Below are positions 1 to 64,000 of a DNA stretch of 64,000 nucleotides, one piece after another (within the stretch, counting starts at the first letter, position 1; every line of letters starts with the position of its first letter). Source of the stretch: Pseudomonadota bacterium (GTDB lineage: Bacteria > Desulfobacterota > Desulfovibrionia > Desulfovibrionales > Desulfovibrionaceae); the NCBI GenBank assembly GCA_018822105.1, contig JAHJLB010000023.1:1-64000 (forward strand), in the 5' to 3' direction. Made by a program: the position numbers and the translations under genes. The notes beneath the pieces were generated by a model. The model was not told the origin of the DNA and did not search any database. It was given only the letters and a program-made list of their open reading frames with translations.

Positions 1-1
1 C

Positions 2-202
2 AGCGCCCCGCGCCTGGCGCCCGCGCCCGCGCCGCCGCCGCGCTCGGTCATGGACAGCGCCAGCACCAGGCTCGGCCTGTGCGAGCACAAGATTTTCGGG
101 CAGGGGAAGATCATCGCCGAGATTCCGCCGGACAAGTACCGGGTGAACTTCCCCGGCTTCGGCCTCAAGGTCATCGTCAAGGACTACCTGAAGCTGATCT
201 AG
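2..202 (+). CDS. C-terminal end of a probable UvrD/PcrA-family helicase (partial)
   Basis: An open frame runs in from the window edge and stops at 200-202. The last 66 residues are a Pro/Ala-rich linker followed by a compact tail with the pattern hydrophobic-C-EHKIFGQGKIIAEI and VNFPGFGLKVIVKDYLKL. This resembles the small beta-rich tail (H-x2-FG-x-G-x-V ... V-x-F) that ends UvrD/PcrA helicases and binds RNA polymerase. The helicase motifs themselves lie outside the window, so the call rests on the tail only. Another protein carrying a Tudor-like tail is possible. Confidence 0.5.
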   Translation, partial: SAPRLAPAPAPPPRSVMDSASTRLGLCEHKIFGQGKIIAEIPPDKYRVNFPGFGLKVIVKDYLKLI

Positions 203-269
203 CCTCCACGCGCCCCGCGCACCGTGCCGGAAACGCAACACGCGGCCCGGCGAACAAAAGCAGGAACCA

Positions 270-521
270 ATGTCCGACGACGCCGACAAGGCCCAGATCC
301 ACGAAGCCGAATTCCTGGCGCGCTCAATGGCAGGCGCCAAAAGCGCCGGCGGCCCGGAGCCGGTCGTCATCGACGGCGCGCTCTGCTGCGCGGAGTGCGA
401 GACCAAGATTCCTCCGGCCAGGCTGGCGGCCAGGCCGGGCGTGGGCCTGTGCGTGGCCTGCCAGGAGGAGCTGGAAAAGGGGGCGCGGGAGTCGGGAGAG
501 CGGGAGAAGACGCGGGAATAG
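270..521 (+). CDS. Small DksA/TraR-type C4 zinc finger protein
   Basis: An 83-residue protein with a short helical N-terminus (about 1-37) and a four-cysteine zinc finger (about 39-64): CCAEC, then IPPAR, then GLCVACQ. The finger with its I-P-x-x-R core is the signature of the DksA/TraR C4 family, whose members bind the RNA polymerase secondary channel. It is far shorter than DksA (about 150 aa) and lacks the long coiled coil, so it is closer to TraR or phage-type members. Its role in transcription control is inferred. It ends at an amber stop. Downstream, in the same frame, codons still look structured up to the AT-rich gene at 632. Confidence 0.75.
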   Translation: MSDDADKAQIHEAEFLARSMAGAKSAGGPEPVVIDGALCCAECETKIPPARLAARPGVGLCVACQEELEKGARESGEREKTRE

Positions 522-631
522 GGGCGGTTTCGCCGGGCGCGGGACCGGGACGGCTGCCCCCCCGGCTACGGGCCCAAGGCCACCATCAAGGGCTGTCCGG
601 AGTTGTTATGTTTTAAGCAGGCAATGCCTAG

Positions 632-1159
632 CTATGCGATATCACTTGCGAGAGCAGTGTATTCGCTATCATCAATCTCATTCCTATCTCGCATTTTTGA
701 CAGCATCAGTAGCAACTCTGCACCATTTGGAGCAAGTTGTGCGATACTCTTGCCTTCAATAAAGTCATCAACGCAGGCCACCAGAGCTGGAGACACTCCA
801 CACTTTGTTAGACTTTGAATCATGTCTTGCTTTTGTGGCAGGCTTAATGTCCCTTCCAGCAACCATCCATTACTGAGGACTTTTACATCTCGCATCCACT
901 TAGTGTTCTTTGAAATATATGAGTTCCCGCTCCCGTGCCTATTATAGACAGCTATGCAATTATAAAACTTATCTTCATTGCCAGCGGCGATCAGACGGAG
1001 GATAAAAAGCAATCGCTCTATTTGAGTGTTCTTCGCTAAAGTGCCATCCAAAAGTGCTTGATGCCCAAGTGGTGGGGCGGAACGCTCCCACTTCAGCATT
1101 TTTGCATAATATAAATATTCAACGGTATTTCGCAACTCCATGCCCAAGCCCCCATACAA
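632..1159 (-). CDS. Hypothetical protein, AT-rich orphan
   Basis: A 175-residue protein I do not recognise. It is mostly helical in appearance and rich in Leu and Asn, with no obvious signal peptide or membrane span. Base composition drops sharply compared with both neighbours (many A/T third positions), which suggests recent horizontal acquisition. The first ATG (1159) has no good ribosome-binding site. The second ATG at 1141 is preceded by a GGGGGCT stretch at reasonable spacing and may be the real start, giving 169 aa. It sits alone between a DksA-like gene and an HD-GYP gene. Confidence 0.55.
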   Translation of the reverse strand: MYGGLGMELRNTVEYLYYAKMLKWERSAPPLGHQALLDGTLAKNTQIERLLFILRLIAAGNEDKFYNCIAVYNRHGSGNSYISKNTKWMRDVKVLSNGWLLEGTLSLPQKQDMIQSLTKCGVSPALVACVDDFIEGKSIAQLAPNGAELLLMLSKMRDRNEIDDSEYTALASDIA

Positions 1160-1202
1160 TCTGTCCGGTGCCCCCTGACCTCTGCGTTTCCGTCCGCCAT
1201 CC

Positions 1203-2906
1203 CTACCCAGCAGGCGGCGGAGGCGGGGCGATTTCGTCGATCTGCTCCGGCTTCAGGTGCGCCTCGGCGTACTGCCCCACCGCCCCGCTCTGCAAAAACA
1301 GGTTGAAGACATCCGCGTCCACGTGCTTGTCCTTGACCATGAAGCCCAGGATCTTCACGGCCTGAGAGAGCTTCATGGGCTCCTTGTAGGGCCGGTCCGC
1401 GGCCGTCAGGGCCTCGAAGACGTCGGCCACGGCCAGGATGCGCGCCTGGAGCGACAGGGCGTCGCCGCCGATGTGGTTGGGATAGCCCGTGCCGTCGAGC
1501 TTCTCGTGGTGGCTTCCGGCGAACTCCGGAATGCGCGCCAGGCGCTTGGGGAAGGGCAGCCGGCCCAGCATGTCGAAGGTGACCACGGTGTGGTCCTCGA
1601 TGATCTTGCGCTCGGCGTCGGTGAGGGTGCCCTTGCGGATGCAGAGGTTCTGCACCTCGTCCTCGCTCAGCCAGGGCTTCTGTTCGCCGCCGTCATCAAA
1701 GGTGCGCGCGGCGATGTCCTTGACCCTCTTGATGCGCTCGTCGCTCATGAACTCGCCGGGTCTGTTGCAGGACTCCACAAAGGCGAGGTCGGCCTCCAGG
1801 TCCTGGCGGCGCTTCTCCATGTCCTCGGTCAAGGTGAACATCTCCGAGCGCGAGGCACCGTTCCCGGCCATCTCCAGCAGCTTTTCCAGCAGTTCGGCCT
1901 GCAGGGCCTTGCCGATGAGCCGGAAGCGCGCGCGGACGATCTCGATGCGGTCCACGATGGCCTCAAGCTTGGTGGACTTGTCCACCACGTGCACGGGCGT
2001 GGTGATCTTGCCCACGTCGTGCATCCAGGCCGCGAGCTTGAGCTCCTCCAGTTCGTCGACGCTGAAGCGCACGTCCGCGTAGGGCCCTTCGCTCTGGGCG
2101 TTGATGGACTCGGCGATGCGCATGGTCAGGTCCACCACGCGGTCGATGTGGCCCCGGGTGTAGGGGCTTTTGGCGTCGATGGCCGCGGCGATGCTCTGCA
2201 TGAAGGAGTACAGAAGCTCCTTCAGGCCGTTGATGAGCTGGGTGTTGGTCAGGGCCACCGCGGCCTGGGAGGCCAGGGAGCGCACGGCCTCCAGCCTCTC
2301 CTGGGAGAAGCCTACCACCTGCTCGGAATTCTTGTCCTTGGCGTTCAGGAGCTGCAAGACGCCGATGATCTCGTGCTCGTGGTTTTCCATGGGCATTACC
2401 AGCATGGACTGGGAGTGGTAGCCCGTGGACTCGTCGTAGCGGCGGGTGCCGGAAAAGTCGAAGCCCTCGGCGCAGTATACGTCGTCGATGTTCACGTACT
2501 CGCGGGTCAGGGCCACGTGGGAGGAGACGTTGGCGTGGTTGGGTTCGCCCTCCGGCGTGTACAGATGCACCGGGGGCAGGGTCACGGCGTTGCCGCTGGT
2601 GCCGCCCAGGCGCACGTTCATGGTGTCGTTCTGCAGGACCACGAACTCCAGCTTCATGCCAGTGTGGTCCACGATGTACAGGGTGCCGGCGTCGGCGTTG
2701 GTGAGGGAGCGGGCCAGCTCCACGATCATCTCCAGCAGCCGGTTGCGGTCCTGCTCCGCCGAAAGGGCCATGCCTATCTCCGAGAGGCGGTGCACGTGCC
2801 GGTTCAGCCAGGCCACCTGCTCGCGCAACTCCTCCAGGGTGGACGGCGCCTGCTCCGTCATGGGAGCGGCGCTGACGTCCGCTGAATCCGTAGGCTCCTC
2901 GTTCAT
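1203..2906 (-). CDS. GAF and HD-GYP domain protein, probable c-di-GMP phosphodiesterase
   Basis: A 567-residue soluble signalling protein. Residues about 20-45 form a short helix, about 48-223 a GAF sensor domain, and about 240 onward an HD-GYP domain. The metal-binding HD is in WMHDVGK (about 295-301). The HHEKLDGTGYP signature lies near 466-476, followed by ADRPYK. HD-GYP enzymes hydrolyse cyclic di-GMP to GMP. The gap of about 165 residues between HD and HHEKLDGTGYP is longer than usual and holds a charged helical insert. The start chosen is the ATG at 2904-2906 (MNEEPT), preceded by GGGGTG. Longer in-frame starts exist, but that extension looks non-coding. It is divergent from cdsA. Confidence 0.88.
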   Translation of the reverse strand: MNEEPTDSADVSAAPMTEQAPSTLEELREQVAWLNRHVHRLSEIGMALSAEQDRNRLLEMIVELARSLTNADAGTLYIVDHTGMKLEFVVLQNDTMNVRLGGTSGNAVTLPPVHLYTPEGEPNHANVSSHVALTREYVNIDDVYCAEGFDFSGTRRYDESTGYHSQSMLVMPMENHEHEIIGVLQLLNAKDKNSEQVVGFSQERLEAVRSLASQAAVALTNTQLINGLKELLYSFMQSIAAAIDAKSPYTRGHIDRVVDLTMRIAESINAQSEGPYADVRFSVDELEELKLAAWMHDVGKITTPVHVVDKSTKLEAIVDRIEIVRARFRLIGKALQAELLEKLLEMAGNGASRSEMFTLTEDMEKRRQDLEADLAFVESCNRPGEFMSDERIKRVKDIAARTFDDGGEQKPWLSEDEVQNLCIRKGTLTDAERKIIEDHTVVTFDMLGRLPFPKRLARIPEFAGSHHEKLDGTGYPNHIGGDALSLQARILAVADVFEALTAADRPYKEPMKLSQAVKILGFMVKDKHVDADVFNLFLQSGAVGQYAEAHLKPEQIDEIAPPPPPAG

Positions 2907-3082
2907 GCTCACCCCGCGAAAACTTTTGGGAAGGAATTGGTCGGACACGACGACGCAACCGATACGCTTCGTAGCACACTCCCCCGGCCGATGGAAAGGG
3001 GGAAGGCCCAGGTTGCCCGCCGCACGGGAATAGAATAGGGTCCAGCTCGCGCCAAGGCGCTCAGCTGCAATCAGGAGCATAC

Positions 3083-3889
3083 GTGCAGGCATCCACGCAT
3101 CAGCAACGAATCTTCACCGCAGGCCTTGCCGTGGCCCTCGTGAGCCTGGCCCTGTGGCAGGGCGGCGTGCTGGTCACGCTGCTTTTGCTGGCCCTGTGCG
3201 CCCTGGGCCAGTGGGAGTTCACCGACATGTTCCGCCCCGGCCCGGAGCACAAGCCCCTGCGCCTCACGGGCGTGGCCCTGGGCGCGGCGCTGGTGCTGGC
3301 GGCCCAGCTGGGCGGGCCCAACGCGGCGCTCTGGACCTTCGCCGCCTGCTTCTGGTTTCTGGCCCTGCGCTTCCTGCTCCGCTTCGGCAGGGAGCAGGCC
3401 GCGGCCAGCTTTGACGACGAGCTGGTCCTGCTGGCCTCCCTGGCCTATATCCCGCTCATGCTCCAACTGCTTTTGATCCTCTCCACGCGCGAGATCGTGC
3501 TGGTGATCCTGTCCACCACCTTCTCAGACACGGCGGCCTTTTATGCCGGCACCCTGTGGGGCAAGCGCAAGATCTGGCCCAAGGTGAGCCCAAAAAAATC
3601 CTGGGCCGGCAGCATCGGCGGACTTCTTGGCTGCATGCTGGGCGTGGCGGTCTACGGCCTGTACCTCGGACAGGCCCCGCTTCCGGCCTGGCTCATGCTG
3701 GGCGCGCTGCTCAACCTGGCCGCGCAGCTGGGCGACTTCTTCGAATCCGCCCTCAAGCGCTGCCTGGACGTGAAGGACTCCGGCACGCTTCTGCCCGGCC
3801 ACGGCGGCCTGCTCGACCGCATCGACAGCCTGCTTCTGGCCCTGCCCTGCTACGCCCTCCTGCGGCTGATCCAGCCCTTTTTCCCCTAA
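3083..3889 (+). CDS. cdsA: Phosphatidate cytidylyltransferase
   Basis: A 268-residue polytopic membrane enzyme that makes CDP-diacylglycerol from phosphatidate and CTP, the branch point of phospholipid synthesis. Repeated hydrophobic segments run through the protein. The C-terminal CDP-diglyceride synthetase signature is clear: S-x-L-K-R-x-x-x-x-K-D followed by LLPGHGGLLDRIDS. The start is GTG at 3083, with a CAGGAG ribosome-binding site six bases upstream. It is the first gene of a cdsA-dxr-rseP-tsaB run. The uppS, frr and pyrH genes that often precede cdsA are absent; an HD-GYP gene diverges instead. Confidence 0.93.
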   Translation: MQASTHQQRIFTAGLAVALVSLALWQGGVLVTLLLLALCALGQWEFTDMFRPGPEHKPLRLTGVALGAALVLAAQLGGPNAALWTFAACFWFLALRFLLRFGREQAAASFDDELVLLASLAYIPLMLQLLLILSTREIVLVILSTTFSDTAAFYAGTLWGKRKIWPKVSPKKSWAGSIGGLLGCMLGVAVYGLYLGQAPLPAWLMLGALLNLAAQLGDFFESALKRCLDVKDSGTLLPGHGGLLDRIDSLLLALPCYALLRLIQPFFP

Positions 3890-3898
3890 GGCCGGCGC

Positions 3899-5116
3899 GT
3901 GAAGACCTACATCTCCCTCTGGCCCGCACAAGCCCCTGAGCTGCCCTTCCCCCGCAGCGTGGCCATCCTGGGCTCCACCGGCTCCATCGGCGTCAGCGCC
4001 CTCTCGGTCATCGCCCAGCACCCGGACCTGTTTTGCGTGGCCGCCCTGGCCGGCGGCCGCAACGCCCAGCGCCTGGCCGAGCAGGCCGCGCACTTCCGCC
4101 CCGGGGTGCTGGCCGTGCTCGATGAAGCCGTGGCCAGGGAGCTGAAAGCCCTGCTCCCTGCGGGCTACGCACCGGAGATTCTTTTCGGCCAGGAGGCCTA
4201 CGAGGCCGTGGCCGCCATGCCCGGCACGGACCTCGTGCTCTCGGCCATTGTGGGCGCGGCGGGCTTTCTGCCCACCCTGGCCGCGGCGAAGGCGGGCAAG
4301 CGCATCGCCCTGGCCAACAAAGAGAGCCTGGTGCTGGGCGGGCGGCTCATCCGCGCGGCCTGCAGGGCCTCCGGCGCGGTGGTCCTGCCCGTGGACTCCG
4401 AGCACAACGCGCTGTTCCAGGCCCTGTGCGGGCACAACGGGGACGCCGACCTGGCCAGGCTCATCCTCACAGCCTCGGGCGGGCCCTTCCGCGGCAAGGA
4501 CGCCGCCTTCCTGGCCGCCGTCACCCCGGCCCAGGCCCTCAATCACCCCAACTGGAGCATGGGCGCCAAGATCTCCATCGACTCGGCCACGCTCATGAAC
4601 AAGGGCCTGGAGGTCATCGAGGCCTGCCACCTCTACGGCCTGCCCGTCTCGCGCGTGGAGGTGCTCGTGCACCCGCAGAGCCTCGTGCACTCCCTGGCGG
4701 AGTATGTGGACGGCTCGCAACTGGCGCACCTGGGCCTGCCGGACATGCGCATCCCCATCGCGCACAGCCTGTGCTACCCGCGCCGGGTGGCCCTGGACAT
4801 GCCCCGGCTGGACCTTGCGCAGGCGGGCGATTTGACCTTCGAGGCCCCTGACGAGGCCCTGTTCCCCTGCCTGGGCCTGGCCAAGGCGGCCTTTGCCGCC
4901 AGCCACAGCCACCCCGTGGCCCTGAACGCCGCCAACGAGGTGGCCGTGGACCTGTTCCTGCAGGGCCGCATCGGCTTTCCGGACATTCCCCGGCTCATCG
5001 AGGCCGCCCTGGCCCGGCACACGGCGCTCAAGGAAAACTGCAGCGCGGCCGAGCTCATCGCCGCCGACACCGAGACGCGGCGCCAGACCCTGGCCGCCGC
5101 CGCAACCAACGCGTAA
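3899..5116 (+). CDS. dxr: 1-deoxy-D-xylulose 5-phosphate reductoisomerase
   Basis: A 405-residue cytosolic enzyme that converts 1-deoxyxylulose 5-phosphate to 2-C-methylerythritol 4-phosphate with NADPH, the committed step of the MEP isoprenoid pathway. The NADPH-binding GSTGSIG lies near residue 23, ANKESLVLGG near 140, and the metal/substrate segment SEHNALFQAL follows. NHPNWSMGAKISIDSATLMN is also fully conserved. The start is GTG, nine bases after the cdsA stop, so translation is probably coupled. The order cdsA-dxr-rseP is widespread in bacteria. Confidence 0.95.
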   Translation: MKTYISLWPAQAPELPFPRSVAILGSTGSIGVSALSVIAQHPDLFCVAALAGGRNAQRLAEQAAHFRPGVLAVLDEAVARELKALLPAGYAPEILFGQEAYEAVAAMPGTDLVLSAIVGAAGFLPTLAAAKAGKRIALANKESLVLGGRLIRAACRASGAVVLPVDSEHNALFQALCGHNGDADLARLILTASGGPFRGKDAAFLAAVTPAQALNHPNWSMGAKISIDSATLMNKGLEVIEACHLYGLPVSRVEVLVHPQSLVHSLAEYVDGSQLAHLGLPDMRIPIAHSLCYPRRVALDMPRLDLAQAGDLTFEAPDEALFPCLGLAKAAFAASHSHPVALNAANEVAVDLFLQGRIGFPDIPRLIEAALARHTALKENCSAAELIAADTETRRQTLAAAATNA

Positions 5117-5150
5117 CGCGTCCCGCAAGCGGACGCTCAAGGAGTTCATA

Positions 5151-6212
5151 GTGGGAGCCATCGCCGTTCTGCTGGTCCTGGGGGGCCTGATATTCTTCCA
5201 CGAGCTGGGCCATTTCCTGATGGCCCGCATGCTGGGCATAGGGGTCAAGGCCTTTGCCCTGGGCTTCGGGCCCAAGCTCCTGTCCTTCCAGTGGGGCCTC
5301 ACCGAGTACCGCCTCTGCGCCGTGCCCCTGGGCGGCTACGTCATGCTGGCGGGCGAATCGCCGGACAACGAGGAGGAGCCGAGCATCCCCAAGGGCCTGC
5401 TCTTCTCCGCGCGGCCCGTGTGGCAGCGCATGTGCGTGGTGGCCGCCGGCCCGGTGTTCAATTTCCTGCTGGCCTGGGGCATCTACTGGGCGCTCTTCGC
5501 CTCCCAGGGACAGATGGGCCTGGCCCCGGTCATCGGGCAGGTGCTGCCGGAGACCCCGGCGGCCGCGGCCGGCATCGCCCCCGGCGACACCGTGCTCTCC
5601 ATCGACGGCCACTCCATCACCTTCTGGGAGGAGCTGACCGAGAGGGTCCAGAACTCCAAGGGCCGCTCCCTGGTGCTGGAGATCAAGCGCGGGAAGGAGC
5701 GCCTCGCCCTATCCGTGGCGCCGGAAATGCGCCCGCGCAAAAACGTCTTCGGCGAGACCGTGTCCACGCCCACCATGGGCATCGTCGCGGCCAAGGAGAT
5801 CATCACCCTGGAGCTGGACGGGGCGCAGAGCCTCAAGCTCTCGGGCAAGGAGACCTGGAAGGCCATCGTGAACATGGTCACCGCGCTCATCAAGATGATC
5901 GAGCGGGTCATTCCGGCGGACTCCATCGGCGGGCCCATCCTCATCGCCCAGCTCATCAGCCGCGAGGCCGAGGGCGGCATGGTGGGGCTCATGGCCCTGG
6001 CCGCCGCCCTCTCCGCCAACCTGGGCTTCGTGAACCTTCTGCCCATCCCGGTGCTCGACGGCGGGCACCTGGTGATCTTCGGCCTGGAGGCCGTGACCCG
6101 CAAGCCGCTGGGCCTGCGCGCGCGGGCCATGGCCATCCGCGTGGGCATCGCCATGCTGGCGGCGATCATGATTCTGGCGACCTACAATGACCTGCGCCGA
6201 CTCCTCCAGTGA
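5151..6212 (+). CDS. rseP: Site-2 intramembrane zinc metalloprotease RseP
   Basis: A 353-residue inner-membrane protease of the RseP/S2P family, which cleaves anti-sigma factors or signal peptides inside the membrane. The zinc motif HELGH is at residues 17-21 in the first membrane helix. A periplasmic PDZ domain spans about 115-190. The third ligand motif, PIPVLDGGH, is near the C-terminus. It carries one PDZ domain rather than the two of E. coli RseP, typical of shorter family members. The start is GTG at 5151 with AAGGAG upstream. The stop overlaps the next gene by 26 bases. Confidence 0.93.
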   Translation: MGAIAVLLVLGGLIFFHELGHFLMARMLGIGVKAFALGFGPKLLSFQWGLTEYRLCAVPLGGYVMLAGESPDNEEEPSIPKGLLFSARPVWQRMCVVAAGPVFNFLLAWGIYWALFASQGQMGLAPVIGQVLPETPAAAAGIAPGDTVLSIDGHSITFWEELTERVQNSKGRSLVLEIKRGKERLALSVAPEMRPRKNVFGETVSTPTMGIVAAKEIITLELDGAQSLKLSGKETWKAIVNMVTALIKMIERVIPADSIGGPILIAQLISREAEGGMVGLMALAAALSANLGFVNLLPIPVLDGGHLVIFGLEAVTRKPLGLRARAMAIRVGIAMLAAIMILATYNDLRRLLQ

Positions 6213-6984
6213 CCCTGGGCTCCTGCTGGCCCTGAACGGGGCCGACGAACGCCTGCAGATGGCCCTGGGCCGCATGGAGGCCGGAGGCCTGACGCTGCTG
6301 GCCGCGCAGGAGTGGACCGTGCCCGGCTGCGCCGTGCGCTTTCTGGCTCCGGGCATCCGGCAGATGCTGGACGGCCTGGGCCTGGAGGCCGGGCAGGTGC
6401 GGCGCATGGCCTGCGTGGTGGGGCCGGGCAGCTTCACGGGCCTGCGCATGTCCCTGGCCCTGGTGCAGGGCCTGGCCGCGGCCACGGGCGCCGAGCTGGC
6501 CGGGCTGCAGCACCTGGAGCTGCTGGCCGGGGAGGCGGCGCAACTGACCCAGGGGGCCGTGGCCGCCCTGGTCTGGTCGCGCCGGGGACATGTCTATGCC
6601 CAGGCTTTTCAGCGCGGCGAAAACCAGGCCACGGCCCTCGGGCTCATGCAGGCGCTGCCCCTGGAGGCCATGCCGGAGTTCCTGGCCGCCCTGCCCCGCC
6701 CCGCAAGCCTTTTGGGCGGCGGCCTGCGCCGCAACCTGGCCTTCTTCCAGGAGCTGGCCGGCCGCGACCCCGGCCTCTTCCTCCTGCCCGCCGCCTGGGA
6801 CGCCCCGCGACCCGCCGCCCTGCTGGCCCATGCCGGGCGCGCGGCCTTCGGCCCGGGCCCCCTTGAGCCCCTCTATCTGCGCGCCTCGGACGCCGAGGAA
6901 AACCTGACGGACTTCGCCGCCAGGCGCGGCCTGAACGCCGCCGAGGCCCAGGCCATCCTGGACCGCGGCAGCCGCACGGCCTGA
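6187..6984 (+). CDS. tsaB: tRNA N6-threonylcarbamoyladenosine synthesis protein TsaB
   Basis: A 265-residue member of the ASKHA-fold family. TsaB partners TsaD and TsaE to place the threonylcarbamoyl group on A37 of ANN-decoding tRNAs. The hallmark VGPGSFTGLRMSLALVQGLA lies near residues 77-96. The C-terminus ends with the usual PLYLR segment plus a short tail. The N-terminal ATP-like segment is weak (LLLALNGADE), as expected for a TsaB that does not need catalysis. The start overlaps the end of rseP by 26 bases, implying coupled translation. Confidence 0.87.
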   Translation: MTCADSSSDPGLLLALNGADERLQMALGRMEAGGLTLLAAQEWTVPGCAVRFLAPGIRQMLDGLGLEAGQVRRMACVVGPGSFTGLRMSLALVQGLAAATGAELAGLQHLELLAGEAAQLTQGAVAALVWSRRGHVYAQAFQRGENQATALGLMQALPLEAMPEFLAALPRPASLLGGGLRRNLAFFQELAGRDPGLFLLPAAWDAPRPAALLAHAGRAAFGPGPLEPLYLRASDAEENLTDFAARRGLNAAEAQAILDRGSRTA

Positions 6985-7029
6985 GAGAACACCCTTCCGC
7001 GATGGCTATGGGAGAGCTGCCGGGACGCC

Positions 7030-8364
7030 TCAGACGAGGAGGCGGTCCACGGTGTTGCCGAGCTGGCGGCCCAGGGGCGTCTGGTGGGCAATCTCGCGCT
7101 CCACGTTGATGATGCCCTTGAGCACCGTGGAGTGCTTGCGGCCGAGGCGGTCGCCGATGGCGGCGAGGGAAAGGTCGGTGTGGCGGCGGCAGAGGTAAAA
7201 GGCGGTGTTGCGGGCAAGGACGGTCTGCTGGCTGCGGCTTTTCGATTTCAGCTCGCCTTCGTCGATGCCGTAGGTTTTGCAGACGAAGGACACGATGCGC
7301 TCCAGGCTGGGCGCGTGCAGCTGCACCGCGTAGTTCTCCAGCACCTGCCAGGCCAGCTCCTCGCTGATCTGCTGGCCCAGGAGCCTGGCCTTGAGCACCA
7401 GGTTGTTCAGGCAGCTCTCCAGCTGGCGGATGTCCGTGGTCAGGCGTTCGGCCAGAAGCCCGGTGACATTGTCCGGCACCTGGACCTGGAGCGAGCGGGC
7501 CTTGCGGCGGAGGATCTCCTCGCGTGTGGCGTAGTCCGGGGCCTCCATGAGGGCCATGAAGCCCGAGGCGAAGCAGGACACGAGCTGCGGGTCCACGTCG
7601 GAGAGCTCGCGGGGCAGAAAGGAGCTGGTGAGCACCACCTTGCAGCCGCGCTGCTGCAGGGCCTTCAGGGTCAGCAGCAGCTCCTCCTGGAGCTTGCCCT
7701 TGCCCTGGAAGAAATGGATGTCCTCCAGGAGCAGCACATCGACGGATTCGCGGAATTCGGCCTTGAAGCGCGCGGCCTCGCGGGCCTTGATGGCCAGGAC
7801 CAGGCGCGTGGTGAACTCCTCGGCCGAGAGGCAGGCGATGGACACCCGGTCGCGGTTGGAGCGCTGCGCCAGCAGGCGGCCGATGGAATGCAGCAGATGC
7901 GTCTTGCCCAGGCCCGGGCCGGCGCTCAGGAACAGGTGGTCCGTGGACAGGGTGTTCGAGCAGATGCCCTTGGCCGCGGCGCAGGCCAGCTCGTTGCACG
8001 GCCCGACCACGAAATCGTCAAAGCTGAAGCGGAAGCGGCTGACGGACCTGGTCCTGGGCGCGTGCCCCAGGGGCAGAGCCATCGGGGCTGCGGTGCTCCG
8101 GGTCTGGACCTGGAGCACAGGGCGGGGCGGGCCCACGCTGACCAAGATCTCGAAACGCTTGCCCGTCAGCTCCAGGGCGGCCTCGCGTATGGTGTCCAAA
8201 AGGCGGTCGCGCACCCAGGCGGCCACGAACTCATTGGGGGCGGACAGATGCAGGGCGCTGTTCTCGACCTTGGCATCAAGAGGCTTGATCCAAAGGGTGA
8301 AAAGACCCTGTTCGAGTCGATTTTCGAGGATGGCGAGCAGTTTTGGCCAGAGGTCCGCATTCAT
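7030..8364 (-). CDS. dnaA: DnaA-type replication initiator, not linked to dnaN
   Basis: A 444-residue DnaA protein. Domain I is about 1-75. The AAA+ module has Walker A GPGLGKT (149-155) and Walker B LLLEDIHFF (209-217). Domain IV ends with a DnaA-box-binding motif, GRKHSTVLKGI, near the C-terminus. Two features depart from the usual pattern: the first Asp of the Walker B DD pair is Glu, and the linker domain II is short. The ATG at 8362-8364 (MNADLWPK) matches the usual DnaA N-terminus and is preferred over an in-frame ATG 12 codons upstream. Its neighbours are tsaB and hsp20 rather than dnaN, recF or gyrB. Some sulfate reducers carry two dnaA genes, so this may be the second copy. Confidence 0.85.
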   Translation of the reverse strand: MNADLWPKLLAILENRLEQGLFTLWIKPLDAKVENSALHLSAPNEFVAAWVRDRLLDTIREAALELTGKRFEILVSVGPPRPVLQVQTRSTAAPMALPLGHAPRTRSVSRFRFSFDDFVVGPCNELACAAAKGICSNTLSTDHLFLSAGPGLGKTHLLHSIGRLLAQRSNRDRVSIACLSAEEFTTRLVLAIKAREAARFKAEFRESVDVLLLEDIHFFQGKGKLQEELLLTLKALQQRGCKVVLTSSFLPRELSDVDPQLVSCFASGFMALMEAPDYATREEILRRKARSLQVQVPDNVTGLLAERLTTDIRQLESCLNNLVLKARLLGQQISEELAWQVLENYAVQLHAPSLERIVSFVCKTYGIDEGELKSKSRSQQTVLARNTAFYLCRRHTDLSLAAIGDRLGRKHSTVLKGIINVEREIAHQTPLGRQLGNTVDRLLV

Positions 8365-8988
8365 GTGGTGTGGTCTACGCCTTGGCAGCAGGGAGGACAA
8401 AGCTGCTCAATGCCGGAAGCCTGCCACAGGCTGCCTGCGTTCTCTACAACGTAACATACTGAATTTAAATCATTCATTTAAACATCGCGGTGTCTTCGGC
8501 CAAGAGACTGCGTACTCGCAAGTCTTGCAGCACCTAGGCTTTTCAGCCTCTTTTCCCGAACCTGAAGTTTTCTGTGCAAAGAACAATCAACATGATGAAG
8601 TCCATTTTTCATTGAAATACTAAAAAATAGGCCAGATTTCTGCGAATCAAGTTTTCACGACAGGGTTACAGCCTGTGAAACATTCCCCCCCTGCGCCATG
8701 CCTGCCCGCACAATCCGCACCCACCCAGGCATGACCGCATGCGGCCCATTGCGCCCCGGAACCTCCACTTCCCACACCCCAGGCTGTCATACGCTGGAGC
8801 CCTAGGCCCTGGCGGGTTTGAGAAAGCACGGCAACGAACACAGGCAGCATGTCGCAATGACTGGAATTTATTTAAGACTTGGCGGCGGGGCTCGCCCTGC
8901 GGCGAGGAGAAAGAATCCAACCGGGGCATCACGCCCGGTGGCCCATGACCACGGAGTCCAGGCCTTGTTCCTGCCCTTGCGGCGGCAG
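8365..8988. other. Long non-coding region between dnaA and hsp20
   Basis: About 620 bases without a credible gene. The part nearest dnaA (about 8450-8660) is clearly richer in A and T than the rest of the window. It contains a perfect inverted repeat at 8464-8482. It probably holds the dnaA promoter. I see no cluster of TTATCCACA-type DnaA boxes, so an origin of replication is not supported. The half nearest hsp20 is GC-rich and shows nothing recognisable; short open frames there look spurious. Confidence 0.5.
8464..8482. repeat. AT-rich perfect inverted repeat upstream of dnaA
   Basis: TTTAAAT and ATTTAAA flank a CATTC spacer (7-5-7), about 100 bases upstream of the dnaA start codon. It could be a regulator site or an easily melted element. 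No family is assigned. Confidence 0.5.
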
Positions 8989-9438
8989 CTACTCCAGGGT
9001 CAGGGTGCGCCTGGGGGAGCCGGCGGCCCGGCGCTTGGGCACGACGACGACGAGCAGGCCATGGCGCAGCACGGCGCTGATGCCCTCCCCGTCTGCGCCG
9101 TCGGGCAGGGGAAAGCGCCGGGCAAAGGCGCCGTGGGCCCGCTCCATGAGATGGTGGCTGGCCTCGGCATCCTCGCGGTCCACAGGGCGCTCGCCGCGCA
9201 CCACCAGCGCCCCGTCGACGATCTCCACCAGCACCTGGTCCTGGCCGACGCCAGGCAGCTCGATGCGGGCGATCAAAGCCTGCGGCGTCTCCACCACATC
9301 GGCCAGGGGCATCCAGACGAGGCCCGGTCCCGAAAGGCAGCACTGGGGCAGCCCGTGCCGGGCCGCATCAAGCAGCCTGTCCATCTGCTCCCGGAACTCG
9401 TCCATGCCGCGCCACTTGTCCCAATGGCTTTTGCCCAT
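8989..9438 (-). CDS. Hsp20/alpha-crystallin small heat shock protein
   Basis: A 149-residue small heat shock protein, an ATP-independent holdase. The N-terminal region (about 1-45) is followed by the alpha-crystallin domain: P-L-A-D-V-V-E-T, then A-R-I-E-L-P-G-V and L-V-V-R-G-E-R, ending with ISAVLRHGLLVVVVPK. The usual C-terminal I-x-I oligomer motif is not evident (the chain ends TLTLE). The start is the ATG at 9436-9438 with AGGGAGG upstream, preferred over an in-frame upstream ATG. It diverges from cydAB, so the intergenic region serves a chaperone and an oxygen-consuming oxidase. Confidence 0.88.
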   Translation of the reverse strand: MGKSHWDKWRGMDEFREQMDRLLDAARHGLPQCCLSGPGLVWMPLADVVETPQALIARIELPGVGQDQVLVEIVDGALVVRGERPVDREDAEASHHLMERAHGAFARRFPLPDGADGEGISAVLRHGLLVVVVPKRRAAGSPRRTLTLE

Positions 9439-9606
9439 GCCGGCCTCCCTTTCGAATGTGCACACAATATATCCCTTTGCTGAGCGAGGCAAGCCTACGG
9501 CCTTTTCGTGTATTGCAATCTGTCGTATAGTTGGTAGAAATTTCTGGTTGCAATTACGATCAGTCGCTGGTAGCAGGAATCATTACTAGATAAAGGGAGG
9601 CTTCCG

Positions 9607-10911
9607 ATGGATGTGCTCATGCTTTCGCGACTGCAGTTCGCCGCCGCCACCATGTTCCATTTCTTGTTCGTGCCCCTGACCCTGGGCCTTTCCGTGCTCA
9701 TCGCCTGCATGGAGACAGCCTATGTGCGCACGGGCGATGAGACGTACAAGCGCATGGCGAAATTTTGGGGCAAGCTGTTCCTGATCAATTTCACCCTGGG
9801 CGTTGTGACCGGAATCACCCTGGAGTTCCAGTTCGGCACCAACTGGTCGCGCTACTCGGCCTATGTGGGCGACATCTTTGGCTCCCTCTTGGCCATTGAG
9901 GCCACGGCCGCCTTCTTCCTGGAATCCACCTTCATCGGCGTCTGGCACTTCGGCTGGGACAAGCTCTCGCCCAGGGCCCACGCCATAGCCGCCTGGCTGG
10001 TGGCCGGCGCCGGCAACCTTTCCGCCGTCTGGATCCTCATCGCCAACGGGTTCATGCAGAACCCCATGGGCTATGTGCTGCGCAACGGCCGCGCGGAACT
10101 GACGGACTTCATGGCCGTCATCGGCAACCCCTGGGCCTGGAACCAGTTCGTGCATGTGGTCTCCGCCTCCTTCTGCGTGGCGGCCTTCTTCCTCATGGGC
10201 ATCTCCGCCTGGCACCTCCTGCGCAAGCAGGACAGCGAGTTCTTCCAGAGGTCCTTCCGCCTGGGCCTCTACACGGGGCTCATCGCCACCGCCGTGGTGG
10301 TCGGCCAGGGCCATTTGCACGGCAACCTGGTGGCCAAGGTGCAGCCGGTCAAGCTGGCGGCCATGGAGGCCCACTGGGAGACCCGGACCAATGCGCCCAT
10401 GTACCTGCTGCAGATCCCCGACGAAAAGGGCGAGAAGAATCTGCTGGAGGCCCTGCCCGTGCCCGGCCTGCTGAGCTTTCTGGCCTACAACGACGTCAAC
10501 GCCCAGGTGATGGGCCTGCGCGACGTTCCCGCCGCCGACCGCCCGCCCGTGACCGTCACCTTCCTGGCCTTCCGCGCCATGGTCGGCATCGGCACCCTCA
10601 TGCCCCTGCTCATGCTCTTCGGCTTCCTGAAGCGCAGGGATATCGCCCAGTACCCGCTGTACCTCAAGGCCATGGTCTGGGCCATGCCCCTGCCCTACCT
10701 GGGCATTCAGGCGGGCTGGGTCCTGGCCGAGGTGGGCCGGCAGCCCTGGATCGTCTACGGGCTCATGCGCACCTCCGACGCCGTGTCGCCCATCGTGACC
10801 AGCCAGGTGGCGGTGTCGCTGGCGGCCATGGTGCTGCTCTACACCCTGCTCGGCGCGGCCGGGGCCTATCTTCTGGTCACCGCCGCCCGCAAGGGTCCGG
10901 CTGACGCCTAG
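9607..10911 (+). CDS. cydA: Cytochrome bd ubiquinol/menaquinol oxidase subunit I
   Basis: A 434-residue membrane subunit that oxidises quinol and, with CydB, reduces oxygen to water. The N-terminal His in MFHFLFVPLTLG (about residue 18) matches the haem b595 ligand. The GWVLAEVGRQPW block near the C-terminus is a family signature. The length fits the short-Q-loop class. The start ATG follows a strong AGGGAGG site. In an anaerobe this enzyme probably scavenges oxygen. The promoter region upstream contains the palindrome AGAAATTTCT at 9536-9545. cydX and cydDC are not nearby. Confidence 0.95.
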   Translation: MDVLMLSRLQFAAATMFHFLFVPLTLGLSVLIACMETAYVRTGDETYKRMAKFWGKLFLINFTLGVVTGITLEFQFGTNWSRYSAYVGDIFGSLLAIEATAAFFLESTFIGVWHFGWDKLSPRAHAIAAWLVAGAGNLSAVWILIANGFMQNPMGYVLRNGRAELTDFMAVIGNPWAWNQFVHVVSASFCVAAFFLMGISAWHLLRKQDSEFFQRSFRLGLYTGLIATAVVVGQGHLHGNLVAKVQPVKLAAMEAHWETRTNAPMYLLQIPDEKGEKNLLEALPVPGLLSFLAYNDVNAQVMGLRDVPAADRPPVTVTFLAFRAMVGIGTLMPLLMLFGFLKRRDIAQYPLYLKAMVWAMPLPYLGIQAGWVLAEVGRQPWIVYGLMRTSDAVSPIVTSQVAVSLAAMVLLYTLLGAAGAYLLVTAARKGPADA

Positions 10912-10949
10912 CCGGGCCTGAACCAGAAGCCAACACAAGGGAGTCCGAT

Positions 10950-11966
10950 ATGCTCGAATCCATCTGGTTTATGCTCTGGGGAGTGCTCTGGGCCGCCTAC
11001 TTCGTCCTGGACGGCTTTGACCTTGGCATCGGCACGCTCATGCCTTTCCTGGCCAGGAACGACTATGAAAAACGCGTCATGTACAACGCCGGCGGCCCGT
11101 TTTGGGACGGCAACGAGGTCTGGCTGCTCTCCGCGGGCGGCGTGACCTTCGCGGCCTTTCCCCTGGCCTACGCCACCATGTTCAGCGGGCTGTACTCCGC
11201 CCTCATGCTCCTGCTCTTCGCCCTCATCCTGCGCGGCGTCTCCTTTGAGTTCCGCGGCAAGGTGGACAACGACACCTGGCGCGGCGTCTGGGACGCCTGC
11301 CAGACCCTGGGCAGCTTCCTGCCTGCACTGCTGCTGGGCGTGGCCTTCGCCAACCTGTTCAAGGGCCTGCCCCTGAACGAGCAGCACGTGAACACCGGCG
11401 GGCTGCTGGATCTCTTGAACCCCTACGGGCTTCTGGGCGGCGTGTTCTTCGTGGCCATGTTCTGCCACCACGGGGCGCTCTGGCTGGCCATCCGGGCCAC
11501 GGGCGATCTTCAGGACCGCGCCCGCGCCGCTGCCGCCAAGCTCTGGCCCGCGGTGCTCGTGCTCGTGCTGGCCTTTCTGGCCTACACCTATGCGCACACG
11601 CAGCTCTTCGGCAACTACCTGAAGAACCCGCACCTGTTCCTGGTCCTGGCGGCGGCCGTGGCCGGCCTGCTCATGGCCCGGGTGTACCTGGCCCAGGGCC
11701 AGCTGTGGAAGGCCTGGGGCGGCTCGGCCGTGTTCATCGCCTGCACCGCCCTGTTCGGCGTGGTGGGCCTCTACCCGTCCCTGCTCATCTCCACCCTGAA
11801 CCCGGCCTGGAGCCTGACCATCATGAACTCCGCCTCCTCGCCGCTGACCCTCAAGATCATGCTCGGCGTGGCCCTGGTCTTCGTGCCCCTGGTCATCGGC
11901 TACCAGGCCTGGGCGCTCATGACCTTCAGCAAGCCCATCAGCTCCGAGCACGACCTGGAATACTAG
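10950..11966 (+). CDS. cydB: Cytochrome bd oxidase subunit II
   Basis: A 338-residue polytopic membrane protein, partner of CydA. The N-terminal block YFVLDGFDLGIG and the following GPFWDGNEVWL are diagnostic of CydB. Multiple hydrophobic helices fill the rest. It starts 38 bases after cydA with AAGGGAG upstream, so the two form an operon. Two strong palindromes follow the stop. Confidence 0.95.
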   Translation: MLESIWFMLWGVLWAAYFVLDGFDLGIGTLMPFLARNDYEKRVMYNAGGPFWDGNEVWLLSAGGVTFAAFPLAYATMFSGLYSALMLLLFALILRGVSFEFRGKVDNDTWRGVWDACQTLGSFLPALLLGVAFANLFKGLPLNEQHVNTGGLLDLLNPYGLLGGVFFVAMFCHHGALWLAIRATGDLQDRARAAAAKLWPAVLVLVLAFLAYTYAHTQLFGNYLKNPHLFLVLAAAVAGLLMARVYLAQGQLWKAWGGSAVFIACTALFGVVGLYPSLLISTLNPAWSLTIMNSASSPLTLKIMLGVALVFVPLVIGYQAWALMTFSKPISSEHDLEY

Positions 11967-11975
11967 AGGGCATTC

Positions 11976-11999
11976 CTGGGGGGCCTTCGAGCCCCCCAG
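11976..11999. repeat. GC-rich hairpin downstream of cydB
   Basis: CTGGGGGGC and GCCCCCCAG form a perfect 9-bp stem around a CTTCGA loop. Similar G6/C6 hairpins recur at 49651 and 59093. It may help end transcription or belong to a family of dispersed palindromes. Confidence 0.6.
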
Positions 12000-12011
12000 C
12001 CCCTCCATTAC

Positions 12012-12057
12012 GCGAAGGGCTCCCCCCGGCGCATAGCCGCCGGAGGGAGCCCTTCGC
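12012..12057. terminator. Bidirectional terminator between cydB and the convergent CNBD gene
   Basis: A 20-bp stem with a single mismatch and a six-base CATAGC loop, followed by TTT on the plus strand. It lies between convergent genes, so it can serve both. Confidence 0.7.
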
Positions 12058-12189
12058 TTTGGGCTGAGCACGGGAAAATAGCGTGGAGAGCCGACCGTGC
12101 AAGTCCTCCCCACGCCCCAGGACGAGGCGCCGGGCCTTGGGCTGGGGGGCGGAGGCCTCAGGCCTCCGGGTGGCGGGGGCTCATCTTTG

Positions 12190-12708
12190 CTAGCAGATGC
12201 TCTTGCGCAGGGACAACGCGAGCGCCGTGGTCAGCTTGACCACCTCCAGGTTGGAGTGGCGGATGGTGGCGGCCATGCGCCGGCCCAGGGTGAGCAGGAG
12301 CTTCACGCCCAGGGCGGGCTCCCGTTCGGCCAGGCTGAAGAACTGCCCGCGGCTGGTGACCAGAAAGGTGCAGTTCGAGATGGCCGTCACCGTGGCCGAG
12401 CGCTGGTCCGAATCGATGAGCGCGACCTCCCCGAACACGGGGTGCCCTGAATCGTCGAGGGTGGCCAGGACCTTGCGCGGGGAGGCCATGTTCAACAGGG
12501 GCACGCTCATGCCCGCCATGAGCATGGCCTTGGAGATCTGTACGCGGCCGCGCAGCAGGATGAACATCTCATCCCCGCTCTGCCCTTCGCTGATCACAAC
12601 GTTCCCCTCGGGCCGGGTCTCCTCGCGGAAGATCTCCTGGACCTTGCCGAGTTCGGCCTCGTCCAGGCCGTGGAACACCGGGATGCTGGCGAAATTCAGC
12701 GCGCTCAC
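12190..12708 (-). CDS. Cyclic nucleotide-binding domain protein
   Basis: A 172-residue protein that is almost entirely one cNMP-binding domain (about 8-140) with a C-terminal helix. The beta-barrel pattern GDEMFILLRGRVQISK is clear. The phosphate-binding cassette FGEVALIDSDQRSATV keeps the Glu and Arg used to bind cyclic nucleotides. It has no DNA-binding domain, so it is not a CRP-type regulator. Its start overlaps the end of the upstream channel gene by four bases. It therefore probably acts as the detached ligand-binding subunit of that channel (inference). Confidence 0.82.
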   Translation of the reverse strand: MSALNFASIPVFHGLDEAELGKVQEIFREETRPEGNVVISEGQSGDEMFILLRGRVQISKAMLMAGMSVPLLNMASPRKVLATLDDSGHPVFGEVALIDSDQRSATVTAISNCTFLVTSRGQFFSLAEREPALGVKLLLTLGRRMAATIRHSNLEVVKLTTALALSLRKSIC

Positions 12709-13859
12709 GGGTTCTTCTCCGCGCCTGCGGAACGCAGCACCAGCACACCGTCATACCCGGCCAGGGGCTGGCTGTCCGGGGGATTGACCAGTACGCCCGC
12801 GTCCTGGCTTCCGAGCTTGGTCTCGCGGCCGTGGGACTGGAACAGCTCCAGGATGAACTGATCCAGGGCCGAACCGGCGTCCAGGATGTCCTCCAGGGCC
12901 AGGCTGCGCGCGGTCTGGCACAGGGCCAGGGGCAGGCTGCCGTCATGGCCGCGCAGGCTCCGGCAATACTCGCCCCAGGTGGACCCCTGGTCCTCAGCGG
13001 AAAGCCTGAGCAGCTTCAGGCCGGGGCGGCCGTGCAGGCCGAGCATGGACTGCAGGAGGTGCCAGGCCGGCGGCGCGGAGCCCAGCAGGGCCAGCACGCC
13101 GCTGGAGATCTCGCCCCGGTCGATGAGGTCGGTGACGCCGGCGCGCAGCAGGTGCACGCGGTTTTCGGCCTGGGCGGCCTCGGCGTAGATGGGCACCTTG
13201 GGCGCCATGCCGCGCACGGTGAGGGCCGCGTAGATGCTCTGCTGGTCGGACTCGTGCGGGGGCATGTTGTCCTGGCGCAGGATGTAGATGAGGGCCGCGT
13301 GGTCCGGCCTGGCCTTGTGCACCACGTTCTCCTGGGCGATCTTGCCCGCCACGAAGAACAGCCGTTCGCCCAGGTCGAGCTGGAAGGCGATCTCGTCGCG
13401 GCGCTCCTGGGGCAGGTCCGTGACCAGCACCAGCCCGGCCCGGTCCACCAGGCCGCTTTCGCGCAGGCCGCGCACCAGGCTCGGCACCGAGGAGTTCCAA
13501 CCAAGGATGATGACGTGCCCGCTGATTTTCACTTCCAGGAGCCCCTTGCGTTTCTTGGCCTTGCGCTCCACCAGGAGCGAGGCCAGGTTTCCGGTGAAGG
13601 TGGAGACCAGGCCGATGCCGCTGGCCATGACCAGGATGCCGATGACCTTGCCCGAGGTGGTGGCGGGAACGATGTCGCCGTAGCCCACGGTGGTCATGGT
13701 GACCACGCTCCACCACAGGGCCTCGAACCCGCCGGGCACAACAGACCGGCTTTCCAGAAAATATATGCTGATGGAGCTCACGGACAAGAGCGCCACGATG
13801 GCCAGGACGAGCTTGAAGGTGCCGCCCCGCATCCAGACAGGCAGCGGGAGTGTGTTCAC
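12705..13859 (-). CDS. Two-TM potassium channel with RCK/TrkA-N domain
   Basis: A 384-residue protein with two membrane helices (about 15-36 and 70-95) flanking the selectivity filter TTVGYGD (56-62). A cytoplasmic RCK module starts at about 112 with GHVIILGWNSSV, where the Rossmann glycine pattern is the GWN type seen in MthK-like channels. A second, less conserved regulatory lobe fills 240-384. It would conduct K+ and respond to ligand bound at the RCK ring. It is translationally coupled to the cNMP-binding gene downstream. Confidence 0.85.
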   Translation of the reverse strand: MNTLPLPVWMRGGTFKLVLAIVALLSVSSISIYFLESRSVVPGGFEALWWSVVTMTTVGYGDIVPATTSGKVIGILVMASGIGLVSTFTGNLASLLVERKAKKRKGLLEVKISGHVIILGWNSSVPSLVRGLRESGLVDRAGLVLVTDLPQERRDEIAFQLDLGERLFFVAGKIAQENVVHKARPDHAALIYILRQDNMPPHESDQQSIYAALTVRGMAPKVPIYAEAAQAENRVHLLRAGVTDLIDRGEISSGVLALLGSAPPAWHLLQSMLGLHGRPGLKLLRLSAEDQGSTWGEYCRSLRGHDGSLPLALCQTARSLALEDILDAGSALDQFILELFQSHGRETKLGSQDAGVLVNPPDSQPLAGYDGVLVLRSAGAEKNP

Positions 13860-13960
13860 AACGCCAAGTACTTCCTTTGGAAATAGACTGAGGCTACTGG
13901 CCGCAGTGTATCAGAGGAGGCGCAGGAAGCAAGGCGGAAATGACTCCCGCCGGACAAGGC

Positions 13961-15403
13961 CTAGGAGTCCCTGCGCACCACGCGGTGCACCTGCGCGGGC
14001 GCGTCGTGGAACATGCTGCGCCGGTAGAGCGACAGGCAGGCCGCCAGGCCGGAAAACATCGCCCCGGCGGTGAGGGCGGCGCGGAAGCCGGCGAAGAAGC
14101 AGTCCGTGCTGCCCAGGCCCATGGCCGCGGCCCGGCCCTGGGCTCCGCCGAACACTGTGATGGCCGCGGCGATGCCGGAAACCATGCCCACGTTGCGCAC
14201 CAGGGCCAGGAACCCGCCCACCAGGCCGATCTTGTCCTGGGGGGCGCTGGAGAGCACGGAGTTGTTGTTGGGCGACATGAAGATGCCCACGCCCAGGCCG
14301 ATGACCCCCTGCCCCAGGAAGACGCGCCACAGGGGCGTGTCCGGCCGGAGCCAGGACTGGCCCAGGAGCCCGGCGCAGACCACGGCCATGCCCACGGTGG
14401 TCAGGGTGGCGAAGTTCACCCGCTCGGAGAGCAGGCCGCTCAAGGGGGAAGCCACGGCCATGACCAGGGGCAGGCTGGAGAGCACGATGCCGGTCATGAG
14501 CGGGGAGAGATGCAGCTGCTGCTGCAGGTAGAAGGGCAGCAGAATGGCGTTGCAGAACATGGACATGAAGGCCAGGAAGGCCACCATGTTGCCCGAGAGG
14601 AAGGGCCAGATGCCGAAGAGCGAGAGGTCGATCATGGGATGGCTGGTGCGGCGCTCCCAGCACACGAAGCAGGGGAAGGCCACGGCGGCCAGAACTAGGC
14701 AGCCCAGCACCAGGGGGGAGTTCCAGCCCCAGTCGTGGCCGTGGGTCATGGCCATGAGCAGGCCGGTCATGCCCAGGGCGAAGAGGCCTGCGCCCAGCAG
14801 GTCCAGGGTCTCGTCGCGCAGGCGCTCAACCGGCGGCAGGAAGCGCCTGGTGAGCCACAGGCCGGCCAGGCCGATGGGCAGGTTGACGTAGAACACGCTG
14901 CGCCAGCCGAAGCCCTGGATGAGCAGGCCGCCCAGGCCCGGTCCGGCCAGGGCGCCCAGGGCCACGGTCATGCCGATGACCCCCAGGGCCCGGCCCCTGG
15001 TGGCGCCGGGGAAGGCGGCCATGATGATGGCCGGACCGTTGGCCATGAGCATGGCCGCGCCGACGCCCTGGGCCACGCGGGCGGCGATGAGCGCCCAGAG
15101 GCCCGGGGCCACGCCGCAGAACATGGAGGCCAGGGTGAAGCACACGAAGCCCAGGGAGTACATGCGCCTGCGGCCGTACATGTCGCCCATGCGGCCGAAC
15201 AGGGGCAGCAGGCAGGAGATGACCAGGAAATAGCCCGCCACGGTCCACTGGACCTCCGGCAGGCTGGCCGCGAAGTCCTGCGCCACCGTGGGCAGCGCCG
15301 TGTTCACGATGCCCGAATCCAGGGTGGCCATGAACGTGCCGGACGCGGCCACGCTGAAGGCCCGCCAGTCGCCCCTGCTTTCGATCTGTGCTTCTGAAGC
15401 CAT
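13961..15403 (-). CDS. DHA2-family major facilitator exporter (EmrB/QacA-like)
   Basis: A 480-residue transporter with about 14 membrane helices. Motif A appears as GRMGDMYGRRRM after helix 2, LDSGIVNTALPTVA is in helix 1, and the motif C-like segment is GALAGPGLGG. This fits drug:proton antiporters of the 14-TM DHA2 family. The start is the ATG at 15401-15403, preceded by GGGGAGGAAT; a longer in-frame start lacks a site. It is divergent from a TetR regulator, which probably represses it. Substrate unknown. Confidence 0.87.
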   Translation of the reverse strand: MASEAQIESRGDWRAFSVAASGTFMATLDSGIVNTALPTVAQDFAASLPEVQWTVAGYFLVISCLLPLFGRMGDMYGRRRMYSLGFVCFTLASMFCGVAPGLWALIAARVAQGVGAAMLMANGPAIIMAAFPGATRGRALGVIGMTVALGALAGPGLGGLLIQGFGWRSVFYVNLPIGLAGLWLTRRFLPPVERLRDETLDLLGAGLFALGMTGLLMAMTHGHDWGWNSPLVLGCLVLAAVAFPCFVCWERRTSHPMIDLSLFGIWPFLSGNMVAFLAFMSMFCNAILLPFYLQQQLHLSPLMTGIVLSSLPLVMAVASPLSGLLSERVNFATLTTVGMAVVCAGLLGQSWLRPDTPLWRVFLGQGVIGLGVGIFMSPNNNSVLSSAPQDKIGLVGGFLALVRNVGMVSGIAAAITVFGGAQGRAAAMGLGSTDCFFAGFRAALTAGAMFSGLAACLSLYRRSMFHDAPAQVHRVVRRDS

Positions 15404-15443
15404 ATTCCTCCCCAATGCATCAAGCTGGGCTGTGGTATTCCAT

Positions 15444-15470
15444 TTGACAGTCTCAATCAAGCGTTTTAAT
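15444..15470 (+). promoter_or_regulatory. Probable promoter of the TetR-MFP-RND operon
   Basis: TTGACA at 15444-15449 and TTTAAT at 15465-15470, spacing 15. It lies in the 98-base gap between the divergent exporter and tetR genes, so a TetR operator is expected here. No long palindrome stands out. The short TTGA-N5-TCAA at 15444-15456 is a candidate. Confidence 0.4.
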
Positions 15471-15501
15471 CTGGCGTTTCAAACCGCACCAAGGAGTAGG
15501 C

Positions 15502-16161
15502 ATGACGCAGGATTCAGGAGAGGACACCAAGCGCCGGCTCATGGACGCCGCCGGCGAGGTGTTCTCGGAACAGGGCTTCAAGTCGGCCACGGTGCGCACC
15601 ATCTGCCGCACGGCCAGGGCCAACGTGGCCGCCGTGCACTACCATTTTGGCGGCAAGGACGGCCTGTACACGGCCCTGCTCTCCGAGGCCTTTGAGGCCG
15701 GCCTGCGCCTCCACCCCCCGGACATGGGCCTGCCCGCCGGCGCCCCGGCCGAGGAGCGCCTCTTCGCCTTCATCCACTCCTTCCTCCTGCGCATGCTGGG
15801 CGAGGGCCGCAGCACCTGGTGCGGCAAGCTCATGGCCAGGGAGATGCTGGAGACGACCCACGCCCTCGACCACATGGTGGAGCAGCACATCCTGCCCCTG
15901 TCCGTGCACCTGCGCGGCATCGTGGCCGAGATCCTGGGCGGAGGCGCGCAGACCGACGATCCCGCCACCCGGCTCTGCGCCATGAGCATCGCCGGCCAGT
16001 GCCAGCACGTGTTCCGCTCCAAGCCCATCATCGACCGCCTGGCCCCGGACCTGCGCTTCGACGAGGCGGGCATCCGCTCCCTGGCCGAGCACATCACGCG
16101 CTTCTCCCTCTGCGCCCTGAAGCATTACGCGCATTCCGCCGAAAAGCCGACAAGGCCGTGA
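15502..16161 (+). CDS. TetR-family regulator, CecR-like
   Basis: A 219-residue regulator. The N-terminal helix-turn-helix domain (about 8-55) shows AAGEVFSEQGFKSATVRTIC and VAAVHYHFGGKDGLY, both standard TetR features. The C-terminal domain resembles the DUF1956/CecR group with its WCGKLMAREM segment. A GC-rich AAGGAG site precedes the ATG. It sits at the head of an efflux operon and divergent from a DHA2 exporter, so it likely represses both in response to a toxic compound. Confidence 0.88.
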   Translation: MTQDSGEDTKRRLMDAAGEVFSEQGFKSATVRTICRTARANVAAVHYHFGGKDGLYTALLSEAFEAGLRLHPPDMGLPAGAPAEERLFAFIHSFLLRMLGEGRSTWCGKLMAREMLETTHALDHMVEQHILPLSVHLRGIVAEILGGGAQTDDPATRLCAMSIAGQCQHVFRSKPIIDRLAPDLRFDEAGIRSLAEHITRFSLCALKHYAHSAEKPTRP

Positions 16162-16208
16162 GCGCTCCCGTTGCTCCAGCCCACACATCCACCCAAGGAA
16201 TAGACCGG

Positions 16209-17609
16209 ATGATCCAGAGCGCCTCTTCCACTCGCCTCATCCGCACCGTCCGCCGTCTGGCCGCCGTTGCCGGTGCCGTGGCCCTGTTTGCTGCCCTGCT
16301 GGCCGTCGGCGCCTGCGGCAGGGACGACGACAAGGGCGGCAAGGGCAAGCGGCCCGTGCCCGTGGCCGTGGCCGAGGCCCAGTCCATGAACGTGCCTGTG
16401 CTCGTTGCCGCCATCGGCAACGTCGAGGCCTACGCCAGCGTGGCCGTGAAGCCCCAGGTGGGCGGCACCATCGCCCGCCAGCTGGTGCGCGACGGACAGG
16501 ACGTGGCCAAGGGCACGGCACTCTTCACCATCGACCAGCGCACCTACCAGGCCTCGGTGCAGGAGGCTTTGGCGCGCCTGCAAAAGGACGAGGCCCAGTC
16601 CAAAAAATCCGAGGACGACCTGCGCCGCTTCCAGGCCCTGTTCGAACAGGGGGCCGTGAGCCGCGAGCAGCTGGAGCAGGTCCAGGCCAACGCCATAGGC
16701 CTGCGCGCCTCCCTGGCCCTGGACCGCGCCCAGGTGCAGCAGGCCCGGCTTCAGCTCGGCTACGCCAGCATCACCTCGCCCATCGCGGGCCGCGCCGGGC
16801 ATGTGCTCGTGCAGGAGGGCAACGTGGTCAAGGCCAACGATGACCGCGTGCTGGTGGTCATAAATCAGGTCGAGCCCATCTTCGTCAGCTTTTCCGTGCC
16901 AGAGGGCCACCTGGCCGAAATCCAGCGGCAGTCCCGCCTGGGCCTGCTGCGGGTGGAGACGCGCAGCGCCGAGGGCGAGGTCCTGGACGCCGGGGAGCTC
17001 TCCAGCATCGACAACGCCGTGGACAGGGCCACGGGCACCATCCGCCTCAAGGCCACCTTCGCCAACAAGGAGCGCAAGCTCTGGCCCGGGCAGTTCGTGC
17101 GCGCGCACCTGCGCCTGGCCGAACGCGAGAACGCCGTGGTGGTGCCGGCCCAGGCCGTGCAGACCGGCGTTTCCGGCCCCTTCGTCTTCGTGGTCAAGGC
17201 GGACCTGACCGTGGACATGCGCAGCGTGGGCGTGCTCCCGGGCCCGGACCAGTCCGTGGTGGTGGAGCGCGGCCTGGCCCCGGGGGAAAAGGTCGTGGTG
17301 GACGGGCAGTCCATGCTGGTGCCCGGCTCCCTGGTGGAGATCAAGACCCCTGGCGGCAAGGACGAGGCCCAGCCCAAGGCTCCTGCGGCCAAGCCTGCGG
17401 AGGCCCAGCCCCCAACCGCGCCGGCCAAACAGGAGCAGGGGCCGCAGCCTTCGGCCATGCAGGCTCCGCTTGCGCCAGTTCCGGCCGCTCAGGCCAAGGC
17501 GGCGCCAAACAAGGCTGCGCCTCCGCCCAAGGCCTCTTCGGCCTCGGCCCCGGCTGAAAAGGCACCGGCAGGCGCAAACGCCGACCAACCCGCTGGCAGC
17601 GCCCCGTGA
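16209..17609 (+). CDS. RND efflux membrane fusion lipoprotein
   Basis: A 466-residue periplasmic adaptor. The N-terminal signal ends in a lipobox-like AVGAC (about residues 33-37), suggesting lipid anchoring. The biotinyl-lipoyl-like segments SVAVKPQVGGTI and ITSPIAGRAG flank a helical hairpin (about 100-170). The C-terminal 100 residues are an Ala/Pro/Lys-rich low-complexity tail, unusual for the family. The start is the ATG at 16209; the open frame extends upstream but overlaps tetR. The stop overlaps the pump gene by four bases (GTGA). Confidence 0.88.
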   Translation: MIQSASSTRLIRTVRRLAAVAGAVALFAALLAVGACGRDDDKGGKGKRPVPVAVAEAQSMNVPVLVAAIGNVEAYASVAVKPQVGGTIARQLVRDGQDVAKGTALFTIDQRTYQASVQEALARLQKDEAQSKKSEDDLRRFQALFEQGAVSREQLEQVQANAIGLRASLALDRAQVQQARLQLGYASITSPIAGRAGHVLVQEGNVVKANDDRVLVVINQVEPIFVSFSVPEGHLAEIQRQSRLGLLRVETRSAEGEVLDAGELSSIDNAVDRATGTIRLKATFANKERKLWPGQFVRAHLRLAERENAVVVPAQAVQTGVSGPFVFVVKADLTVDMRSVGVLPGPDQSVVVERGLAPGEKVVVDGQSMLVPGSLVEIKTPGGKDEAQPKAPAAKPAEAQPPTAPAKQEQGPQPSAMQAPLAPVPAAQAKAAPNKAAPPPKASSASAPAEKAPAGANADQPAGSAP

Positions 17610-20600
17610 ATCCGGCCAGAATCTTCATCGAACGCCCGGTGATGACCACCCTGGTCATGGCCGCCATCCTCATCTTCGGCGTCATGGCCTATTTCAAGCT
17701 GCCCGTGAGCGACCTGCCCAACGTGGACTTCCCCACCCTGCAGGTGTCGGCCAGCATGCCCGGGGCCAGCCCGGAGACCATGGCAGCAAGCATCGCCACG
17801 CCCCTGGAGAAGGAGTTCTCCAACATCGCGGGCATCGACTCCATGACCTCCACCAACACCCTGGGCAGCACGCGCATCACCCTGCAGTTCAGCCTGGAGC
17901 GCAACATCGACGCCGCGGCCCAGGACGTGCAGGCGGCCATCGCCTCGGCCACGCGCAACCTGCCCTCGGACCTGCCCACCCCCCCGGTGCTGCGCAAGGT
18001 CAACCCCGCGGACCAGCCCATCCTGTACCTGGCCGTGTCCTCGCCCACCATGCCGCTCTACCAGGTCAGCGAACTGGCCGAAACGCTGCTGGCCCAGAGG
18101 ATCTCCATGATCAGCGGCGTGGCCCAGGTCATGATCTACGGACAGCAGAAGTACGCCGTGCGCGTGCAGCTGGACCCCAGCCAGCTGGCCAGCCGGGAGA
18201 TCGGCGTGGACGAGGTGGCCGCCGCCGTGCGTACGGGCAACTCGAACATCGCCACAGGCACCTTGAGCGGCCCCCTGCGCGAATACACGGTGCAGGCCAG
18301 CGGCCAGCTGAACGACGCCAAGGCCTACCGCCCGCTGGTGGTGGCCTTCCGGGGCGGCGCGCCCGTGCGCCTGGCCGACGTGGGCGACGCCATCGACTCC
18401 GCCGAGAACAACAAGCGCTTCAACCGCTTCAACCGCGTGCCCGCCCTCGTGCTGGCCGTGCAGCGCCAGCCCGGCACCAACACCGTGGGCGTGGTGGACG
18501 CCATCAAGAAGGTGCTGCCCGCCTACACCAGCCAGCTGCCCGCCTCGGTGAAGGTGGAGACCCTCATCGACCGCTCGGAGTCCATCCGCGAGAGCGTGGA
18601 CGACGTGAAGTTCACCCTGGTGCTCACGGTGCTGCTGGTGGTGCTGGTGATCTTTTTGTTCCTCAGAAACGTCTCGGCCACCATCATCCCCAGCCTGGCC
18701 CTGCCCATGAGCGTCATCGGCACCTTCGCCTGCATGCTCCAGTTCAAGTTCAACCTGGACAACATCTCGCTCATGGCGCTCACCCTGGCCGTGGGCTTCG
18801 TGGTGGACGACGCCATCGTGGTGCTGGAGAACATCGTGCGCCACACCGAGGCGGGCATGCTCCCGCGCGAGGCCGCCCTCAAGGGCTCCCAGGAGATCGG
18901 CTTCACCATCGTGTCCATGACCATCTCGCTCGCCGCCGTGTTCCTCCCGGTGCTGTTCATGGGCGGTGTGGTGGGCCGGCTGTTCAACGAGTTCGCCGTG
19001 ACCATCATGGCGGCCATCCTCATCTCCGGCTTCGTGTCCCTGTCGCTGACGCCCATGCTGGCCAGCCTCATGCTCAAGCCCGGGGCGCACACCGCCGAGC
19101 ACGGCCGCTTCTACGCCGTCACCGAGCGCGGCTTCCAGGCCCTGCTGCGGCTCTACGACACCACCCTGAAATGGACCATGCGCCACCGCCGGGCCACCCT
19201 GGCCTTCTCCCTGGCGCTCCTGCTCGCCACCGCCGGGCTCTTCGTCCTCATCCCCAAGGGCTTCATCCCCAGCGAGGACATCGGCCAGCTGGTGGGCGTC
19301 ACCGAGGCCGAGCAGGGCATCTCCATCGAGTACATGCAGGAGCACCAGAACCGCGTGGCCGACGTCATCGCGGCCGACCCCAACGTGGAGGGCTTCATGT
19401 CCCTGGTTGGCGCCGGCGGCCCCAACCCGGCGGGCAATTCCGGCCGCCTGCTCATCCGCCTGAAGCCCCGCCGCCAGCGCAGCATGAGCGCGGACGAGGT
19501 GCTGCAGTCCCTGCGCAAAAAGCTCGCCGGCGTGGTGGGCATCAAGACCTTCCTGCAAAACCCGCCGCCCATCAACCTGGGCGCCAGCTACACCAAGGCC
19601 CTCTACCAGTTCAGCCTGCAGAGCCCGAACACCGCCGAGTTGTTCCAGCACGCCCAGGCCCTGGAGGCGCGCCTGCGCGAGCTGCCCGAGCTCCAGGACG
19701 TGAACAGCGACCTGCAGCTGAAGAACCCGCAGCTCAACCTGACCATCGACCGCGACAAGGCCGCGGCCCTGGGCCTCACGGCCATGCAGATCGAGGACGC
19801 CCTGGGCATCGCCTATGGCCCGCGCGAGGTCTCGACCATCTTTGCCCCCAACAATTCCTACAAGGTGCTCATGGAGCTGGCCCCGAAGTTCCAGCGCGAT
19901 CCCCAGGCCATCAACCTGCTGTACGTGCGCGCGGCCTCGGGCAAGCTGGTGCCCCTGCCCTCGTTGATCAGGCAGAGCGCGGGCGTGGGCCCCATGGCGG
20001 TCAACCACTCAGGCCAGCTGCCCTCGGTGACCATCTCCTTCAACCTCAAGCCCGGCGTGTCGCTGGGCCAGGCCGTGGACAAGGTCCAGGGCCTGGCGCG
20101 CGATGCCCTGCCCGCCGGATTCAGCACCACCTTCCAGGGCACGGCCCAGGCCTTCAAGTCCTCCTTCCAGGGTCTATGGGCGCTGCTGATCGTCTCCATC
20201 GTGGTCATCTACATCGTGCTGGGCATCCTCTACGAAAGCTTCATCCACCCGCTGACCATCCTCTCGGGGCTGCCGAGCGCGGGCGCGGGGGCGCTTTTGA
20301 CCCTCATGCTCTTCCGGCTGGACCTCAACCTCTACGGCTTTGTGGGCATCATCATGCTCATCGGCATCGTGAAGAAGAACGCCATCATGATGATCGACTT
20401 CGCCCTGGAGGCGCAGCGGACCCAGGGCAAGGACGGGGCCACGGCCATCTACGAGGGCGCCCTGGTGCGCTTCCGGCCCATCATGATGACCACCATGGCC
20501 GCGCTCATGGGCACCCTGCCCATCGCCCTGGGCTTCGGCGCAGGGGCCGAGGCGCGCAGGCCTCTCGGCCTGGCCGTGGTGGGCGGGCTCATGGTCTCGC

Positions 20601-20749
20601 AGCTCCTGACCCTGTATTTCACGCCCGTGTACTATGTGTACCTGGACAAGGCCCAGCGCAAATTCTCCGGCCTGTTCGGCCGCAATAAAGGCGGCCAGGC
20701 CCCAGGAGTAACCGCGCCTGCGGCGGACAAGGGGCCTGAGGCTCCTTGA
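17606..20749 (+). CDS. RND-family inner membrane efflux pump (MdtB/MuxB-like)
   Basis: A 1047-residue HAE1-type proton antiporter. The N-terminus MNPARIFIERPVMTTLVM and the early LPVSDLPNVDFPT block are typical of the MdtB/MdtC/MuxB subgroup. The proton-relay Asp pair lies in helix 4 (VGFVVDDAIVVLENIVRH), and helix 10-11 holds GFVGIIMLIGIVKKNAIMM. The start is GTG, overlapping the MFP gene. No outer-membrane TolC-like gene follows, so the channel must come from elsewhere. Substrate not predictable. Confidence 0.93.
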   Translation: MNPARIFIERPVMTTLVMAAILIFGVMAYFKLPVSDLPNVDFPTLQVSASMPGASPETMAASIATPLEKEFSNIAGIDSMTSTNTLGSTRITLQFSLERNIDAAAQDVQAAIASATRNLPSDLPTPPVLRKVNPADQPILYLAVSSPTMPLYQVSELAETLLAQRISMISGVAQVMIYGQQKYAVRVQLDPSQLASREIGVDEVAAAVRTGNSNIATGTLSGPLREYTVQASGQLNDAKAYRPLVVAFRGGAPVRLADVGDAIDSAENNKRFNRFNRVPALVLAVQRQPGTNTVGVVDAIKKVLPAYTSQLPASVKVETLIDRSESIRESVDDVKFTLVLTVLLVVLVIFLFLRNVSATIIPSLALPMSVIGTFACMLQFKFNLDNISLMALTLAVGFVVDDAIVVLENIVRHTEAGMLPREAALKGSQEIGFTIVSMTISLAAVFLPVLFMGGVVGRLFNEFAVTIMAAILISGFVSLSLTPMLASLMLKPGAHTAEHGRFYAVTERGFQALLRLYDTTLKWTMRHRRATLAFSLALLLATAGLFVLIPKGFIPSEDIGQLVGVTEAEQGISIEYMQEHQNRVADVIAADPNVEGFMSLVGAGGPNPAGNSGRLLIRLKPRRQRSMSADEVLQSLRKKLAGVVGIKTFLQNPPPINLGASYTKALYQFSLQSPNTAELFQHAQALEARLRELPELQDVNSDLQLKNPQLNLTIDRDKAAALGLTAMQIEDALGIAYGPREVSTIFAPNNSYKVLMELAPKFQRDPQAINLLYVRAASGKLVPLPSLIRQSAGVGPMAVNHSGQLPSVTISFNLKPGVSLGQAVDKVQGLARDALPAGFSTTFQGTAQAFKSSFQGLWALLIVSIVVIYIVLGILYESFIHPLTILSGLPSAGAGALLTLMLFRLDLNLYGFVGIIMLIGIVKKNAIMMIDFALEAQRTQGKDGATAIYEGALVRFRPIMMTTMAALMGTLPIALGFGAGAEARRPLGLAVVGGLMVSQLLTLYFTPVYYVYLDKAQRKFSGLFGRNKGGQAPGVTAPAADKGPEAP

Positions 20750-20762
20750 TACCCCCACTTCA

Positions 20763-20807
20763 CGCCGAAAGGGCCGGTTCAGTCTTCCTGAACCGGCCCT
20801 TTCGGCG
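20763..20807. terminator. Perfect 20-bp bidirectional terminator
   Basis: CGCCGAAAGGGCCGGTTCAG pairs perfectly with its complement across a TCTTC loop. It lies between the convergent RND pump and csoR-family genes. Confidence 0.8.
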
Positions 20808-20828
20808 TCGTGGCGGGGTCCGGGCCCG

Positions 20829-21116
20829 CTAGCCGTCGATGAAATCCGAGATGAGCTTGACGAGCTTTTCGTACTGGGCCACGGGATCTCCTGTGGCCTC
20901 GGACTGCTCCTGGCAGCGCATGATGTAGCGGCGCATGATCTGTCCCGTGGCCGAGCGCAGGGCCGAGCGCACGGCCCGCACCTGCACCAGGATGTCCTCG
21001 CACTCCTTGCCCTCTTCGATCATGCGCTGGATGCCGCGGATCTGCCCCTCGATGCGCTTCATGCGCGCGATGACATCCTTCTTGAGGCCTTCCTGATCCT
21101 TGATATCCTTGGCCAT
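20829..21116 (-). CDS. CsoR-family repressor, CstR-like persulfide sensor
   Basis: A 95-residue all-helical repressor of the CsoR/FrmR/CstR family, with the hallmark RMKRIEGQIRGIQRMIEEG. Copper-sensing CsoR uses a C-H-C set. Here Cys39 (KECEDIL) and Cys68 (YIMRCQ) are kept, but the His four residues before the second Cys is Tyr. Loss of this His with retention of both Cys is the pattern of CstR, which senses persulfides through a di- or polysulfide bridge. It follows a triple-rhodanese gene and a PhsA-like operon, which supports sulfur sensing. The start is the ATG at 21114-21116, preceded by GGAGG. Confidence 0.85.
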   Translation of the reverse strand: MAKDIKDQEGLKKDVIARMKRIEGQIRGIQRMIEEGKECEDILVQVRAVRSALRSATGQIMRRYIMRCQEQSEATGDPVAQYEKLVKLISDFIDG

Positions 21117-21440
21117 GTCAGCCTCCTTTGGCTCCTGGGCGTCGGCATGTCCCAAGCACATCCGGCGGCAGAACCGCTGCCTCCGCCCCTGCCCCTCTCC
21201 CCCATGCCCGCATGGGGTACTCAGGCGGCAGCGCGCACCCGTCACCCTCATGTTTGGCACCAATTCCAGCCCTTGGCAAGGGGCTGCCGGCCAAAGAATG
21301 CTGCGGTGGCCGCCAGAATGGTTCGGACCAGGGACTGCTGGCGGAATAGTTCGGATCGCATCAATCTGATTCGCTGCACGGCGCCACGCCCGCCAGGAGG
21401 CCGCAGACGACGCTGCGCCACGGCCTCCTGGCGGCACGGG
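21117..21440. other. Intergenic region between rhodanese and csoR-family genes
   Basis: 324 bases. A 12-bp stem, CGCCAGGAGGCC at 21391-21402 with its complement at 21422-21433, lies just after the rhodanese stop and contains a nested GCAG/CTGC pair. It may attenuate read-through. Nearer the repressor gene, CCCCATGC/GCATGGGG at 21200-21217, followed by GTAC, resembles the GTACCC...GGG palindromes upstream of the operon and may be an autoregulatory operator. No gene is seen here. Confidence 0.5.
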
Positions 21441-22604
21441 CTATTTCTTCTTGTTGTCCGTGATCTCGCAGACATTGTCCTTGGAGCACGTAATGGTGGC
21501 CTCCAGGTAGTACACGTCCTTGACATCCTTGCGCATTTCCCTGGTCATGTAGAAGGCCTCGCCGCTGCGCGCGCCGGTGGTGCAGGCAAAGACCACGGGC
21601 CTGTCAAAGGCCATGCCCTTGAGCTTCTTCTCCAGCTCGTTCACGGTCATGTTCACTGCGCCCTTGATGTGCCCGGCCTTGAACTCGTCGGGCTCGCGCA
21701 CGTCGATGACCATCAGGCTCTCGGGCTTCTCGGCCAGGATCTTCTTGAACTGCTCCACGTTGAAGGCGCCCTCCGCGCCGCCGGCCTGGACCTTGAGGCC
21801 GCCGCCAGCCGCGCCGTAGGCCTTGGTCCAGGCGGGCTCGCCGGCCTCGAAGACCTTCACGTTGCTGTAGCCGAGGGCCAGGGCCTTCTTGGCGCTGGAA
21901 TGGCTCAAGGGGCAGGCGTAGCCGCCGCAGAAGAACACCAGCTGCGCGGCCTTGTCCGCGGGCAGCAGGCCGGTCTTCTTGTCAAAGGCGGAGTCCGGGA
22001 TGGAGATGGCCGAGGGGATGCTGCCCTCCAGGAACTTGACCAGGGGCCGGGAGTCCACCAGGAGGAAGGTCTCGCCCTTGGTGATCATGTCCTTGACTGT
22101 CTCCAGGCCGATGGCCGGATAGACGTCGACCGCCTTGGCGGCGGGCTTGGCCTTGCGGCCCTTGGCCGACGCTGCGGCCTTGGCCGGCAGACCGGCCTTG
22201 ACCCATTCCGGATAGCCGCCGGGGAACACCTTCACGTTCACATAGCCCAGGGCCTCGGCCTTTTTGGCGGAGGAATGGGAGAGCCTGCACTCCGGGCCCT
22301 CGCAGTAATAGACCAGGGTGGTGTTCTTGTCCTTGGGCAGCAGGTCGAGCTTCTTCTCGAACTCGCTGTCCGGGATGGAGATGGCCGTGGGGATGTAGCC
22401 CTGCGCATACTTGGTCATGTAGGGACGGGCGTCGATGAGCACCACGCCCTCGGGGTGCGGCACCTTGACCAGGGGTTTCACGTATTCGATGGTCACAAGG
22501 TTCTTGTAGAACCAGTCCGGGTTGGCCGCCTGGGCCGTGGCCGCGAAGGCCAGGGCCAAAAGCGACAGCAGGAAGATTTGAGTCATCCGCTTCATGGTGC
22601 GCAT
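21441..22604 (-). CDS. Exported triple-rhodanese protein
   Basis: A 387-residue protein with a Sec signal peptide (about 1-26) and three rhodanese domains, about 35-140, 165-270 and 285-380. Each has a candidate active-site Cys: YYCEGPEC, FFCGGYAC and FACTTGARS. The first two domains also share an RLSHSSAKK/PLSHSSAKK block and a second Cys four residues after the first, so they look like an internal duplication. Rhodaneses carry sulfane sulfur as a cysteine persulfide. In the periplasm this protein could pass sulfur to or from the neighbouring molybdopterin enzyme. The start is the first ATG, with AGGAGAG upstream. Confidence 0.87.
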   Translation of the reverse strand: MRTMKRMTQIFLLSLLALAFAATAQAANPDWFYKNLVTIEYVKPLVKVPHPEGVVLIDARPYMTKYAQGYIPTAISIPDSEFEKKLDLLPKDKNTTLVYYCEGPECRLSHSSAKKAEALGYVNVKVFPGGYPEWVKAGLPAKAAASAKGRKAKPAAKAVDVYPAIGLETVKDMITKGETFLLVDSRPLVKFLEGSIPSAISIPDSAFDKKTGLLPADKAAQLVFFCGGYACPLSHSSAKKALALGYSNVKVFEAGEPAWTKAYGAAGGGLKVQAGGAEGAFNVEQFKKILAEKPESLMVIDVREPDEFKAGHIKGAVNMTVNELEKKLKGMAFDRPVVFACTTGARSGEAFYMTREMRKDVKDVYYLEATITCSKDNVCEITDNKKK

Positions 22605-22669
22605 CGCTCTCTCCTAGTGTTCGAGGGTTTGTTCATAGCCACGGGCCGGAGCGGTCCTCCGCGCCCGGA

Positions 22670-23419
22670 TCAACCGTTTTCGCCGGCGCCCGGCCCGTCC
22701 TTGTCCTGGGCGCTATTCTCCAGCGCGTCCTTCTCCAGCGCGTCGAGCCACAGCCCGTGGTGGTGCCGGGCATAGTCCTCGGGCACATGGCCCGTGAACA
22801 TGCTGCGCAGGCCGGGCCTTTCCTCCGGCGAGACGGCCGCCATGTAGATGTGCACCAGGAGCCCTGCGAAGACCAGGCCCACAGCCAGGTAGTGCAGGGT
22901 CACGGCCCAGCCCACGAGCCCCGTGGCCGAGGCCGGGAGGACCTTGGCGGAGAGGAGCAGCACCAGGCCCGTGAGCGCGATGGCCGCGCCGCCCAGCACC
23001 GAGGCCTGGGCAAAGGCCTTCTGGCCCATGTTGTAGTAGCCCTGGGGCGGCAGCTCGCCGCCGACCCCGAGGGTCATGCGGCCCATCTTGCGCGCCAGCC
23101 AAGCGAAATCTCCGGGCCGGACGCTGAAGACCTCGCGCAGGAAGAACCGGGCCCCGCGAGCGTTCACCGCCAGGTACCATGCCAGCCCCAGCACCCAGAC
23201 CACGCCCGCGGCCTCGTGGAGGACGAGCAGCGCCGCGCCGCCCGCGCTGCCCCCGCCGAACAGGCTCCGCAGGGCGTCCGGCAGCCAGGCCCCCAGGGGG
23301 TTCAGCCGCTCGTTCTTGATGAGCCCCAGGCCGCTGACCAGCAGCACCAGCCAGCAGCCCGCGTTGAACCAGTGCATGAGGATGTCGGATTTGTCGTGGC
23401 GCCTGATGTCGCTACTCAT
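22670..23419 (-). CDS. Cytochrome b subunit, formate dehydrogenase gamma/thiosulfate reductase type
   Basis: A 249-residue membrane protein with four helices. The first pair of haem ligands is suggested by SDILMHWFNAGCW (helix 1) and LHEAAGV (helix 2); another His lies in HYLAVGLVFAGLLVHIYMA (helix 4). This is the FdnI-like cytochrome b561 fold, which exchanges electrons between the quinone pool and a periplasmic Fe-S subunit. Its start overlaps the end of the Fe-S gene by eight bases, so it is the membrane anchor of the same complex. Confidence 0.85.
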   Translation of the reverse strand: MSSDIRRHDKSDILMHWFNAGCWLVLLVSGLGLIKNERLNPLGAWLPDALRSLFGGGSAGGAALLVLHEAAGVVWVLGLAWYLAVNARGARFFLREVFSVRPGDFAWLARKMGRMTLGVGGELPPQGYYNMGQKAFAQASVLGGAAIALTGLVLLLSAKVLPASATGLVGWAVTLHYLAVGLVFAGLLVHIYMAAVSPEERPGLRSMFTGHVPEDYARHHHGLWLDALEKDALENSAQDKDGPGAGENG

Positions 23420-24191
23420 GGCCGTCCTCCTTCTTCTCCTGGCCAGGCCCCGCTGCAGGCCCGGCGCCGGCCATGAGCTGCCGGCCCAGCATGACCAGCA
23501 CGCCCAGGCCCGAGAGGCCCACGGCCCACCGCACCGCCGGGGCCACGACCCCGGCCAGGAAGTCGAAGCTCAGCGGGTCCGCCGGCTGCACGGTCCAGCC
23601 CTGGGGCGCGGTGGAGGCGATGTAGTACATGTTGGGCCTGGTGTCCTTCTGCCTGGCGATGATGCGCACCACCTTGCCCTGGTTGGCGGCCAGCAGCTTG
23701 GCCGCATCGCTGTCCGGGTCGTTGATGTCTCCGAACACGCGGGCCCGGGTGGGGCAGGTGTCCACGCAGGCCGGCGAGAGCCCAGCCGCCCGGCGCTCCG
23801 GGCAGTAGTCGCACTTGTCGGCGATGCGCTTTTCCGGGTCGCGGAAGCGCGCGCCATAGGGGCAGGCGGCAATGCAGTTGCCGCAGCCGATGCAGAGCCT
23901 GGGGTCGATGACCACTGTGCCGTCCGCGGCGTTCTTGTAGGTTGCGCCCGTGGGACAGGCGGCCACGCAGGTGGGCTCGTCGCAGTGCATGCAGGCCCCG
24001 GGCTGGAAATGCCCGCGGCCCAGCTTCCTGGACCCGCCGGGGCCGTTTTCAACGGGCGGCGCGGCCTCCTTGACCCAGTTGCGCCAGGTCCCGCGCGACA
24101 CATGGTTGGCCTGCTTGCAGGCGGCCAGGCAGCCCTTGCAGTCGATGCAGCGGGCCGAATCGATGACCATGGCGAGCTTTTGGGCGCTCAT
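23412..24191 (-). CDS. Four-cluster ferredoxin-type electron transfer subunit (PhsB/PsrB/NrfC-like)
   Basis: A 259-residue protein with four Cys clusters in the usual order: CIDCKGCLAAC, CMHCDEPTCVAAC, CIGCGNCIAAC and CDYC...CVDTC. It wires the molybdopterin subunit to the cytochrome b. A C-terminal hydrophobic segment (about 207-230) should anchor it, as in HybA-like proteins. It has no Sec signal of its own, so it probably crosses the membrane with the Tat-dependent catalytic subunit. It overlaps that gene by four bases. Confidence 0.9.
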   Translation of the reverse strand: MSAQKLAMVIDSARCIDCKGCLAACKQANHVSRGTWRNWVKEAAPPVENGPGGSRKLGRGHFQPGACMHCDEPTCVAACPTGATYKNAADGTVVIDPRLCIGCGNCIAACPYGARFRDPEKRIADKCDYCPERRAAGLSPACVDTCPTRARVFGDINDPDSDAAKLLAANQGKVVRIIARQKDTRPNMYYIASTAPQGWTVQPADPLSFDFLAGVVAPAVRWAVGLSGLGVLVMLGRQLMAGAGPAAGPGQEKKEDGHE

Positions 24192-26398
24192 GCGGCCCCC
24201 TTCTTCTTCACGCTGACATAGGTCTCATGGATGGCGGAATTGCCGCAGATGGCGTCGAAGCGGCTCTCCAGGAGCTCCACGATGCTGGCCCCCACGCCCG
24301 TGGTGTGCGAGAGCCCGCCGGAGAGGGTGCCGAAGCCGGAGAGCATGTACACGGTGTCCTTGCGGATCTTCGGCGTGACCAGGGCGCGCAGTTCGCCCCT
24401 GCCCGCCGGGCTCTGCACCTGGACCACGTCGCCCTGACGGATGCCCAGTTCGCCGGCGGCCTCTTCGTTCAGCCAGAGGGTGTTCTCCGGCTCGAATTCG
24501 GACAAGAGCCCGTTGTTGGTGCTGCTGCCCTGGGTTACGCAGGCGCTGCGGCCCGCCACCAGCCGGAAGTTCCGGGCCGCGTCCGGGGAAGGCTTCGGCG
24601 GCGCGTAGACCGGCAGGGGATCCAGGCCCAGGTCCGCGTAGCGCGAGCAGTACAGTTCGATCTTCTGGCTGGGCGTCTTGAAGGGCTGGCCGTCCGTGCC
24701 GCCCAGGGGCGCATTGGGCGGATAGAACACCCCGTCGCGCTTCAGGATGGCCTCGGCCTCGGGGAAGGCGGCCAGCTGCTGCCTGCGGTAGCCGGCGATG
24801 TCGAAGTCAAAGGCCTCGGGGAAGCCCAGCCTGCCCGCCAGGGCCTTCAAGATGTCGAACACCGGGCGGCTCTGGTGCAGGGGCGCGATGACCGGGTCGC
24901 GCCAGACCAGACAGGCGCCCTCGGCCCCGGCCTGGAGGGCCTGCACCGGGTCCTGGCGCTCCAGGCCGCTGGGCGCGGGCAGCACCAGATCGGCCATCCA
25001 GGCCGTGTCGCTCATGGCGATGTCCACCACCACCATGAAGTCCAGCTTGTCGATCATCTCGCGGGTCTTGCGGCGCTCCGGCGCGGTGGCCATGGGATTG
25101 GTCTTGTAGACGAACCAGCCCTTGACCGGATACGGCGCGCCCTTGAGCACGGCCTCGCGGGTGAGCACAAAGGAGCCCTCGTCGTCGAAGAGCAGAGGCA
25201 CGCTCTTGGCGTCCACGCGGCCCGGGGGGTTGTCGTCGTACCAGGGCGGCTCGAAGGGCGCGGCCTTCTTCAGCCCCGCCGGGCGCGCCGGCACCAGCCC
25301 TCCGGGGCGGTCGTAGTTGGCCAGAAGCGCGTTGACGATGGCGAAGCTGCGGCGGATCTGGGTGGAGTTCTCGTAGTCCGAGGAGCGGCGGCCGGGATAG
25401 ACCATGGCTGCGGGGGCCGCGGCGGCCAGCTCGCGGGCCATGCGCTGGATGTCCGCCGCCGGGATGCCCGTCTCGCCCTCGGCCCAGGCGGGCGTCTTGT
25501 CCGCCACGTGGGCGGCGAGCCTGTCCAGGCCGCTGGTGCGCTCGGCCATGTACTTGGCGTCGTAGAGCTTCTCCTGGATGATGACGTGGGCCAGGGCCAG
25601 CATGAAGGCCATGTCCGTGCCGGGACGGATGGGGTGCCATTCCGAGGCCAGGGCCGCGCTCTTGGTGTAGCGCGGGTCCAGCACCACCACCTTGGCGCCC
25701 TTCTGCATGATGGACACCAGGTCCATGCTGTCGGGCGTCACCAGGGCCTCCAGGCGGTTGGCCCCGGCCAGGATGACGTATTTCGAGTTCTTCACGTCGG
25801 GCAGCGGCACGTCGCCGAAGGTGTCCACAAAGGCGCGGTTGCCCGAGAGCAGGCACAGGGACTCGTGGCTGGTGACGTTGAAGGAGCCGAAGGCCTCGGC
25901 GAAGCGGCTGACGAAGCCGCTCTGCATGTCCGCCCCGGCGCTGAAGAGCATGCCGCAGCGGGTGTGCTTGGCGCCGATGTCCTTCATCTTCGAGGCCGCC
26001 AGGTCCAGGGCCTCATCCCAGGAGATGGCCTTCCACCGGCCCTCGCCCCGCTCGCCCACGCGCAGCAGGGGCGTCTTCAGGCGCTCCGGGTCGTAGACCT
26101 GGGCCACGCCCGCGTTGCCGCGCGCGCAGAGCATGCCGCGCGACTTGGTGAACCTGGGGTTGGGGTCCAGCTTGACGATGACGCCGTTCTCCACCCGGGC
26201 GATGAGCCCGCAGCGGTTGAAGCACATGTCGCAGACACTGTACCTGGACTCCCAGGCAGGCGCCGCGGCGGGCGCGGCGGCGCGGGCCTCCGGGGCCGTG
26301 GCGGCGGAGACCGCTGCGGCGGCCACGGCGCCGGCCGTGGCTCCGGCCAGGCTCAGGAAGGCCCTCCGGGAAATGCGTGTGGCTTCTTTCTGGCTCAT
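24188..26398 (-). CDS. Tat-exported molybdopterin oxidoreductase, PhsA/PsrA-like
   Basis: A 736-residue catalytic subunit. The twin-arginine signal ISRRAFLSLAG is at 9-19. A [4Fe-4S] site uses Cys56, Cys59, Cys63 and Cys91. Cys182 (HESLCLLSG) is a candidate molybdenum ligand. The C-terminal domain binds the bis-MGD cofactor. The family includes thiosulfate, polysulfide, tetrathionate and arsenate reductases. The neighbouring rhodanese and persulfide sensor favour a sulfur substrate, but this is inference. It is the second gene of the operon that starts with cytochrome c. Confidence 0.87.
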   Translation of the reverse strand: MSQKEATRISRRAFLSLAGATAGAVAAAAVSAATAPEARAAAPAAAPAWESRYSVCDMCFNRCGLIARVENGVIVKLDPNPRFTKSRGMLCARGNAGVAQVYDPERLKTPLLRVGERGEGRWKAISWDEALDLAASKMKDIGAKHTRCGMLFSAGADMQSGFVSRFAEAFGSFNVTSHESLCLLSGNRAFVDTFGDVPLPDVKNSKYVILAGANRLEALVTPDSMDLVSIMQKGAKVVVLDPRYTKSAALASEWHPIRPGTDMAFMLALAHVIIQEKLYDAKYMAERTSGLDRLAAHVADKTPAWAEGETGIPAADIQRMARELAAAAPAAMVYPGRRSSDYENSTQIRRSFAIVNALLANYDRPGGLVPARPAGLKKAAPFEPPWYDDNPPGRVDAKSVPLLFDDEGSFVLTREAVLKGAPYPVKGWFVYKTNPMATAPERRKTREMIDKLDFMVVVDIAMSDTAWMADLVLPAPSGLERQDPVQALQAGAEGACLVWRDPVIAPLHQSRPVFDILKALAGRLGFPEAFDFDIAGYRRQQLAAFPEAEAILKRDGVFYPPNAPLGGTDGQPFKTPSQKIELYCSRYADLGLDPLPVYAPPKPSPDAARNFRLVAGRSACVTQGSSTNNGLLSEFEPENTLWLNEEAAGELGIRQGDVVQVQSPAGRGELRALVTPKIRKDTVYMLSGFGTLSGGLSHTTGVGASIVELLESRFDAICGNSAIHETYVSVKKKGAA

Positions 26399-26465
26399 GC
26401 TCGCTCCCGTTCAACAGGGGCAGGGGGCCGGCTCAGCAATGGCGCAGGCCCCCTGCGCCGTCATG

Positions 26466-26783
26466 CTAGTTGCACTTGGCCGGCGTGGGGGAATCCTTGG
26501 CGTAGTCGTGCAGGTAGGTGTAGATGTCCGTGCGGTCCTCGGGGGAAATATCCTTCCACTCCTTGGCGCACTTCACGCCCTCCCACTTGGCGAAGGTCTT
26601 CTTCCAATCGGCCTGGACCTTGGAGTTGGGTGAAAGGTCCGAGGCGGAAGAACCATGGCAGGTGCGGCACTTGGAGCGGTAGAGGTACTTCCCCTTGCGG
26701 GCGTTGCCCTCGGCCAGGGCCAGGCTCACGGCGGCCAGAACCAGGATCAGGGCGGCGACGATGCCAATGCTGCGGCGCTTCAT
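26466..26783 (-). CDS. Small exported monohaem cytochrome c
   Basis: A 105-residue protein with a signal peptide (about 1-24) and one haem-binding CRTCHG (39-44). Unlike typical class I cytochromes, no clear distal Met lies in the usual place; two extra cysteines occur near residue 75 and at the penultimate position. The start is the ATG at 26781-26783 with AAGGAG upstream. It is the first gene after the regulated minus-strand promoter, so it is likely an electron partner of the molybdopterin complex. Confidence 0.85.
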   Translation of the reverse strand: MKRRSIGIVAALILVLAAVSLALAEGNARKGKYLYRSKCRTCHGSSASDLSPNSKVQADWKKTFAKWEGVKCAKEWKDISPEDRTDIYTYLHDYAKDSPTPAKCN

Positions 26784-26863
26784 GGGACTCTCCTTGGGTT
26801 GTTCGTGTGTTCCGCGCAAAGAGCCCCCCGGCCCGCCACGCGATTTCTGCTTGCGTTGAACTC

Positions 26864-26892
26864 AAAATACCCATACCGGGTACATGTGTCAA
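26864..26892 (-). promoter_or_regulatory. Promoter of the cytochrome c/molybdopterin/rhodanese operon
   Basis: Read on the minus strand: a perfect -35 TTGACA (26887-26892), a 17-base spacer and a -10 TATTTT (26864-26869). The spacer and part of the -10 are covered by a palindrome (26867-26883). Confidence 0.65.
26867..26883. promoter_or_regulatory. CsoR/CstR-type operator 1
   Basis: ATACCC and GGGTAC arms around ATACC form a 6-5-6 near-perfect palindrome inside the minus-strand promoter spacer. A GC core flanked by TA/AC ends is the usual shape of CsoR-family operators. The repressor encoded at 20829-21116 is the obvious candidate. Confidence 0.6.
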
Positions 26893-26919
26893 GGGGCGTA
26901 GTTCCATTTCCTTGAAAAG

Positions 26920-26948
26920 TTGACCGGTACGCCCACGACGGGTACAAG
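26920..26948 (+). promoter_or_regulatory. Divergent promoter toward the 27035 and FmdE-like genes
   Basis: TTGACC (26920-26925), a 17-base spacer and TACAAG (26943-26948) on the plus strand. Its spacer holds operator 2. Confidence 0.45.
26927..26945. promoter_or_regulatory. CsoR/CstR-type operator 2
   Basis: GTACGCCCACGACGGGTAC is an imperfect palindrome with GTAC at both ends. It shares CGGGTAC with operator 1. It lies between the -35 and -10 of the plus-strand promoter. Confidence 0.45.
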
Positions 26949-27034
26949 CCCCTGAATATCCGGTCCTCCCGCTCCCGTGCCGAGCAGGGGCAGGGCGATC
27001 CGGACCCGGCACGCCAACCGCGAGGGAAGACCGC

Positions 27035-27481
27035 ATGGACCGCACGGACGTATTGCGAAAATTTTCCGAACACCTGGGCTACAACGAGGACGAGACGGCG
27101 CTTGTGGCCGCCGACGTGGCCAGAGCCCGCTTTGCGGAAGCCCACTTCACCACGGCCCTTGAATTCCTCATCGTGGCCACGGTGCTGCGCGCCGCCAACT
27201 GCAACTCCGGCTATGCCCCGGGCGACCGCTTCGTGCTCGACGCCGCGGGCAACTTCATCGCCAAGCGCTGCCCGCAACGCCTGTGCGTGTACCTCGTCAG
27301 CCAGCTGGCCCTGCCAGTGGCGCTCATCAACGAACGCTTCTGCGCGGGCCTGCCGCCGGAGGGCTTCCACTTCATGCGCCAGGTCCACTGCCTGGACACG
27401 GGCGTGGCCTGCAAGGGCTACGGCGGCGTGCTGGTGGAGATCACGGCCGTCAGCCGCCGCGCATTTCTCAAGGGCGCCTAG
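27035..27481 (+). CDS. Small Cys-containing protein, possibly TIGR04076-like
   Basis: A 148-residue cytosolic protein. The N-terminal helical part (about 1-50) is followed by C-N-S-G-Y-A-P-G-D-R-F, a KRCPQRLC pair of cysteines, and a C-terminal VHCLD...GYGGVLVEI. The order G-x-x-x-GD-x-F, CP-x-x-C and a late C-x-D resembles the TIGR04076 group of unknown function. That assignment is tentative. It is the first gene divergent from the cytochrome c/molybdopterin operon, behind an operator-bearing promoter, and is followed 43 bases later by an FmdE-like gene. Confidence 0.6.
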   Translation: MDRTDVLRKFSEHLGYNEDETALVAADVARARFAEAHFTTALEFLIVATVLRAANCNSGYAPGDRFVLDAAGNFIAKRCPQRLCVYLVSQLALPVALINERFCAGLPPEGFHFMRQVHCLDTGVACKGYGGVLVEITAVSRRAFLKGA

Positions 27482-27524
27482 GGCTGGCCCTGCAATCCGG
27501 CATCCACAATAGAGCGAGGCACGC

Positions 27525-29150
27525 ATGAACATCGGACCATACAGCTTCGAGGAATTCAAGGCCAAGGCCGCGGCCTTCCACGGCTACCCCGCGCCAGGCC
27601 TCCTGATTGGCGGGTACATGGTGGAGCTGGCCCGGCGCCACCTGCCCGAGGGCACCTTGTTCGACGCCGTGGTGGAGACCCCGAAATGCCTGCCCGACGC
27701 CGTGCAAATCCTAACCCCCTGCACCGTGGGCAACGGCTGGGTGCGCGTGCTGAACCTGGGCCGCTACGCCCTGGCCCTGTACGACAAGCACACGGGCGCA
27801 GGGTTCCGCGTCTGGCTCGACGTGGACAGGCTTGGACCCTATGACGAGATACGCTCCTGGTTCCTCAAGCTCAAGAAGAAGGCCGACCAGGACACGGACA
27901 GGCTCTTCGCCCAGATCGAGGCCGCCGGGGACGCCATCTGCTCGCTCGCCCCCATCCAGATGTCCGAGCGCGCGCGCAAGCACGCGAGCATGGGCCGCGT
28001 GGGGCTGTGCCCCATCTGCGCCGAGGCCTATCCCGCCTCGGACGGCGCCATCTGTCGGGGCTGCCAGGGCGAGGCCCCCTATCTGGCCGCGCCCCCAGCC
28101 CAGCTGGAGCCGGACCTGACCGCCGTGCCCGTGGCCCAGGCCGTGGGCCGCCGCGCCCTGCACGACATGACGCGCATCGTGCCCGGCGAGTCCAAGGGCG
28201 TGGCCTTTCGCGCCGGGCAGACCCTCACTGGCGGCGACGTCTGCCGCCTGCAGCAGATGGGCCGCTCCAACATCTACCTGGAGCAGGACGCGCCCCAGGG
28301 CTTCGTACACGAGAACGAGGCCGTTGTCGCCTTCGCCCGGCTCATGGCCGGAGAGAACGTGCTCTGCGACGAGACCCCGCGCGAGGGCAAGATCAATTTC
28401 CGCGCCGCCGCAACCGGCGTCTTCGTGCTGGACCGCCAGCGCCTGGAGGCCTTCAACCTCGTGCCGGACGTCATGGCCGCCAGCCGCCACCACGGCGTGC
28501 TGGCCGAGGCCGGCAAGGGCCTGGCCGGGGCGCGGGCCATCCCGCTCTACCTCTCGGCGGAAAACTTCCGCAAGGCCCAGGCCGTGCTGGCTGGCGGCCC
28601 GCTGTTTCGCGTGGCGCCGCTGCAGACCATGCGCGTGGGCGTGCTGGTCACCGGCACCGAGGTCTTCCAGGGCCTCATCGAGGACCGCTTCGCGCCCGTC
28701 ATCCGGGAAAAGGTGGAGCGCCTTGGCTCCTCGGTCGTTGCCGAGGCCATCGTGCCCGATGACGCCGGGCGCATCGCGGCCGCCGTGGGCGACCTGCTGG
28801 CCGCCGGCGCGGACCTCGTCATCACCACGGCCGGGCTTTCCGTGGACCCCGACGACGTGACCCGCAAGGGCCTTCTGGCCGCGGGCCTCACGGACATGCT
28901 CTACGGCGCGGCGCTCCTGCCCGGGGCCATGACGCTCCTGGGCCGCATCGCCGGCCCGGCAGGCGTCGCCAAGGTCATGGGCGTGCCCGCCTGCGCCCTG
29001 TTCCACAAGGCCACCAGCTTCGACATCCTGTTGCCGCGCGTGCTGGCCGGGCTGGAGATCACCCGCCAGGACCTGGCGCAGATGGCCGAGGGCGGGTTCT
29101 GCCTGGACTGCCGCACCTGCACCTTCCCCAAATGCCCCTTCGGGAAGTAG
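27525..29150 (+). CDS. FmdE domain, zinc ribbon and MoaB/MogA-like fusion protein
   Basis: A 541-residue fusion. Residues about 10-130 are an FmdE domain with FHGYPAPGLLIGG, Cys55 (PKCLPD) and Cys66 (TPCTVGNG), the conserved metal-site residues. A zinc ribbon follows at 162-180 (CPIC...CRGC). A middle region of about 190-360 precedes a molybdopterin-binding MoaB/CinA-like domain (VGVLVTGTEV). The chain ends with a Cys-rich CLDCRTCTFPKC tail. FmdE was named from formylmethanofuran dehydrogenase operons. With a MoaB-like domain, a role in molybdenum or tungsten cofactor handling is plausible, which fits its place beside a molybdopterin enzyme. Confidence 0.8.
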   Translation: MNIGPYSFEEFKAKAAAFHGYPAPGLLIGGYMVELARRHLPEGTLFDAVVETPKCLPDAVQILTPCTVGNGWVRVLNLGRYALALYDKHTGAGFRVWLDVDRLGPYDEIRSWFLKLKKKADQDTDRLFAQIEAAGDAICSLAPIQMSERARKHASMGRVGLCPICAEAYPASDGAICRGCQGEAPYLAAPPAQLEPDLTAVPVAQAVGRRALHDMTRIVPGESKGVAFRAGQTLTGGDVCRLQQMGRSNIYLEQDAPQGFVHENEAVVAFARLMAGENVLCDETPREGKINFRAAATGVFVLDRQRLEAFNLVPDVMAASRHHGVLAEAGKGLAGARAIPLYLSAENFRKAQAVLAGGPLFRVAPLQTMRVGVLVTGTEVFQGLIEDRFAPVIREKVERLGSSVVAEAIVPDDAGRIAAAVGDLLAAGADLVITTAGLSVDPDDVTRKGLLAAGLTDMLYGAALLPGAMTLLGRIAGPAGVAKVMGVPACALFHKATSFDILLPRVLAGLEITRQDLAQMAEGGFCLDCRTCTFPKCPFGK

Positions 29151-29202
29151 TCCGGACCCCCGGCAGGCGCCGGCGACGCACCCCGCAGGCAAGGGCAATG
29201 TC

Positions 29203-29231
29203 TTGACGTCGTAATTGTTACTGCATATCTT
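29203..29231 (+). promoter_or_regulatory. Promoter of the kinase-Usp genes
   Basis: TTGACG (29203-29208), a 17-base spacer and TATCTT (29226-29231), 26 bases before the kinase-like start codon. It lies in the gap after the FmdE gene. Confidence 0.5.
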
Positions 29232-29257
29232 TGGCATAGGTGAAAAGGAGCCGCACC

Positions 29258-30205
29258 ATGCCCGAGTCCGTCCGAGCACTCCTTGAGCGCTTCCGGCCCC
29301 CCGTGAGCGTGCGCACCTACGGCACGGTGTTCACGGACACCACGGAGTTCATGAACATCGGCTACGGAGACGTCATCGCCGTGGGCGGCCGCCACTACCT
29401 GGTCATGGGCGACGAGAAGGAGCGGCGCTTCGGCATGGAGGACCCCAAGTTCTGGGTCAAGCGCTGCGTGGAGCTGGAGAGCGGCCTGTACCGCATCCTC
29501 AAGCTGGAGTTCCAGGAGTCCTTCGACCAGCACATCGGGGCCCTGACCATCACCTGCCACCGCAGCGCGGTGAAGGAGGCGCGCATCCTGCGCCTGGTGG
29601 CGGGCGATCCGAGCTTCATGCAGGGCGCGGGCGTCAAGGATGAACGCGGCAACCTGGTGCGCGTGCTGGAGCGCGTGGCCGGGCGCAGGCTGGACCTGAA
29701 CATCGAGGACCTGCACCTGGACCACCGCCAATACTTCCACGAGGTCTTCCCCGGCATCCTGGAGCGCTTCCTGGCCGCCTGCCGCGCCATCTCCTTCCTG
29801 CACGGGCACGGCGAGACCCACGGCGACATCCGCCGCGACCACCTCTACGTGGACCACAAGACCGGCGACTACTGCTGGATCGACTTCGACTACGGCTACG
29901 ACTCCGTGGAGAACCCCTTCGGCCTGGACCTCTTCGGCCTGGGCAACATCTTGTGCTTCATCACGGGCCAGGGTGTGCACACCATCCAGGACCTGGACAC
30001 CGGCGCCCTAGGCCTTACCGAGGCCGACTGCGCCCTGTTCTTCCGGCACCGCGTGGTGAACCTGAGGAAGCTCTTCCCCTACGTGCCGGAGGACCTGAAC
30101 CGCGTGCTCATGCACTACTCTGCCGAGTCCGAGGTCTATTACGAGAGCGTGCCGGAGCTCCTGGCCGACCTGGAGCCCTGCCTGGACCACCTGCGCCGGG
30201 CCTGA
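29258..30205 (+). CDS. Atypical protein kinase-like (phosphotransferase) protein
   Basis: A 315-residue soluble protein of the kinase-like fold. The catalytic loop appears as HGDIRRDH (188-195). The metal-binding motif is IDFD (208-211) in place of DFG. This spacing and form match RIO/Bud32/aminoglycoside-type atypical kinases rather than Hanks kinases. The N-lobe has no clear glycine loop, but KLEF near 82 could supply the nucleotide-binding Lys. Substrate unknown. The ATG at 29258 has AAAAGGAG upstream and is preferred over a GTG six codons earlier. It leads a co-oriented run with Usp and two caspase-like genes. Confidence 0.72.
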   Translation: MPESVRALLERFRPPVSVRTYGTVFTDTTEFMNIGYGDVIAVGGRHYLVMGDEKERRFGMEDPKFWVKRCVELESGLYRILKLEFQESFDQHIGALTITCHRSAVKEARILRLVAGDPSFMQGAGVKDERGNLVRVLERVAGRRLDLNIEDLHLDHRQYFHEVFPGILERFLAACRAISFLHGHGETHGDIRRDHLYVDHKTGDYCWIDFDYGYDSVENPFGLDLFGLGNILCFITGQGVHTIQDLDTGALGLTEADCALFFRHRVVNLRKLFPYVPEDLNRVLMHYSAESEVYYESVPELLADLEPCLDHLRRA

Positions 30206-30239
30206 CGCCCCGGCCCCACAATGAGCAACGGAGGGCCGC

Positions 30240-30695
30240 ATGGACTTCAAGAACATCCTCATCAGCGTGGACGCATCCGACAACGCCCTGCGCGCCGTGG
30301 AGTACGCGGCCACCATCCTCTCCGCCACTCCGGGGGTGCGGGTGACCCTGCTCTACATCGAGCGCGCCCCGAACCGCGACCGCTTCGACACCGAGGAGGC
30401 CTGGCTCGGCCAGTGCAAGCTGGACCACCAGCGCGTCTTCGACTTCCTCAAGACCGCGCGCGCCCGGCTCCTGGACGCAGGCATCCCCGACGCCGCCATG
30501 TTCGAGCGCACGGTGCTCTGCTCCGCGGAGCCCAGCGTGGCCCAGACCATCCTGGACGTGCAGCAGGAGGGCGGGTACGGCACCCTGGTGGTGGGGCGCA
30601 GGGGGCTCACCAAGGGCGAGGAGTTCCTCTTCGGCAGCGTGTCCTCGAAGCTTGTGCACAACGCCAAGAACTGCGCGGTCTGGGTGGTGCAGTAG
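30240..30695 (+). CDS. Universal stress protein, UspA family, ATP-binding type
   Basis: A 151-residue single Usp domain. It starts with ILISVDASDNALRAVEYA. The nucleotide-binding signature G-x2-G-x9-G-S is present as GRRG...FGSVSS near 120-135, so it is the ATP-binding kind (MJ0577-like). The role is general stress signalling. It begins 34 bases after the kinase-like gene and is probably cotranscribed with it. Confidence 0.9.
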   Translation: MDFKNILISVDASDNALRAVEYAATILSATPGVRVTLLYIERAPNRDRFDTEEAWLGQCKLDHQRVFDFLKTARARLLDAGIPDAAMFERTVLCSAEPSVAQTILDVQQEGGYGTLVVGRRGLTKGEEFLFGSVSSKLVHNAKNCAVWVVQ

Positions 30696-30777
30696 GCCGG
30701 GGCCAGCATGGCAAATACGTTGCATTCCTAGGCTGTTCTGCTAGGCTTCTCGCAAGTGTTTCCGAGAGGAGTCCGCC

Positions 30778-32613
30778 ATGGCCATGAGGTCGCCGCCCCG
30801 CTTCTTCGCCGCGCTGCTGGCCCTGTGCCTCCTGGTTGCAACCGCGCAGGCCGCGCCAGTTGGCACCCCGGAACGCCGCACGGCCCTGGTCATCGGCAAC
30901 GGCGCATATGCCTCAGCACCGCTGAAGAATCCCGTCAACGACGCCCGCGACATGGCCGCGGCCCTGAAGTCCCTGGGCTTCGAGGTCACCCTGCTGACCG
31001 ACGCCAGCCACAAGCAGATGGAGGCCGCGGCGCGCGACTTCGGACTCAAACTGCGCCAGGGCGGCGCTGGCCTGTTCTATTTCGCCGGGCACGGCCTGCA
31101 GGTGGCCGGGGAAAACTACCTCGTGCCCGTGGACGCGGTGATCCAGACCGAGAGCGACGTGAAGTTCGGCTGCCTCAACGCCGGCCTGGTGCTGGGCAAG
31201 ATGGAGGACGCGCGCAACGGGCTGAACATGGTCATTTTAGACGCCTGCCGCAACAACCCCTTTGCCCGCAGCTTCCGCAGCGCGGAGCTGGGTCTGGCCA
31301 AGATGGACGCGCCCACGGGCTCCATCATCGCCTACGCCACGGCCCCGGGCTCCGTGGCGGCGGACGGCGCGGGACGCAACGGGGTGTACACCGAGCACCT
31401 GCTGAAAAACATGCGCGCGCCCGGCCTGGCCGTCACCGACCTGTTCATGCGCGTGCGCATGGGCGTGGTGGCCGACACGGGCAAGAAACAAGTGCCCTGG
31501 GAGGCCAGTTCCCTCACCGGCTATTTCTATTTCAACGGGGAGGTCGGCCCCGGCCAGGCCCAGCAGCAGCCCACGGCGCTCGCGGCTCCTGTGCCGACAG
31601 ACGCAGCCCCAACCGCGCGACCTGCCCCGGCCATGGACCTGAAGGCAGAGAAGAAGCGACTGGCCGAGGAGGCGGCGCGGCTCAAACGCGAGAAGCAGGA
31701 ACTGGCGCAGGTACAGTCCATCCAGGCCGAACGGGAGCGCCAGGAGGCCGAGCGCCAGAAACTGGAGCAGGCCAAACTTTTGGCCATGAGCGCGCGGCCC
31801 AAGCAAGCCCCGGCCTCGTCCACCCCTGCCGCGCCCCAGGCCAATGCCCACGCAACGCAGTTCGCGCAACTGGCCCGCGCCGGGCTGCCCGACGCCCGCG
31901 CGTATTTCGAGCGGACCGTCCAGGCGCATCCCGACGACGCCGACGCCCGCGCCGGGCTGGCCATCGCGCTCGTTTTCACTGGCCACGAGGCCGACGCCCG
32001 GTACCACATCCAGCGCCTGGGCGAATCGGGTGTGCTCACTGCGCGGGTACGCGCGGCCAGGGGCCTCATGCTCGGCATGGAGGGCAATGCGGACAGCGAC
32101 TACCAGCTCAACCGCGCGCAGGAGGAAGGCGTGGACCCGGCACTACTCGCCCTGTGCCGGGCCTCTGTGGCCCTGCGCCGGAACGACTTCACCGGCGGCA
32201 GGCGCGCCATGGACGCCTACGCCGCGCAGACGCCGCCGCAGGAACAGGGCGCCTACGCCAAGGCCCTGGCGGAGGGCCTGACCCCCGCGAACAGAGTTGT
32301 TGGCACGTACTTCTGGAGCACCGGCGGCACGGTCTCCTCGACCTACCTGATCATCGAGCGCAGCGGCGACGGGCTCAAGGGCACGGACGGCGGCGGCGAG
32401 TACAAGTCCACCATCACGAACATGGCTCTCCAGGGCCTGAGCCTCTCCTTCCTGATGGAGTATGACCTGGGCTTCTTCCTAGGCGGCAAGGGGAGCAGCC
32501 ACTGTGTTGCGGACTTCTCAAAGAACCTCAACCAGGTGCCCATCACCTGCCGCGACGCGAACTATGGCAACATGAGTTCCCTGCTCGTGCGCAAGGAAGG
32601 GGGCCGGAACTAG
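30778..32613 (+). CDS. Exported caspase-like peptidase (C14) with coiled coil, copy 1
   Basis: A 611-residue protein. A signal peptide (1-25) is followed by a caspase/metacaspase p20 domain (about 33-255) with catalytic His105 in FYFAGHG and Cys157 in LDACRNNPF. A Glu/Lys/Arg-rich coiled coil spans about 285-345. A helical TPR-like region (about 360-500) and a beta-rich C-terminal domain end it. The order and residue numbers match the next gene closely, so the pair arose by tandem duplication. This copy lacks the CFI-box tail of its neighbour. Targets unknown; bacterial metacaspases usually cleave after basic residues. Confidence 0.85.
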   Translation: MAMRSPPRFFAALLALCLLVATAQAAPVGTPERRTALVIGNGAYASAPLKNPVNDARDMAAALKSLGFEVTLLTDASHKQMEAAARDFGLKLRQGGAGLFYFAGHGLQVAGENYLVPVDAVIQTESDVKFGCLNAGLVLGKMEDARNGLNMVILDACRNNPFARSFRSAELGLAKMDAPTGSIIAYATAPGSVAADGAGRNGVYTEHLLKNMRAPGLAVTDLFMRVRMGVVADTGKKQVPWEASSLTGYFYFNGEVGPGQAQQQPTALAAPVPTDAAPTARPAPAMDLKAEKKRLAEEAARLKREKQELAQVQSIQAERERQEAERQKLEQAKLLAMSARPKQAPASSTPAAPQANAHATQFAQLARAGLPDARAYFERTVQAHPDDADARAGLAIALVFTGHEADARYHIQRLGESGVLTARVRAARGLMLGMEGNADSDYQLNRAQEEGVDPALLALCRASVALRRNDFTGGRRAMDAYAAQTPPQEQGAYAKALAEGLTPANRVVGTYFWSTGGTVSSTYLIIERSGDGLKGTDGGGEYKSTITNMALQGLSLSFLMEYDLGFFLGGKGSSHCVADFSKNLNQVPITCRDANYGNMSSLLVRKEGGRN

Positions 32614-32683
32614 CAGGGTGGGCTTGCATTCTTTGCTGCCTGAGGTAATGATGCGCGTAATACGTTCCGGGAGATCAGCCGCC

Positions 32684-34885
32684 ATGCGCAGCACCACCGC
32701 AACAATCGTCCTTTCGCTGCTGTTGCTCTGGAGCCTTGCTCCCTGCGCCGCTCTGGCCGCCCCCAACCAGCCGGGCGAGGAGCGCTACGCCCTGGTCATC
32801 GGCAACTCGGCCTACAAATCCGCGCCCCTCAAGAACCCCTCCAAGGACGCCCGCGACATGGCCGCCCTGCTGAAGGCCCTGGGCTTCAACGTGACCCTCA
32901 AGGTCGATGCCGGGGTCAAGGACATGGAGGAGGCCGTGCGCGAGTTCGGCCTGAGCCTGCGCAAGGGCGGCGTGGGCCTGTTCTACTTCGCCGGGCACGG
33001 GCTCCAGGTGGCGGGCAACAACTACCTCGTGCCCGTGGACGCCAAGATCCAGACCGAGAGCGACGTGCGCTTCGAATGCGTGGACGCCGGGCGCGTGCTG
33101 GGCAAGATGGAGGACGCCGGCAACCCCCTGAACATCGTCATCCTGGACGCCTGCCGCAACAACCCCTTTGCCCGCAGCTTCCGCAGCGCGGACCGCGGCC
33201 TGGCCGAAATGCGCGCGCCCACGGGCTCCATCATCGCCTACGCCACGGCTCCGGGCTCCGTGGCCTCGGACGGCACCGGCGACAACGGCATCTACACCAA
33301 GCACCTGCTCCAGGCCATGCGCACCCCGGGCCTGCCCATCACCGACGTGTTCATGCGCGTGCGCATGGGCGTGGTGGCGGACACCGCCAAGAAGCAGGTG
33401 CCCTGGGAGTCCAGCTCCCTCACCGGATATTTCTACTTAAGCGGCGAAGGCCAGCCCGGGCAGGCCACGCCACCAGCGCCCGCCCTGGCGGCGCTGGAGC
33501 CAGTGAAGCCGACGCCCGCTCTGCCCAGCGTGGACATCCGGGCCGAAAAGAAGCGCATGGCCGAGGAGGCCGAGCGCCTGAAGCGCGAAAAGCAGGAGCT
33601 GACGCAGCTCCAGTCCCTCAAGGCCGAACGGGACCGTCTGGAAGCCGAACGCCAGAAGATCGAGGAGGCCAAGCTCCTGGCCCTGGGCTCGCGCCCGAAG
33701 CAGCCGCCCCAGGCCCAGCAGGCCGCGCCGGCCAAGGCTCCTGCGAAGTCCTCCCAGGCCGCCAACGCGCCCTATTTCGCCCTGCTCGCGCGCCACGGCA
33801 TCTCAGACGCCCAGCGCTATTTCGAGTCCGCCGTGCAGGCCCGGCCCGAGGACGCCGACGCGCGCGCCGGGCTGGCCGTGGCCCTGCTTCTGACCAAGCG
33901 CGAGGCCGACGCCAAGTACCAGGTGCGGCGCGTGGAGGAGTCCGGCCAGACCACGCCCGGCACCCGCGTGGCGCGCGGCTTCATGCTCGGCATGGAGGGC
34001 CAGCTGTCCGACAGCTCGTACCAGCTCAACCGGGCCCTGGAGGAAGGCGCGGACAAGGCGCTGGTGCAACTGGCCATGGCCACGGCCTCCGCCAGGAAGA
34101 ACGAGTTGGATCAGGCCAAGAAGGCCATGGAGGAGTATCGCTCCCTGGTGCCGCCCATGGAGCAGAACGACTACGCCAAGGAGCTGGCCAACAGGGTGGA
34201 CACCAAGGGCCGGCTGGTGGGCACCTTCTACTGGACCCAGGCCAACAAGGCCATCAGCGCCTATTCCAGCACCCTGACCTTTGTCCTGAACGGCGACGAG
34301 CTCACAGGCACGGCAGGCGGCTACACCACAGGCACCCTCAGCGACATCAAGATCTCGGGCAAGGTCCTGACCTTCCGCTTCCACTACAGCTCCGGCATCT
34401 TCAGCGGCTACTACGATTTCACCTGCGACCTGGCGGGCGACATGGACACCATCCCCCTGAACGCCATCGACTCCACCTTCGGCGGCAACTGGCAGGGCTA
34501 CCTCATCCGCCAGGGCAGCATGGCCCAGAACCTGGCCTACCACGCCAACCCGGGGGACTGCTTCATCGCCACCGCCGCCTACGGCGAGCCCTTCGAGGAG
34601 CATGTCTCCACCTTGCGCCGCTTCCGCGACGGCGTGCTCGTGGACTTCGCCTGGGGCCGCGACTTGGTGGAACTGTACTACCGCACCAGCCCGCCCCTGG
34701 CCGAGGCCATCCGCCAGCGCCCCTGGGCCCGGGCGGTGGTGCGCGGCGCCCTTGCGCCGGTGGTGCTGGTGGCCGGCGCCGCCACGGGCGACGCCCAGAG
34801 CACTGCCTGGCTGGGCCTCTGCGCGGGCCTCCTGGCTGCTGGCGTGCTCGTGCTCAGGGTGCGCCGCAGGGCGCGGCAGGGATAG
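32684..34885 (+). CDS. Exported caspase-like peptidase (C14) with CFI-box C-terminus, copy 2
   Basis: A 733-residue paralogue of the upstream gene. It has a signal peptide (1-26), a caspase domain with His105 and Cys157 at exactly the same positions, a coiled coil (about 288-345), a helical repeat region, then a beta-rich domain. It ends with a CFIATAAYG motif (about 626-634), an LRRFRD segment and a hydrophobic helix followed by RRRARQG. This tail is the CFI-box-CTERM type, thought to anchor or sort surface proteins. The start chosen (ATG 32684, GGGAG upstream) aligns with copy 1; longer in-frame starts exist. Confidence 0.85.
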   Translation: MRSTTATIVLSLLLLWSLAPCAALAAPNQPGEERYALVIGNSAYKSAPLKNPSKDARDMAALLKALGFNVTLKVDAGVKDMEEAVREFGLSLRKGGVGLFYFAGHGLQVAGNNYLVPVDAKIQTESDVRFECVDAGRVLGKMEDAGNPLNIVILDACRNNPFARSFRSADRGLAEMRAPTGSIIAYATAPGSVASDGTGDNGIYTKHLLQAMRTPGLPITDVFMRVRMGVVADTAKKQVPWESSSLTGYFYLSGEGQPGQATPPAPALAALEPVKPTPALPSVDIRAEKKRMAEEAERLKREKQELTQLQSLKAERDRLEAERQKIEEAKLLALGSRPKQPPQAQQAAPAKAPAKSSQAANAPYFALLARHGISDAQRYFESAVQARPEDADARAGLAVALLLTKREADAKYQVRRVEESGQTTPGTRVARGFMLGMEGQLSDSSYQLNRALEEGADKALVQLAMATASARKNELDQAKKAMEEYRSLVPPMEQNDYAKELANRVDTKGRLVGTFYWTQANKAISAYSSTLTFVLNGDELTGTAGGYTTGTLSDIKISGKVLTFRFHYSSGIFSGYYDFTCDLAGDMDTIPLNAIDSTFGGNWQGYLIRQGSMAQNLAYHANPGDCFIATAAYGEPFEEHVSTLRRFRDGVLVDFAWGRDLVELYYRTSPPLAEAIRQRPWARAVVRGALAPVVLVAGAATGDAQSTAWLGLCAGLLAAGVLVLRVRRRARQG

Positions 34886-35204
34886 CCGGGAGGATTTGCT
34901 CCGCAACGCCAGGGGCGCTGCCCCTGGACACCGCCAAAGGGTTTAAGGCCCTTTGGCTTCCCCATTGGTGTGCGTGGGAAGTCGCAGGACACCATCCAGG
35001 GCGGCGCCACTTCCGGGCGCACCCCAAGGCGAGACGTCGGCCTGGGTGGACCGGAGGCATGCAGACCCGGAACAGACCAAGGCCGCCAACGGAAGCCTAT
35101 CTTCCGCCAGCGGCCTTGGGCCTTAAGGGTATGTCTTTCGAGAGGTCGTCTCGCCAGTTGCCATCTTTTCGGACGGCGCGGACGCAACCTTTAGGCCTTG
35201 GGCG
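34886..35204. other. Intergenic region with paired palindromes
   Basis: 319 bases between the caspase-like gene and the convergent lipoprotein gene. The first third carries two hairpins, CCAGGGGC/GCCCCTGG (34909-34927) and GCCAAAGGG/CCCTTTGGC (34933-34957). The rest contains no supported gene or motif. Confidence 0.55.
34909..34957. repeat. Double palindrome, REP-like
   Basis: Two adjacent perfect stems (8 bp with a 3-base loop, 9 bp with a 7-base loop) separated by five bases. Their GC-rich design resembles the palindromes at 11976, 49641 and 59093. It may act as a terminator for the convergent genes or be a member of a dispersed family. Confidence 0.6.
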
Positions 35205-35717
35205 CTATTTCGCGCCAGCCGGAACGGGCTTCGCCGGGGTCGGGGCGGGCTGCGCCGCAGCCTTGCGCACAAAGGCCATCTTGGTGATGATGCCGGTCTT
35301 GGCCTTGTAGCTGATGAGCACGTTGTAGTCCTTGGCCGGCGCGTAGATGAGCTTCTCCTCGGCGGCCTCGAAGGCCTTGATGAAGATGGAGAAGATCTCG
35401 GTGATCAGCCCGCGCCCCGGCTCGGGCTCGGCCTGTATCTCCACCTTGCCCCCGAATTTTTCCACCATGGAGAGCCATTTGTCCATGCGCTCAGGGATGT
35501 TGTTCAGGGTGATGAGCGCCGGGAAGAGCACGTCCACCTGTTCCAGCTTCGCCCCCAGCGAGGCCGAGAGCTTGTAGTTGAACCCGGAGGTGTCCATGAA
35601 CTGGACCTCTTTCTGGGGCGCCGTTCCTGCGGCGGGGTTCTGGGCTGCGCAGGCGGAAAGCAGCAGACAGGCAAGGCCACATGCCAACAAAGCCACGAGG
35701 GATTGTTTTCTGGTCAT
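35205..35717 (-). CDS. Hypothetical lipoprotein
   Basis: A 170-residue lipoprotein. The signal ends with the lipobox LLSAC (Cys22). The mature part is mixed alpha/beta without a recognised domain, and a short Ala/Pro/Lys tail ends it. The ATG at 35715-35717 (MTRKQS) is chosen because the signal peptide begins there and GGAGG precedes it; the open frame extends further upstream without support. It diverges from carB. Function unknown. Confidence 0.75.
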   Translation of the reverse strand: MTRKQSLVALLACGLACLLLSACAAQNPAAGTAPQKEVQFMDTSGFNYKLSASLGAKLEQVDVLFPALITLNNIPERMDKWLSMVEKFGGKVEIQAEPEPGRGLITEIFSIFIKAFEAAEEKLIYAPAKDYNVLISYKAKTGIITKMAFVRKAAAQPAPTPAKPVPAGAK

Positions 35718-35757
35718 GGCGCCTCCTCGGGAACGGGAAGGATTTATGTATGATAGA

Positions 35758-35786
35758 ACCATAAATGAATGGCCACGGGCTGTCAA
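35758..35786 (-). promoter_or_regulatory. Promoter of the lipoprotein gene
   Basis: On the minus strand: TTGACA (35781-35786), a 17-base spacer and TATGGT (35758-35763), about 40 bases before the start codon. An inverted repeat, ATTTATG/CATAAAT (35742-35766), overlaps the -10 region. Confidence 0.5.
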
Positions 35787-35922
35787 GATCAGGCCGTGTC
35801 TTTGCCGTGCCCCGGGCGGGAGGGCCAGAAGCTTGCCCCTTGCCTGTGGGCGTCGAATGGCGTAGATATCTCCCGTTTCAACGCCCGGTACAAACCACTC
35901 AACCTTACAAGCGGCGGAATCA

Positions 35923-39159
<3,237 letters not shown>

Positions 39160-39261
39160 CGGCCCGGCCAGGGCCACGGGCGAAAGCCGGAGGGCGCTCC
39201 TGCCTTCCGGCGGATACGTATTTGCAATACCGGCGGCCAGACCCCCGGACAGGACTCAACC

Positions 39262-40665
39262 ATGAAGCGTGAGTATTGCGGCCTCTTCGGCATCTATGGA
39301 CACCCCGAGGCCGCGCGCATGGCCTATTTCGGCCTCTACGCCCTGCAGCACCGCGGGCAGGAGTCCGCCGGCATCGTCACCTGGGACGGCATCGGAATCC
39401 GCGAGCACCGAGGCATGGGCCTGGTGCACGACGTCTTCAACGAGCGCCACCTGGGCAAGGAGCTCAAGGGCTCCATCGCCCTGGGGCACATCCGCTACTC
39501 CACCACCGGGGTCTCGCTCATCCGAAACGCCCAGCCCTTCCTGGTGCGCTTCAAGGACTGGCACATCGCCGTGGGCCACAACGGCAATCTGGTGAACACC
39601 CTGGACCTGCGGCACGAGCTGGAGAGCGAGGGCAGCATCTTCCAGACCACCATGGACACCGAGGTCTTTGTCCACCTCATCGCCAAGCACATGAACGGCA
39701 GCACCATCGAGGAGGCCGTCATCAAGGCCTGCTCCAGGGTCAAGGGTGCGTACTCACTTCTCATTCTTGCCAACAACAAGCTCATCGCCGTGCGCGACCC
39801 CCACGGCATCCGGCCCCTGTGCCTGGGCCGCCTGAACGACAACTACGTCTTCGCCTCCGAGACCTGCGCCTTTGACCTCATCGAGGCCGAGTACATCCGC
39901 CAGGTGGAGCCGGGCGAGATGCTCGTGGTGGAGGGCGGAAGGCTCACCAGCCACCGCCTCCTGGAAACCGCGCCCAAGCGCCAGTGCATCTTCGAGCTCA
40001 TCTATTTCGCCCGGCCAGACTCCATGGTCTTTGACGAGGGCGTGTACGAGCGCAGGAAGACCATGGGCGCGGCCCTGGCCAGGGAGGCCCCGGTGGACGC
40101 GGACTTCGTCATGCCCTTCCCCGATTCCGGCAACTATGCCGCCGTGGGCTATTCCCAGGCCTCTGGCCTGCCGCTGGAGCTGGCCATGATCCGCAACCAC
40201 TACGTGGGCCGCACCTTCATCCAGCCCAGCCAGGACATGCGCAACTTCAGCGTGCGCGTGAAGCTGAACCCTGTGCGCAGCATGATCGAGGGCAAGCGCA
40301 TCCTCATCGTGGAGGATTCCATCGTGCGCGGCACCACCATCCGCACCCGCGTGAAGAAGCTGCGCGAGCTGGGCGCCCGGGAGATCCACATGCGCGTGTC
40401 CTGCCCGGCCATCCGCTTCCCCTGCTTCTACGGCATTGATTTCTCCAGCAAGGGCGAGCTCATCGCCGCCACCACCCCGGTGGCCGACATCGCCCGGTTC
40501 ATCGGCCTGGACAGCCTGCACTACCTGTCCATCCCCGGCCTGCTGAACTCCGTGGTGGAGAAGGACGCCCACTGCCTGGCCTGCTTCGACGGCAACTACC
40601 CCATTGCGCCCTGCGCGCACCAGGGCAAGATGTGCCTGGAGGCCGAGTCCAAGGTGGTTGGCTAG
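39262..40665 (+). CDS. purF: Amidophosphoribosyltransferase
   Basis: A 467-residue enzyme for the first step of purine synthesis (PRPP + glutamine to phosphoribosylamine). The N-terminal nucleophile Cys6 in MKREYCGLFGIYG implies removal of a five-residue propeptide. The PRPP loop reads ILIVEDSIVRGTT. Cysteines around the C-terminal half (SCPAIRFPCFYG and KDAHCLACFDG) fit the [4Fe-4S] type of PurF. It is followed immediately by kdsD, whose ribosome-binding site overlaps the purF stop. Confidence 0.95.
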   Translation: MKREYCGLFGIYGHPEAARMAYFGLYALQHRGQESAGIVTWDGIGIREHRGMGLVHDVFNERHLGKELKGSIALGHIRYSTTGVSLIRNAQPFLVRFKDWHIAVGHNGNLVNTLDLRHELESEGSIFQTTMDTEVFVHLIAKHMNGSTIEEAVIKACSRVKGAYSLLILANNKLIAVRDPHGIRPLCLGRLNDNYVFASETCAFDLIEAEYIRQVEPGEMLVVEGGRLTSHRLLETAPKRQCIFELIYFARPDSMVFDEGVYERRKTMGAALAREAPVDADFVMPFPDSGNYAAVGYSQASGLPLELAMIRNHYVGRTFIQPSQDMRNFSVRVKLNPVRSMIEGKRILIVEDSIVRGTTIRTRVKKLRELGAREIHMRVSCPAIRFPCFYGIDFSSKGELIAATTPVADIARFIGLDSLHYLSIPGLLNSVVEKDAHCLACFDGNYPIAPCAHQGKMCLEAESKVVG

Positions 40666-40673
40666 GAGGCGCG

Positions 40674-41693
40674 ATGAACAAGTGCGCAGGCAACTGCTCT
40701 TCTTTCCCCACGGGCGAAGGCGGCTGGCTCGCCCTGGCCCGCGAGGTGCTGGACATCGAGATGGAGGGCCTGGCCGCCGTGCGCGGACAGCTCAACGGGA
40801 CCTTCCTAACGGCCCTGGACCTTCTGGCCGCCTGCACGGGCCGGGTGGTGGTCACGGGCATCGGCAAGTCCGGGCTCGTGGCCCGCAAGATCGCGGCCAC
40901 CTTCTCCAGCACCGGCACTCCGGCCTTCTACCTGCACCCCGTTGAGGGCGCCCACGGCGACCTGGGCATGATCCGCAACGAGGACGTGGTGCTGGCCCTG
41001 TCCAACAGCGGCGAGACCGACGAGCTGAACACCCTCATCCCCGCCCTGCGCGCCCTGCGCGTCCAGGTGGTGGGCATCACCTCCGGCACGGACTCCACCC
41101 TGGCGCGGCTCTCCGACGTGGTCATCGAGGCGCGGGTGCCGCGCGAGGCCTGCCCCATGAACCTGGCCCCCACGGCCAGCACCACCGCGGCCCTGGCCGT
41201 GGGCGACGCCCTGGCTGTGTGCCTCATGCGCATCAAGGACTTCGGCACCAAGGACTTCAAGCGCGTGCACCCCGCCGGGGCCCTGGGCGCGCGCCTGTCG
41301 CAGCCCGTGGGCCTGCTCATGCATGGCACGGACCTGCCCGTGGTGCGGGACGACGCCCCCGTGGCCCAGGCCCTGGACGCCCTGAACAGCGGCGGATTCG
41401 GCCTCACGGCGGTGACGGACGCCTCGGGCCGGCTCGCCGGCGTGCTCAGCGACGGCGATGTGCGGCGCATGCTCTGCCGCGCAGGCTTCGACCCGGCGCG
41501 GCCCGTGGCCGAGGTCATGACCAGAAGCCCGCAGAGCGTTTCCGCCACAACCACCGCGGCCCAGGTCCTCGACCTCATGGAGGCCAAGCAGATCACTGTG
41601 CTGCCGGTGCTCACCCAGGACGGCGTCCTTGCCGGGCTCGTGCACCTGCACGACCTGCTGGGCAAGGGCCGCGTGCGCTTCGCCCCGGAGTAG
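40674..41693 (+). CDS. kdsD: Arabinose-5-phosphate isomerase, KpsF/GutQ family
   Basis: A 339-residue enzyme. The SIS domain (about 40-190) holds GIGKSGLVARKIAATFSSTG and LSNSGETDEL. Two CBS domains follow (about 210-330). The family interconverts ribulose 5-phosphate and arabinose 5-phosphate for Kdo and lipopolysaccharide. The start is the ATG at 40674 with AGGAGG at the purF stop. The short Cys-containing N-terminus (NKCAGNCSS) is atypical. Confidence 0.92.
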   Translation: MNKCAGNCSSFPTGEGGWLALAREVLDIEMEGLAAVRGQLNGTFLTALDLLAACTGRVVVTGIGKSGLVARKIAATFSSTGTPAFYLHPVEGAHGDLGMIRNEDVVLALSNSGETDELNTLIPALRALRVQVVGITSGTDSTLARLSDVVIEARVPREACPMNLAPTASTTAALAVGDALAVCLMRIKDFGTKDFKRVHPAGALGARLSQPVGLLMHGTDLPVVRDDAPVAQALDALNSGGFGLTAVTDASGRLAGVLSDGDVRRMLCRAGFDPARPVAEVMTRSPQSVSATTTAAQVLDLMEAKQITVLPVLTQDGVLAGLVHLHDLLGKGRVRFAPE

Positions 41694-41702
41694 CTCCTGA
41701 AC

Positions 41703-42242
41703 ATGAAGCCCGCCGACCCTGTCCGGGATGCGGACGCCTGCCGCCGCTGCGCCGAGACCTCCGGCACCTGCTGTTCGCTTTCGCCCGGCCAGGAGGAGTT
41801 CTGCTTCCCGCTCTCGGCGCGCGAGCGCGCGGACATGGAGTCGGCCGGGGCCGAAGCCTTGATGTTCTTCGCCCAGGAGAACACCGCGGCCTTTGTGGAC
41901 AACATCTGCCGCCTGTTCCCCGGCGAGGACGCGCGCGTGCGCGCCCTGTTCCCGGCCGGGGGCGGCCACGACCGCCTGGCGCTGTCGCCTTCGGGCCAGT
42001 GCCTGCTCCTGGGTCCCGAGGGCTGCCGGCTGCCCCGGGAGGCCCGCCCCTATTACTGCCGGCTGTTCCCCTTCTGGGTCCGCGCGGGGCGGCAGATGTA
42101 TTTCGAGTTCAAGGACTGCCTGGCCCTGCGCGAGAGCCGGGGCGGGGCCGGGCTGCTGAAGCGCCTGGGCATGACCGAGACAGGGGTGTTCGACTTGTAC
42201 CAACGCTTGCGCGAGGCCTGGGGCCTTACGGGACACAGATAG
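41703..42242 (+). CDS. YkgJ-type zinc/iron-chelating cysteine cluster protein
   Basis: A 179-residue cytosolic protein. Cysteines occur in the YkgJ/UPF0153 pattern: CRRC, GTCC, then CLLLGPEGCRL and YYCRLFPFW. The family binds a metal through these cysteines; the function is unknown. It lies nine bases after kdsD and abuts the PBP gene with no gap, so it belongs to the same transcription unit. Confidence 0.82.
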   Translation: MKPADPVRDADACRRCAETSGTCCSLSPGQEEFCFPLSARERADMESAGAEALMFFAQENTAAFVDNICRLFPGEDARVRALFPAGGGHDRLALSPSGQCLLLGPEGCRLPREARPYYCRLFPFWVRAGRQMYFEFKDCLALRESRGGAGLLKRLGMTETGVFDLYQRLREAWGLTGHR

Positions 42243-44639
42243 ATGCCGAAGAAAACCACGCGCAGAAACACCAAGCCCAAGTCCAGAAGGGATGCATCCA
42301 TGAGATGGAGCCGACGGTTTAAACGCAAGATGCTCTGGGTTCTGCTGGGCCTGCCCGCCGCCGGGTTGCTCCTGGTGGTCCTGGCCTTCTGGTGGCTTTC
42401 CCACGACCTGCCCGGTTTCCGGACCATCACTGACTACAAGCCGCCCCTGGTGACCACTGTGCTGGCCCGCGACAACCGTGTGCTCGGCTATTTCTACAAG
42501 GAGAAGCGCTTCCTGGTGCGCCTGCAGGACACCCCTGAGCACCTGTCCAAGGCCTTCCTGGCGGCAGAGGATTCCGGCTTCTACAAGCATGACGGCATCG
42601 ACCCCTGGGCCATCTTCCGGGCCATGCTCATGAACCTCAAGGCCGGCGGCATCCGGCAGGGCGGCAGCACCATCACCCAGCAGGTGGTGAAGCGCCTGCT
42701 TCTGACCCCGGAGAAGAGCTTCGAGCGCAAGATCAAGGAGGCCATGCTCTCCTACCGCCTGGAGCAGTACCTGACCAAGGACGAGATCCTGACCATCTAC
42801 CTGAACCAGATCTACCTGGGCGCCAAGGCCTACGGGGTGGAGGCCGCGGCGCGGGAGTACTTCGGCAAGCACGTGCAGGACCTGACCCTGGCCGAAAGCG
42901 CCATCCTGGCAGGCCTGCCCCAGGCGCCCAGCCGCTACAACCCCTATTCCGATCCCGAGGCGGCCAAGACCCGGCAGAAATACGTCCTGGACCAGATGCT
43001 CTCCCAGGGATTCATCACCAAGGCCCAGCACGACCAGGCCCTGGCCCAGAAGCTCGTGTACAGGAGCATGGAGGACCATTCCTGGAAGGTCGGCGCCTAC
43101 TACCTGGAAGAGGTGCGCCGCTTTTTGGTGGAGAAGTACGGCGAGGACGAGGTGTACCAGGGCGGGCTCACCGTGGAGACGGCCTGCGAAATCCCGCACC
43201 AGATCGCCGCGGACAACGCCATGCGCCGGGGCCTGGGCGACATCGCCAAGCGCAAGGGCTGGGAAGGCCCGGACAGCCGCCTGAAGCCCGACGAACACGC
43301 CCGCTTCCTGGAAGACGGGCGCCTGGCCGAGACCCCGAAGAGCGGCGCCTGGTTTCGCGCCCTGGTGGTGGAGACCGCAAAGGACAAGGCCCAGGTCCGC
43401 TTTGGCCAGTACACCGGCGAGATACCCGCCAGCAGCACCACCTGGTGCAGGAATGCCATGAAGGGCGTCAGCGGCGCGGAGGCGCCCGTGCCCGGCGACC
43501 CCTCGCGCATCCTGCACAAGGGCGACGTGGTCTGGGCCACGGTGCGTGAGGGCAAGGGCAACGGCCATTTCGTGCTCAACCTGGAGCGCCAGCCCGGGCC
43601 GGAGGGCGCCCTGGTGTCCATGATGCCCGAAACCGGCGAGGTGGTGGCCCTGAGCGGCGGCTTCAGCTTTGAAAAGAGCCAGTTCAACCGCGCCACCCAG
43701 GCCAAGCGCCAGCCGGGCTCGGCCTTCAAGCCCATCGTCTACAGCGCGGCCCTGGACAACGGCTTCACCCCGGCCTCGGTGATCATGGACGCGCCCATCG
43801 TCTTCGCCAACGTGGAGCAGGGCACCATCTGGCGCCCGGAGAACTACGAGGACATCTTCTACGGCCCCACCCTGCTCTCCACGGCCCTGGCCAAGTCGCG
43901 CAACCTCGTGACCATCCGCGTGGCCCAGAAGGTCGGCATCCGCAAGGTCATCGAGCACGCCCAGGCCATGGGCATCGAGTCCGAACTGCCGGAGAACCTG
44001 TCCATCGCCCTGGGCTCCTCCGCCGTGACCCTCATGAACCTCTGCCAGGCCTACTCCACCTTCCCGCGCGGCGGCTCCTACGTGAAGCCGCGGTTGGTGC
44101 TCTCTGTGCGCAGCGCCTGGGGCGAGACCCTGTACAAGAGCGAACCCGAGGTCGTGGAGGCCATCAGCCCCCAGAACGCCTTCCTCATGGTGGCCATGCT
44201 CAAGGAGGTCATCAACATCGGCACGGGCGGCTCGGCCAAGGTCCTCGGGCGCCCCCTGGCGGGCAAGACCGGCACCACCAATAACGAACAGGATGCCTGG
44301 TTCATGGGCTTCACGCCGTACCTTTTGACCGGCGTGTACGTTGGCTACGACCAGCTCCAGAGCATGGGCCGGGAGGGCTCGGGCGCGCACACGGCCCTGC
44401 CCATCTGGCTGGAATACCGCAAGGCCGTCGAGAACAGCTATCCGCCGGAGGACTTCCTCCCGCCGGAGGGCATCGTCTGGTCGCGCGTGGAGAACAGCCA
44501 GGCAGTGAGCTCCAAGGGCGAACACGCCCCGGAGAGCTACTTCCTGCCGTTCATGGAAGGCACCCAGCCCAGCGTCACCGACGTGGGCGCGGCCGCGGGC
44601 TCCACCTCGGACTCGGACCTGATGAAGCAGGGATTCTAG
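42243..44639 (+). CDS. Penicillin-binding protein 1A, bifunctional
   Basis: A 798-residue class A PBP that polymerises and cross-links peptidoglycan in the periplasm. After a basic cytoplasmic tail comes one membrane helix (about 31-51). The glycosyltransferase domain shows catalytic Glu109 in AAEDSGFYKHDGID and GGSTITQQ near 140. The transpeptidase domain has PGSAFKP (SxxK), KSRN (SxN) and KTGTT. The ATG directly after the ykgJ stop gives the longest product. An ATG at 42300 with AAGGGA upstream is a credible alternative start. Confidence 0.93.
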   Translation: MPKKTTRRNTKPKSRRDASMRWSRRFKRKMLWVLLGLPAAGLLLVVLAFWWLSHDLPGFRTITDYKPPLVTTVLARDNRVLGYFYKEKRFLVRLQDTPEHLSKAFLAAEDSGFYKHDGIDPWAIFRAMLMNLKAGGIRQGGSTITQQVVKRLLLTPEKSFERKIKEAMLSYRLEQYLTKDEILTIYLNQIYLGAKAYGVEAAAREYFGKHVQDLTLAESAILAGLPQAPSRYNPYSDPEAAKTRQKYVLDQMLSQGFITKAQHDQALAQKLVYRSMEDHSWKVGAYYLEEVRRFLVEKYGEDEVYQGGLTVETACEIPHQIAADNAMRRGLGDIAKRKGWEGPDSRLKPDEHARFLEDGRLAETPKSGAWFRALVVETAKDKAQVRFGQYTGEIPASSTTWCRNAMKGVSGAEAPVPGDPSRILHKGDVVWATVREGKGNGHFVLNLERQPGPEGALVSMMPETGEVVALSGGFSFEKSQFNRATQAKRQPGSAFKPIVYSAALDNGFTPASVIMDAPIVFANVEQGTIWRPENYEDIFYGPTLLSTALAKSRNLVTIRVAQKVGIRKVIEHAQAMGIESELPENLSIALGSSAVTLMNLCQAYSTFPRGGSYVKPRLVLSVRSAWGETLYKSEPEVVEAISPQNAFLMVAMLKEVINIGTGGSAKVLGRPLAGKTGTTNNEQDAWFMGFTPYLLTGVYVGYDQLQSMGREGSGAHTALPIWLEYRKAVENSYPPEDFLPPEGIVWSRVENSQAVSSKGEHAPESYFLPFMEGTQPSVTDVGAAAGSTSDSDLMKQGF

Positions 44640-44690
44640 GGGAGAATATGTGATCCCCGACGTGATAACTAGACCTGGAGGAAGAGATAA

Positions 44691-44730
44691 CCGGGACAAT
44701 CCGGGATGAGTTGGGATGTAGTGGGACGAA
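44691..44730. repeat. Four 10-bp GGGA-centred repeats
   Basis: Four consecutive decamers of the form NNGGGA(C/T)(A/G)NN stand one helical turn apart, just before the prophage boundary repeat. They look like stacked binding sites for one protein, host or phage. Confidence 0.5.
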
Positions 44731-44735
44731 CGTTC

Positions 44736-44761
44736 TGAAACGACGTTGCACAGTGTGAAAC
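44736..44761 (+). repeat. Left 26-nt boundary repeat of the prophage
   Basis: It begins TGAAACGACGTTGCA and ends GTGAAAC; 22 of 26 positions match the right copy. Two TGAAAC units lie 20 bases apart, as expected for paired protein-binding sites such as transposase-end sites. Confidence 0.7.
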
Positions 44762-44766
44762 GAAAA

Positions 44767-45123
44767 TCAAGCGTTGGCGGCGTCGAGAAGAGACGCTTGT
44801 TTGGGCTTGCGCAACTCCTGCTGTACTTTAAGAATGCTGTAGATTTGCTGCGTAGATAGATTGTACTTGAGTGCGAGCTCGGGCTGATTGTCACCGTTGA
44901 ACTCACGGAATATCTGCTTGTTGCGGGTGCTGAGACGCCCTATCAAATCCTTGGGGAGGTAGATCGTTTGCCCACCCCAATCGTCGGCGAGACAGCCAAC
45001 AGCCTCCTGTGCGAAGGCTTTGGCCTGGGAGTCGCTGACGCCGAGAAAATCTTTGGCCTGCTGGGCGAGCTTGTCTGCAAAGTCCTGGAGAAGCTCCATT
45101 CCGAGTTGGCGCGGTGTACTCAT
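44767..45123 (-). CDS. mor: Mor-family transcription activator
   Basis: A 118-residue protein of the Mor/C activator family of Mu-like phages. The N-terminal dimerisation helix precedes the LPKDLIGRLSTRNKQIFREFNGDN block, and the C-terminal helix-turn-helix includes ELALKYNLSTQQIYSIL. In Mu, Mor activates the middle promoter. The start ATG overlaps the stop of gemA by one base (TAATG), with GGAGGGG upstream. It is the last gene before the left boundary repeat. Confidence 0.85.
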   Translation of the reverse strand: MSTPRQLGMELLQDFADKLAQQAKDFLGVSDSQAKAFAQEAVGCLADDWGGQTIYLPKDLIGRLSTRNKQIFREFNGDNQPELALKYNLSTQQIYSILKVQQELRKPKQASLLDAANA

Positions 45124-45584
45124 TATTGCGACCCCTCCAAGCGTTCTACCCACTTCTTAAGCGCCTCGATGACCGTCGCGGCCTGGTGGGTAGTGAGCCA
45201 CTCCAGGCGCTCCACGCCGGTTTGCCGCTTGACGTAGGCCGCCAGCGCCTGCTCGCTGCTGTTGCGCACGCCGCCAGCCATGTTCCTTAACTTGAGCCAG
45301 AGGTGACGGATGAGCTTGGACTGCGGATCGTCGGCCAGCTTGACCGCCTTGGTCTTGCCGCCGGTCTTGCCGCCGGAGCGGTCCTCGAACCCGATGGAGC
45401 GCATGTGCTCCAGCACGGCCTCCAGCTCGCTCATGCTCATGTCCTTGCTGCTGGTCTTGCCGGTCTTGCGCTCCAGGATCGAGCGGTAGTCGACATCGTC
45501 CAGGCCGAGCTTGCCCTTGGCGATGTGGATGAGCTGGATCATCTTGCCCTTGTAGGGCTTTAGGTTACGTGCGGGCTGTGCCAT
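45123..45584 (-). CDS. gemA: GemA / Mu gp16-family regulatory protein
   Basis: A 153-residue protein matching the gp16/GemA (DUF1018) family: MIQLIHIAKGKLGLDDVDYR near the start and KLIRHLWLKLRNMAGGVRNSS in the middle. In Mu, GemA modulates host gene expression. A Lys/Gly-rich linker (about 73-85) separates the two halves. It sits directly upstream of mor, the same order as in Mu. Confidence 0.85.
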   Translation of the reverse strand: MAQPARNLKPYKGKMIQLIHIAKGKLGLDDVDYRSILERKTGKTSSKDMSMSELEAVLEHMRSIGFEDRSGGKTGGKTKAVKLADDPQSKLIRHLWLKLRNMAGGVRNSSEQALAAYVKRQTGVERLEWLTTHQAATVIEALKKWVERLEGSQ

Positions 45585-45873
45585 GGCGGACCTCCAGCGG
45601 GTAAGGGTTTTCCCATTCTACACCGGGGGAACCAAGAATATCAGTCATATTCCAGCCCAGTTCAACAACCGGGATAGCGCAGAGAGGGAGGTCGCGCTCA
45701 CTATCAAACGGCATGCCGTCCGGCCCATAAAATACGACCATACCCATCGCCGCAATGAACAGCCGACAGCGTTTACACCTCTTAAAGACTCTGTACACGG
45801 CGGCCTTAAGCAAGGCGTCAGCCTCATCACCAAGTCGCGCGACGGCTCCGTCAAACAACTTTTGCTCACGCAT
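45565..45873 (-). CDS. Hypothetical phage protein
   Basis: A 102-residue protein overlapping gemA by 20 bases. One CKRC motif (about residues 33-36) could bind metal. Not recognised. It is probably a middle gene of the Mu-like phage, given the tight overlaps on both sides. Confidence 0.55.
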   Translation of the reverse strand: MREQKLFDGAVARLGDEADALLKAAVYRVFKRCKRCRLFIAAMGMVVFYGPDGMPFDSERDLPLCAIPVVELGWNMTDILGSPGVEWENPYPLEVRHGTART

Positions 45874-46411
45874 GGCTTTCTTCCTTCGGTTCCCAGCAGC
45901 TGAGCCCGGCAGTGTTCATCGACGTGCGGCAGGGCCAGTCCTCAATGCTTTTGCCCTCATGCTCGCAGGTGCCGCACTCCCGCACGGGTGGGGGTGTATG
46001 CGGGTTCTCCGGGCGCGGGATCTCGGCCCCCTCTTGTGCTGCCCACTTGATGAGCACGCCCTCAAACGGCAAGCCTTTGCGCTCGAAGTAGCGCAGAAAA
46101 TCCATGGTTGACGTGAAGCCATCGGCCAGGGCCAGCTTGCGGATGTGGATAAGGATCAGATACTCGCCGTCCAGCTCCACGCCCGTCCAGTTGTGGTCGG
46201 TGCGGTAGATGCGGATGGGCTGCACCGAGGTGACCACCTGGTCCGGCCCCAGGTCCATTGGGGCGTCACCCGTCAGCAGAGACCTGCACAATACAAGGCG
46301 ATCGCCCACGGTGGGCGGACTGCGATGCAGGCTGCGGATGGTTTGCGTCTTGCGGCCATCGAGAACGAGGTCCGCGAAGCGGGGTTCAAAGGCCAGCGTA
46401 TAGGCTTCCAT
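45866..46411 (-). CDS. ASCH/PUA-like domain phage protein with C-terminal Cys cluster
   Basis: A 181-residue protein. The N-terminus has the ASCH pattern FEPRFADLVLDGRKTQTIR followed by GDRLVLCRSL, a fold linked to RNA or modified-base binding. The C-terminal 40 residues hold four cysteines (CGTCEHEG, DWPC and LSCWEP), likely a small zinc site. It overlaps both neighbours, so it is translated with the other phage genes. Confidence 0.7.
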   Translation of the reverse strand: MEAYTLAFEPRFADLVLDGRKTQTIRSLHRSPPTVGDRLVLCRSLLTGDAPMDLGPDQVVTSVQPIRIYRTDHNWTGVELDGEYLILIHIRKLALADGFTSTMDFLRYFERKGLPFEGVLIKWAAQEGAEIPRPENPHTPPPVRECGTCEHEGKSIEDWPCRTSMNTAGLSCWEPKEESHA

Positions 46412-46638
46412 CAGGTGTTCCCTCCTTCCTTGTTGATCCTGGCCTCGTGAGCCGCATTCAGCGCCTCTGCGCAGATCTCGGCCATGCGCATGGCGGCGGC
46501 GGTGGCCCGGTCGCGATCACCGCTGTAGAACGCGAAGTCGCGGTCAAAGGTGCAGGCCATGCGGTTGGCCCGCGTGGTGTCGCGGATGCAGACGGAGCCA
46601 TGCCCGCCACGATCGGCGATGAAGCGGGCGTCGCTCAC
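46411..46638 (-). CDS. Hypothetical small phage protein
   Basis: A 75-residue protein, not recognised. Its start overlaps the upstream gene by four bases and its end touches the ASCH gene, consistent with a real phage gene rather than a chance frame. Confidence 0.5.
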   Translation of the reverse strand: MSDARFIADRGGHGSVCIRDTTRANRMACTFDRDFAFYSGDRDRATAAAMRMAEICAEALNAAHEARINKEGGNT

Positions 46639-47288
46639 TGCCGCACCTCGCTGGCCGCGCTGGCCATGAGCAGGCGCGCGGTGTGGTCCACCAGCACGGT
46701 CTGCACCGGGCCGGAGAGCTGCGACGTGCGCAGCCCGGCGTGGATCACCAGGCCTGCGGCCTCGTCGTAGTTTGCAGCGCCCACGGCGTGCATCAGGTCG
46801 AGCATGCTCACGCGCATCCGGCCATCACGGGTCAGCTCGCGCAGGGCGCTGGCCAGCCTGGCCAGGTGCTCATCCACGACAGGGACCGTGGCCTGGGCAA
46901 CCGGAATCTGCACCGGCGGCCTGGTGATGACAGGCTTGTCCAGGTGCCTGGGGCGCACGGGCTTGGCCGCAGGCGCGCAGGCGCTGCACAGGTCCGGCTC
47001 CGGCCACTGGACGCCTTTGTGTTGCTTCCATCCGCACTGGCGGCATGTGGGCACAGACTTGGCCGGGCGCTCGGGGCGCGGGGCCTTGGGCTTGGGCTGG
47101 CGCTGGGCCTTGGGCTTGATCTCGCGGAAGGACAGCGCCACAGCGCCCTTGTCTCCTACGGCCAAGTCGACCTCGACGGTCTTGTCGCCACCGGGCTTGC
47201 CGAGGTCCACGCCTGTGATCCGCTGCGCTGGCTTGGCCACCGGCGCGACCTTAAGGACGTGTGCGGCCTGCGGCGGGGTGTAGACCAC
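46635..47288 (-). CDS. Hypothetical phage protein, probably N-terminally truncated
   Basis: A 217-residue frame starting at GTG. It has a Lys/Pro/Arg-rich linker (about 57-78), a zinc-ribbon-like pair (CRQCGW and LCSAC) and a helical C-terminal domain (about 145-217). The open frame continues upstream with protein-like content (QWGFCKPLPAP) until the junction with tail fibre sequence near 47340. The present start is therefore probably secondary, the true N-terminus having been lost in the prophage deletion. Confidence 0.5.
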   Translation of the reverse strand: MVYTPPQAAHVLKVAPVAKPAQRITGVDLGKPGGDKTVEVDLAVGDKGAVALSFREIKPKAQRQPKPKAPRPERPAKSVPTCRQCGWKQHKGVQWPEPDLCSACAPAAKPVRPRHLDKPVITRPPVQIPVAQATVPVVDEHLARLASALRELTRDGRMRVSMLDLMHAVGAANYDEAAGLVIHAGLRTSQLSGPVQTVLVDHTARLLMASAASEVRQ

Positions 47289-47344
47289 CGGCGCGGGCAG
47301 CGGCTTGCAGAACCCCCACTGCGGGGCCGTTGCGGCCAGGCGCT

Positions 47345-47488
47345 GGCTATAACGACGGCGGTCGGGGTGGCAACGGCGTTGTCATCATTTCCTACCCCGG
47401 ACCCAAGCGCGGCAATGGCGGCACCTACACGTATGTCGGCGGCAATTCCATCCACACTTTCACGTCCTCCGGGACGTTCACCGCATAA
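47345..47488 (+). pseudogene. C-terminal remnant of a phage tail fibre protein
   Basis: About 47 codons ending at TAA encode a Gly-rich tail of the form GGNGVVIISYPGP...GGTYTYVGG...HTFTSSGTFTA, a very common ending of phage tail fibres. No start codon or N-terminal part is present. It is fused back-to-back with the truncated minus-strand gene, marking the deletion/inversion junction. Confidence 0.75.
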
Positions 47489-47497
47489 GGAGGCAGC

Positions 47498-47992
47498 ATG
47501 CAGAGATGGTCGTATCCTATCGGGTGCATACTCGACGGCGCACCCCTGGCGCAGCGCGAGGTCTACGGCCCACGCGCGTTCATTATCGGAGAGGAGCAGC
47601 ACGGACCCGACGTCTTCGGAAAATGGACCCCGCAGAAGCTGGCCAGCTACGGGATCAAGGCCTTTGCGGAGGATGCGCTGCCCGTGGACGGCAACGTCTG
47701 GCCCTGCCTGCCGGGCGTGCCCGAGGAAGTGGAGGACGAGCTGACGATCCGGCGCACCTATCCCAACGCCACGCCGGACGAGGCGGGCTGGGCGGCGCAC
47801 CAGGAGCAGCGGGGCTGGGCCGTCCGCGCCGACCGCAACGCCCGCATGGCTTCCTGCGACTGGACGCAACTGCCGGACGCGCCGCTCAGTGCCGAGGGCA
47901 AGGCCGCCTGGGCTGCCTATCGCCAGGCCCTTCGCGACGTACCCGAGCAGGCGGGATTCCCGCTGGTGGAGTGGCCCCTGGCCCCTGTGTAG
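47498..47992 (+). CDS. Phage tail assembly chaperone-like protein
   Basis: A 164-residue protein. The C-terminal part carries the typical phage pattern R-x-x-R-x-x-x-S-C-D-W-T-Q-L-P-D-A-P-L, then AAWAAYRQALRDVP and FPLVEWPL, shared by tail assembly chaperones placed after tail fibre genes. It begins ten bases after the fibre stop with AAGGAGG upstream. A strong terminator follows. Confidence 0.78.
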   Translation: MQRWSYPIGCILDGAPLAQREVYGPRAFIIGEEQHGPDVFGKWTPQKLASYGIKAFAEDALPVDGNVWPCLPGVPEEVEDELTIRRTYPNATPDEAGWAAHQEQRGWAVRADRNARMASCDWTQLPDAPLSAEGKAAWAAYRQALRDVPEQAGFPLVEWPLAPV

Positions 47993-48006
47993 GTTTTTGC
48001 AAGCAG

Positions 48007-48046
48007 CGGAGGGGCAACTTGCAAAATTTCGCAAGTTGCCCCTCCG
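48007..48046. terminator. Terminator after the tail assembly chaperone
   Basis: A perfect 16-bp stem with an eight-base AAAATTTC loop, just downstream of the stop codon. It would separate late tail transcription from com. Confidence 0.75.
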
Positions 48047-48197
48047 GCGTTTGGATGGGAGAGGCGGGGGCGGTTGCAGTCGCCCCCACTGGCCGGGTGC
48101 ATGGACATCCGACCACGGCTGATGCCGCTCTCCGGCCCGTGCGCACGGGGTACCGGGGAACTAGCAGGCAAGGCCCAACACGTAAAGGCGCAGGAAC

Positions 48198-48380
48198 ATG
48201 CGGGAGATCAGATGCGGTAAGTGCAACAGGCTTTTGGCCAAGGGCGAGGCGCTCGACCTCGCCATCAAATGCCCCCGCTGCGGGGCGATCAATCATGTGA
48301 GGGCCACGAGCCTCAACAGCGAGGGCAGCCGAGCCCCAGGCAAGGAGCCCTCGCATGACAAGAACAGACAGGGTCTTTGA
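48198..48380 (+). CDS. com: Com-family zinc finger translational regulator
   Basis: A 60-residue protein. The N-terminal half matches Mu Com: IRCGKCNRLLAKG followed by IKCPRCGAINHV, a four-Cys zinc finger. In Mu, Com binds mom mRNA and opens a hairpin that hides the mom start site. Here com overlaps the start of a DNA methyltransferase gene by 26 bases, the same arrangement with a different modification enzyme in place of Mom. Confidence 0.85.
   Translation: MREIRCGKCNRLLAKGEALDLAIKCPRCGAINHVRATSLNSEGSRAPGKEPSHDKNRQGL
48319..48354 (+). promoter_or_regulatory. Possible translation-masking hairpin before the methyltransferase start
   Basis: GCGAGGGC (48319-48326) and GCCCTCGC (48347-48354) are perfect complements. 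The second arm ends directly at the ATG (48355) and overlaps the last base of the AAGGAG site. A shorter competing hairpin, GGGC/GCCC at 48323-48336, would exclude the long one, giving a possible two-state switch for Com. Confidence 0.55.
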
Positions 48381-49110
48381 CAACGGAATCAGGCTACTTC
48401 TTGGAGATTCATTGGCCGTGCTGCGCGATCTGCCGGGCGGCCACGTGGACGCGGTGGTGACCGACCCGCCCTATTCCAGCGGCGGCCAGTCCACGGCGGC
48501 CCGCAAGGCCGACCCCGCAAACAAGTACCAGCAAAGCGGCACCAAGCGCACCTACCCGGCCATGCTCGGCGACAACAAGGATCAGCGGTCCTTCCTGGCC
48601 TGGGCCGCGCTCTGGCTCTCGGAGTGCTGGCGCATCGCCAAGGACGGCTCCCCGCTGCTCGTGTTCAGCGACTGGCGGCAGATCCCGGTGATGACCGACG
48701 CGGTGCAGGCCGCAGGCTGGACCTGGCGCGGGGTGGTGGTGTGGGAGAAGCCCTCGGCCCGGCCCATGCAGGGCCAGTTCCGCGCCCAGGCCGAGTACCT
48801 GGTGTTCGCCACCAAGGGCCGACACGCCCGAGCAACGGACCGCTGCCTGCCGGGCGTGTTCCGCCAGGGCGTGGACACGCCGCGCAAGGTGCACCTCACT
48901 GGCAAGCCCGTGCCGCTCATGCGCGACCTGCTGAAGATTGCCCGGCCCGGCGGCGTGGTGCTCGACCCCTTCATGGGCGGCGGGTCCACCGGCCTGGCCT
49001 GCCTGGAGACCGGTCGCAGCTTCATCGGCATCGAGCTGTCACCCGAGTACTACGAGATCGCGTCCGCCAGGCTCGCCGGCGAATCAGCCGAGAAGTCCGG
49101 CGGCGCGTAA
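48355..49110 (+). CDS. Phage DNA methyltransferase, DPPY type
   Basis: A 251-residue enzyme. The catalytic TDPPYSS (36-42) comes before the AdoMet motif LDPFMGGGSTG (203-213), so the order is that of beta-class amino-methyltransferases. DPPY favours N6-adenine, though N4-cytosine is not excluded. It probably protects phage DNA from restriction. No partner endonuclease is nearby. It overlaps com, which may control its translation. Confidence 0.87.
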   Translation: MTRTDRVFDNGIRLLLGDSLAVLRDLPGGHVDAVVTDPPYSSGGQSTAARKADPANKYQQSGTKRTYPAMLGDNKDQRSFLAWAALWLSECWRIAKDGSPLLVFSDWRQIPVMTDAVQAAGWTWRGVVVWEKPSARPMQGQFRAQAEYLVFATKGRHARATDRCLPGVFRQGVDTPRKVHLTGKPVPLMRDLLKIARPGGVVLDPFMGGGSTGLACLETGRSFIGIELSPEYYEIASARLAGESAEKSGGA

Positions 49111-49168
49111 CACCTGAAGGCCACCGAGCCTCCGCCCAGAGCCGCAAGACGGCCTTTGGAGGCTCAAT

Positions 49169-49550
49169 GTGGTTGTACATCCCCTTCCCTTTTCTGGACT
49201 TGCCCTCTGCGCCGGAGCGGGCGGCCTGGAGCTCGGGCTCACCATCGCCAGCCCAGAATACCGCACTGTTTGCTTCGTCGAGCGGGACGCACATGCTGCG
49301 GCCACTCTCGTGGCCAGGATGGCGGACAAGGCCCTGGATGATGCTCCTGTCTGGTCTGACGTGCGCGCCTTCGACGGTCGCCCTTGGCGAGGCCGACCCC
49401 CGGCACCTCTGGCCGGACATCGCGCGGATCATCGCCGAGGTCGACCCGGAGTGGGTGTTCTGCGAGAACGTCGTCGGACACCTTCACATGGGATTCCCGG
49501 AGGTCGCCCGAACTCTCTCGGCTGTGCTGACGGAGGTCAGGCAGGGTTGA
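49169..49550 (+). pseudogene. Broken C5-cytosine methyltransferase
   Basis: A GTG start with GGAGG upstream gives LALCAGAGGLELGL, the AdoMet-binding motif I of Dcm-type enzymes, up to DGRPW. The reading frame then shifts and continues with LGEADPRHLWPDI and VDPEWVFCENVVGH (ENV motif). The segment that should hold the catalytic PCQ is missing, as is everything after about the first third. A short internal deletion plus loss of the 3' end at the prophage boundary explains this. It cannot be active. Confidence 0.8.
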
Positions 49551-49553
49551 TTT

Positions 49554-49579
49554 TGAAACGACGTTGCAATAGGTGAAAC
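49554..49579 (+). repeat. Right 26-nt boundary repeat of the prophage
   Basis: The first 15 bases are identical to the left copy, and GTGAAAC again follows, here with a final A giving TGAAACA, a plausible 3' end for a Mu-type element (TG...CA). Confidence 0.7.
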
Positions 49580-49580
49580 A

Positions 49581-49615
49581 GCGGGCGAGGGTCAATTATC
49601 ACGATTCTCGCCCGC
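49581..49615. terminator. Intrinsic terminator at the right prophage edge
   Basis: GCGGGCGAG pairs with CTCGCCCGC around a 17-base loop and is followed by ATTTTT. It may be the original terminator of the pbp1A operon displaced by the prophage. Confidence 0.65.
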
Positions 49616-49640
49616 ATTTTTCGCGGCGCGCATCAAATAT

Positions 49641-49741
49641 GCTCCGCAGGCCGGGGGGCATGATGCCCCCCGGACCCCCTCAGCCGGCCAGGCCGTGAGG
49701 AGCAGCGGGGTCCAGGGGCGGAGCCCCATGCTTTGCGGAGC
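49641..49741. repeat. Large structured GC-rich palindromic element
   Basis: Outer arms GCTCCGCA/TGCGGAGC enclose a 10-bp hairpin (49651-49673), a GGACCCC/GGGGTCC stem (49672-49713) and a GGGGC/GCCCC stem. It resembles the other G6/C6 palindromes in the window and is probably a member of the same family. Confidence 0.55.
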
Positions 49742-49761
49742 ACGCACGCCGGAGGCCAGCC

Positions 49762-50568
49762 ATGCCCACAGCCCATCCGCTCTATCAGGTGGACGCCTTT
49801 GCCGAGGGCGTGTTCTCCGGCAACCCGGCCGCCGTGGTGCCGCTTGACGCCTGGCTGCCCGACGCCACCCTGGCCGCCATCGCGGCGGAGAACAACCTCT
49901 CGGAAACCGCTTTTTTCGTGCCCAAGGGCGACGGCTTCCATCTGCGCTGGTTCACGCCCACCTTCGAGATCGACCTTTGCGGCCACGCCACCCTGGCGGC
50001 GGCCCACGTGCTCTTCGAGGAGCTGGGTTTTGCCGGGGAGCGGCTGCGCTTCGAGTCCAGGAGCGGGCCGCTGTTCGTGGAACGCGCAGCTGATCAAAAT
50101 GGCGGCCTGCTGGTGCTGGACTTCCCCTCCTGGCCGCCAAGGCCCGTGGAGATAAGCGGGGTCATGGTCCGCGCCTTCGGCGCGACCCCGCTGGAGGCCC
50201 TGGCCGGGCGCGACCTCTTGTGCGTCTTCCCCGACGAGGACACGGTGCGCAACCTTGTGCCGAACCTTGCGGCCTTTCACGAGTTGCCTTACGTCTGCAA
50301 CATCGCCAGCGCCCAGGGGCGGCCAGGCGGCGGCTACGACTTCGTGTCGCGGGTGTTTTGCCCCGAGGCCGGCATCCCGGAGGACCCGGTGACCGGCTCG
50401 GCGCACAGCCTGCTCGCGCCCTTCTGGGCCGTGCGCCTGGGCAAGCCCAGGCTTGAGGCCTTCCAGGCCTCGAAACGCGGAGGCAGGCTGTCCTGCGAAC
50501 TCAAGGGCGACCGGGTGCGCATCTCCGGCCGCGCAGCGCTCTACTTGCGCGGGACGATTTTCGTCTAG
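49762..50568 (+). CDS. PhzF-family isomerase
   Basis: A 268-residue protein of the PhzF/YddE fold. The N-terminus reads YQVDAFAEGVFSGNPAAV, and the catalytic Glu sits in NNLSETAFF (about residue 49). The substrate loop IDLCGHATLAAAHVL and the C-terminal EDPVTGSAHS are all present. Family members isomerise or epimerise small metabolites; the substrate here is unknown. It stands alone after a palindromic element, 35 bases ahead of an AEC transporter. Confidence 0.88.
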   Translation: MPTAHPLYQVDAFAEGVFSGNPAAVVPLDAWLPDATLAAIAAENNLSETAFFVPKGDGFHLRWFTPTFEIDLCGHATLAAAHVLFEELGFAGERLRFESRSGPLFVERAADQNGGLLVLDFPSWPPRPVEISGVMVRAFGATPLEALAGRDLLCVFPDEDTVRNLVPNLAAFHELPYVCNIASAQGRPGGGYDFVSRVFCPEAGIPEDPVTGSAHSLLAPFWAVRLGKPRLEAFQASKRGGRLSCELKGDRVRISGRAALYLRGTIFV

Positions 50569-50603
50569 GGCCGGGCCAGAAGCACCTCAAGCGCGGGGGT
50601 TGT

Positions 50604-51521
50604 GTGGACAGCATCGTCGTCGCCGCCTTAAGCCTTGTGGCCGGCATCCTGCTGCGCCTCCTCGGGCGGCTGCCCGAGAACGCCCGCCGAGTGCTAGCCG
50701 GGGTGGTCATCCAGTTCTGCGCCCCGCCCGTGGCCTTCCTGGCCGCGCGCAGCATGCCCCTCACCAGCGATATCCTTCTGCCTGGCGGCATGGCCTGGAT
50801 CGTCTTCACCGGTGGACTGGTTTTCTTCGGGCTGGCGGCGCGGCCCTTCGGCCTGTCGCGCCAGACCTTCGGCTGTTTGCTGCTGGCCGGGGGCCTGAGC
50901 AACACCATCTTCATCGGCCTGCCCATGATCGAGGCCTTCTACGGTCCGGAACTGGCCTACGTGGCCTTCCTCTGCGACAACCCCGGCACCACCATCGTCC
51001 TGGCCGTGCCGGGCGTGCTCCTGGCCTCGCACCTCTCTGGTCAGGGCCGGGGCGGCGGCGCGGCCGTGCTCGACGCGCTGCAAAAGATGCTCGTGTTTCC
51101 GCCCTTCCAGGCCCTGGTCCTGGGCCTGCTGCTGCGGCCCGTCGGCCTGCCGGACTGGCTGCTCACGGCGCTTTCGCGCCTGGGCTCCACCCTGGTGCCG
51201 CTGTCGCTTCTGACCGTGGGGCTGGGGCTGACCTTCAGCCTGCCGGGCAAGCGCGCCAGGCCGCTGGCCCTGGGCCTGGCCTACAAGCTGGCGCTGGCCC
51301 CGGCCCTCATGTGGCTGGTGGCGGCCAAGGGCTTCGGCAACACCGGGCTGGTGGCCCAGGTGACGGTGTTCGAGGCGGCCATGCCGCCCATGGTCCTGGG
51401 GGCCATGCTGGCCACGGACTCCGGTCTGGACCCGGAGCTGGCCGCGCTTCTGGTGGGCATCGGCACCCCGCTTTCCTTCCTCACCCTGCCGGCGTGGCGC
51501 TGGCTGCTGGCCGGGATGTGA
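50604..51521 (+). CDS. AEC-family (auxin efflux carrier-like) transporter
   Basis: A 305-residue membrane protein with about ten helices. Family features include GGLSNTIFIGLPM and the FLCDNPGTTIV segment in the first half, and FEAAMPPMVLGAMLA near the end. AEC proteins move organic anions or malonate-like acids. The start is GTG at 50604. It may be cotranscribed with phzF. Confidence 0.82.
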   Translation: MDSIVVAALSLVAGILLRLLGRLPENARRVLAGVVIQFCAPPVAFLAARSMPLTSDILLPGGMAWIVFTGGLVFFGLAARPFGLSRQTFGCLLLAGGLSNTIFIGLPMIEAFYGPELAYVAFLCDNPGTTIVLAVPGVLLASHLSGQGRGGGAAVLDALQKMLVFPPFQALVLGLLLRPVGLPDWLLTALSRLGSTLVPLSLLTVGLGLTFSLPGKRARPLALGLAYKLALAPALMWLVAAKGFGNTGLVAQVTVFEAAMPPMVLGAMLATDSGLDPELAALLVGIGTPLSFLTLPAWRWLLAGM

Positions 51522-51531
51522 GGGCGAGAGG

Positions 51532-52842
51532 CTAGGCCAGGCGCAGGAGCAGCAGGAACCAGGCGATGCCGCCGGCGAGCAGGAGCGCGCAAGGCGCAAG
51601 CAGCCGCCGCCAGGCCTGGGCGAAATCGACCCCGAAGAACTGGCAGGACAGGATGAAGCAGACGTGCAGGGGCGAGACCATGACCCCGGTGAACCCGGCG
51701 AACAGCCCGAGCACCAGGTAGGGCATGAGCTGGGGGTTGTCGGCGGGCATGCCCCCGGCCATTCCGGCGCCGAGCACACCCAGGATGATGGGGAAGGTGG
51801 AGCCCACAAAGGCCACGGAGATGCCGGAGATCATGCCCACCAGAAAGGGCAGAAGCAGGGTCAAGGCGAATAGCGCCCCCGGGCCGGAGGCCGTGCGCGA
51901 GAGCTCGCCCACTGCGCCCGAGGCCTGGAGCACGTCCTTGAACATCAGGATGGAGACCACCAGGGCCACCAACTGGTAGAGTTCGGGCTTGCGCAGCACC
52001 CCGGCCACAAACCGCGGCCCCACGCGGGTCTGCGCCAGGGCGCAGAGGATGGCCAGGATCAGGGCCGCGATGATGCCCAGTTCGAACGGCAGGCTCGGCG
52101 CGAACAGCGTCATGCCGAATTCCATTGCAAGGCCGCCGATGATGGCCACGAGCATGGGCAGGCCGTGCCACAGCGCGGCGGACAGGTCCCGCGGGGCGCT
52201 CTCCTCAAGCCTGGGCTCGTTTTTCAGATGCGCCACGGCCGGGCGCATGATGAAGACCCAGCCCAGGGCCATGCACAGGCCGATGCAGGGCAGGGTGTAG
52301 GCGATGAGCCGGGTGAGCGGCACCCCGGCCAGGGACGAGGTCAGGATGATGCCCGGATACAGCGGCCAGCAGAGCTCCCAGAGGTGCCGGAACCAGTAGT
52401 TCACCAGGGCCGTGTCGCGCCGGGCCAGCCTTAAGGAGTCGGCCATGTCGCGCACCATGGGCGCGGAGAACACAGCCCCGCCGGGCATGGGCAAAAGGCC
52501 CACCAGGGCCGGAAAAAAGGCCAGGCGCAGGCGCGGATCGCGCATGAAGCCCGAGGCCGCCTGCATGAGCCGCTCTGTCTGCCCGCTCTTTTCCAGCACC
52601 TCGGACAAGAACAGGATCAGGGCCAGGATGAGGACCAGAAAGCCGGTCTCGCGCCGGATGACCGAGGCCGCGGAGACCCCCGCCCAGTCCAGGAGCGGCA
52701 GGCCGAAGAAGAGGCCCAGCACCAGCGAGCCGGCCAGCACCGAGAGCCACAGGGGCTGGCGCAGGCGCAGGCCCAGGAGCATGACGCCGAAGGCGCCGAG
52801 GACCTTGGCCAGGGGCAGAAGGAAAACAAGGGCTTCGATCAC
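51532..52842 (-). CDS. DUF401-family membrane transporter
   Basis: A 436-residue protein with about ten to twelve helices. GLLPMPGGAVFSAP, a conserved N-(Y)-W-F-R-H-(L)-W-E segment and the C-terminal GFTGVMVSPLHVCF are typical of the DUF401 family, related to GntP/ion transporters. The start is taken as GTG at 52840-52842 with GGGAG upstream. A longer frame with ATG starts at 52875 or 52956 lacks a site and would precede the first helix with unlikely sequence. Substrate unknown. Confidence 0.82.
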   Translation of the reverse strand: MIEALVFLLPLAKVLGAFGVMLLGLRLRQPLWLSVLAGSLVLGLFFGLPLLDWAGVSAASVIRRETGFLVLILALILFLSEVLEKSGQTERLMQAASGFMRDPRLRLAFFPALVGLLPMPGGAVFSAPMVRDMADSLRLARRDTALVNYWFRHLWELCWPLYPGIILTSSLAGVPLTRLIAYTLPCIGLCMALGWVFIMRPAVAHLKNEPRLEESAPRDLSAALWHGLPMLVAIIGGLAMEFGMTLFAPSLPFELGIIAALILAILCALAQTRVGPRFVAGVLRKPELYQLVALVVSILMFKDVLQASGAVGELSRTASGPGALFALTLLLPFLVGMISGISVAFVGSTFPIILGVLGAGMAGGMPADNPQLMPYLVLGLFAGFTGVMVSPLHVCFILSCQFFGVDFAQAWRRLLAPCALLLAGGIAWFLLLLRLA

Positions 52843-52970
52843 GCAGGGCTCCCTGTCGGTCTTCACCGGCGTCATTGCCAGCGGCAAGAGCGGGTGATAC
52901 TCCCTTTGCGCGCGGAGGAAAAGCCCGCTGCGACCGCCCCACTCAGCCAGGACCATGCAGGAGATCGCCC

Positions 52971-53438
52971 ATGCCCATGACCGCAGACAACGCCCGCGCC
53001 CACATCACGGCCCTTTTGCTGGAGCGCGCGTCCCAGGACGAGGCCCGGCGCAAGGAGGCCCTGCGCGACTATCTGGACGTGACCCAGGCCGCAACCGATC
53101 CGGCGGCCTCGGAGGCCCTGGCGGGCATGATCCCGGCCCTCATGCCCGCGCTCTACGCCAAGTGGATGGGCATGTTCGCGGACCGGCTGCTGGAGACCGT
53201 GCCCCTGGCCCAGCTTGAGCCCCTGTGCGACGGCAGCGCGGAGAACGACGCAGCCCTCACCCTGGCCTATGTGATGTTTCTGGAGTCCGCGCGCATGGAG
53301 CAGCAGATCGACGCGGACCTGGCCGCGCTGGGACCCGGGGCCGCGGCCCAGGGGCAGGACCCTGCCCTGGCCGACCTGGCCGCCAGCTACATCCGCACGC
53401 GCATCGGCGTTCTGGCCGAGAAGGCCAAAAAACGTTGA
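52971..53438 (+). CDS. Hypothetical helical protein
   Basis: A 155-residue Ala/Leu-rich soluble protein, predicted all-helical, with no recognised domain. The start is the ATG at 52971 with AGGAG eight bases upstream. It diverges from the DUF401 transporter and converges on the TPR gene, whose stop lies seven bases away. Confidence 0.6.
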   Translation: MPMTADNARAHITALLLERASQDEARRKEALRDYLDVTQAATDPAASEALAGMIPALMPALYAKWMGMFADRLLETVPLAQLEPLCDGSAENDAALTLAYVMFLESARMEQQIDADLAALGPGAAAQGQDPALADLAASYIRTRIGVLAEKAKKR

Positions 53439-53445
53439 GCGCGGT

Positions 53446-53994
53446 TCAGGCCTGGGCGGCCATGGCCCGTTCCACGGCCTCGGCCACCTGCAGGGCCTGC
53501 GGCAGGTTCGCCGCCGCCTCGTCCTCTTCCGCGCCGCCCGCGCCCTCCACCAGGGCGATCTGGATGTTCAGTTCGCGCTGCAGCACCACGCTGTGCGGGT
53601 CGAAAAAAAGCTTCCAGACCACGGCGGCCTTCTGCACGCGGTCCAGCCGCGCCAGCACCAGCCCCAGGAACAGGATGGCCCGGTTGTCCGTGCGCTTTTT
53701 CTGCATGATGCGCTCGAACTCCACCTTGGCCTGGATGTAGCGGCCCAGCCGGTACTGGCATTCGCCATAGCGCTGCCGGGCCTCCAGGTTGTCGCTCTCG
53801 GCCCCCAGGAATTCGCGGTAGCGCTCCGCCGCCTCCTCCCAGGCCCCTGCGGCAAAGGCGGCATTGGCCGCGGCCAGGATGGGCGCGGTCTGCGAAGCGC
53901 TCGCCACGGGAGCCGTTTCCGGCACGCCGCGCAGCTTGTCCATGAAGCCAAAAAGCAGCTTGCGCCGGTTGACGTCGATCTCTTCCTTGCCCAC
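53446..53994 (-). CDS. TPR-repeat protein
   Basis: A 182-residue protein. Tetratricopeptide-like helices occupy about 40-140: ANAAFAAGAWEEAAERYREF, EARQRYGECQYRLGRYIQA and AILFLGLVLARL. The N-terminus, VNRRKLLFGFMDKLRG, looks like a short recognition segment rather than a signal peptide. The GTG at 53992-53994 with GGGAGG upstream is chosen. It diverges from the AOR gene, suggesting a helper role for that locus, but this is only positional. Confidence 0.72.
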   Translation of the reverse strand: MGKEEIDVNRRKLLFGFMDKLRGVPETAPVASASQTAPILAAANAAFAAGAWEEAAERYREFLGAESDNLEARQRYGECQYRLGRYIQAKVEFERIMQKKRTDNRAILFLGLVLARLDRVQKAAVVWKLFFDPHSVVLQRELNIQIALVEGAGGAEEDEAAANLPQALQVAEAVERAMAAQA

Positions 53995-54202
53995 GTGCGA
54001 CCTCCCAAAAATGGTCTTCCGCGCACATCCAAGGCGCGCGCATTCTCCCCTGAACCGCCCGGCCGGGCCTGCTGGACCGCCCGCGGCCCCTGCCGTGGCG
54101 CAGCGGCGTCGCTCCCCCAGCCCCTTGCGATTCCTGGCCGCAGAGCATACTTCTTTCGGCCACGGGGTCAAGGCCGCAGAAACGGGAGGCAAGGAGCGCG
54201 CC

Positions 54203-56014
54203 ATGTACGGTTGGACGGGAAACATCTTGCGCGTGGACCTGTCCACAGGACAGCACGACGTGCTGCGCCTGCCGCAGGACGCCTACCGCGCCTTTCTCGG
54301 CGGCAAGGGCCTGGGCGGCTATCTGCTGCGCGGCCAGGCCACCCTGCCCCCAGGCCACCCGGACCTGCCGCTCATCATCGCCGCAGGCCCGCTCACGGCC
54401 ACCATCGCGCCCACCTCGGGCCGCTGCCACCTGACCACGCGCTCGCCCCTCACCGGGGCCGTGGCCGACTCCAGCGCGGGCGGGCGGCTGGGCACGGAGC
54501 TGGCCCGCGCGGGCTGGGACGCGCTGCTCATCGTGGGCCGGGCCCAGCGCCTCACCGGCATCGAGATCGACGACGGGACCGTGCGCCTCATGGACGCCCG
54601 CGCCCTGGCCGGGCTGGACACGGCGGAGGTCTTCGCGCTGCTGCGCCAGCGCCGCAAGGGCGGCTCCATGGCCGCCACGGGCCCGGCGGCGGACACCGGC
54701 TGCCTCTTCGCCAGCCTCATGGTGGACACGCACCACGCGGCCGGGCGCTGCGGCCTGGGCGGCGTGGCCGGGGCAAAAAACCTCAAATACCTGGCCGTGC
54801 GCGGCACGGGCCGCCGCAAGGTGGCCGACCTGCCCGCGCTCAAGGCCGCGCGCGAGGACATCCTGCGCCTCACCGCCGCCTCGCCGGCGCTCCTGGGCCA
54901 GCACGGGTTCTCCTGCTACGGCACGGGCAGCATCTTCGACCTCATGGACTCCCGGCGCATGATGCCCACGGACAATTTCAGCCGCACGCGCTTCCCCGGC
55001 GCGGAGCATCTGAACGCCCACGCCTACAAGACGCGCTACCAGCCCAGGCGCCACGGCTGCCAGGGCTGCCACGTGCTCTGCAAGAAGATCGCCGCGGACG
55101 GCCGCTCCATGCCCGAGTTCGAGACCATGAGCCACTTCACGGCCCTCATCGGCAACACGGACCTGGAGCTGGTGCTCAAGGCCAACGACCTGTGCAACCG
55201 CCTGGGCCTGGACACCATCAGCGCGGGTTCCACCCTGGCCTGCCGCCGCGAGATCAGCGGCGAGGAGCTCAGCGGCGCGCGCGTGCTGGAGCTGCTCCGG
55301 GGCATGGGCACGGGCGTCGGGCCGGGCGCGGAGCTGGCGCAAGGCTCTGCGAAATACGCCGCGATCATGGGCCGCCCGGAGCTGTCCATGAGCGTCAAGG
55401 GCCTGGAGCTGCCGGCCTACGACCCGCGCGGGGCCTACGGCATGGCCCTGGCCTATGCCACCAGCGCGCGCGGCGGCTGCCACCTGCGGGCCTACCCCAT
55501 CAGCCATGAGATTTTGCGCAAGCCCGTGGCCACGGACCGCTTCAGCTTCTCGGGCAAGGCGCGCATCATCAAGATCGCCGAGGACGCCAACGCCGTGGTG
55601 GACTCGCTCATCGCCTGCAAGTTCCTGTTCTTCGCCGCCAGCCTGGAGGAGTATGCCCGGGCGTACACGGCCGTGACGGGCGTTTCGGCCACGGCCCAGG
55701 ACCTGCTGGCCATCGGTGAACGCATCGACTACCAGGAGCGGCTCATGAACGCGCAAAACGGCTTCAGCGCCGCAGACGACGACCTGCCGCCGCGCTTCTT
55801 CAATGAGGAGGGCTCAAGCGGGCCCGGCCTGCCCATCCCGCCCGTGCCGCGCCAGGACTTTTTGGCCGCCCGCGCGGCCTACTACCGCATCCGGGGCCTG
55901 ACCCCGGAGGGCCTGCCCACGCGGGAGACGGCGGAGAGGCTGGGGCTCTCCTGGCCGCAGGGACTGGACACCGCGCTAGACGCCGGGCTGGACCGCGGCC
56001 TGGAGCGCCCATGA
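54203..56014 (+). CDS. Aldehyde:ferredoxin oxidoreductase (tungstopterin enzyme)
   Basis: A 603-residue AOR-family enzyme that oxidises aldehydes to acids with ferredoxin. The N-terminus GNILRVDLSTG...FLGGKGLGGYLL is the AOR N-domain. The [4Fe-4S] ligands are Cys286, Cys289 and Cys293 (GCQGCHVLC), with the fourth near 472 (LIACKFLFF). KNLKYLAVRG matches the pterin-binding region. The start ATG at 54203 has AAGGAG upstream. The last codon overlaps the next gene (ATGA), so aldolase and oxidoreductase are coupled. Confidence 0.92.
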   Translation: MYGWTGNILRVDLSTGQHDVLRLPQDAYRAFLGGKGLGGYLLRGQATLPPGHPDLPLIIAAGPLTATIAPTSGRCHLTTRSPLTGAVADSSAGGRLGTELARAGWDALLIVGRAQRLTGIEIDDGTVRLMDARALAGLDTAEVFALLRQRRKGGSMAATGPAADTGCLFASLMVDTHHAAGRCGLGGVAGAKNLKYLAVRGTGRRKVADLPALKAAREDILRLTAASPALLGQHGFSCYGTGSIFDLMDSRRMMPTDNFSRTRFPGAEHLNAHAYKTRYQPRRHGCQGCHVLCKKIAADGRSMPEFETMSHFTALIGNTDLELVLKANDLCNRLGLDTISAGSTLACRREISGEELSGARVLELLRGMGTGVGPGAELAQGSAKYAAIMGRPELSMSVKGLELPAYDPRGAYGMALAYATSARGGCHLRAYPISHEILRKPVATDRFSFSGKARIIKIAEDANAVVDSLIACKFLFFAASLEEYARAYTAVTGVSATAQDLLAIGERIDYQERLMNAQNGFSAADDDLPPRFFNEEGSSGPGLPIPPVPRQDFLAARAAYYRIRGLTPEGLPTRETAERLGLSWPQGLDTALDAGLDRGLERP

Positions 56015-57285
56015 TCCCCCTGCTCGCCAAATACGCCGCCAAGCTGGCCGCCACGGGGCTCGTCGCGCCCGACGACGCGCTCCTGGCCGCCCTGGACGAC
56101 GAGCTGGCCTGGAGCCGCGCGGGCGATGTGCGCCAGCCGCTCATGCAGGAGATCTTTGCGGGCTTGAACATCAGCGCCCTGCTCCTGGCCCGGCCCGCGG
56201 GCGTCTACCAGGCCGTCATGGCCGAGCTGGCCCGGCAGGCCCTGGCCGACGGCGCGGGCATCATCACCCCCGGAGACTGCGAGACGCGCACCTTCCTGCA
56301 CGACCTGCCCGTGGTGCAGGGCCTGCAGGCTGAGGGCGTCATCCAGGCCCTGCGCCGGCGCAAGGGCTGCGTCATCCTGCACGGGGATGAGGCCTTCGTG
56401 GCCGCCTTCGGCACCGTGAGCCCCGAGCAGGCCTACGTCACCATGAGCTCCATGTGCTTCGCCTGCTTCGTGGCCTATTTCGCCCAGCACCTGCGCGACC
56501 TGCGCTCCGGGCGAATGACGCCCGAGCGTCGGGCGGAGTTCGCGCGCATAAAAGCCCTGCTGCCCCCGGACCGCTCCGACGTGCCGGACCTCGCGCCCGG
56601 CCCCTTCGCAAGCGAGGACGCCGCGCGCGCGGCCATGATCCAGGCCGGCCGCCGCACCGTGGAATACGGGCTGGTGGACTCCTATTTCGGCAACATCTCC
56701 TATCGCCTGCCCGTCAACGGGGTGCAGACCATCCTCATCAGCCAGACCGGCAGCTCCCTTGACGAGTTGGGGCCGTGCATCGACCCCTGCCGCATGGACG
56801 GCGGCAACTGCGCGGCCATCACGGCCTCCAGCGAGTATTCGGCGCACAAGGCCGTCTACGAGGGCGAGGGGGTGCGCTCGCGGGCCATCCTGCACGGGCA
56901 CCCGCGCTTTTCGGTCATCGTGTCCCTGGACTGCCCGCGCCTGGACTGCCCGAATCTGGGCGAGTGCCACCGCGCCTGCGACACCCCGCGCTGCTTCACC
57001 GACGCCGCGTCCGGACTCTCCGTGCCCATCGTGCCCGGCGAGGTGGGCACCGGGCCCTTCGGCCTGTGCAACACCCTGCCCCAGGCCCTCACCGCCACAA
57101 GCGGCGAAAAGCGCGGGGCCATCGTCTACGGCCACGGGCTGTTCACCCTGGGCGAGGCGGACTTCCGCGACGCCTTCGCCACCCTCATGGACGTGGAGCG
57201 CTTCTGCCGCGAGGAATATTTCCGCAGGGTAAAGCGGCTCGGGGGGGGAAGGACTCCGGCGGGTGAGGACTCCCGCGCCAGATGA
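56011..57285 (+). CDS. Two-domain protein with class II aldolase/adducin C-terminus
   Basis: A 424-residue protein. The first about 195 residues form a helical domain I do not recognise, with a TMSSMCFACFVAY segment. The second half is a class II aldolase/adducin fold: VDSYFGNISYRL, LISQTGSSLDEL, SSEYSAHKAVYE and the zinc-binding AILHGHPRFS with a later GHGLF. Such enzymes split sugar phosphates or act as epimerases. It also has seven cysteines between about 254 and 330, unusual for the family. It is coupled to AOR, so it could produce the aldehyde that AOR oxidises. Confidence 0.82.
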   Translation: MIPLLAKYAAKLAATGLVAPDDALLAALDDELAWSRAGDVRQPLMQEIFAGLNISALLLARPAGVYQAVMAELARQALADGAGIITPGDCETRTFLHDLPVVQGLQAEGVIQALRRRKGCVILHGDEAFVAAFGTVSPEQAYVTMSSMCFACFVAYFAQHLRDLRSGRMTPERRAEFARIKALLPPDRSDVPDLAPGPFASEDAARAAMIQAGRRTVEYGLVDSYFGNISYRLPVNGVQTILISQTGSSLDELGPCIDPCRMDGGNCAAITASSEYSAHKAVYEGEGVRSRAILHGHPRFSVIVSLDCPRLDCPNLGECHRACDTPRCFTDAASGLSVPIVPGEVGTGPFGLCNTLPQALTATSGEKRGAIVYGHGLFTLGEADFRDAFATLMDVERFCREEYFRRVKRLGGGRTPAGEDSRAR

Positions 57286-57370
57286 CCCCGCCAGAGCTGT
57301 TCCCTTCCGCCCCCAGGGGTGATACCCCTGCCTTCCCGGCAGCACAGCGGGACAACCAAAGGGACGGGAC

Positions 57371-58279
57371 ATGACGGAACAGCGGCGCGCGGCGCTTTTG
57401 CCCATGCTGGCGCTCACTGCGGCCAGCATCCTCTGGGCCAGCGCGTTCATCGCCTTCAAGCTGGCCTTCCAGGCCTACGACCCCATGTTCGTGCTCTTTG
57501 CGCGCATGCTGGTGGCCTGCGTGTGCTTCCTGCCCCTGGCCATGCGCTTCCGCAACCAGATCTACCACCCCGGCGACTGGAAACCCATCCTGCTCATGGC
57601 CCTGTTCGAGCCCTGCCTGTACTTCCTCTTCGAGACCGCGGCCATCAAGAACACCGAGGCCGCCCAGGCGGGCATGATCGTGGCCATGCTGCCCCTGCTG
57701 GTGGCCATCGGCGCGCACTTCCTGCTCAAGGAGACGGTGACGCGGCGCACCTGGGCCGGCTTCGCCCTGGCCGTGGCCGGAGCCGCCCTGCTCTCGGTGC
57801 AGTCCGGCTCGACCGAGAGCGCCCCGCGCCCGGCTTTGGGCAACTTTCTGGAATTCCTGGCTATGTGCTGCGCCATGGGCTACACCATCCTCTTGAAGAA
57901 GCTCTCCGCGCGCTACTCGCCCATGTTCCTCACGGCGGCCCAGGCCCTCATCGGCTGCCTGTTCTTTCTGCCGCTCATGTTCCTGCCGGGCCAGCGGCTG
58001 CCCACAGAATTCGTGCTCATCCCCGCGCTCTCGGTCATCTACCTGGGCGCGGCCATCACCCTTGGCGCTTACGGCCTGTACAGCTATGGCGTGAGCAAGA
58101 TCCCCGCCAGCCAGGCCACGGCCTTTGTGAACCTCATCCCCGTGGCCACGGTGGTCATGGCCCGCTTCGCCCTGGGCGAGGTCTTCGGGCTGGGCCAATA
58201 CCTGGCCTCGGCCCTGGTGCTGACCGGGGTGCTCTTGAGCCAGGACAGGAAGGCCCGGCCCGCCAAGGCCGAAGCCTAG
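57371..58279 (+). CDS. EamA-family (DMT) transporter
   Basis: A 302-residue protein with ten helices arranged as two EamA repeats. The first repeat includes WASAFIAFKLAFQAYDPM and the second FLGAAITLGAYGLYSYGVSKIPASQA (interrupted). It probably exports a small metabolite. Start ATG at 57371 with GGGACGGG upstream. It follows the aldolase gene by 85 bases. Confidence 0.87.
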   Translation: MTEQRRAALLPMLALTAASILWASAFIAFKLAFQAYDPMFVLFARMLVACVCFLPLAMRFRNQIYHPGDWKPILLMALFEPCLYFLFETAAIKNTEAAQAGMIVAMLPLLVAIGAHFLLKETVTRRTWAGFALAVAGAALLSVQSGSTESAPRPALGNFLEFLAMCCAMGYTILLKKLSARYSPMFLTAAQALIGCLFFLPLMFLPGQRLPTEFVLIPALSVIYLGAAITLGAYGLYSYGVSKIPASQATAFVNLIPVATVVMARFALGEVFGLGQYLASALVLTGVLLSQDRKARPAKAEA

Positions 58280-58302
58280 CCTTCCAGAGACGGCGGGCGG
58301 AC

Positions 58303-59025
58303 ATGACCGATTTGCTTGAAATCAGCCTGGGGGCTCAACTGCTGCTGGTGCGCGTCAGCTTCGACCGCTTCCGCACCCTGCGCCTCTCGGTCCGGAGGGA
58401 TGGCACCGTCAGCGTCCGCGCGCCCCTCAAGACCAGCAAGGCCTACATCCAGACCCACGTGCAGGGCAGGGCCGAATGGATCTTCCGGCACCTGGAGCGC
58501 TTCCGCAGCCTGCAGCACACGGCGCGGCCCCTGGAATACGTCAGCGGCGAGACCCACGCCTTCCTGGGACAGGGCTTTGAACTCGTGGTCAGCCAGGGGG
58601 AGCGCAACGCCGTGCGTCTGACCGATGAAACCTTCGAGGTCACGACCCGCTTCCCGCCACGGCCTGACAAGGTGCGCGCCCTCCTGGACGCCTGGTACCT
58701 GGGCCAGGCGCGGGAGCTGTTCGCGCGGGTCATCCGGGACATGCTGCCCCGCTTCGACGCCCTGGGAGTGCCGCGCCCGGCCAAGCTCACCGTGCGGGCC
58801 ATGACCAGCCGCTGGGGCACCTGCTCCCTTGCGCGCACCATCACCCTGAACCGCCATCTTGTCCGGGCGCCGCTCCCCTGCGTGGAGTACGTGGTGGCCC
58901 ACGAGCTCTGCCATTTGCGCCACCACGGGCACGATGCACGCTTCTACGGGCTGCTCGAAACCGTCATGCCGGACTGGAAGGCGCGGCGCAAACGCCTGCG
59001 CGAGGTCACCATCCATGCTGGCTGA
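58303..59025 (+). CDS. YgjP/DUF45-type zinc metallopeptidase
   Basis: A 240-residue soluble protein. The C-terminal half has TSRWGTCS followed by YVVAHELCHLRHHGH, the HExxH zinc motif of the YgjP/M48-like family, with a later F-Y-x-x-(L)-E segment. The N-terminal half is beta-rich. Function in this family is poorly known. The start ATG at 58303 follows the EamA stop by 23 bases. The open frame upstream of it overlaps EamA and is not counted. Confidence 0.87.
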   Translation: MTDLLEISLGAQLLLVRVSFDRFRTLRLSVRRDGTVSVRAPLKTSKAYIQTHVQGRAEWIFRHLERFRSLQHTARPLEYVSGETHAFLGQGFELVVSQGERNAVRLTDETFEVTTRFPPRPDKVRALLDAWYLGQARELFARVIRDMLPRFDALGVPRPAKLTVRAMTSRWGTCSLARTITLNRHLVRAPLPCVEYVVAHELCHLRHHGHDARFYGLLETVMPDWKARRKRLREVTIHAG

Positions 59026-59026
59026 C

Positions 59027-59098
59027 GCCTGCCTCCGGCGGCTAATCTTAGACTGCCTCCGGCGCCTGGTCTCAGACTGCCTCCGGCGGCTGGGGGGG
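59027..59098 (+). repeat. Three 24-bp tandem repeats
   Basis: Three back-to-back units of 24 bases share a TGCCTCCGGCG core (59027, 59051 and 59075). They begin one base after the metallopeptidase stop codon and merge into the G-rich arm of a hairpin (GGGGGGC at 59093 with GCCCCCC at 59105-59111). Confidence 0.7.
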
Positions 59099-59124
59099 CT
59101 TGAAGCCCCCCAGGCCCCCCCAGC

Positions 59125-59173
59125 ACGCCGCAAGCCCCGGCCCAGGAGAAACCTGAGCCGGGGCTTGCGGCGT
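59125..59173. terminator. Bidirectional terminator between ygjP-like and mqnD
   Basis: A perfect 17-bp stem starting ACGCCGCAAGCCCCGGC with a 15-base loop. It separates two convergent genes. No T-run follows. Confidence 0.65.
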
Positions 59174-59288
59174 GAGCAGGTCCTGGGATCTCCTGCGGGG
59201 AGCGCTTCTGAATATGCTTCTTCAGATGGGACAGCCGCGTGCAGTGCCTCGGGCCTGGTCAGGGTGGGCCATGGGGCGAAGCCCCTGG

Positions 59289-60131
59289 CTAGCCTCCAAG
59301 GAACACATCCCCCGGCAGGGCTCCAAGCCCGTCCACGCGCCGCGCCTCGGCCAAAAGGGCCAGGATGGCGGCCTCGCCCTCAGGCCCTAAATCCAGGCTG
59401 GAGCTGGTGACAAAGGTCTCGATGTGCCGGGCGATGACCTGCGGGTCCATCTCCTGGGCATGGCTGCGGATATACTGGCGGCTGGCCTCGGGATGCTCGT
59501 GGGCAAGCTCCAGGCTCTGGCGGATGCCTGCGTTGACGGCCCGGGCCAGGTCCAGGCCCAGGGAGCGGCGCATGACGATGCAGCCCAGCGGGATGGGCAG
59601 ACCGCGCTCCTCCTCCCACCAGGCGCCGAGGTCCAGCAGGCGGGCAAGGCCGTGCTGGGCATAGGTGAAGCGGCCCTCGTGGATGACCACCCCGGCCGTG
59701 CAGCGGCCATCGCTGACGGCGGGCATGACCTGGTCGTAGACCAGTTCCAGCAGGCGCGGGCTCAGGCCGCGCTCGCAGCAGAGCAGCCCGAATAGCAGGT
59801 TGGCCGTGGTGCGGGCGCCAGGAATGGCCACCGCTCGCCCGTGCAGATCCTCCAGACGGACGCCCCCGCGGGCCACGAGGATCGGCCCCACGCCGCGGCC
59901 CAGGGCTCCGCCCGCGCGCAGGATGCGGTACTCGTCCAGCAGACCGGCGGCCGCGGCCACGGAGACCTTGCAGACGTCCGGGGTACCCGCCGCGGCGGCC
60001 TGGTTCAGCCCCTCCACGTCGGCCAGAGCGACGTCCAAGGCCACGCCCGGCACGGCCACAAGTCCGGACGCCAAAGCATGGAAGATGAAGGTGTCGTTGG
60101 GGCAGGGCGAATAGTGCAGGGACAGGCGCAT
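59289..60131 (-). CDS. mqnD: 1,4-dihydroxy-6-naphthoate synthase
   Basis: A 280-residue enzyme of the futalosine menaquinone pathway that converts cyclic dehypoxanthinylfutalosine to dihydroxy-naphthoate. SPCPNDTFIFHAL at the N-terminus is diagnostic. The GARTTANLLF loop and VIHEGRFTY are also conserved. It is divergent from tetR-mqnE-mqnC-mqnA, so all four pathway genes in this window share one control region. Confidence 0.93.
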   Translation of the reverse strand: MRLSLHYSPCPNDTFIFHALASGLVAVPGVALDVALADVEGLNQAAAAGTPDVCKVSVAAAAGLLDEYRILRAGGALGRGVGPILVARGGVRLEDLHGRAVAIPGARTTANLLFGLLCCERGLSPRLLELVYDQVMPAVSDGRCTAGVVIHEGRFTYAQHGLARLLDLGAWWEEERGLPIPLGCIVMRRSLGLDLARAVNAGIRQSLELAHEHPEASRQYIRSHAQEMDPQVIARHIETFVTSSSLDLGPEGEAAILALLAEARRVDGLGALPGDVFLGG

Positions 60132-60160
60132 GAGACCCTCCGGGCAACGCTTCCGTCGTG

Positions 60161-60189
60161 TTGACAGAAATCGGGTGCGGGCATAGGAA
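60161..60189 (+). promoter_or_regulatory. Promoter of the tetR-mqnECA operon
   Basis: TTGACA (60161-60166), a 17-base spacer and TAGGAA (60184-60189). The palindrome at 60188-60205 begins at its -10. Confidence 0.45.
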
Positions 60190-60205
60190 TGACCACCTGG
60201 TCATT
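60188..60205. promoter_or_regulatory. TetR-type operator
   Basis: AATGACCA and TGGTCATT around CC form a perfect 8-2-8 palindrome. The TGACC/GGTCA form is frequent in TetR-family operators. It lies between mqnD and the tetR gene. Confidence 0.65.
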
Positions 60206-60252
60206 TTCCCGCAGACTACCCGGCCAGGCCCGGAGAGGCAAGCCCCAAGCCT

Positions 60253-60924
60253 ATGGACAGCCCGCGTTCGACCTTCGACAATCTTGACCCGCAAAAGCAG
60301 CGGCGCGTACTGGACGAAGCCCAGCGCGAGTTCGCCGAACGCGGCTACCACCAGGCCAGCATCAACCGCATTGTGGGCCGCCTGGACATCGCCAAGGGCT
60401 CGCTGTTCCAGTATTTCGGCAGCAAGGAGGGGCTGTTCGCGCACCTCTTCCGCCGCGCCGTGGACGAAATCAGGGCCCCGCTCCGGGCCATCCGCGACGC
60501 CAAGGGCGACGAGGCCTTCCCGGAACGCCTGAAGAGGGTCTTTGCCGCCAGTTCAGCCTTTGCGGCGGCGCATCCCTTCCTCTGGGGCATCTACCGGCGC
60601 ATGCTGGCCCAGGAGGACTTCCCCCTGCGCGCAACCCTGCTTTCCGAGGTGCGCGCCGAGGCCCTGACGTTCTTCCGCGAACTCCTGGAGGCCGGCCAGG
60701 CCCAGGGCGAGGTGCGCGCCGACCTGGACCCTGCCACGGCGGCCTTTCTCATCGAGGCCTGCCTGGACCGCGCCCTGAGCGCCCAGGATTCACCCCTCTT
60801 GGACGCGGGCCTGGGCCTCTCGTCCGACCCCCACACCCGCCAGGCCCGCCTGGAGGCCATCGCCGAGGTCCTGTGCCGGGGCTTCTCGGCCCCAGGCATC
60901 GCCAAAGGAGCAGCACATGAATGA
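60253..60924 (+). CDS. TetR-family regulator of the menaquinone genes
   Basis: A 223-residue regulator. The helix-turn-helix domain (about 15-60) contains AQREFAERGYHQASINRIV and GSLFQYFGSKEGLFAHLF. The ligand domain is unassigned. Its stop overlaps the mqnE start by eight bases, so it is cotranslated with the pathway. With a perfect palindrome just upstream it is likely autoregulatory and controls both mqn units. Confidence 0.87.
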   Translation: MDSPRSTFDNLDPQKQRRVLDEAQREFAERGYHQASINRIVGRLDIAKGSLFQYFGSKEGLFAHLFRRAVDEIRAPLRAIRDAKGDEAFPERLKRVFAASSAFAAAHPFLWGIYRRMLAQEDFPLRATLLSEVRAEALTFFRELLEAGQAQGEVRADLDPATAAFLIEACLDRALSAQDSPLLDAGLGLSSDPHTRQARLEAIAEVLCRGFSAPGIAKGAAHE

Positions 60925-62014
60925 CCTGAAACGCTTTGAGCCTTTGGGCCTGGGGCACATCGCCCGCAAGGTCCAGGCCGGGGAGCGCCTCAGCCTTGAG
61001 GAAGGCCGGGCCTTGTTCGCCTGCCCGGACCCCACCGCGGTGGGCGCCCTGGCGCACCAGCGCCGCCTGGCCCTGCACGGCGCGCACACCTTCTACGTGG
61101 TCAACCGGCACATCAACTACACCAATGTCTGCGTCAACGGCTGCGCCTTCTGCGCCTACCAGCGGGCCAAGGGCGAGTCCGGGGGCTTCGAGCTGTCCAT
61201 CGCCGAGGCCGTGGAACGGCTGAAGAGCGCGCCCCTGCCCCCGCGCGAGGTGCACATGGTGGGCGGCTGCCACCCGGACCTGCGCCTGTCGTTTTTCGTG
61301 GAGCTCTTGAAGAGCATGCAGCAGGCCTTGCCCGAGGCGACGCTCAAATGCTTCACCGCCGTGGAGATCGCGCATTTCGCCAGGCTGGAGGGCCTGAGCA
61401 CCGCTGCGGTCCTGGCTACCCTCAAGGCCGCCGGCCTGGCCATGCTGCCTGGAGGCGGGGCGGAGATCTTCGCGCCCGAGGTGCGCCGCCGCATCTGCCC
61501 GAAGAAATCCACGGCCGAGGAATGGCTGCGCATTCACGGGGAAGCACATGCGTTAGGTCTGGCGACAAACTGCACCATGCTCTTCGGGCACCTGGAAAGC
61601 ATCGAGGACCGTCTGGACCACCTGGACCGCCTGCGCAGGCAGCAAGACATGACCGGCGGCTTCACCTGCTTCATCCCCCTGCCCTTCCAGACAGAGAACA
61701 GCGCAATCAAGGTCACCCGCCCGCTGACGGGCATCGACGAACTGCGGACCATCGCCATAAGCCGATTGATGCTCGACAACATCCCGCACGTGAAGGCCTA
61801 CTGGGTCATGCTCACGGTGAAGCAGGCGCAAGCGGCGCTGTTCTTCGGCGCCGACGACCTGGACGGCACGGTGGTGGAGGAGAAGATCGGGCACATGGCC
61901 GGGGCCTCCAGCGAGCAGGGCCAGACCAAGGCCCAGCTGGAGGCCATGATCCGGGGCCTGGGGCTGACGCCCGTGGAGCGCGACGCCAGATTCAACCCGG
62001 TCCAGGGGGCCTAA
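60917..62014 (+). CDS. mqnE: Aminofutalosine synthase (radical SAM)
   Basis: A 365-residue radical SAM enzyme that joins the MqnA product to S-adenosylmethionine, forming aminofutalosine. The [4Fe-4S] motif is CVNGCAFCAY (about 72-81), preceded by VNRHINYTN. VGGCHPDL and GGGAEIF are typical of MqnE/MqnC. AAAGGAG lies upstream of the ATG. It is followed by mqnC three bases after its stop. Confidence 0.93.
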   Translation: MNDLKRFEPLGLGHIARKVQAGERLSLEEGRALFACPDPTAVGALAHQRRLALHGAHTFYVVNRHINYTNVCVNGCAFCAYQRAKGESGGFELSIAEAVERLKSAPLPPREVHMVGGCHPDLRLSFFVELLKSMQQALPEATLKCFTAVEIAHFARLEGLSTAAVLATLKAAGLAMLPGGGAEIFAPEVRRRICPKKSTAEEWLRIHGEAHALGLATNCTMLFGHLESIEDRLDHLDRLRRQQDMTGGFTCFIPLPFQTENSAIKVTRPLTGIDELRTIAISRLMLDNIPHVKAYWVMLTVKQAQAALFFGADDLDGTVVEEKIGHMAGASSEQGQTKAQLEAMIRGLGLTPVERDARFNPVQGA

Positions 62015-62017
62015 GCC

Positions 62018-63124
62018 ATGAACACCATTCGGATTCAGCTCATTCTGGACGAGGCGGCGGAAGGCCGCCGCCTGAGCCTGGACGAGGCCCGTCTGCTGCA
62101 GCAGGAGGCCAGCCTGCACGACCTGGGGCACGCCGCGCACCGGGTGCGCCTGCGCAAGCACCCGGACCCCGTGGTCACCTACGTGGTGGACCGGAACATC
62201 AACTACAGCAACGTCTGCGTCTGCGCCTGCCGCTTCTGTGCCTACTACCGCGCGCCCGGCCATGACGAGTGCTTCGTGCTGACGCATGCCGAGATCGGCC
62301 GCAAGATCGAGGAGACCATCGCCCTGGGCGGCACGCAGATCCTCATGCAGGGCGGGCACCACCCAGACCTGCCCCTCAGCTGGTATGAGGACATGCTTGC
62401 CTTCATCAAGGCCAACTACCCCATCCACGTCCATGCCTTCTCCCCGCCGGAGATCGCGCATTTCGCCAGGCTCAGCGGCCTGACCACAAAACAGGTCATC
62501 CAGCGCCTGCGCGCGGCTGGGCTGGACTCCATCCCCGGCGGCGGGGCCGAAATTTTGGTGGACCGCGTACGCACGGCGGTCTCGCCCAACAAATGCCCGG
62601 CCGGCCAATGGCTGGGCATCATGGAGGAGGCGCACGGCCTGGGCCTGCGCACCACGGCCACCATGATGTTCGGGCACGAGGAGACCCTGGAGGAGCGCCT
62701 GGAGCACCTTTTCGCGGTGCGCGCAAGCCAGGACCGGTCCCTCCGGAACGTGGGGGACGGCTACACGGCCTTCATTCCCTGGACCTTCCAGCCGGACAAC
62801 ACGAACATCGAGGCCCGGCCCCTGACCAGCGTGGAGTACCTGCGCCTGCTGGCGCTCTCGCGCCTGGTGCTGGACAACGTGGACAACGTGCAGGTGTCGT
62901 GGGTGACCATGGGCCCGAAGATCGCGCAGTTGGCGCTGTATTTCGGCGGCAACGACTTCGGCTCCACCATGATCGAGGAGAACGTGGTGCGAGCCGCTGG
63001 GGTGAGCTTCCGGCTCTCACGCGGGGACATCGACGCCCTGGTGCGCACCGCGGGCTTTGAGCCCCGCCAGCGGCGCATGGACTACCGGCTGGTTCCGGCG
63101 GACAAGACAGGGGAGCAGGCCTGA
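62018..63124 (+). CDS. mqnC: Cyclic dehypoxanthinyl futalosine synthase (radical SAM)
   Basis: A 368-residue radical SAM enzyme that cyclises dehypoxanthinylfutalosine. The cluster motif is CVCACRFCAYYR (about 68-79), after VDRNINYSN. LMQGGHHPDLP and SIPGGGAEI are present. The stop TGA overlaps the mqnA start ATG by one base (TGATG), so the two are coupled. It is a clear paralogue of mqnE. Confidence 0.94.
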   Translation: MNTIRIQLILDEAAEGRRLSLDEARLLQQEASLHDLGHAAHRVRLRKHPDPVVTYVVDRNINYSNVCVCACRFCAYYRAPGHDECFVLTHAEIGRKIEETIALGGTQILMQGGHHPDLPLSWYEDMLAFIKANYPIHVHAFSPPEIAHFARLSGLTTKQVIQRLRAAGLDSIPGGGAEILVDRVRTAVSPNKCPAGQWLGIMEEAHGLGLRTTATMMFGHEETLEERLEHLFAVRASQDRSLRNVGDGYTAFIPWTFQPDNTNIEARPLTSVEYLRLLALSRLVLDNVDNVQVSWVTMGPKIAQLALYFGGNDFGSTMIEENVVRAAGVSFRLSRGDIDALVRTAGFEPRQRRMDYRLVPADKTGEQA

Positions 63125-63975
63125 TGCCGGCAGGGATCAGGCTGGGGCGCATCGGCTACCTGAACGTGCTGCCCCTGCATTACCCGCTGGAGTCCGGCGT
63201 TCTGCGGACGGAGTTCAAGGACCTCGATTTCGAGGTCGTCGCCGGGCCGCCCGCGCAGCTCAACGAGCTCATGGACCAGGGGCGGCTCGACCTTTCGGGC
63301 TGCTCAAGCATCGAATACGCTAGGCATCCGGACAAGTATCTGCTGGTGCCAAATCTGGCCATCGGCAGCCGGGGGCCGGTGCAAAGCGTACTTTTGCTCT
63401 GCCGCAACCGGCCGGAGGACCTGGACGGCAAGACCGTGCTGGTGAGCGCCGCCACGCACACCTCGGCGGCGCTCCTGGACCTGCTCCTGACGCAGCAGCT
63501 CGGCGTGCGCCCCGGCTACCGGATCGGGGACGCCAGCTCCTTCCTGGCCGGCGGCCAGCGCCCGGAGGCCATTCTGTGCATCGGCGACGAGGCCTTGAGC
63601 CTGCGGCAGCATCCGGACTACCCGGTCCGCATGGACCTGGGCGAGGCCTGGCGGCAGTGGACCGGCCTGCCCTTCATCTTCGGCGTCTGGATCGCCCGGC
63701 GCGACGTGGTGGCCCGGCGCAGGGCCGAGGTCATGGCCGGGGCGCGGCTGCTCCTGGCGGCCAAGGCCTGGGGCCAGGCCCACATGGACGTCATCGCGGC
63801 CCTGGCGGCCGGCTGCGGGGCCCTGGACGAAGCCGGCATGCGCTCGTACTTCGACGGGCTGGTGTATGACCTGGGCCCAGGGGAGATTGAAGGCCTTACG
63901 CTGTTTTACGAAATGCTGGACAAGGCCGGGGCCATCCCGTCCATGCCGGACCTAGCGTTCCTGCCTCTGGACTGA
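63124..63975 (+). CDS. mqnA: Chorismate dehydratase
   Basis: A 283-residue enzyme for the first step of the futalosine pathway, making 3-enolpyruvyl-benzoate from chorismate. RLGRIGYLNVLPLHYPLE at the start and SIEYARHPDKY are family signatures; HTSAALLDLLL and DLGEAWRQWTGLPFIFGVW follow. It shares the periplasmic-binding-protein-like fold with MqnD. mqnB, needed between MqnE and MqnC, is not in this window. The gene ends 25 bases before the window edge. Confidence 0.93.
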   Translation: MPAGIRLGRIGYLNVLPLHYPLESGVLRTEFKDLDFEVVAGPPAQLNELMDQGRLDLSGCSSIEYARHPDKYLLVPNLAIGSRGPVQSVLLLCRNRPEDLDGKTVLVSAATHTSAALLDLLLTQQLGVRPGYRIGDASSFLAGGQRPEAILCIGDEALSLRQHPDYPVRMDLGEAWRQWTGLPFIFGVWIARRDVVARRRAEVMAGARLLLAAKAWGQAHMDVIAALAAGCGALDEAGMRSYFDGLVYDLGPGEIEGLTLFYEMLDKAGAIPSMPDLAFLPLD

Positions 63976-64000
63976 GGCGGCCCCGGCACCACCGCCTCGT

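What the first reader, a model, noticed from the sequence alone, without database searches (positions are those of the whole stretch)
26864..26948. Two divergent promoters, each with a CsoR/CstR-type palindrome in its spacer
The minus-strand promoter (TTGACA-N17-TATTTT) carries ATACCC-N5-GGGTAC between its boxes. The plus-strand promoter (TTGACC-N17-TACAAG) carries GTAC-N11-GTAC in the same position. The last gene of the minus-strand unit is a CsoR-family repressor whose Cys/Tyr/Cys pattern looks like CstR. This would place cytochrome c, a PhsA-like enzyme, triple rhodanese, the repressor, a small Cys protein and an FmdE/MoaB fusion in one persulfide-responsive divergon. I know of no described system with this composition.
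Basis: partly seen in the sequence, partly recalled or inferred. Interest (0 to 1): 0.8.

Follow-up and report, generated by a model that had tools for sequence, protein, structure and literature searches.

The report
Sulfur-respiration operon switch, probably persulfide-sensing
A short DNA palindrome at the promoter of a sulfur-compound reductase operon in sulfate-reducing bacteria is very probably the binding site of a nearby repressor that may sense reactive sulfur, while the second palindrome reported beside it looks like a chance match.

Summary
Site 1 is real. TTGACA-N17-TATTTT (minus strand) carries ATACCC-N5-GGGTAC at 26867-26883. The core TACCC-N5-GGGTA lies upstream of the same cytochrome c/PhsA-like/FeS/cytochrome b/rhodanese operon in 46 of 46 assessable repressor-linked loci from 11 genera (40 perfect, 6 one mismatch), against 0 of 15 homologous operons with no repressor gene on the contig held. 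In 44 of 46 it fills the same 17-bp spacer. It is very probably a CsoR-family operator.

Site 2 is not supported. Its promoter frame recurs, but GTAC-N11-GTAC occurs about once per 64 kb of genus DNA and in none of 8 homologous FmdE promoters. The FmdE side is separable; there is no conserved divergon.

The repressor is Cys-Tyr-Cys in 66 of 69 loci, lacking the copper-site His. Other predicted targets are YeeE/YedE sulfur transport (10 of 12 genomes) and CopA (8 of 13 assessable). Sulfane sulfur is the likeliest effector; copper or dual sensing is not excluded. The repressor probably has its own promoter. New variant of a known kind: a CstR/ScCsoR-like switch on sulfur respiration.

The parts
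26864..26892 (-). sigma-70-type promoter of the operon: -35 TTGACA (26892-26887), 17-bp spacer, -10 TATTTT (26869-26864)
   Evidence: same TTGAC-N18-TA frame in 44 of 46 homologous loci
26867..26883 (.). CsoR-family operator, ATACCC-N5-GGGTAC, filling most of the spacer and overlapping the -10 box
   Evidence: core in 46 of 46 assessable repressor-linked operons, 0 of 15 operons without a repressor gene on the contig held
26466..26783 (-). small c-type cytochrome with signal peptide (by eye) and CxxCH, first gene of the operon
   Evidence: PF13442
24188..26398 (-). PhsA/PsrA-like molybdopterin catalytic subunit with twin-arginine signal (by eye)
   Evidence: PF00384; PhsA model 524.9 bits, below its cut-off of 694; best solved chain 2vpw_A 'thiosulfate reductase', E 1.4e-117
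23412..24191 (-). 4Fe-4S subunit
   Evidence: PF13247
22670..23419 (-). cytochrome b561-type membrane subunit
   Evidence: PF01292
21441..22604 (-). three-domain rhodanese with probable signal peptide (by eye)
   Evidence: PF00581, 3 stretches
20829..21116 (-). CsoR-family repressor (C39, Y64, C68), the only PF02583 gene found in the genome
   Evidence: CYC in 66 of 69 loci
21199..21279 (-). region upstream of the repressor gene: TTGCCA motif and GC-rich inverted repeat TACCCCATGCGGGCATGGGGG; probable own promoter, possible autoregulatory site
   Evidence: similar repeat in window, L032, L033, L034, L036, L037, L038; not in L035 or L039-L042
26920..26948 (+). promoter of the rightward unit, TTGACC-N17-TACAAG; the GTAC-N11-GTAC in it is judged a chance match
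   Evidence: TTGACC frame before FmdE in 8 relatives, palindrome in none
27035..27481 (+). 148-aa Cys-containing protein, no family match; judged not part of the regulon
   Evidence: found in 6 of 199 family genomes, the window's own included
27525..29150 (+). FmdE / zinc-finger / MoCF_biosynth fusion; judged not part of the regulon
   Evidence: PF02663, PF23475, PF00994

Best explanation
26867-26883 is the operator of the CsoR-family repressor encoded at 20829-21116. In the thiol form the repressor binds TACCC-N5-GGGTA between the -35 and -10 boxes and keeps RNA polymerase off the cytochrome c / PhsA-like / FeS / cytochrome b / rhodanese operon. Sulfane sulfur (persulfide or polysulfide) modifies C39 and/or C68, the repressor leaves, and a periplasmic thiosulfate- or polysulfide-reducing enzyme with its rhodanese is made; the YeeE/YedE transporter genes carry matching sites. 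The rightward small-Cys/FmdE unit has an ordinary promoter and is not controlled through site 2. Shown by sequence and conservation: the promoter, the operator motif, its association with the repressor gene, the C-Y-C residues, the other sites. Inferred: binding, repression, effector, enzyme substrate, periplasmic location.
For: Operator: 46 of 46 assessable repressor-linked operons have the core within about 450 bp upstream (40 perfect, 6 with one mismatch), shuffles 0.01 and 0.61; 44 of 46 have it in one promoter frame, there 36 perfect and 8 with one mismatch. The 46 come from 11 genera, 25 of them from one genus and 6 from the window's. 0 of 15 phsA-like operons without a repressor gene on the contig held have it (best 3-4 mismatches), and in 14 of those 15 genomes, of unstated completeness, no CsoR-family gene was found. 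Of 75 perfect ATACCC-N5-GGGTAT sites listed, 25 lie within 10 kb of a CsoR-family gene (about 0.4 expected), at 63-288 bp or 6.4-7.8 kb. One CsoR-family gene in the genome. Effector: C-Y-C in 66 of 69; where copper CsoR and InrS have His it has Tyr, as chain 7mq1 has Asn (7MQ2, same sequence, is named CstR in PMC9774590). Targets are sulfur genes: PhsA-like best match 2vpw, rhodanese, a YeeE/YedE Sulf_transp pair with a site within one mismatch in 10 of 12 genomes, a rhodanese-like ORF (by eye) in a genome of another genus (L243). S. coelicolor ScCsoR, a sulfane-sulfur sensor, has the site ATACC-N6-GGTAT (PMC7533328, passages).
Against: No binding or expression data. CopA promoters in 8 of 13 assessable genus genomes, the window's own included, carry an ATACC-N7-GGTAT palindrome, which points to copper or dual sensing. 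Copper CsoR and ScCsoR operators look alike (PMC7533328), so the site cannot name the effector. Genome G250 has the operon and site (L053, L084), but no repressor was found (87% complete). YeeE sites have 3 mismatches in G111 and G084. 50 of the 75 perfect sites are not near a repressor gene (not all those genomes were), and the reversed control pattern also occurs there, in 29 genomes by my count against 92 for the pattern. TTHA1953, a functional CstR relative, kept its DNA binding with NaHS (PMC10318464, section 11). 22 of 69 repressor loci had no such operon on the repressor's strand in the fetched stretch and one was cut off.
Confidence: 0.7

Rival explanations
1. The repressor is a copper (or dual copper and sulfane-sulfur) sensor; the operon is part of a copper-stress or Cu-sulfide response.
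For: ATACC-N7-GGTAT inside the CopA promoter in 8 of 13 assessable genus genomes, a perfect ATACCC-N5-GGGTAT in G111; one CsoR-family gene in the window's genome; two Cys alone can bind Cu(I) (general knowledge).
Against: Tyr in place of the third-ligand His in 66 of 69 loci; the CopA promoter pattern was found in 8 genomes of this genus and, of 288 family genomes, otherwise only as one unrelated near match, whereas the sulfur-operon site recurs in 11 genera; sites at sulfur-transport genes. Whether G298 and G299, two of the 8, have the repressor was not examined.
Confidence: 0.22
2. One reading: one persulfide-responsive divergon with both palindromes bound and FmdE/small-Cys co-regulated.
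For: Both motifs are present letter for letter, and site 2 exceeds dinucleotide shuffles of the window (0.01); the promoters are about 30 bp apart, so a repressor at site 1 might still affect the rightward one.
Against: Site 2 has other spacing, occurs about once per 64 kb of genus DNA, is absent in 8 FmdE promoters and before 5 small-Cys homologues; 7 of those 8 FmdE promoters have another inverted repeat, TTATG-N10-CATAA, past the -10; the neighbour across the promoter changes.
Confidence: 0.06
3. Another regulator binds site 1 and the CsoR link is incidental.
For: No binding test; G250 has the site without a detected repressor.
Against: Site and repressor gene occur together in 46 of 46 loci and are both missing in 14 of 15 control genomes; other CsoR-family genes in the family have the same perfect palindrome at 63-288 bp by listed coordinates (12 sites); the site resembles published CsoR/ScCsoR operators.
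Confidence: 0.04

Closest known systems
CstR of Staphylococcus aureus and relatives (7mq1/7mq2, B. licheniformis YrkD)
   Same: CsoR-family protein with two Cys at the same positions and no His third ligand (7mq1); linked to rhodanese and sulfur genes
   Different: Described regulons oxidise or detoxify sulfide (sqr, pdo, cstAB); here a respiratory thiosulfate/polysulfide-reductase-like operon in anaerobes; Tyr where 7mq1 has Asn; several targets predicted
ScCsoR of Streptomyces coelicolor (PMC7533328, passages)
   Same: Sulfane-sulfur-released repressor, Cys pair 29 residues apart (Cys37/Cys66), operator ATACC-N6-GGTAT in the promoter, rhodanese among targets
   Different: Controls persulfide dioxygenase, rhodanese and a sulfite transporter; spacing N6 there, N7 here
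TTHA1953 of Thermus thermophilus (PMC10318464, passages and section 11)
   Same: CsoR-family protein controlling dissimilatory sulfur metabolism and a cytochrome c gene, Cys39 and Cys68
   Different: Sulfur oxidation (Sox); operator TACnnTACnnnnGTAnnGTA; targets far from its gene
PhsABC / PsrABC thiosulfate and polysulfide reductases
   Same: Mo catalytic subunit + 4Fe-4S + membrane subunit; best solved match 2vpw
   Different: Extra cytochrome c and triple rhodanese; PhsA model score below its curated cut-off

Membership tests
CsoR/RcnR family (PF02583) | HMM match over the cut-off | tested here: met
   85.2 bits against 22.8
Copper-sensing CsoR | Cys-His-Cys Cu(I) ligands (recalled definition) | tested here: not met
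   C39, Y64, C68; CYC in 66 of 69 loci
Copper-sensing CsoR | operator at copper efflux genes | tested here: inconclusive
   palindrome before CopA in 8 of 13 assessable genus genomes
CstR-type persulfide repressor | two Cys at the CsoR Cys positions, no His between | tested here: met
   alignment to 7mq1 and copper CsoRs
CstR-type persulfide repressor | genomic link to rhodanese and sulfur genes | tested here: met
   46 assessable operon-linked loci of 69
CstR-type persulfide repressor | operator over the promoter of the sulfur operon | tested here: met
   44 of 46 in one promoter frame; sequence evidence only
CstR-type persulfide repressor | release by persulfide/polysulfide, not by metals | not testable with these tools
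   needs purified protein
CstR-type persulfide repressor | groups with CstR in a family tree | not tested
   no tree built; the protein is 95 aa
PhsA/PsrA thiosulfate/polysulfide reductase | closest to PhsA/PsrA among Mo oxidoreductases | tested here: met
   best NCBIfam match PhsA, best solved chain 2vpw
PhsA (NCBIfam PRK15488 equivalog) | score over the curated cut-off | tested here: not met
   524.9 against 694 bits: a relative, not the equivalog

The most novel reading that the evidence does not exclude
A distinct Cys-Tyr-Cys branch of the CsoR family is the sulfane-sulfur switch of anaerobic sulfur respiration in Desulfovibrionaceae, turning on a periplasmic thiosulfate/polysulfide reductase with a rhodanese, sulfur import (YeeE/YedE, in some species apparently a selenoprotein) and, in Humidesulfovibrio, copper export as one regulon. 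The persulfide sensor would thus regulate energy metabolism rather than sulfide detoxification.
Probability: 0.45. Interest if true: 0.65.

Novelty: new variant of a known kind. Interest (0 to 1): 0.52.

Why it matters
How sulfate reducers sense intermediate sulfur species and choose among sulfate, thiosulfate and polysulfide is, as far as I know, little understood. A conserved operator-repressor pair in 11 genera of the family gives a direct, testable handle, and would extend CstR-like persulfide sensing from aerobic detoxification to anaerobic respiration. In the listings of six searches of the held PMC library I saw by title or start of abstract no paper that describes CsoR/CstR control of a phs/psr-like operon in sulfate reducers. 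Several listings were cut (for example 15 of 27 papers, 12 of 30), I read passages of only some papers, and subscription journals are mostly not held.

Tried and rejected
Rejected: site 2 as an operator and the divergon as one conserved unit. Considered but not adopted as the lead: a copper regulon. The G+C-rich inverted repeat before the repressor gene is conserved in part of the genus but not explained. DUF4405: the gene behind the window genome's second perfect site was found in no other genus genome (1 of 15), so that site could not be tested by conservation. TunR literature search: no paper held. No structure prediction and no repressor tree were made. The fold after the YeeE TGA was not significant (z -0.74 and -0.46). 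Two papers on sulfate reducers that a search listed for the word CsoR (PMC10989961, PMC7376266) contain only the author name Csordas.

Dropped before counts: 22 repressor loci without cytC/phsA on the repressor's strand in the fetched stretch, and L043 (upstream cut), are outside the 46. In L221 and L230 the perfect match lies further upstream and the one in the promoter has one mismatch; L231 and L233 have the palindrome but not the promoter frame. In one search, CopA locus L139 was misplaced by a contig end and not assessed; the lower-identity ATPases L146-L151 (one of them G250's only match) were left out. One search uses only the 75 sites that one search listed; more were not listed. The 46 loci are not independent (25 from one genus). 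Of the 11 related loci, 8 lie on contigs already (L084, L088, L106) are new. Among the 15 control loci, L100's genome has a CsoR-family gene elsewhere, and several control contigs are short.

Full report
What the letters show. The two promoter-like elements and the motifs described are present at the stated places. The minus-strand one, TTGACA-N17-TATTTT (26892-26864), is the only sigma-70-type match in 20700-27700. The window lies in a 3.17-Mb genome; records of the closest relatives carry titles such as Humidesulfovibrio, Desulfovibrio and Desulfovibrionales.

The genes. Leftward: small cytochrome c (PF13442), a molybdopterin enzyme closest to thiosulfate/polysulfide reductase (best NCBIfam model PhsA but under its cut-off; best solved chain 2vpw), a 4Fe-4S subunit, a cytochrome b561-type subunit, a triple rhodanese, and a CsoR-family repressor, the only PF02583 gene found in the genome. 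Signal sequences that I read by eye suggest that enzyme, cytochrome and rhodanese are periplasmic. Rightward: a 148-aa Cys-containing protein without a family match and an FmdE/zinc-finger/MoCF fusion.

Site 1 is an operator. I searched 297 genomes of the order for repressor homologues (119 with a match), took stretches around the 68 best matches outside the window and examined these 69 loci with the window. In 46, from 11 genera (25 loci from one genus, 6 from the window's), the operon lay with the repressor and its upstream region could be read; all 46 hold TACCC-N5-GGGTA within about 450 bp (40 perfect, 6 with one mismatch). Shuffles of the same regions give 0.01 and 0.61 loci on average. 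In 44 the arrangement is TTGAC(A)-N17-TA(T) with the palindrome filling the spacer, there 36 perfect and 8 with one mismatch; L231 and L233 have it in another frame. A second set, fetched through PhsA, gave 11 of 11 in the related loci L082-L091 and L106 (8 of them contigs already counted, 3 new) and 0 of 15 in more distant loci without a repressor gene on the contig held (best 3-4 mismatches). In 14 of those 15 genomes, of unstated completeness, no CsoR-family gene was found, the exception being L100's. Among 75 perfect ATACCC-N5-GGGTAT sites listed for the family, 25 lie within 10 kb of a CsoR-family gene, against about 0.4 expected. Against this: 50 of the 75 are not near one, and the reversed control pattern also occurs, in 29 genomes by my count against 92, so many single sites are background; and G250 has operon and site, but no repressor was found in its 87%-complete assembly.

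Site 2 is not. GTAC-N11-GTAC occurs 6 times in 387 kb of genus DNA, the window included, though dinucleotide shuffles give less. The promoter frame beginning TTGACC recurs before FmdE in 8 relatives, the palindrome in none. Five homologues of the small-Cys gene have neither motif in 300 bp upstream. In G111 the small-Cys/FmdE pair lies on another contig than the operon, and in L032, L033 and L084 the operon faces the homologue of the gene at 29240 instead. The divergon is therefore a local arrangement. Because the promoters are close, an indirect effect of the repressor on the rightward promoter is not excluded.

The repressor's own gene. A gap of 324 bp separates it from the rhodanese gene, with a TTGCCA motif and a G+C-rich inverted repeat that recurs in L032, L033, L034, L036, L037 and L038, including two loci without the operon (L034, L036); the copy behind the operon of L035 lacks the repeat, as do L039-L042. 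I infer a separate promoter. In L047, of another genus, a perfect TACCC-N5-GGGTA lies about 107 bp before the repressor gene, and L051 has the same half-sites at wider spacing, which suggests autoregulation there.

Wider regulon in the genus. ATACCC-N5-GGGTAT-like sites within one mismatch precede a pair of YeeE/YedE (Sulf_transp) genes in 10 of the 12 genomes in which the gene was found, the window's genome included; G111 and G084 have 3 mismatches. In the window's genome a perfect site in the TTGACAC frame precedes a DUF4405 gene. In 8 of 13 assessable genomes a CopA promoter holds ATACC-N7-GGTAT; as a promoter pattern it was found in these 8 genomes and otherwise, among 288 family genomes, only as one unrelated near match. 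In six genomes of another genus (g7) a second site precedes ORFs that look by eye like an iron-sulfur protein and a membrane protein, and in one g5 genome a rhodanese-like ORF (no family search made).

Effector. The protein aligns with copper CsoR, InrS and chain 7mq1; where copper sensors have His it has Tyr64, between C39 and C68; the triad is C-Y-C in 66 of 69 loci, the others CAC, CRF and CSC. Published relatives: ScCsoR, released by sulfane sulfur, with ATACC-N6-GGTAT sites (PMC7533328, passages); CstR and YrkD (PMC9774590 and PMC9918477, passages); TTHA1953, which controls sulfur oxidation but did not respond to NaHS (PMC10318464, passages and section 11). BigR, another persulfide sensor, controls a yeeE-yedE operon in Acinetobacter (PMC7315123, passages). 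A PhsA of another sulfate reducer, Oceanidesulfovibrio marinus, rises with thiosulfate (PMC10989961, passages); I did not test whether it is homologous to this operon. I put sulfane sulfur first, with copper or dual sensing as the main rival because of CopA.

Verdict. The system is a new variant of a known kind: a CsoR-family, CstR/ScCsoR-like repressor placed on a sulfur-respiration operon, in 11 genera of the family. Literature listings showed me no description of it, within the limits of the held library and of cut listings. Binding, effector and enzyme activity are untested.

Noticed in passing
L128 (G000:C33:61655-62149), L126, L127: The YeeE gene has an in-frame TGA exactly where 9 of 12 genus homologues have the Cys of ADGCPSGHG, so it is probably a selenoprotein; YeeE/YedE selenoproteins (GUxSG) are already listed in print (PMC13188914, passages). 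A tRNA-Sec hit over the cut-off is in the window's genome; the fold after the TGA was not significant.
   Followed up: partly
FmdE promoters of L037-L042 and L088: A conserved inverted repeat TTATG-N10-CATAA lies just past the -10 box in 7 loci, absent in the window and L106; it looks like a site of another regulator, perhaps a molybdate/tungstate one (recalled, not tested).
   Followed up: no
window 21199-21219: G+C-rich inverted repeat TACCCCATGCGGGCATGGGGG upstream of the repressor gene, conserved in part of the genus; function unknown.
   Followed up: partly
window 27035-27481: 148-aa Cys-containing protein without any family match, patchily distributed (6 of 199 family genomes, the window's own included), next to FmdE in G111.
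   Followed up: partly
L034 and L035 (genome G211): Two repressor copies in one genome, one alone with the conserved upstream repeat, one behind the operon without it.
   Followed up: no
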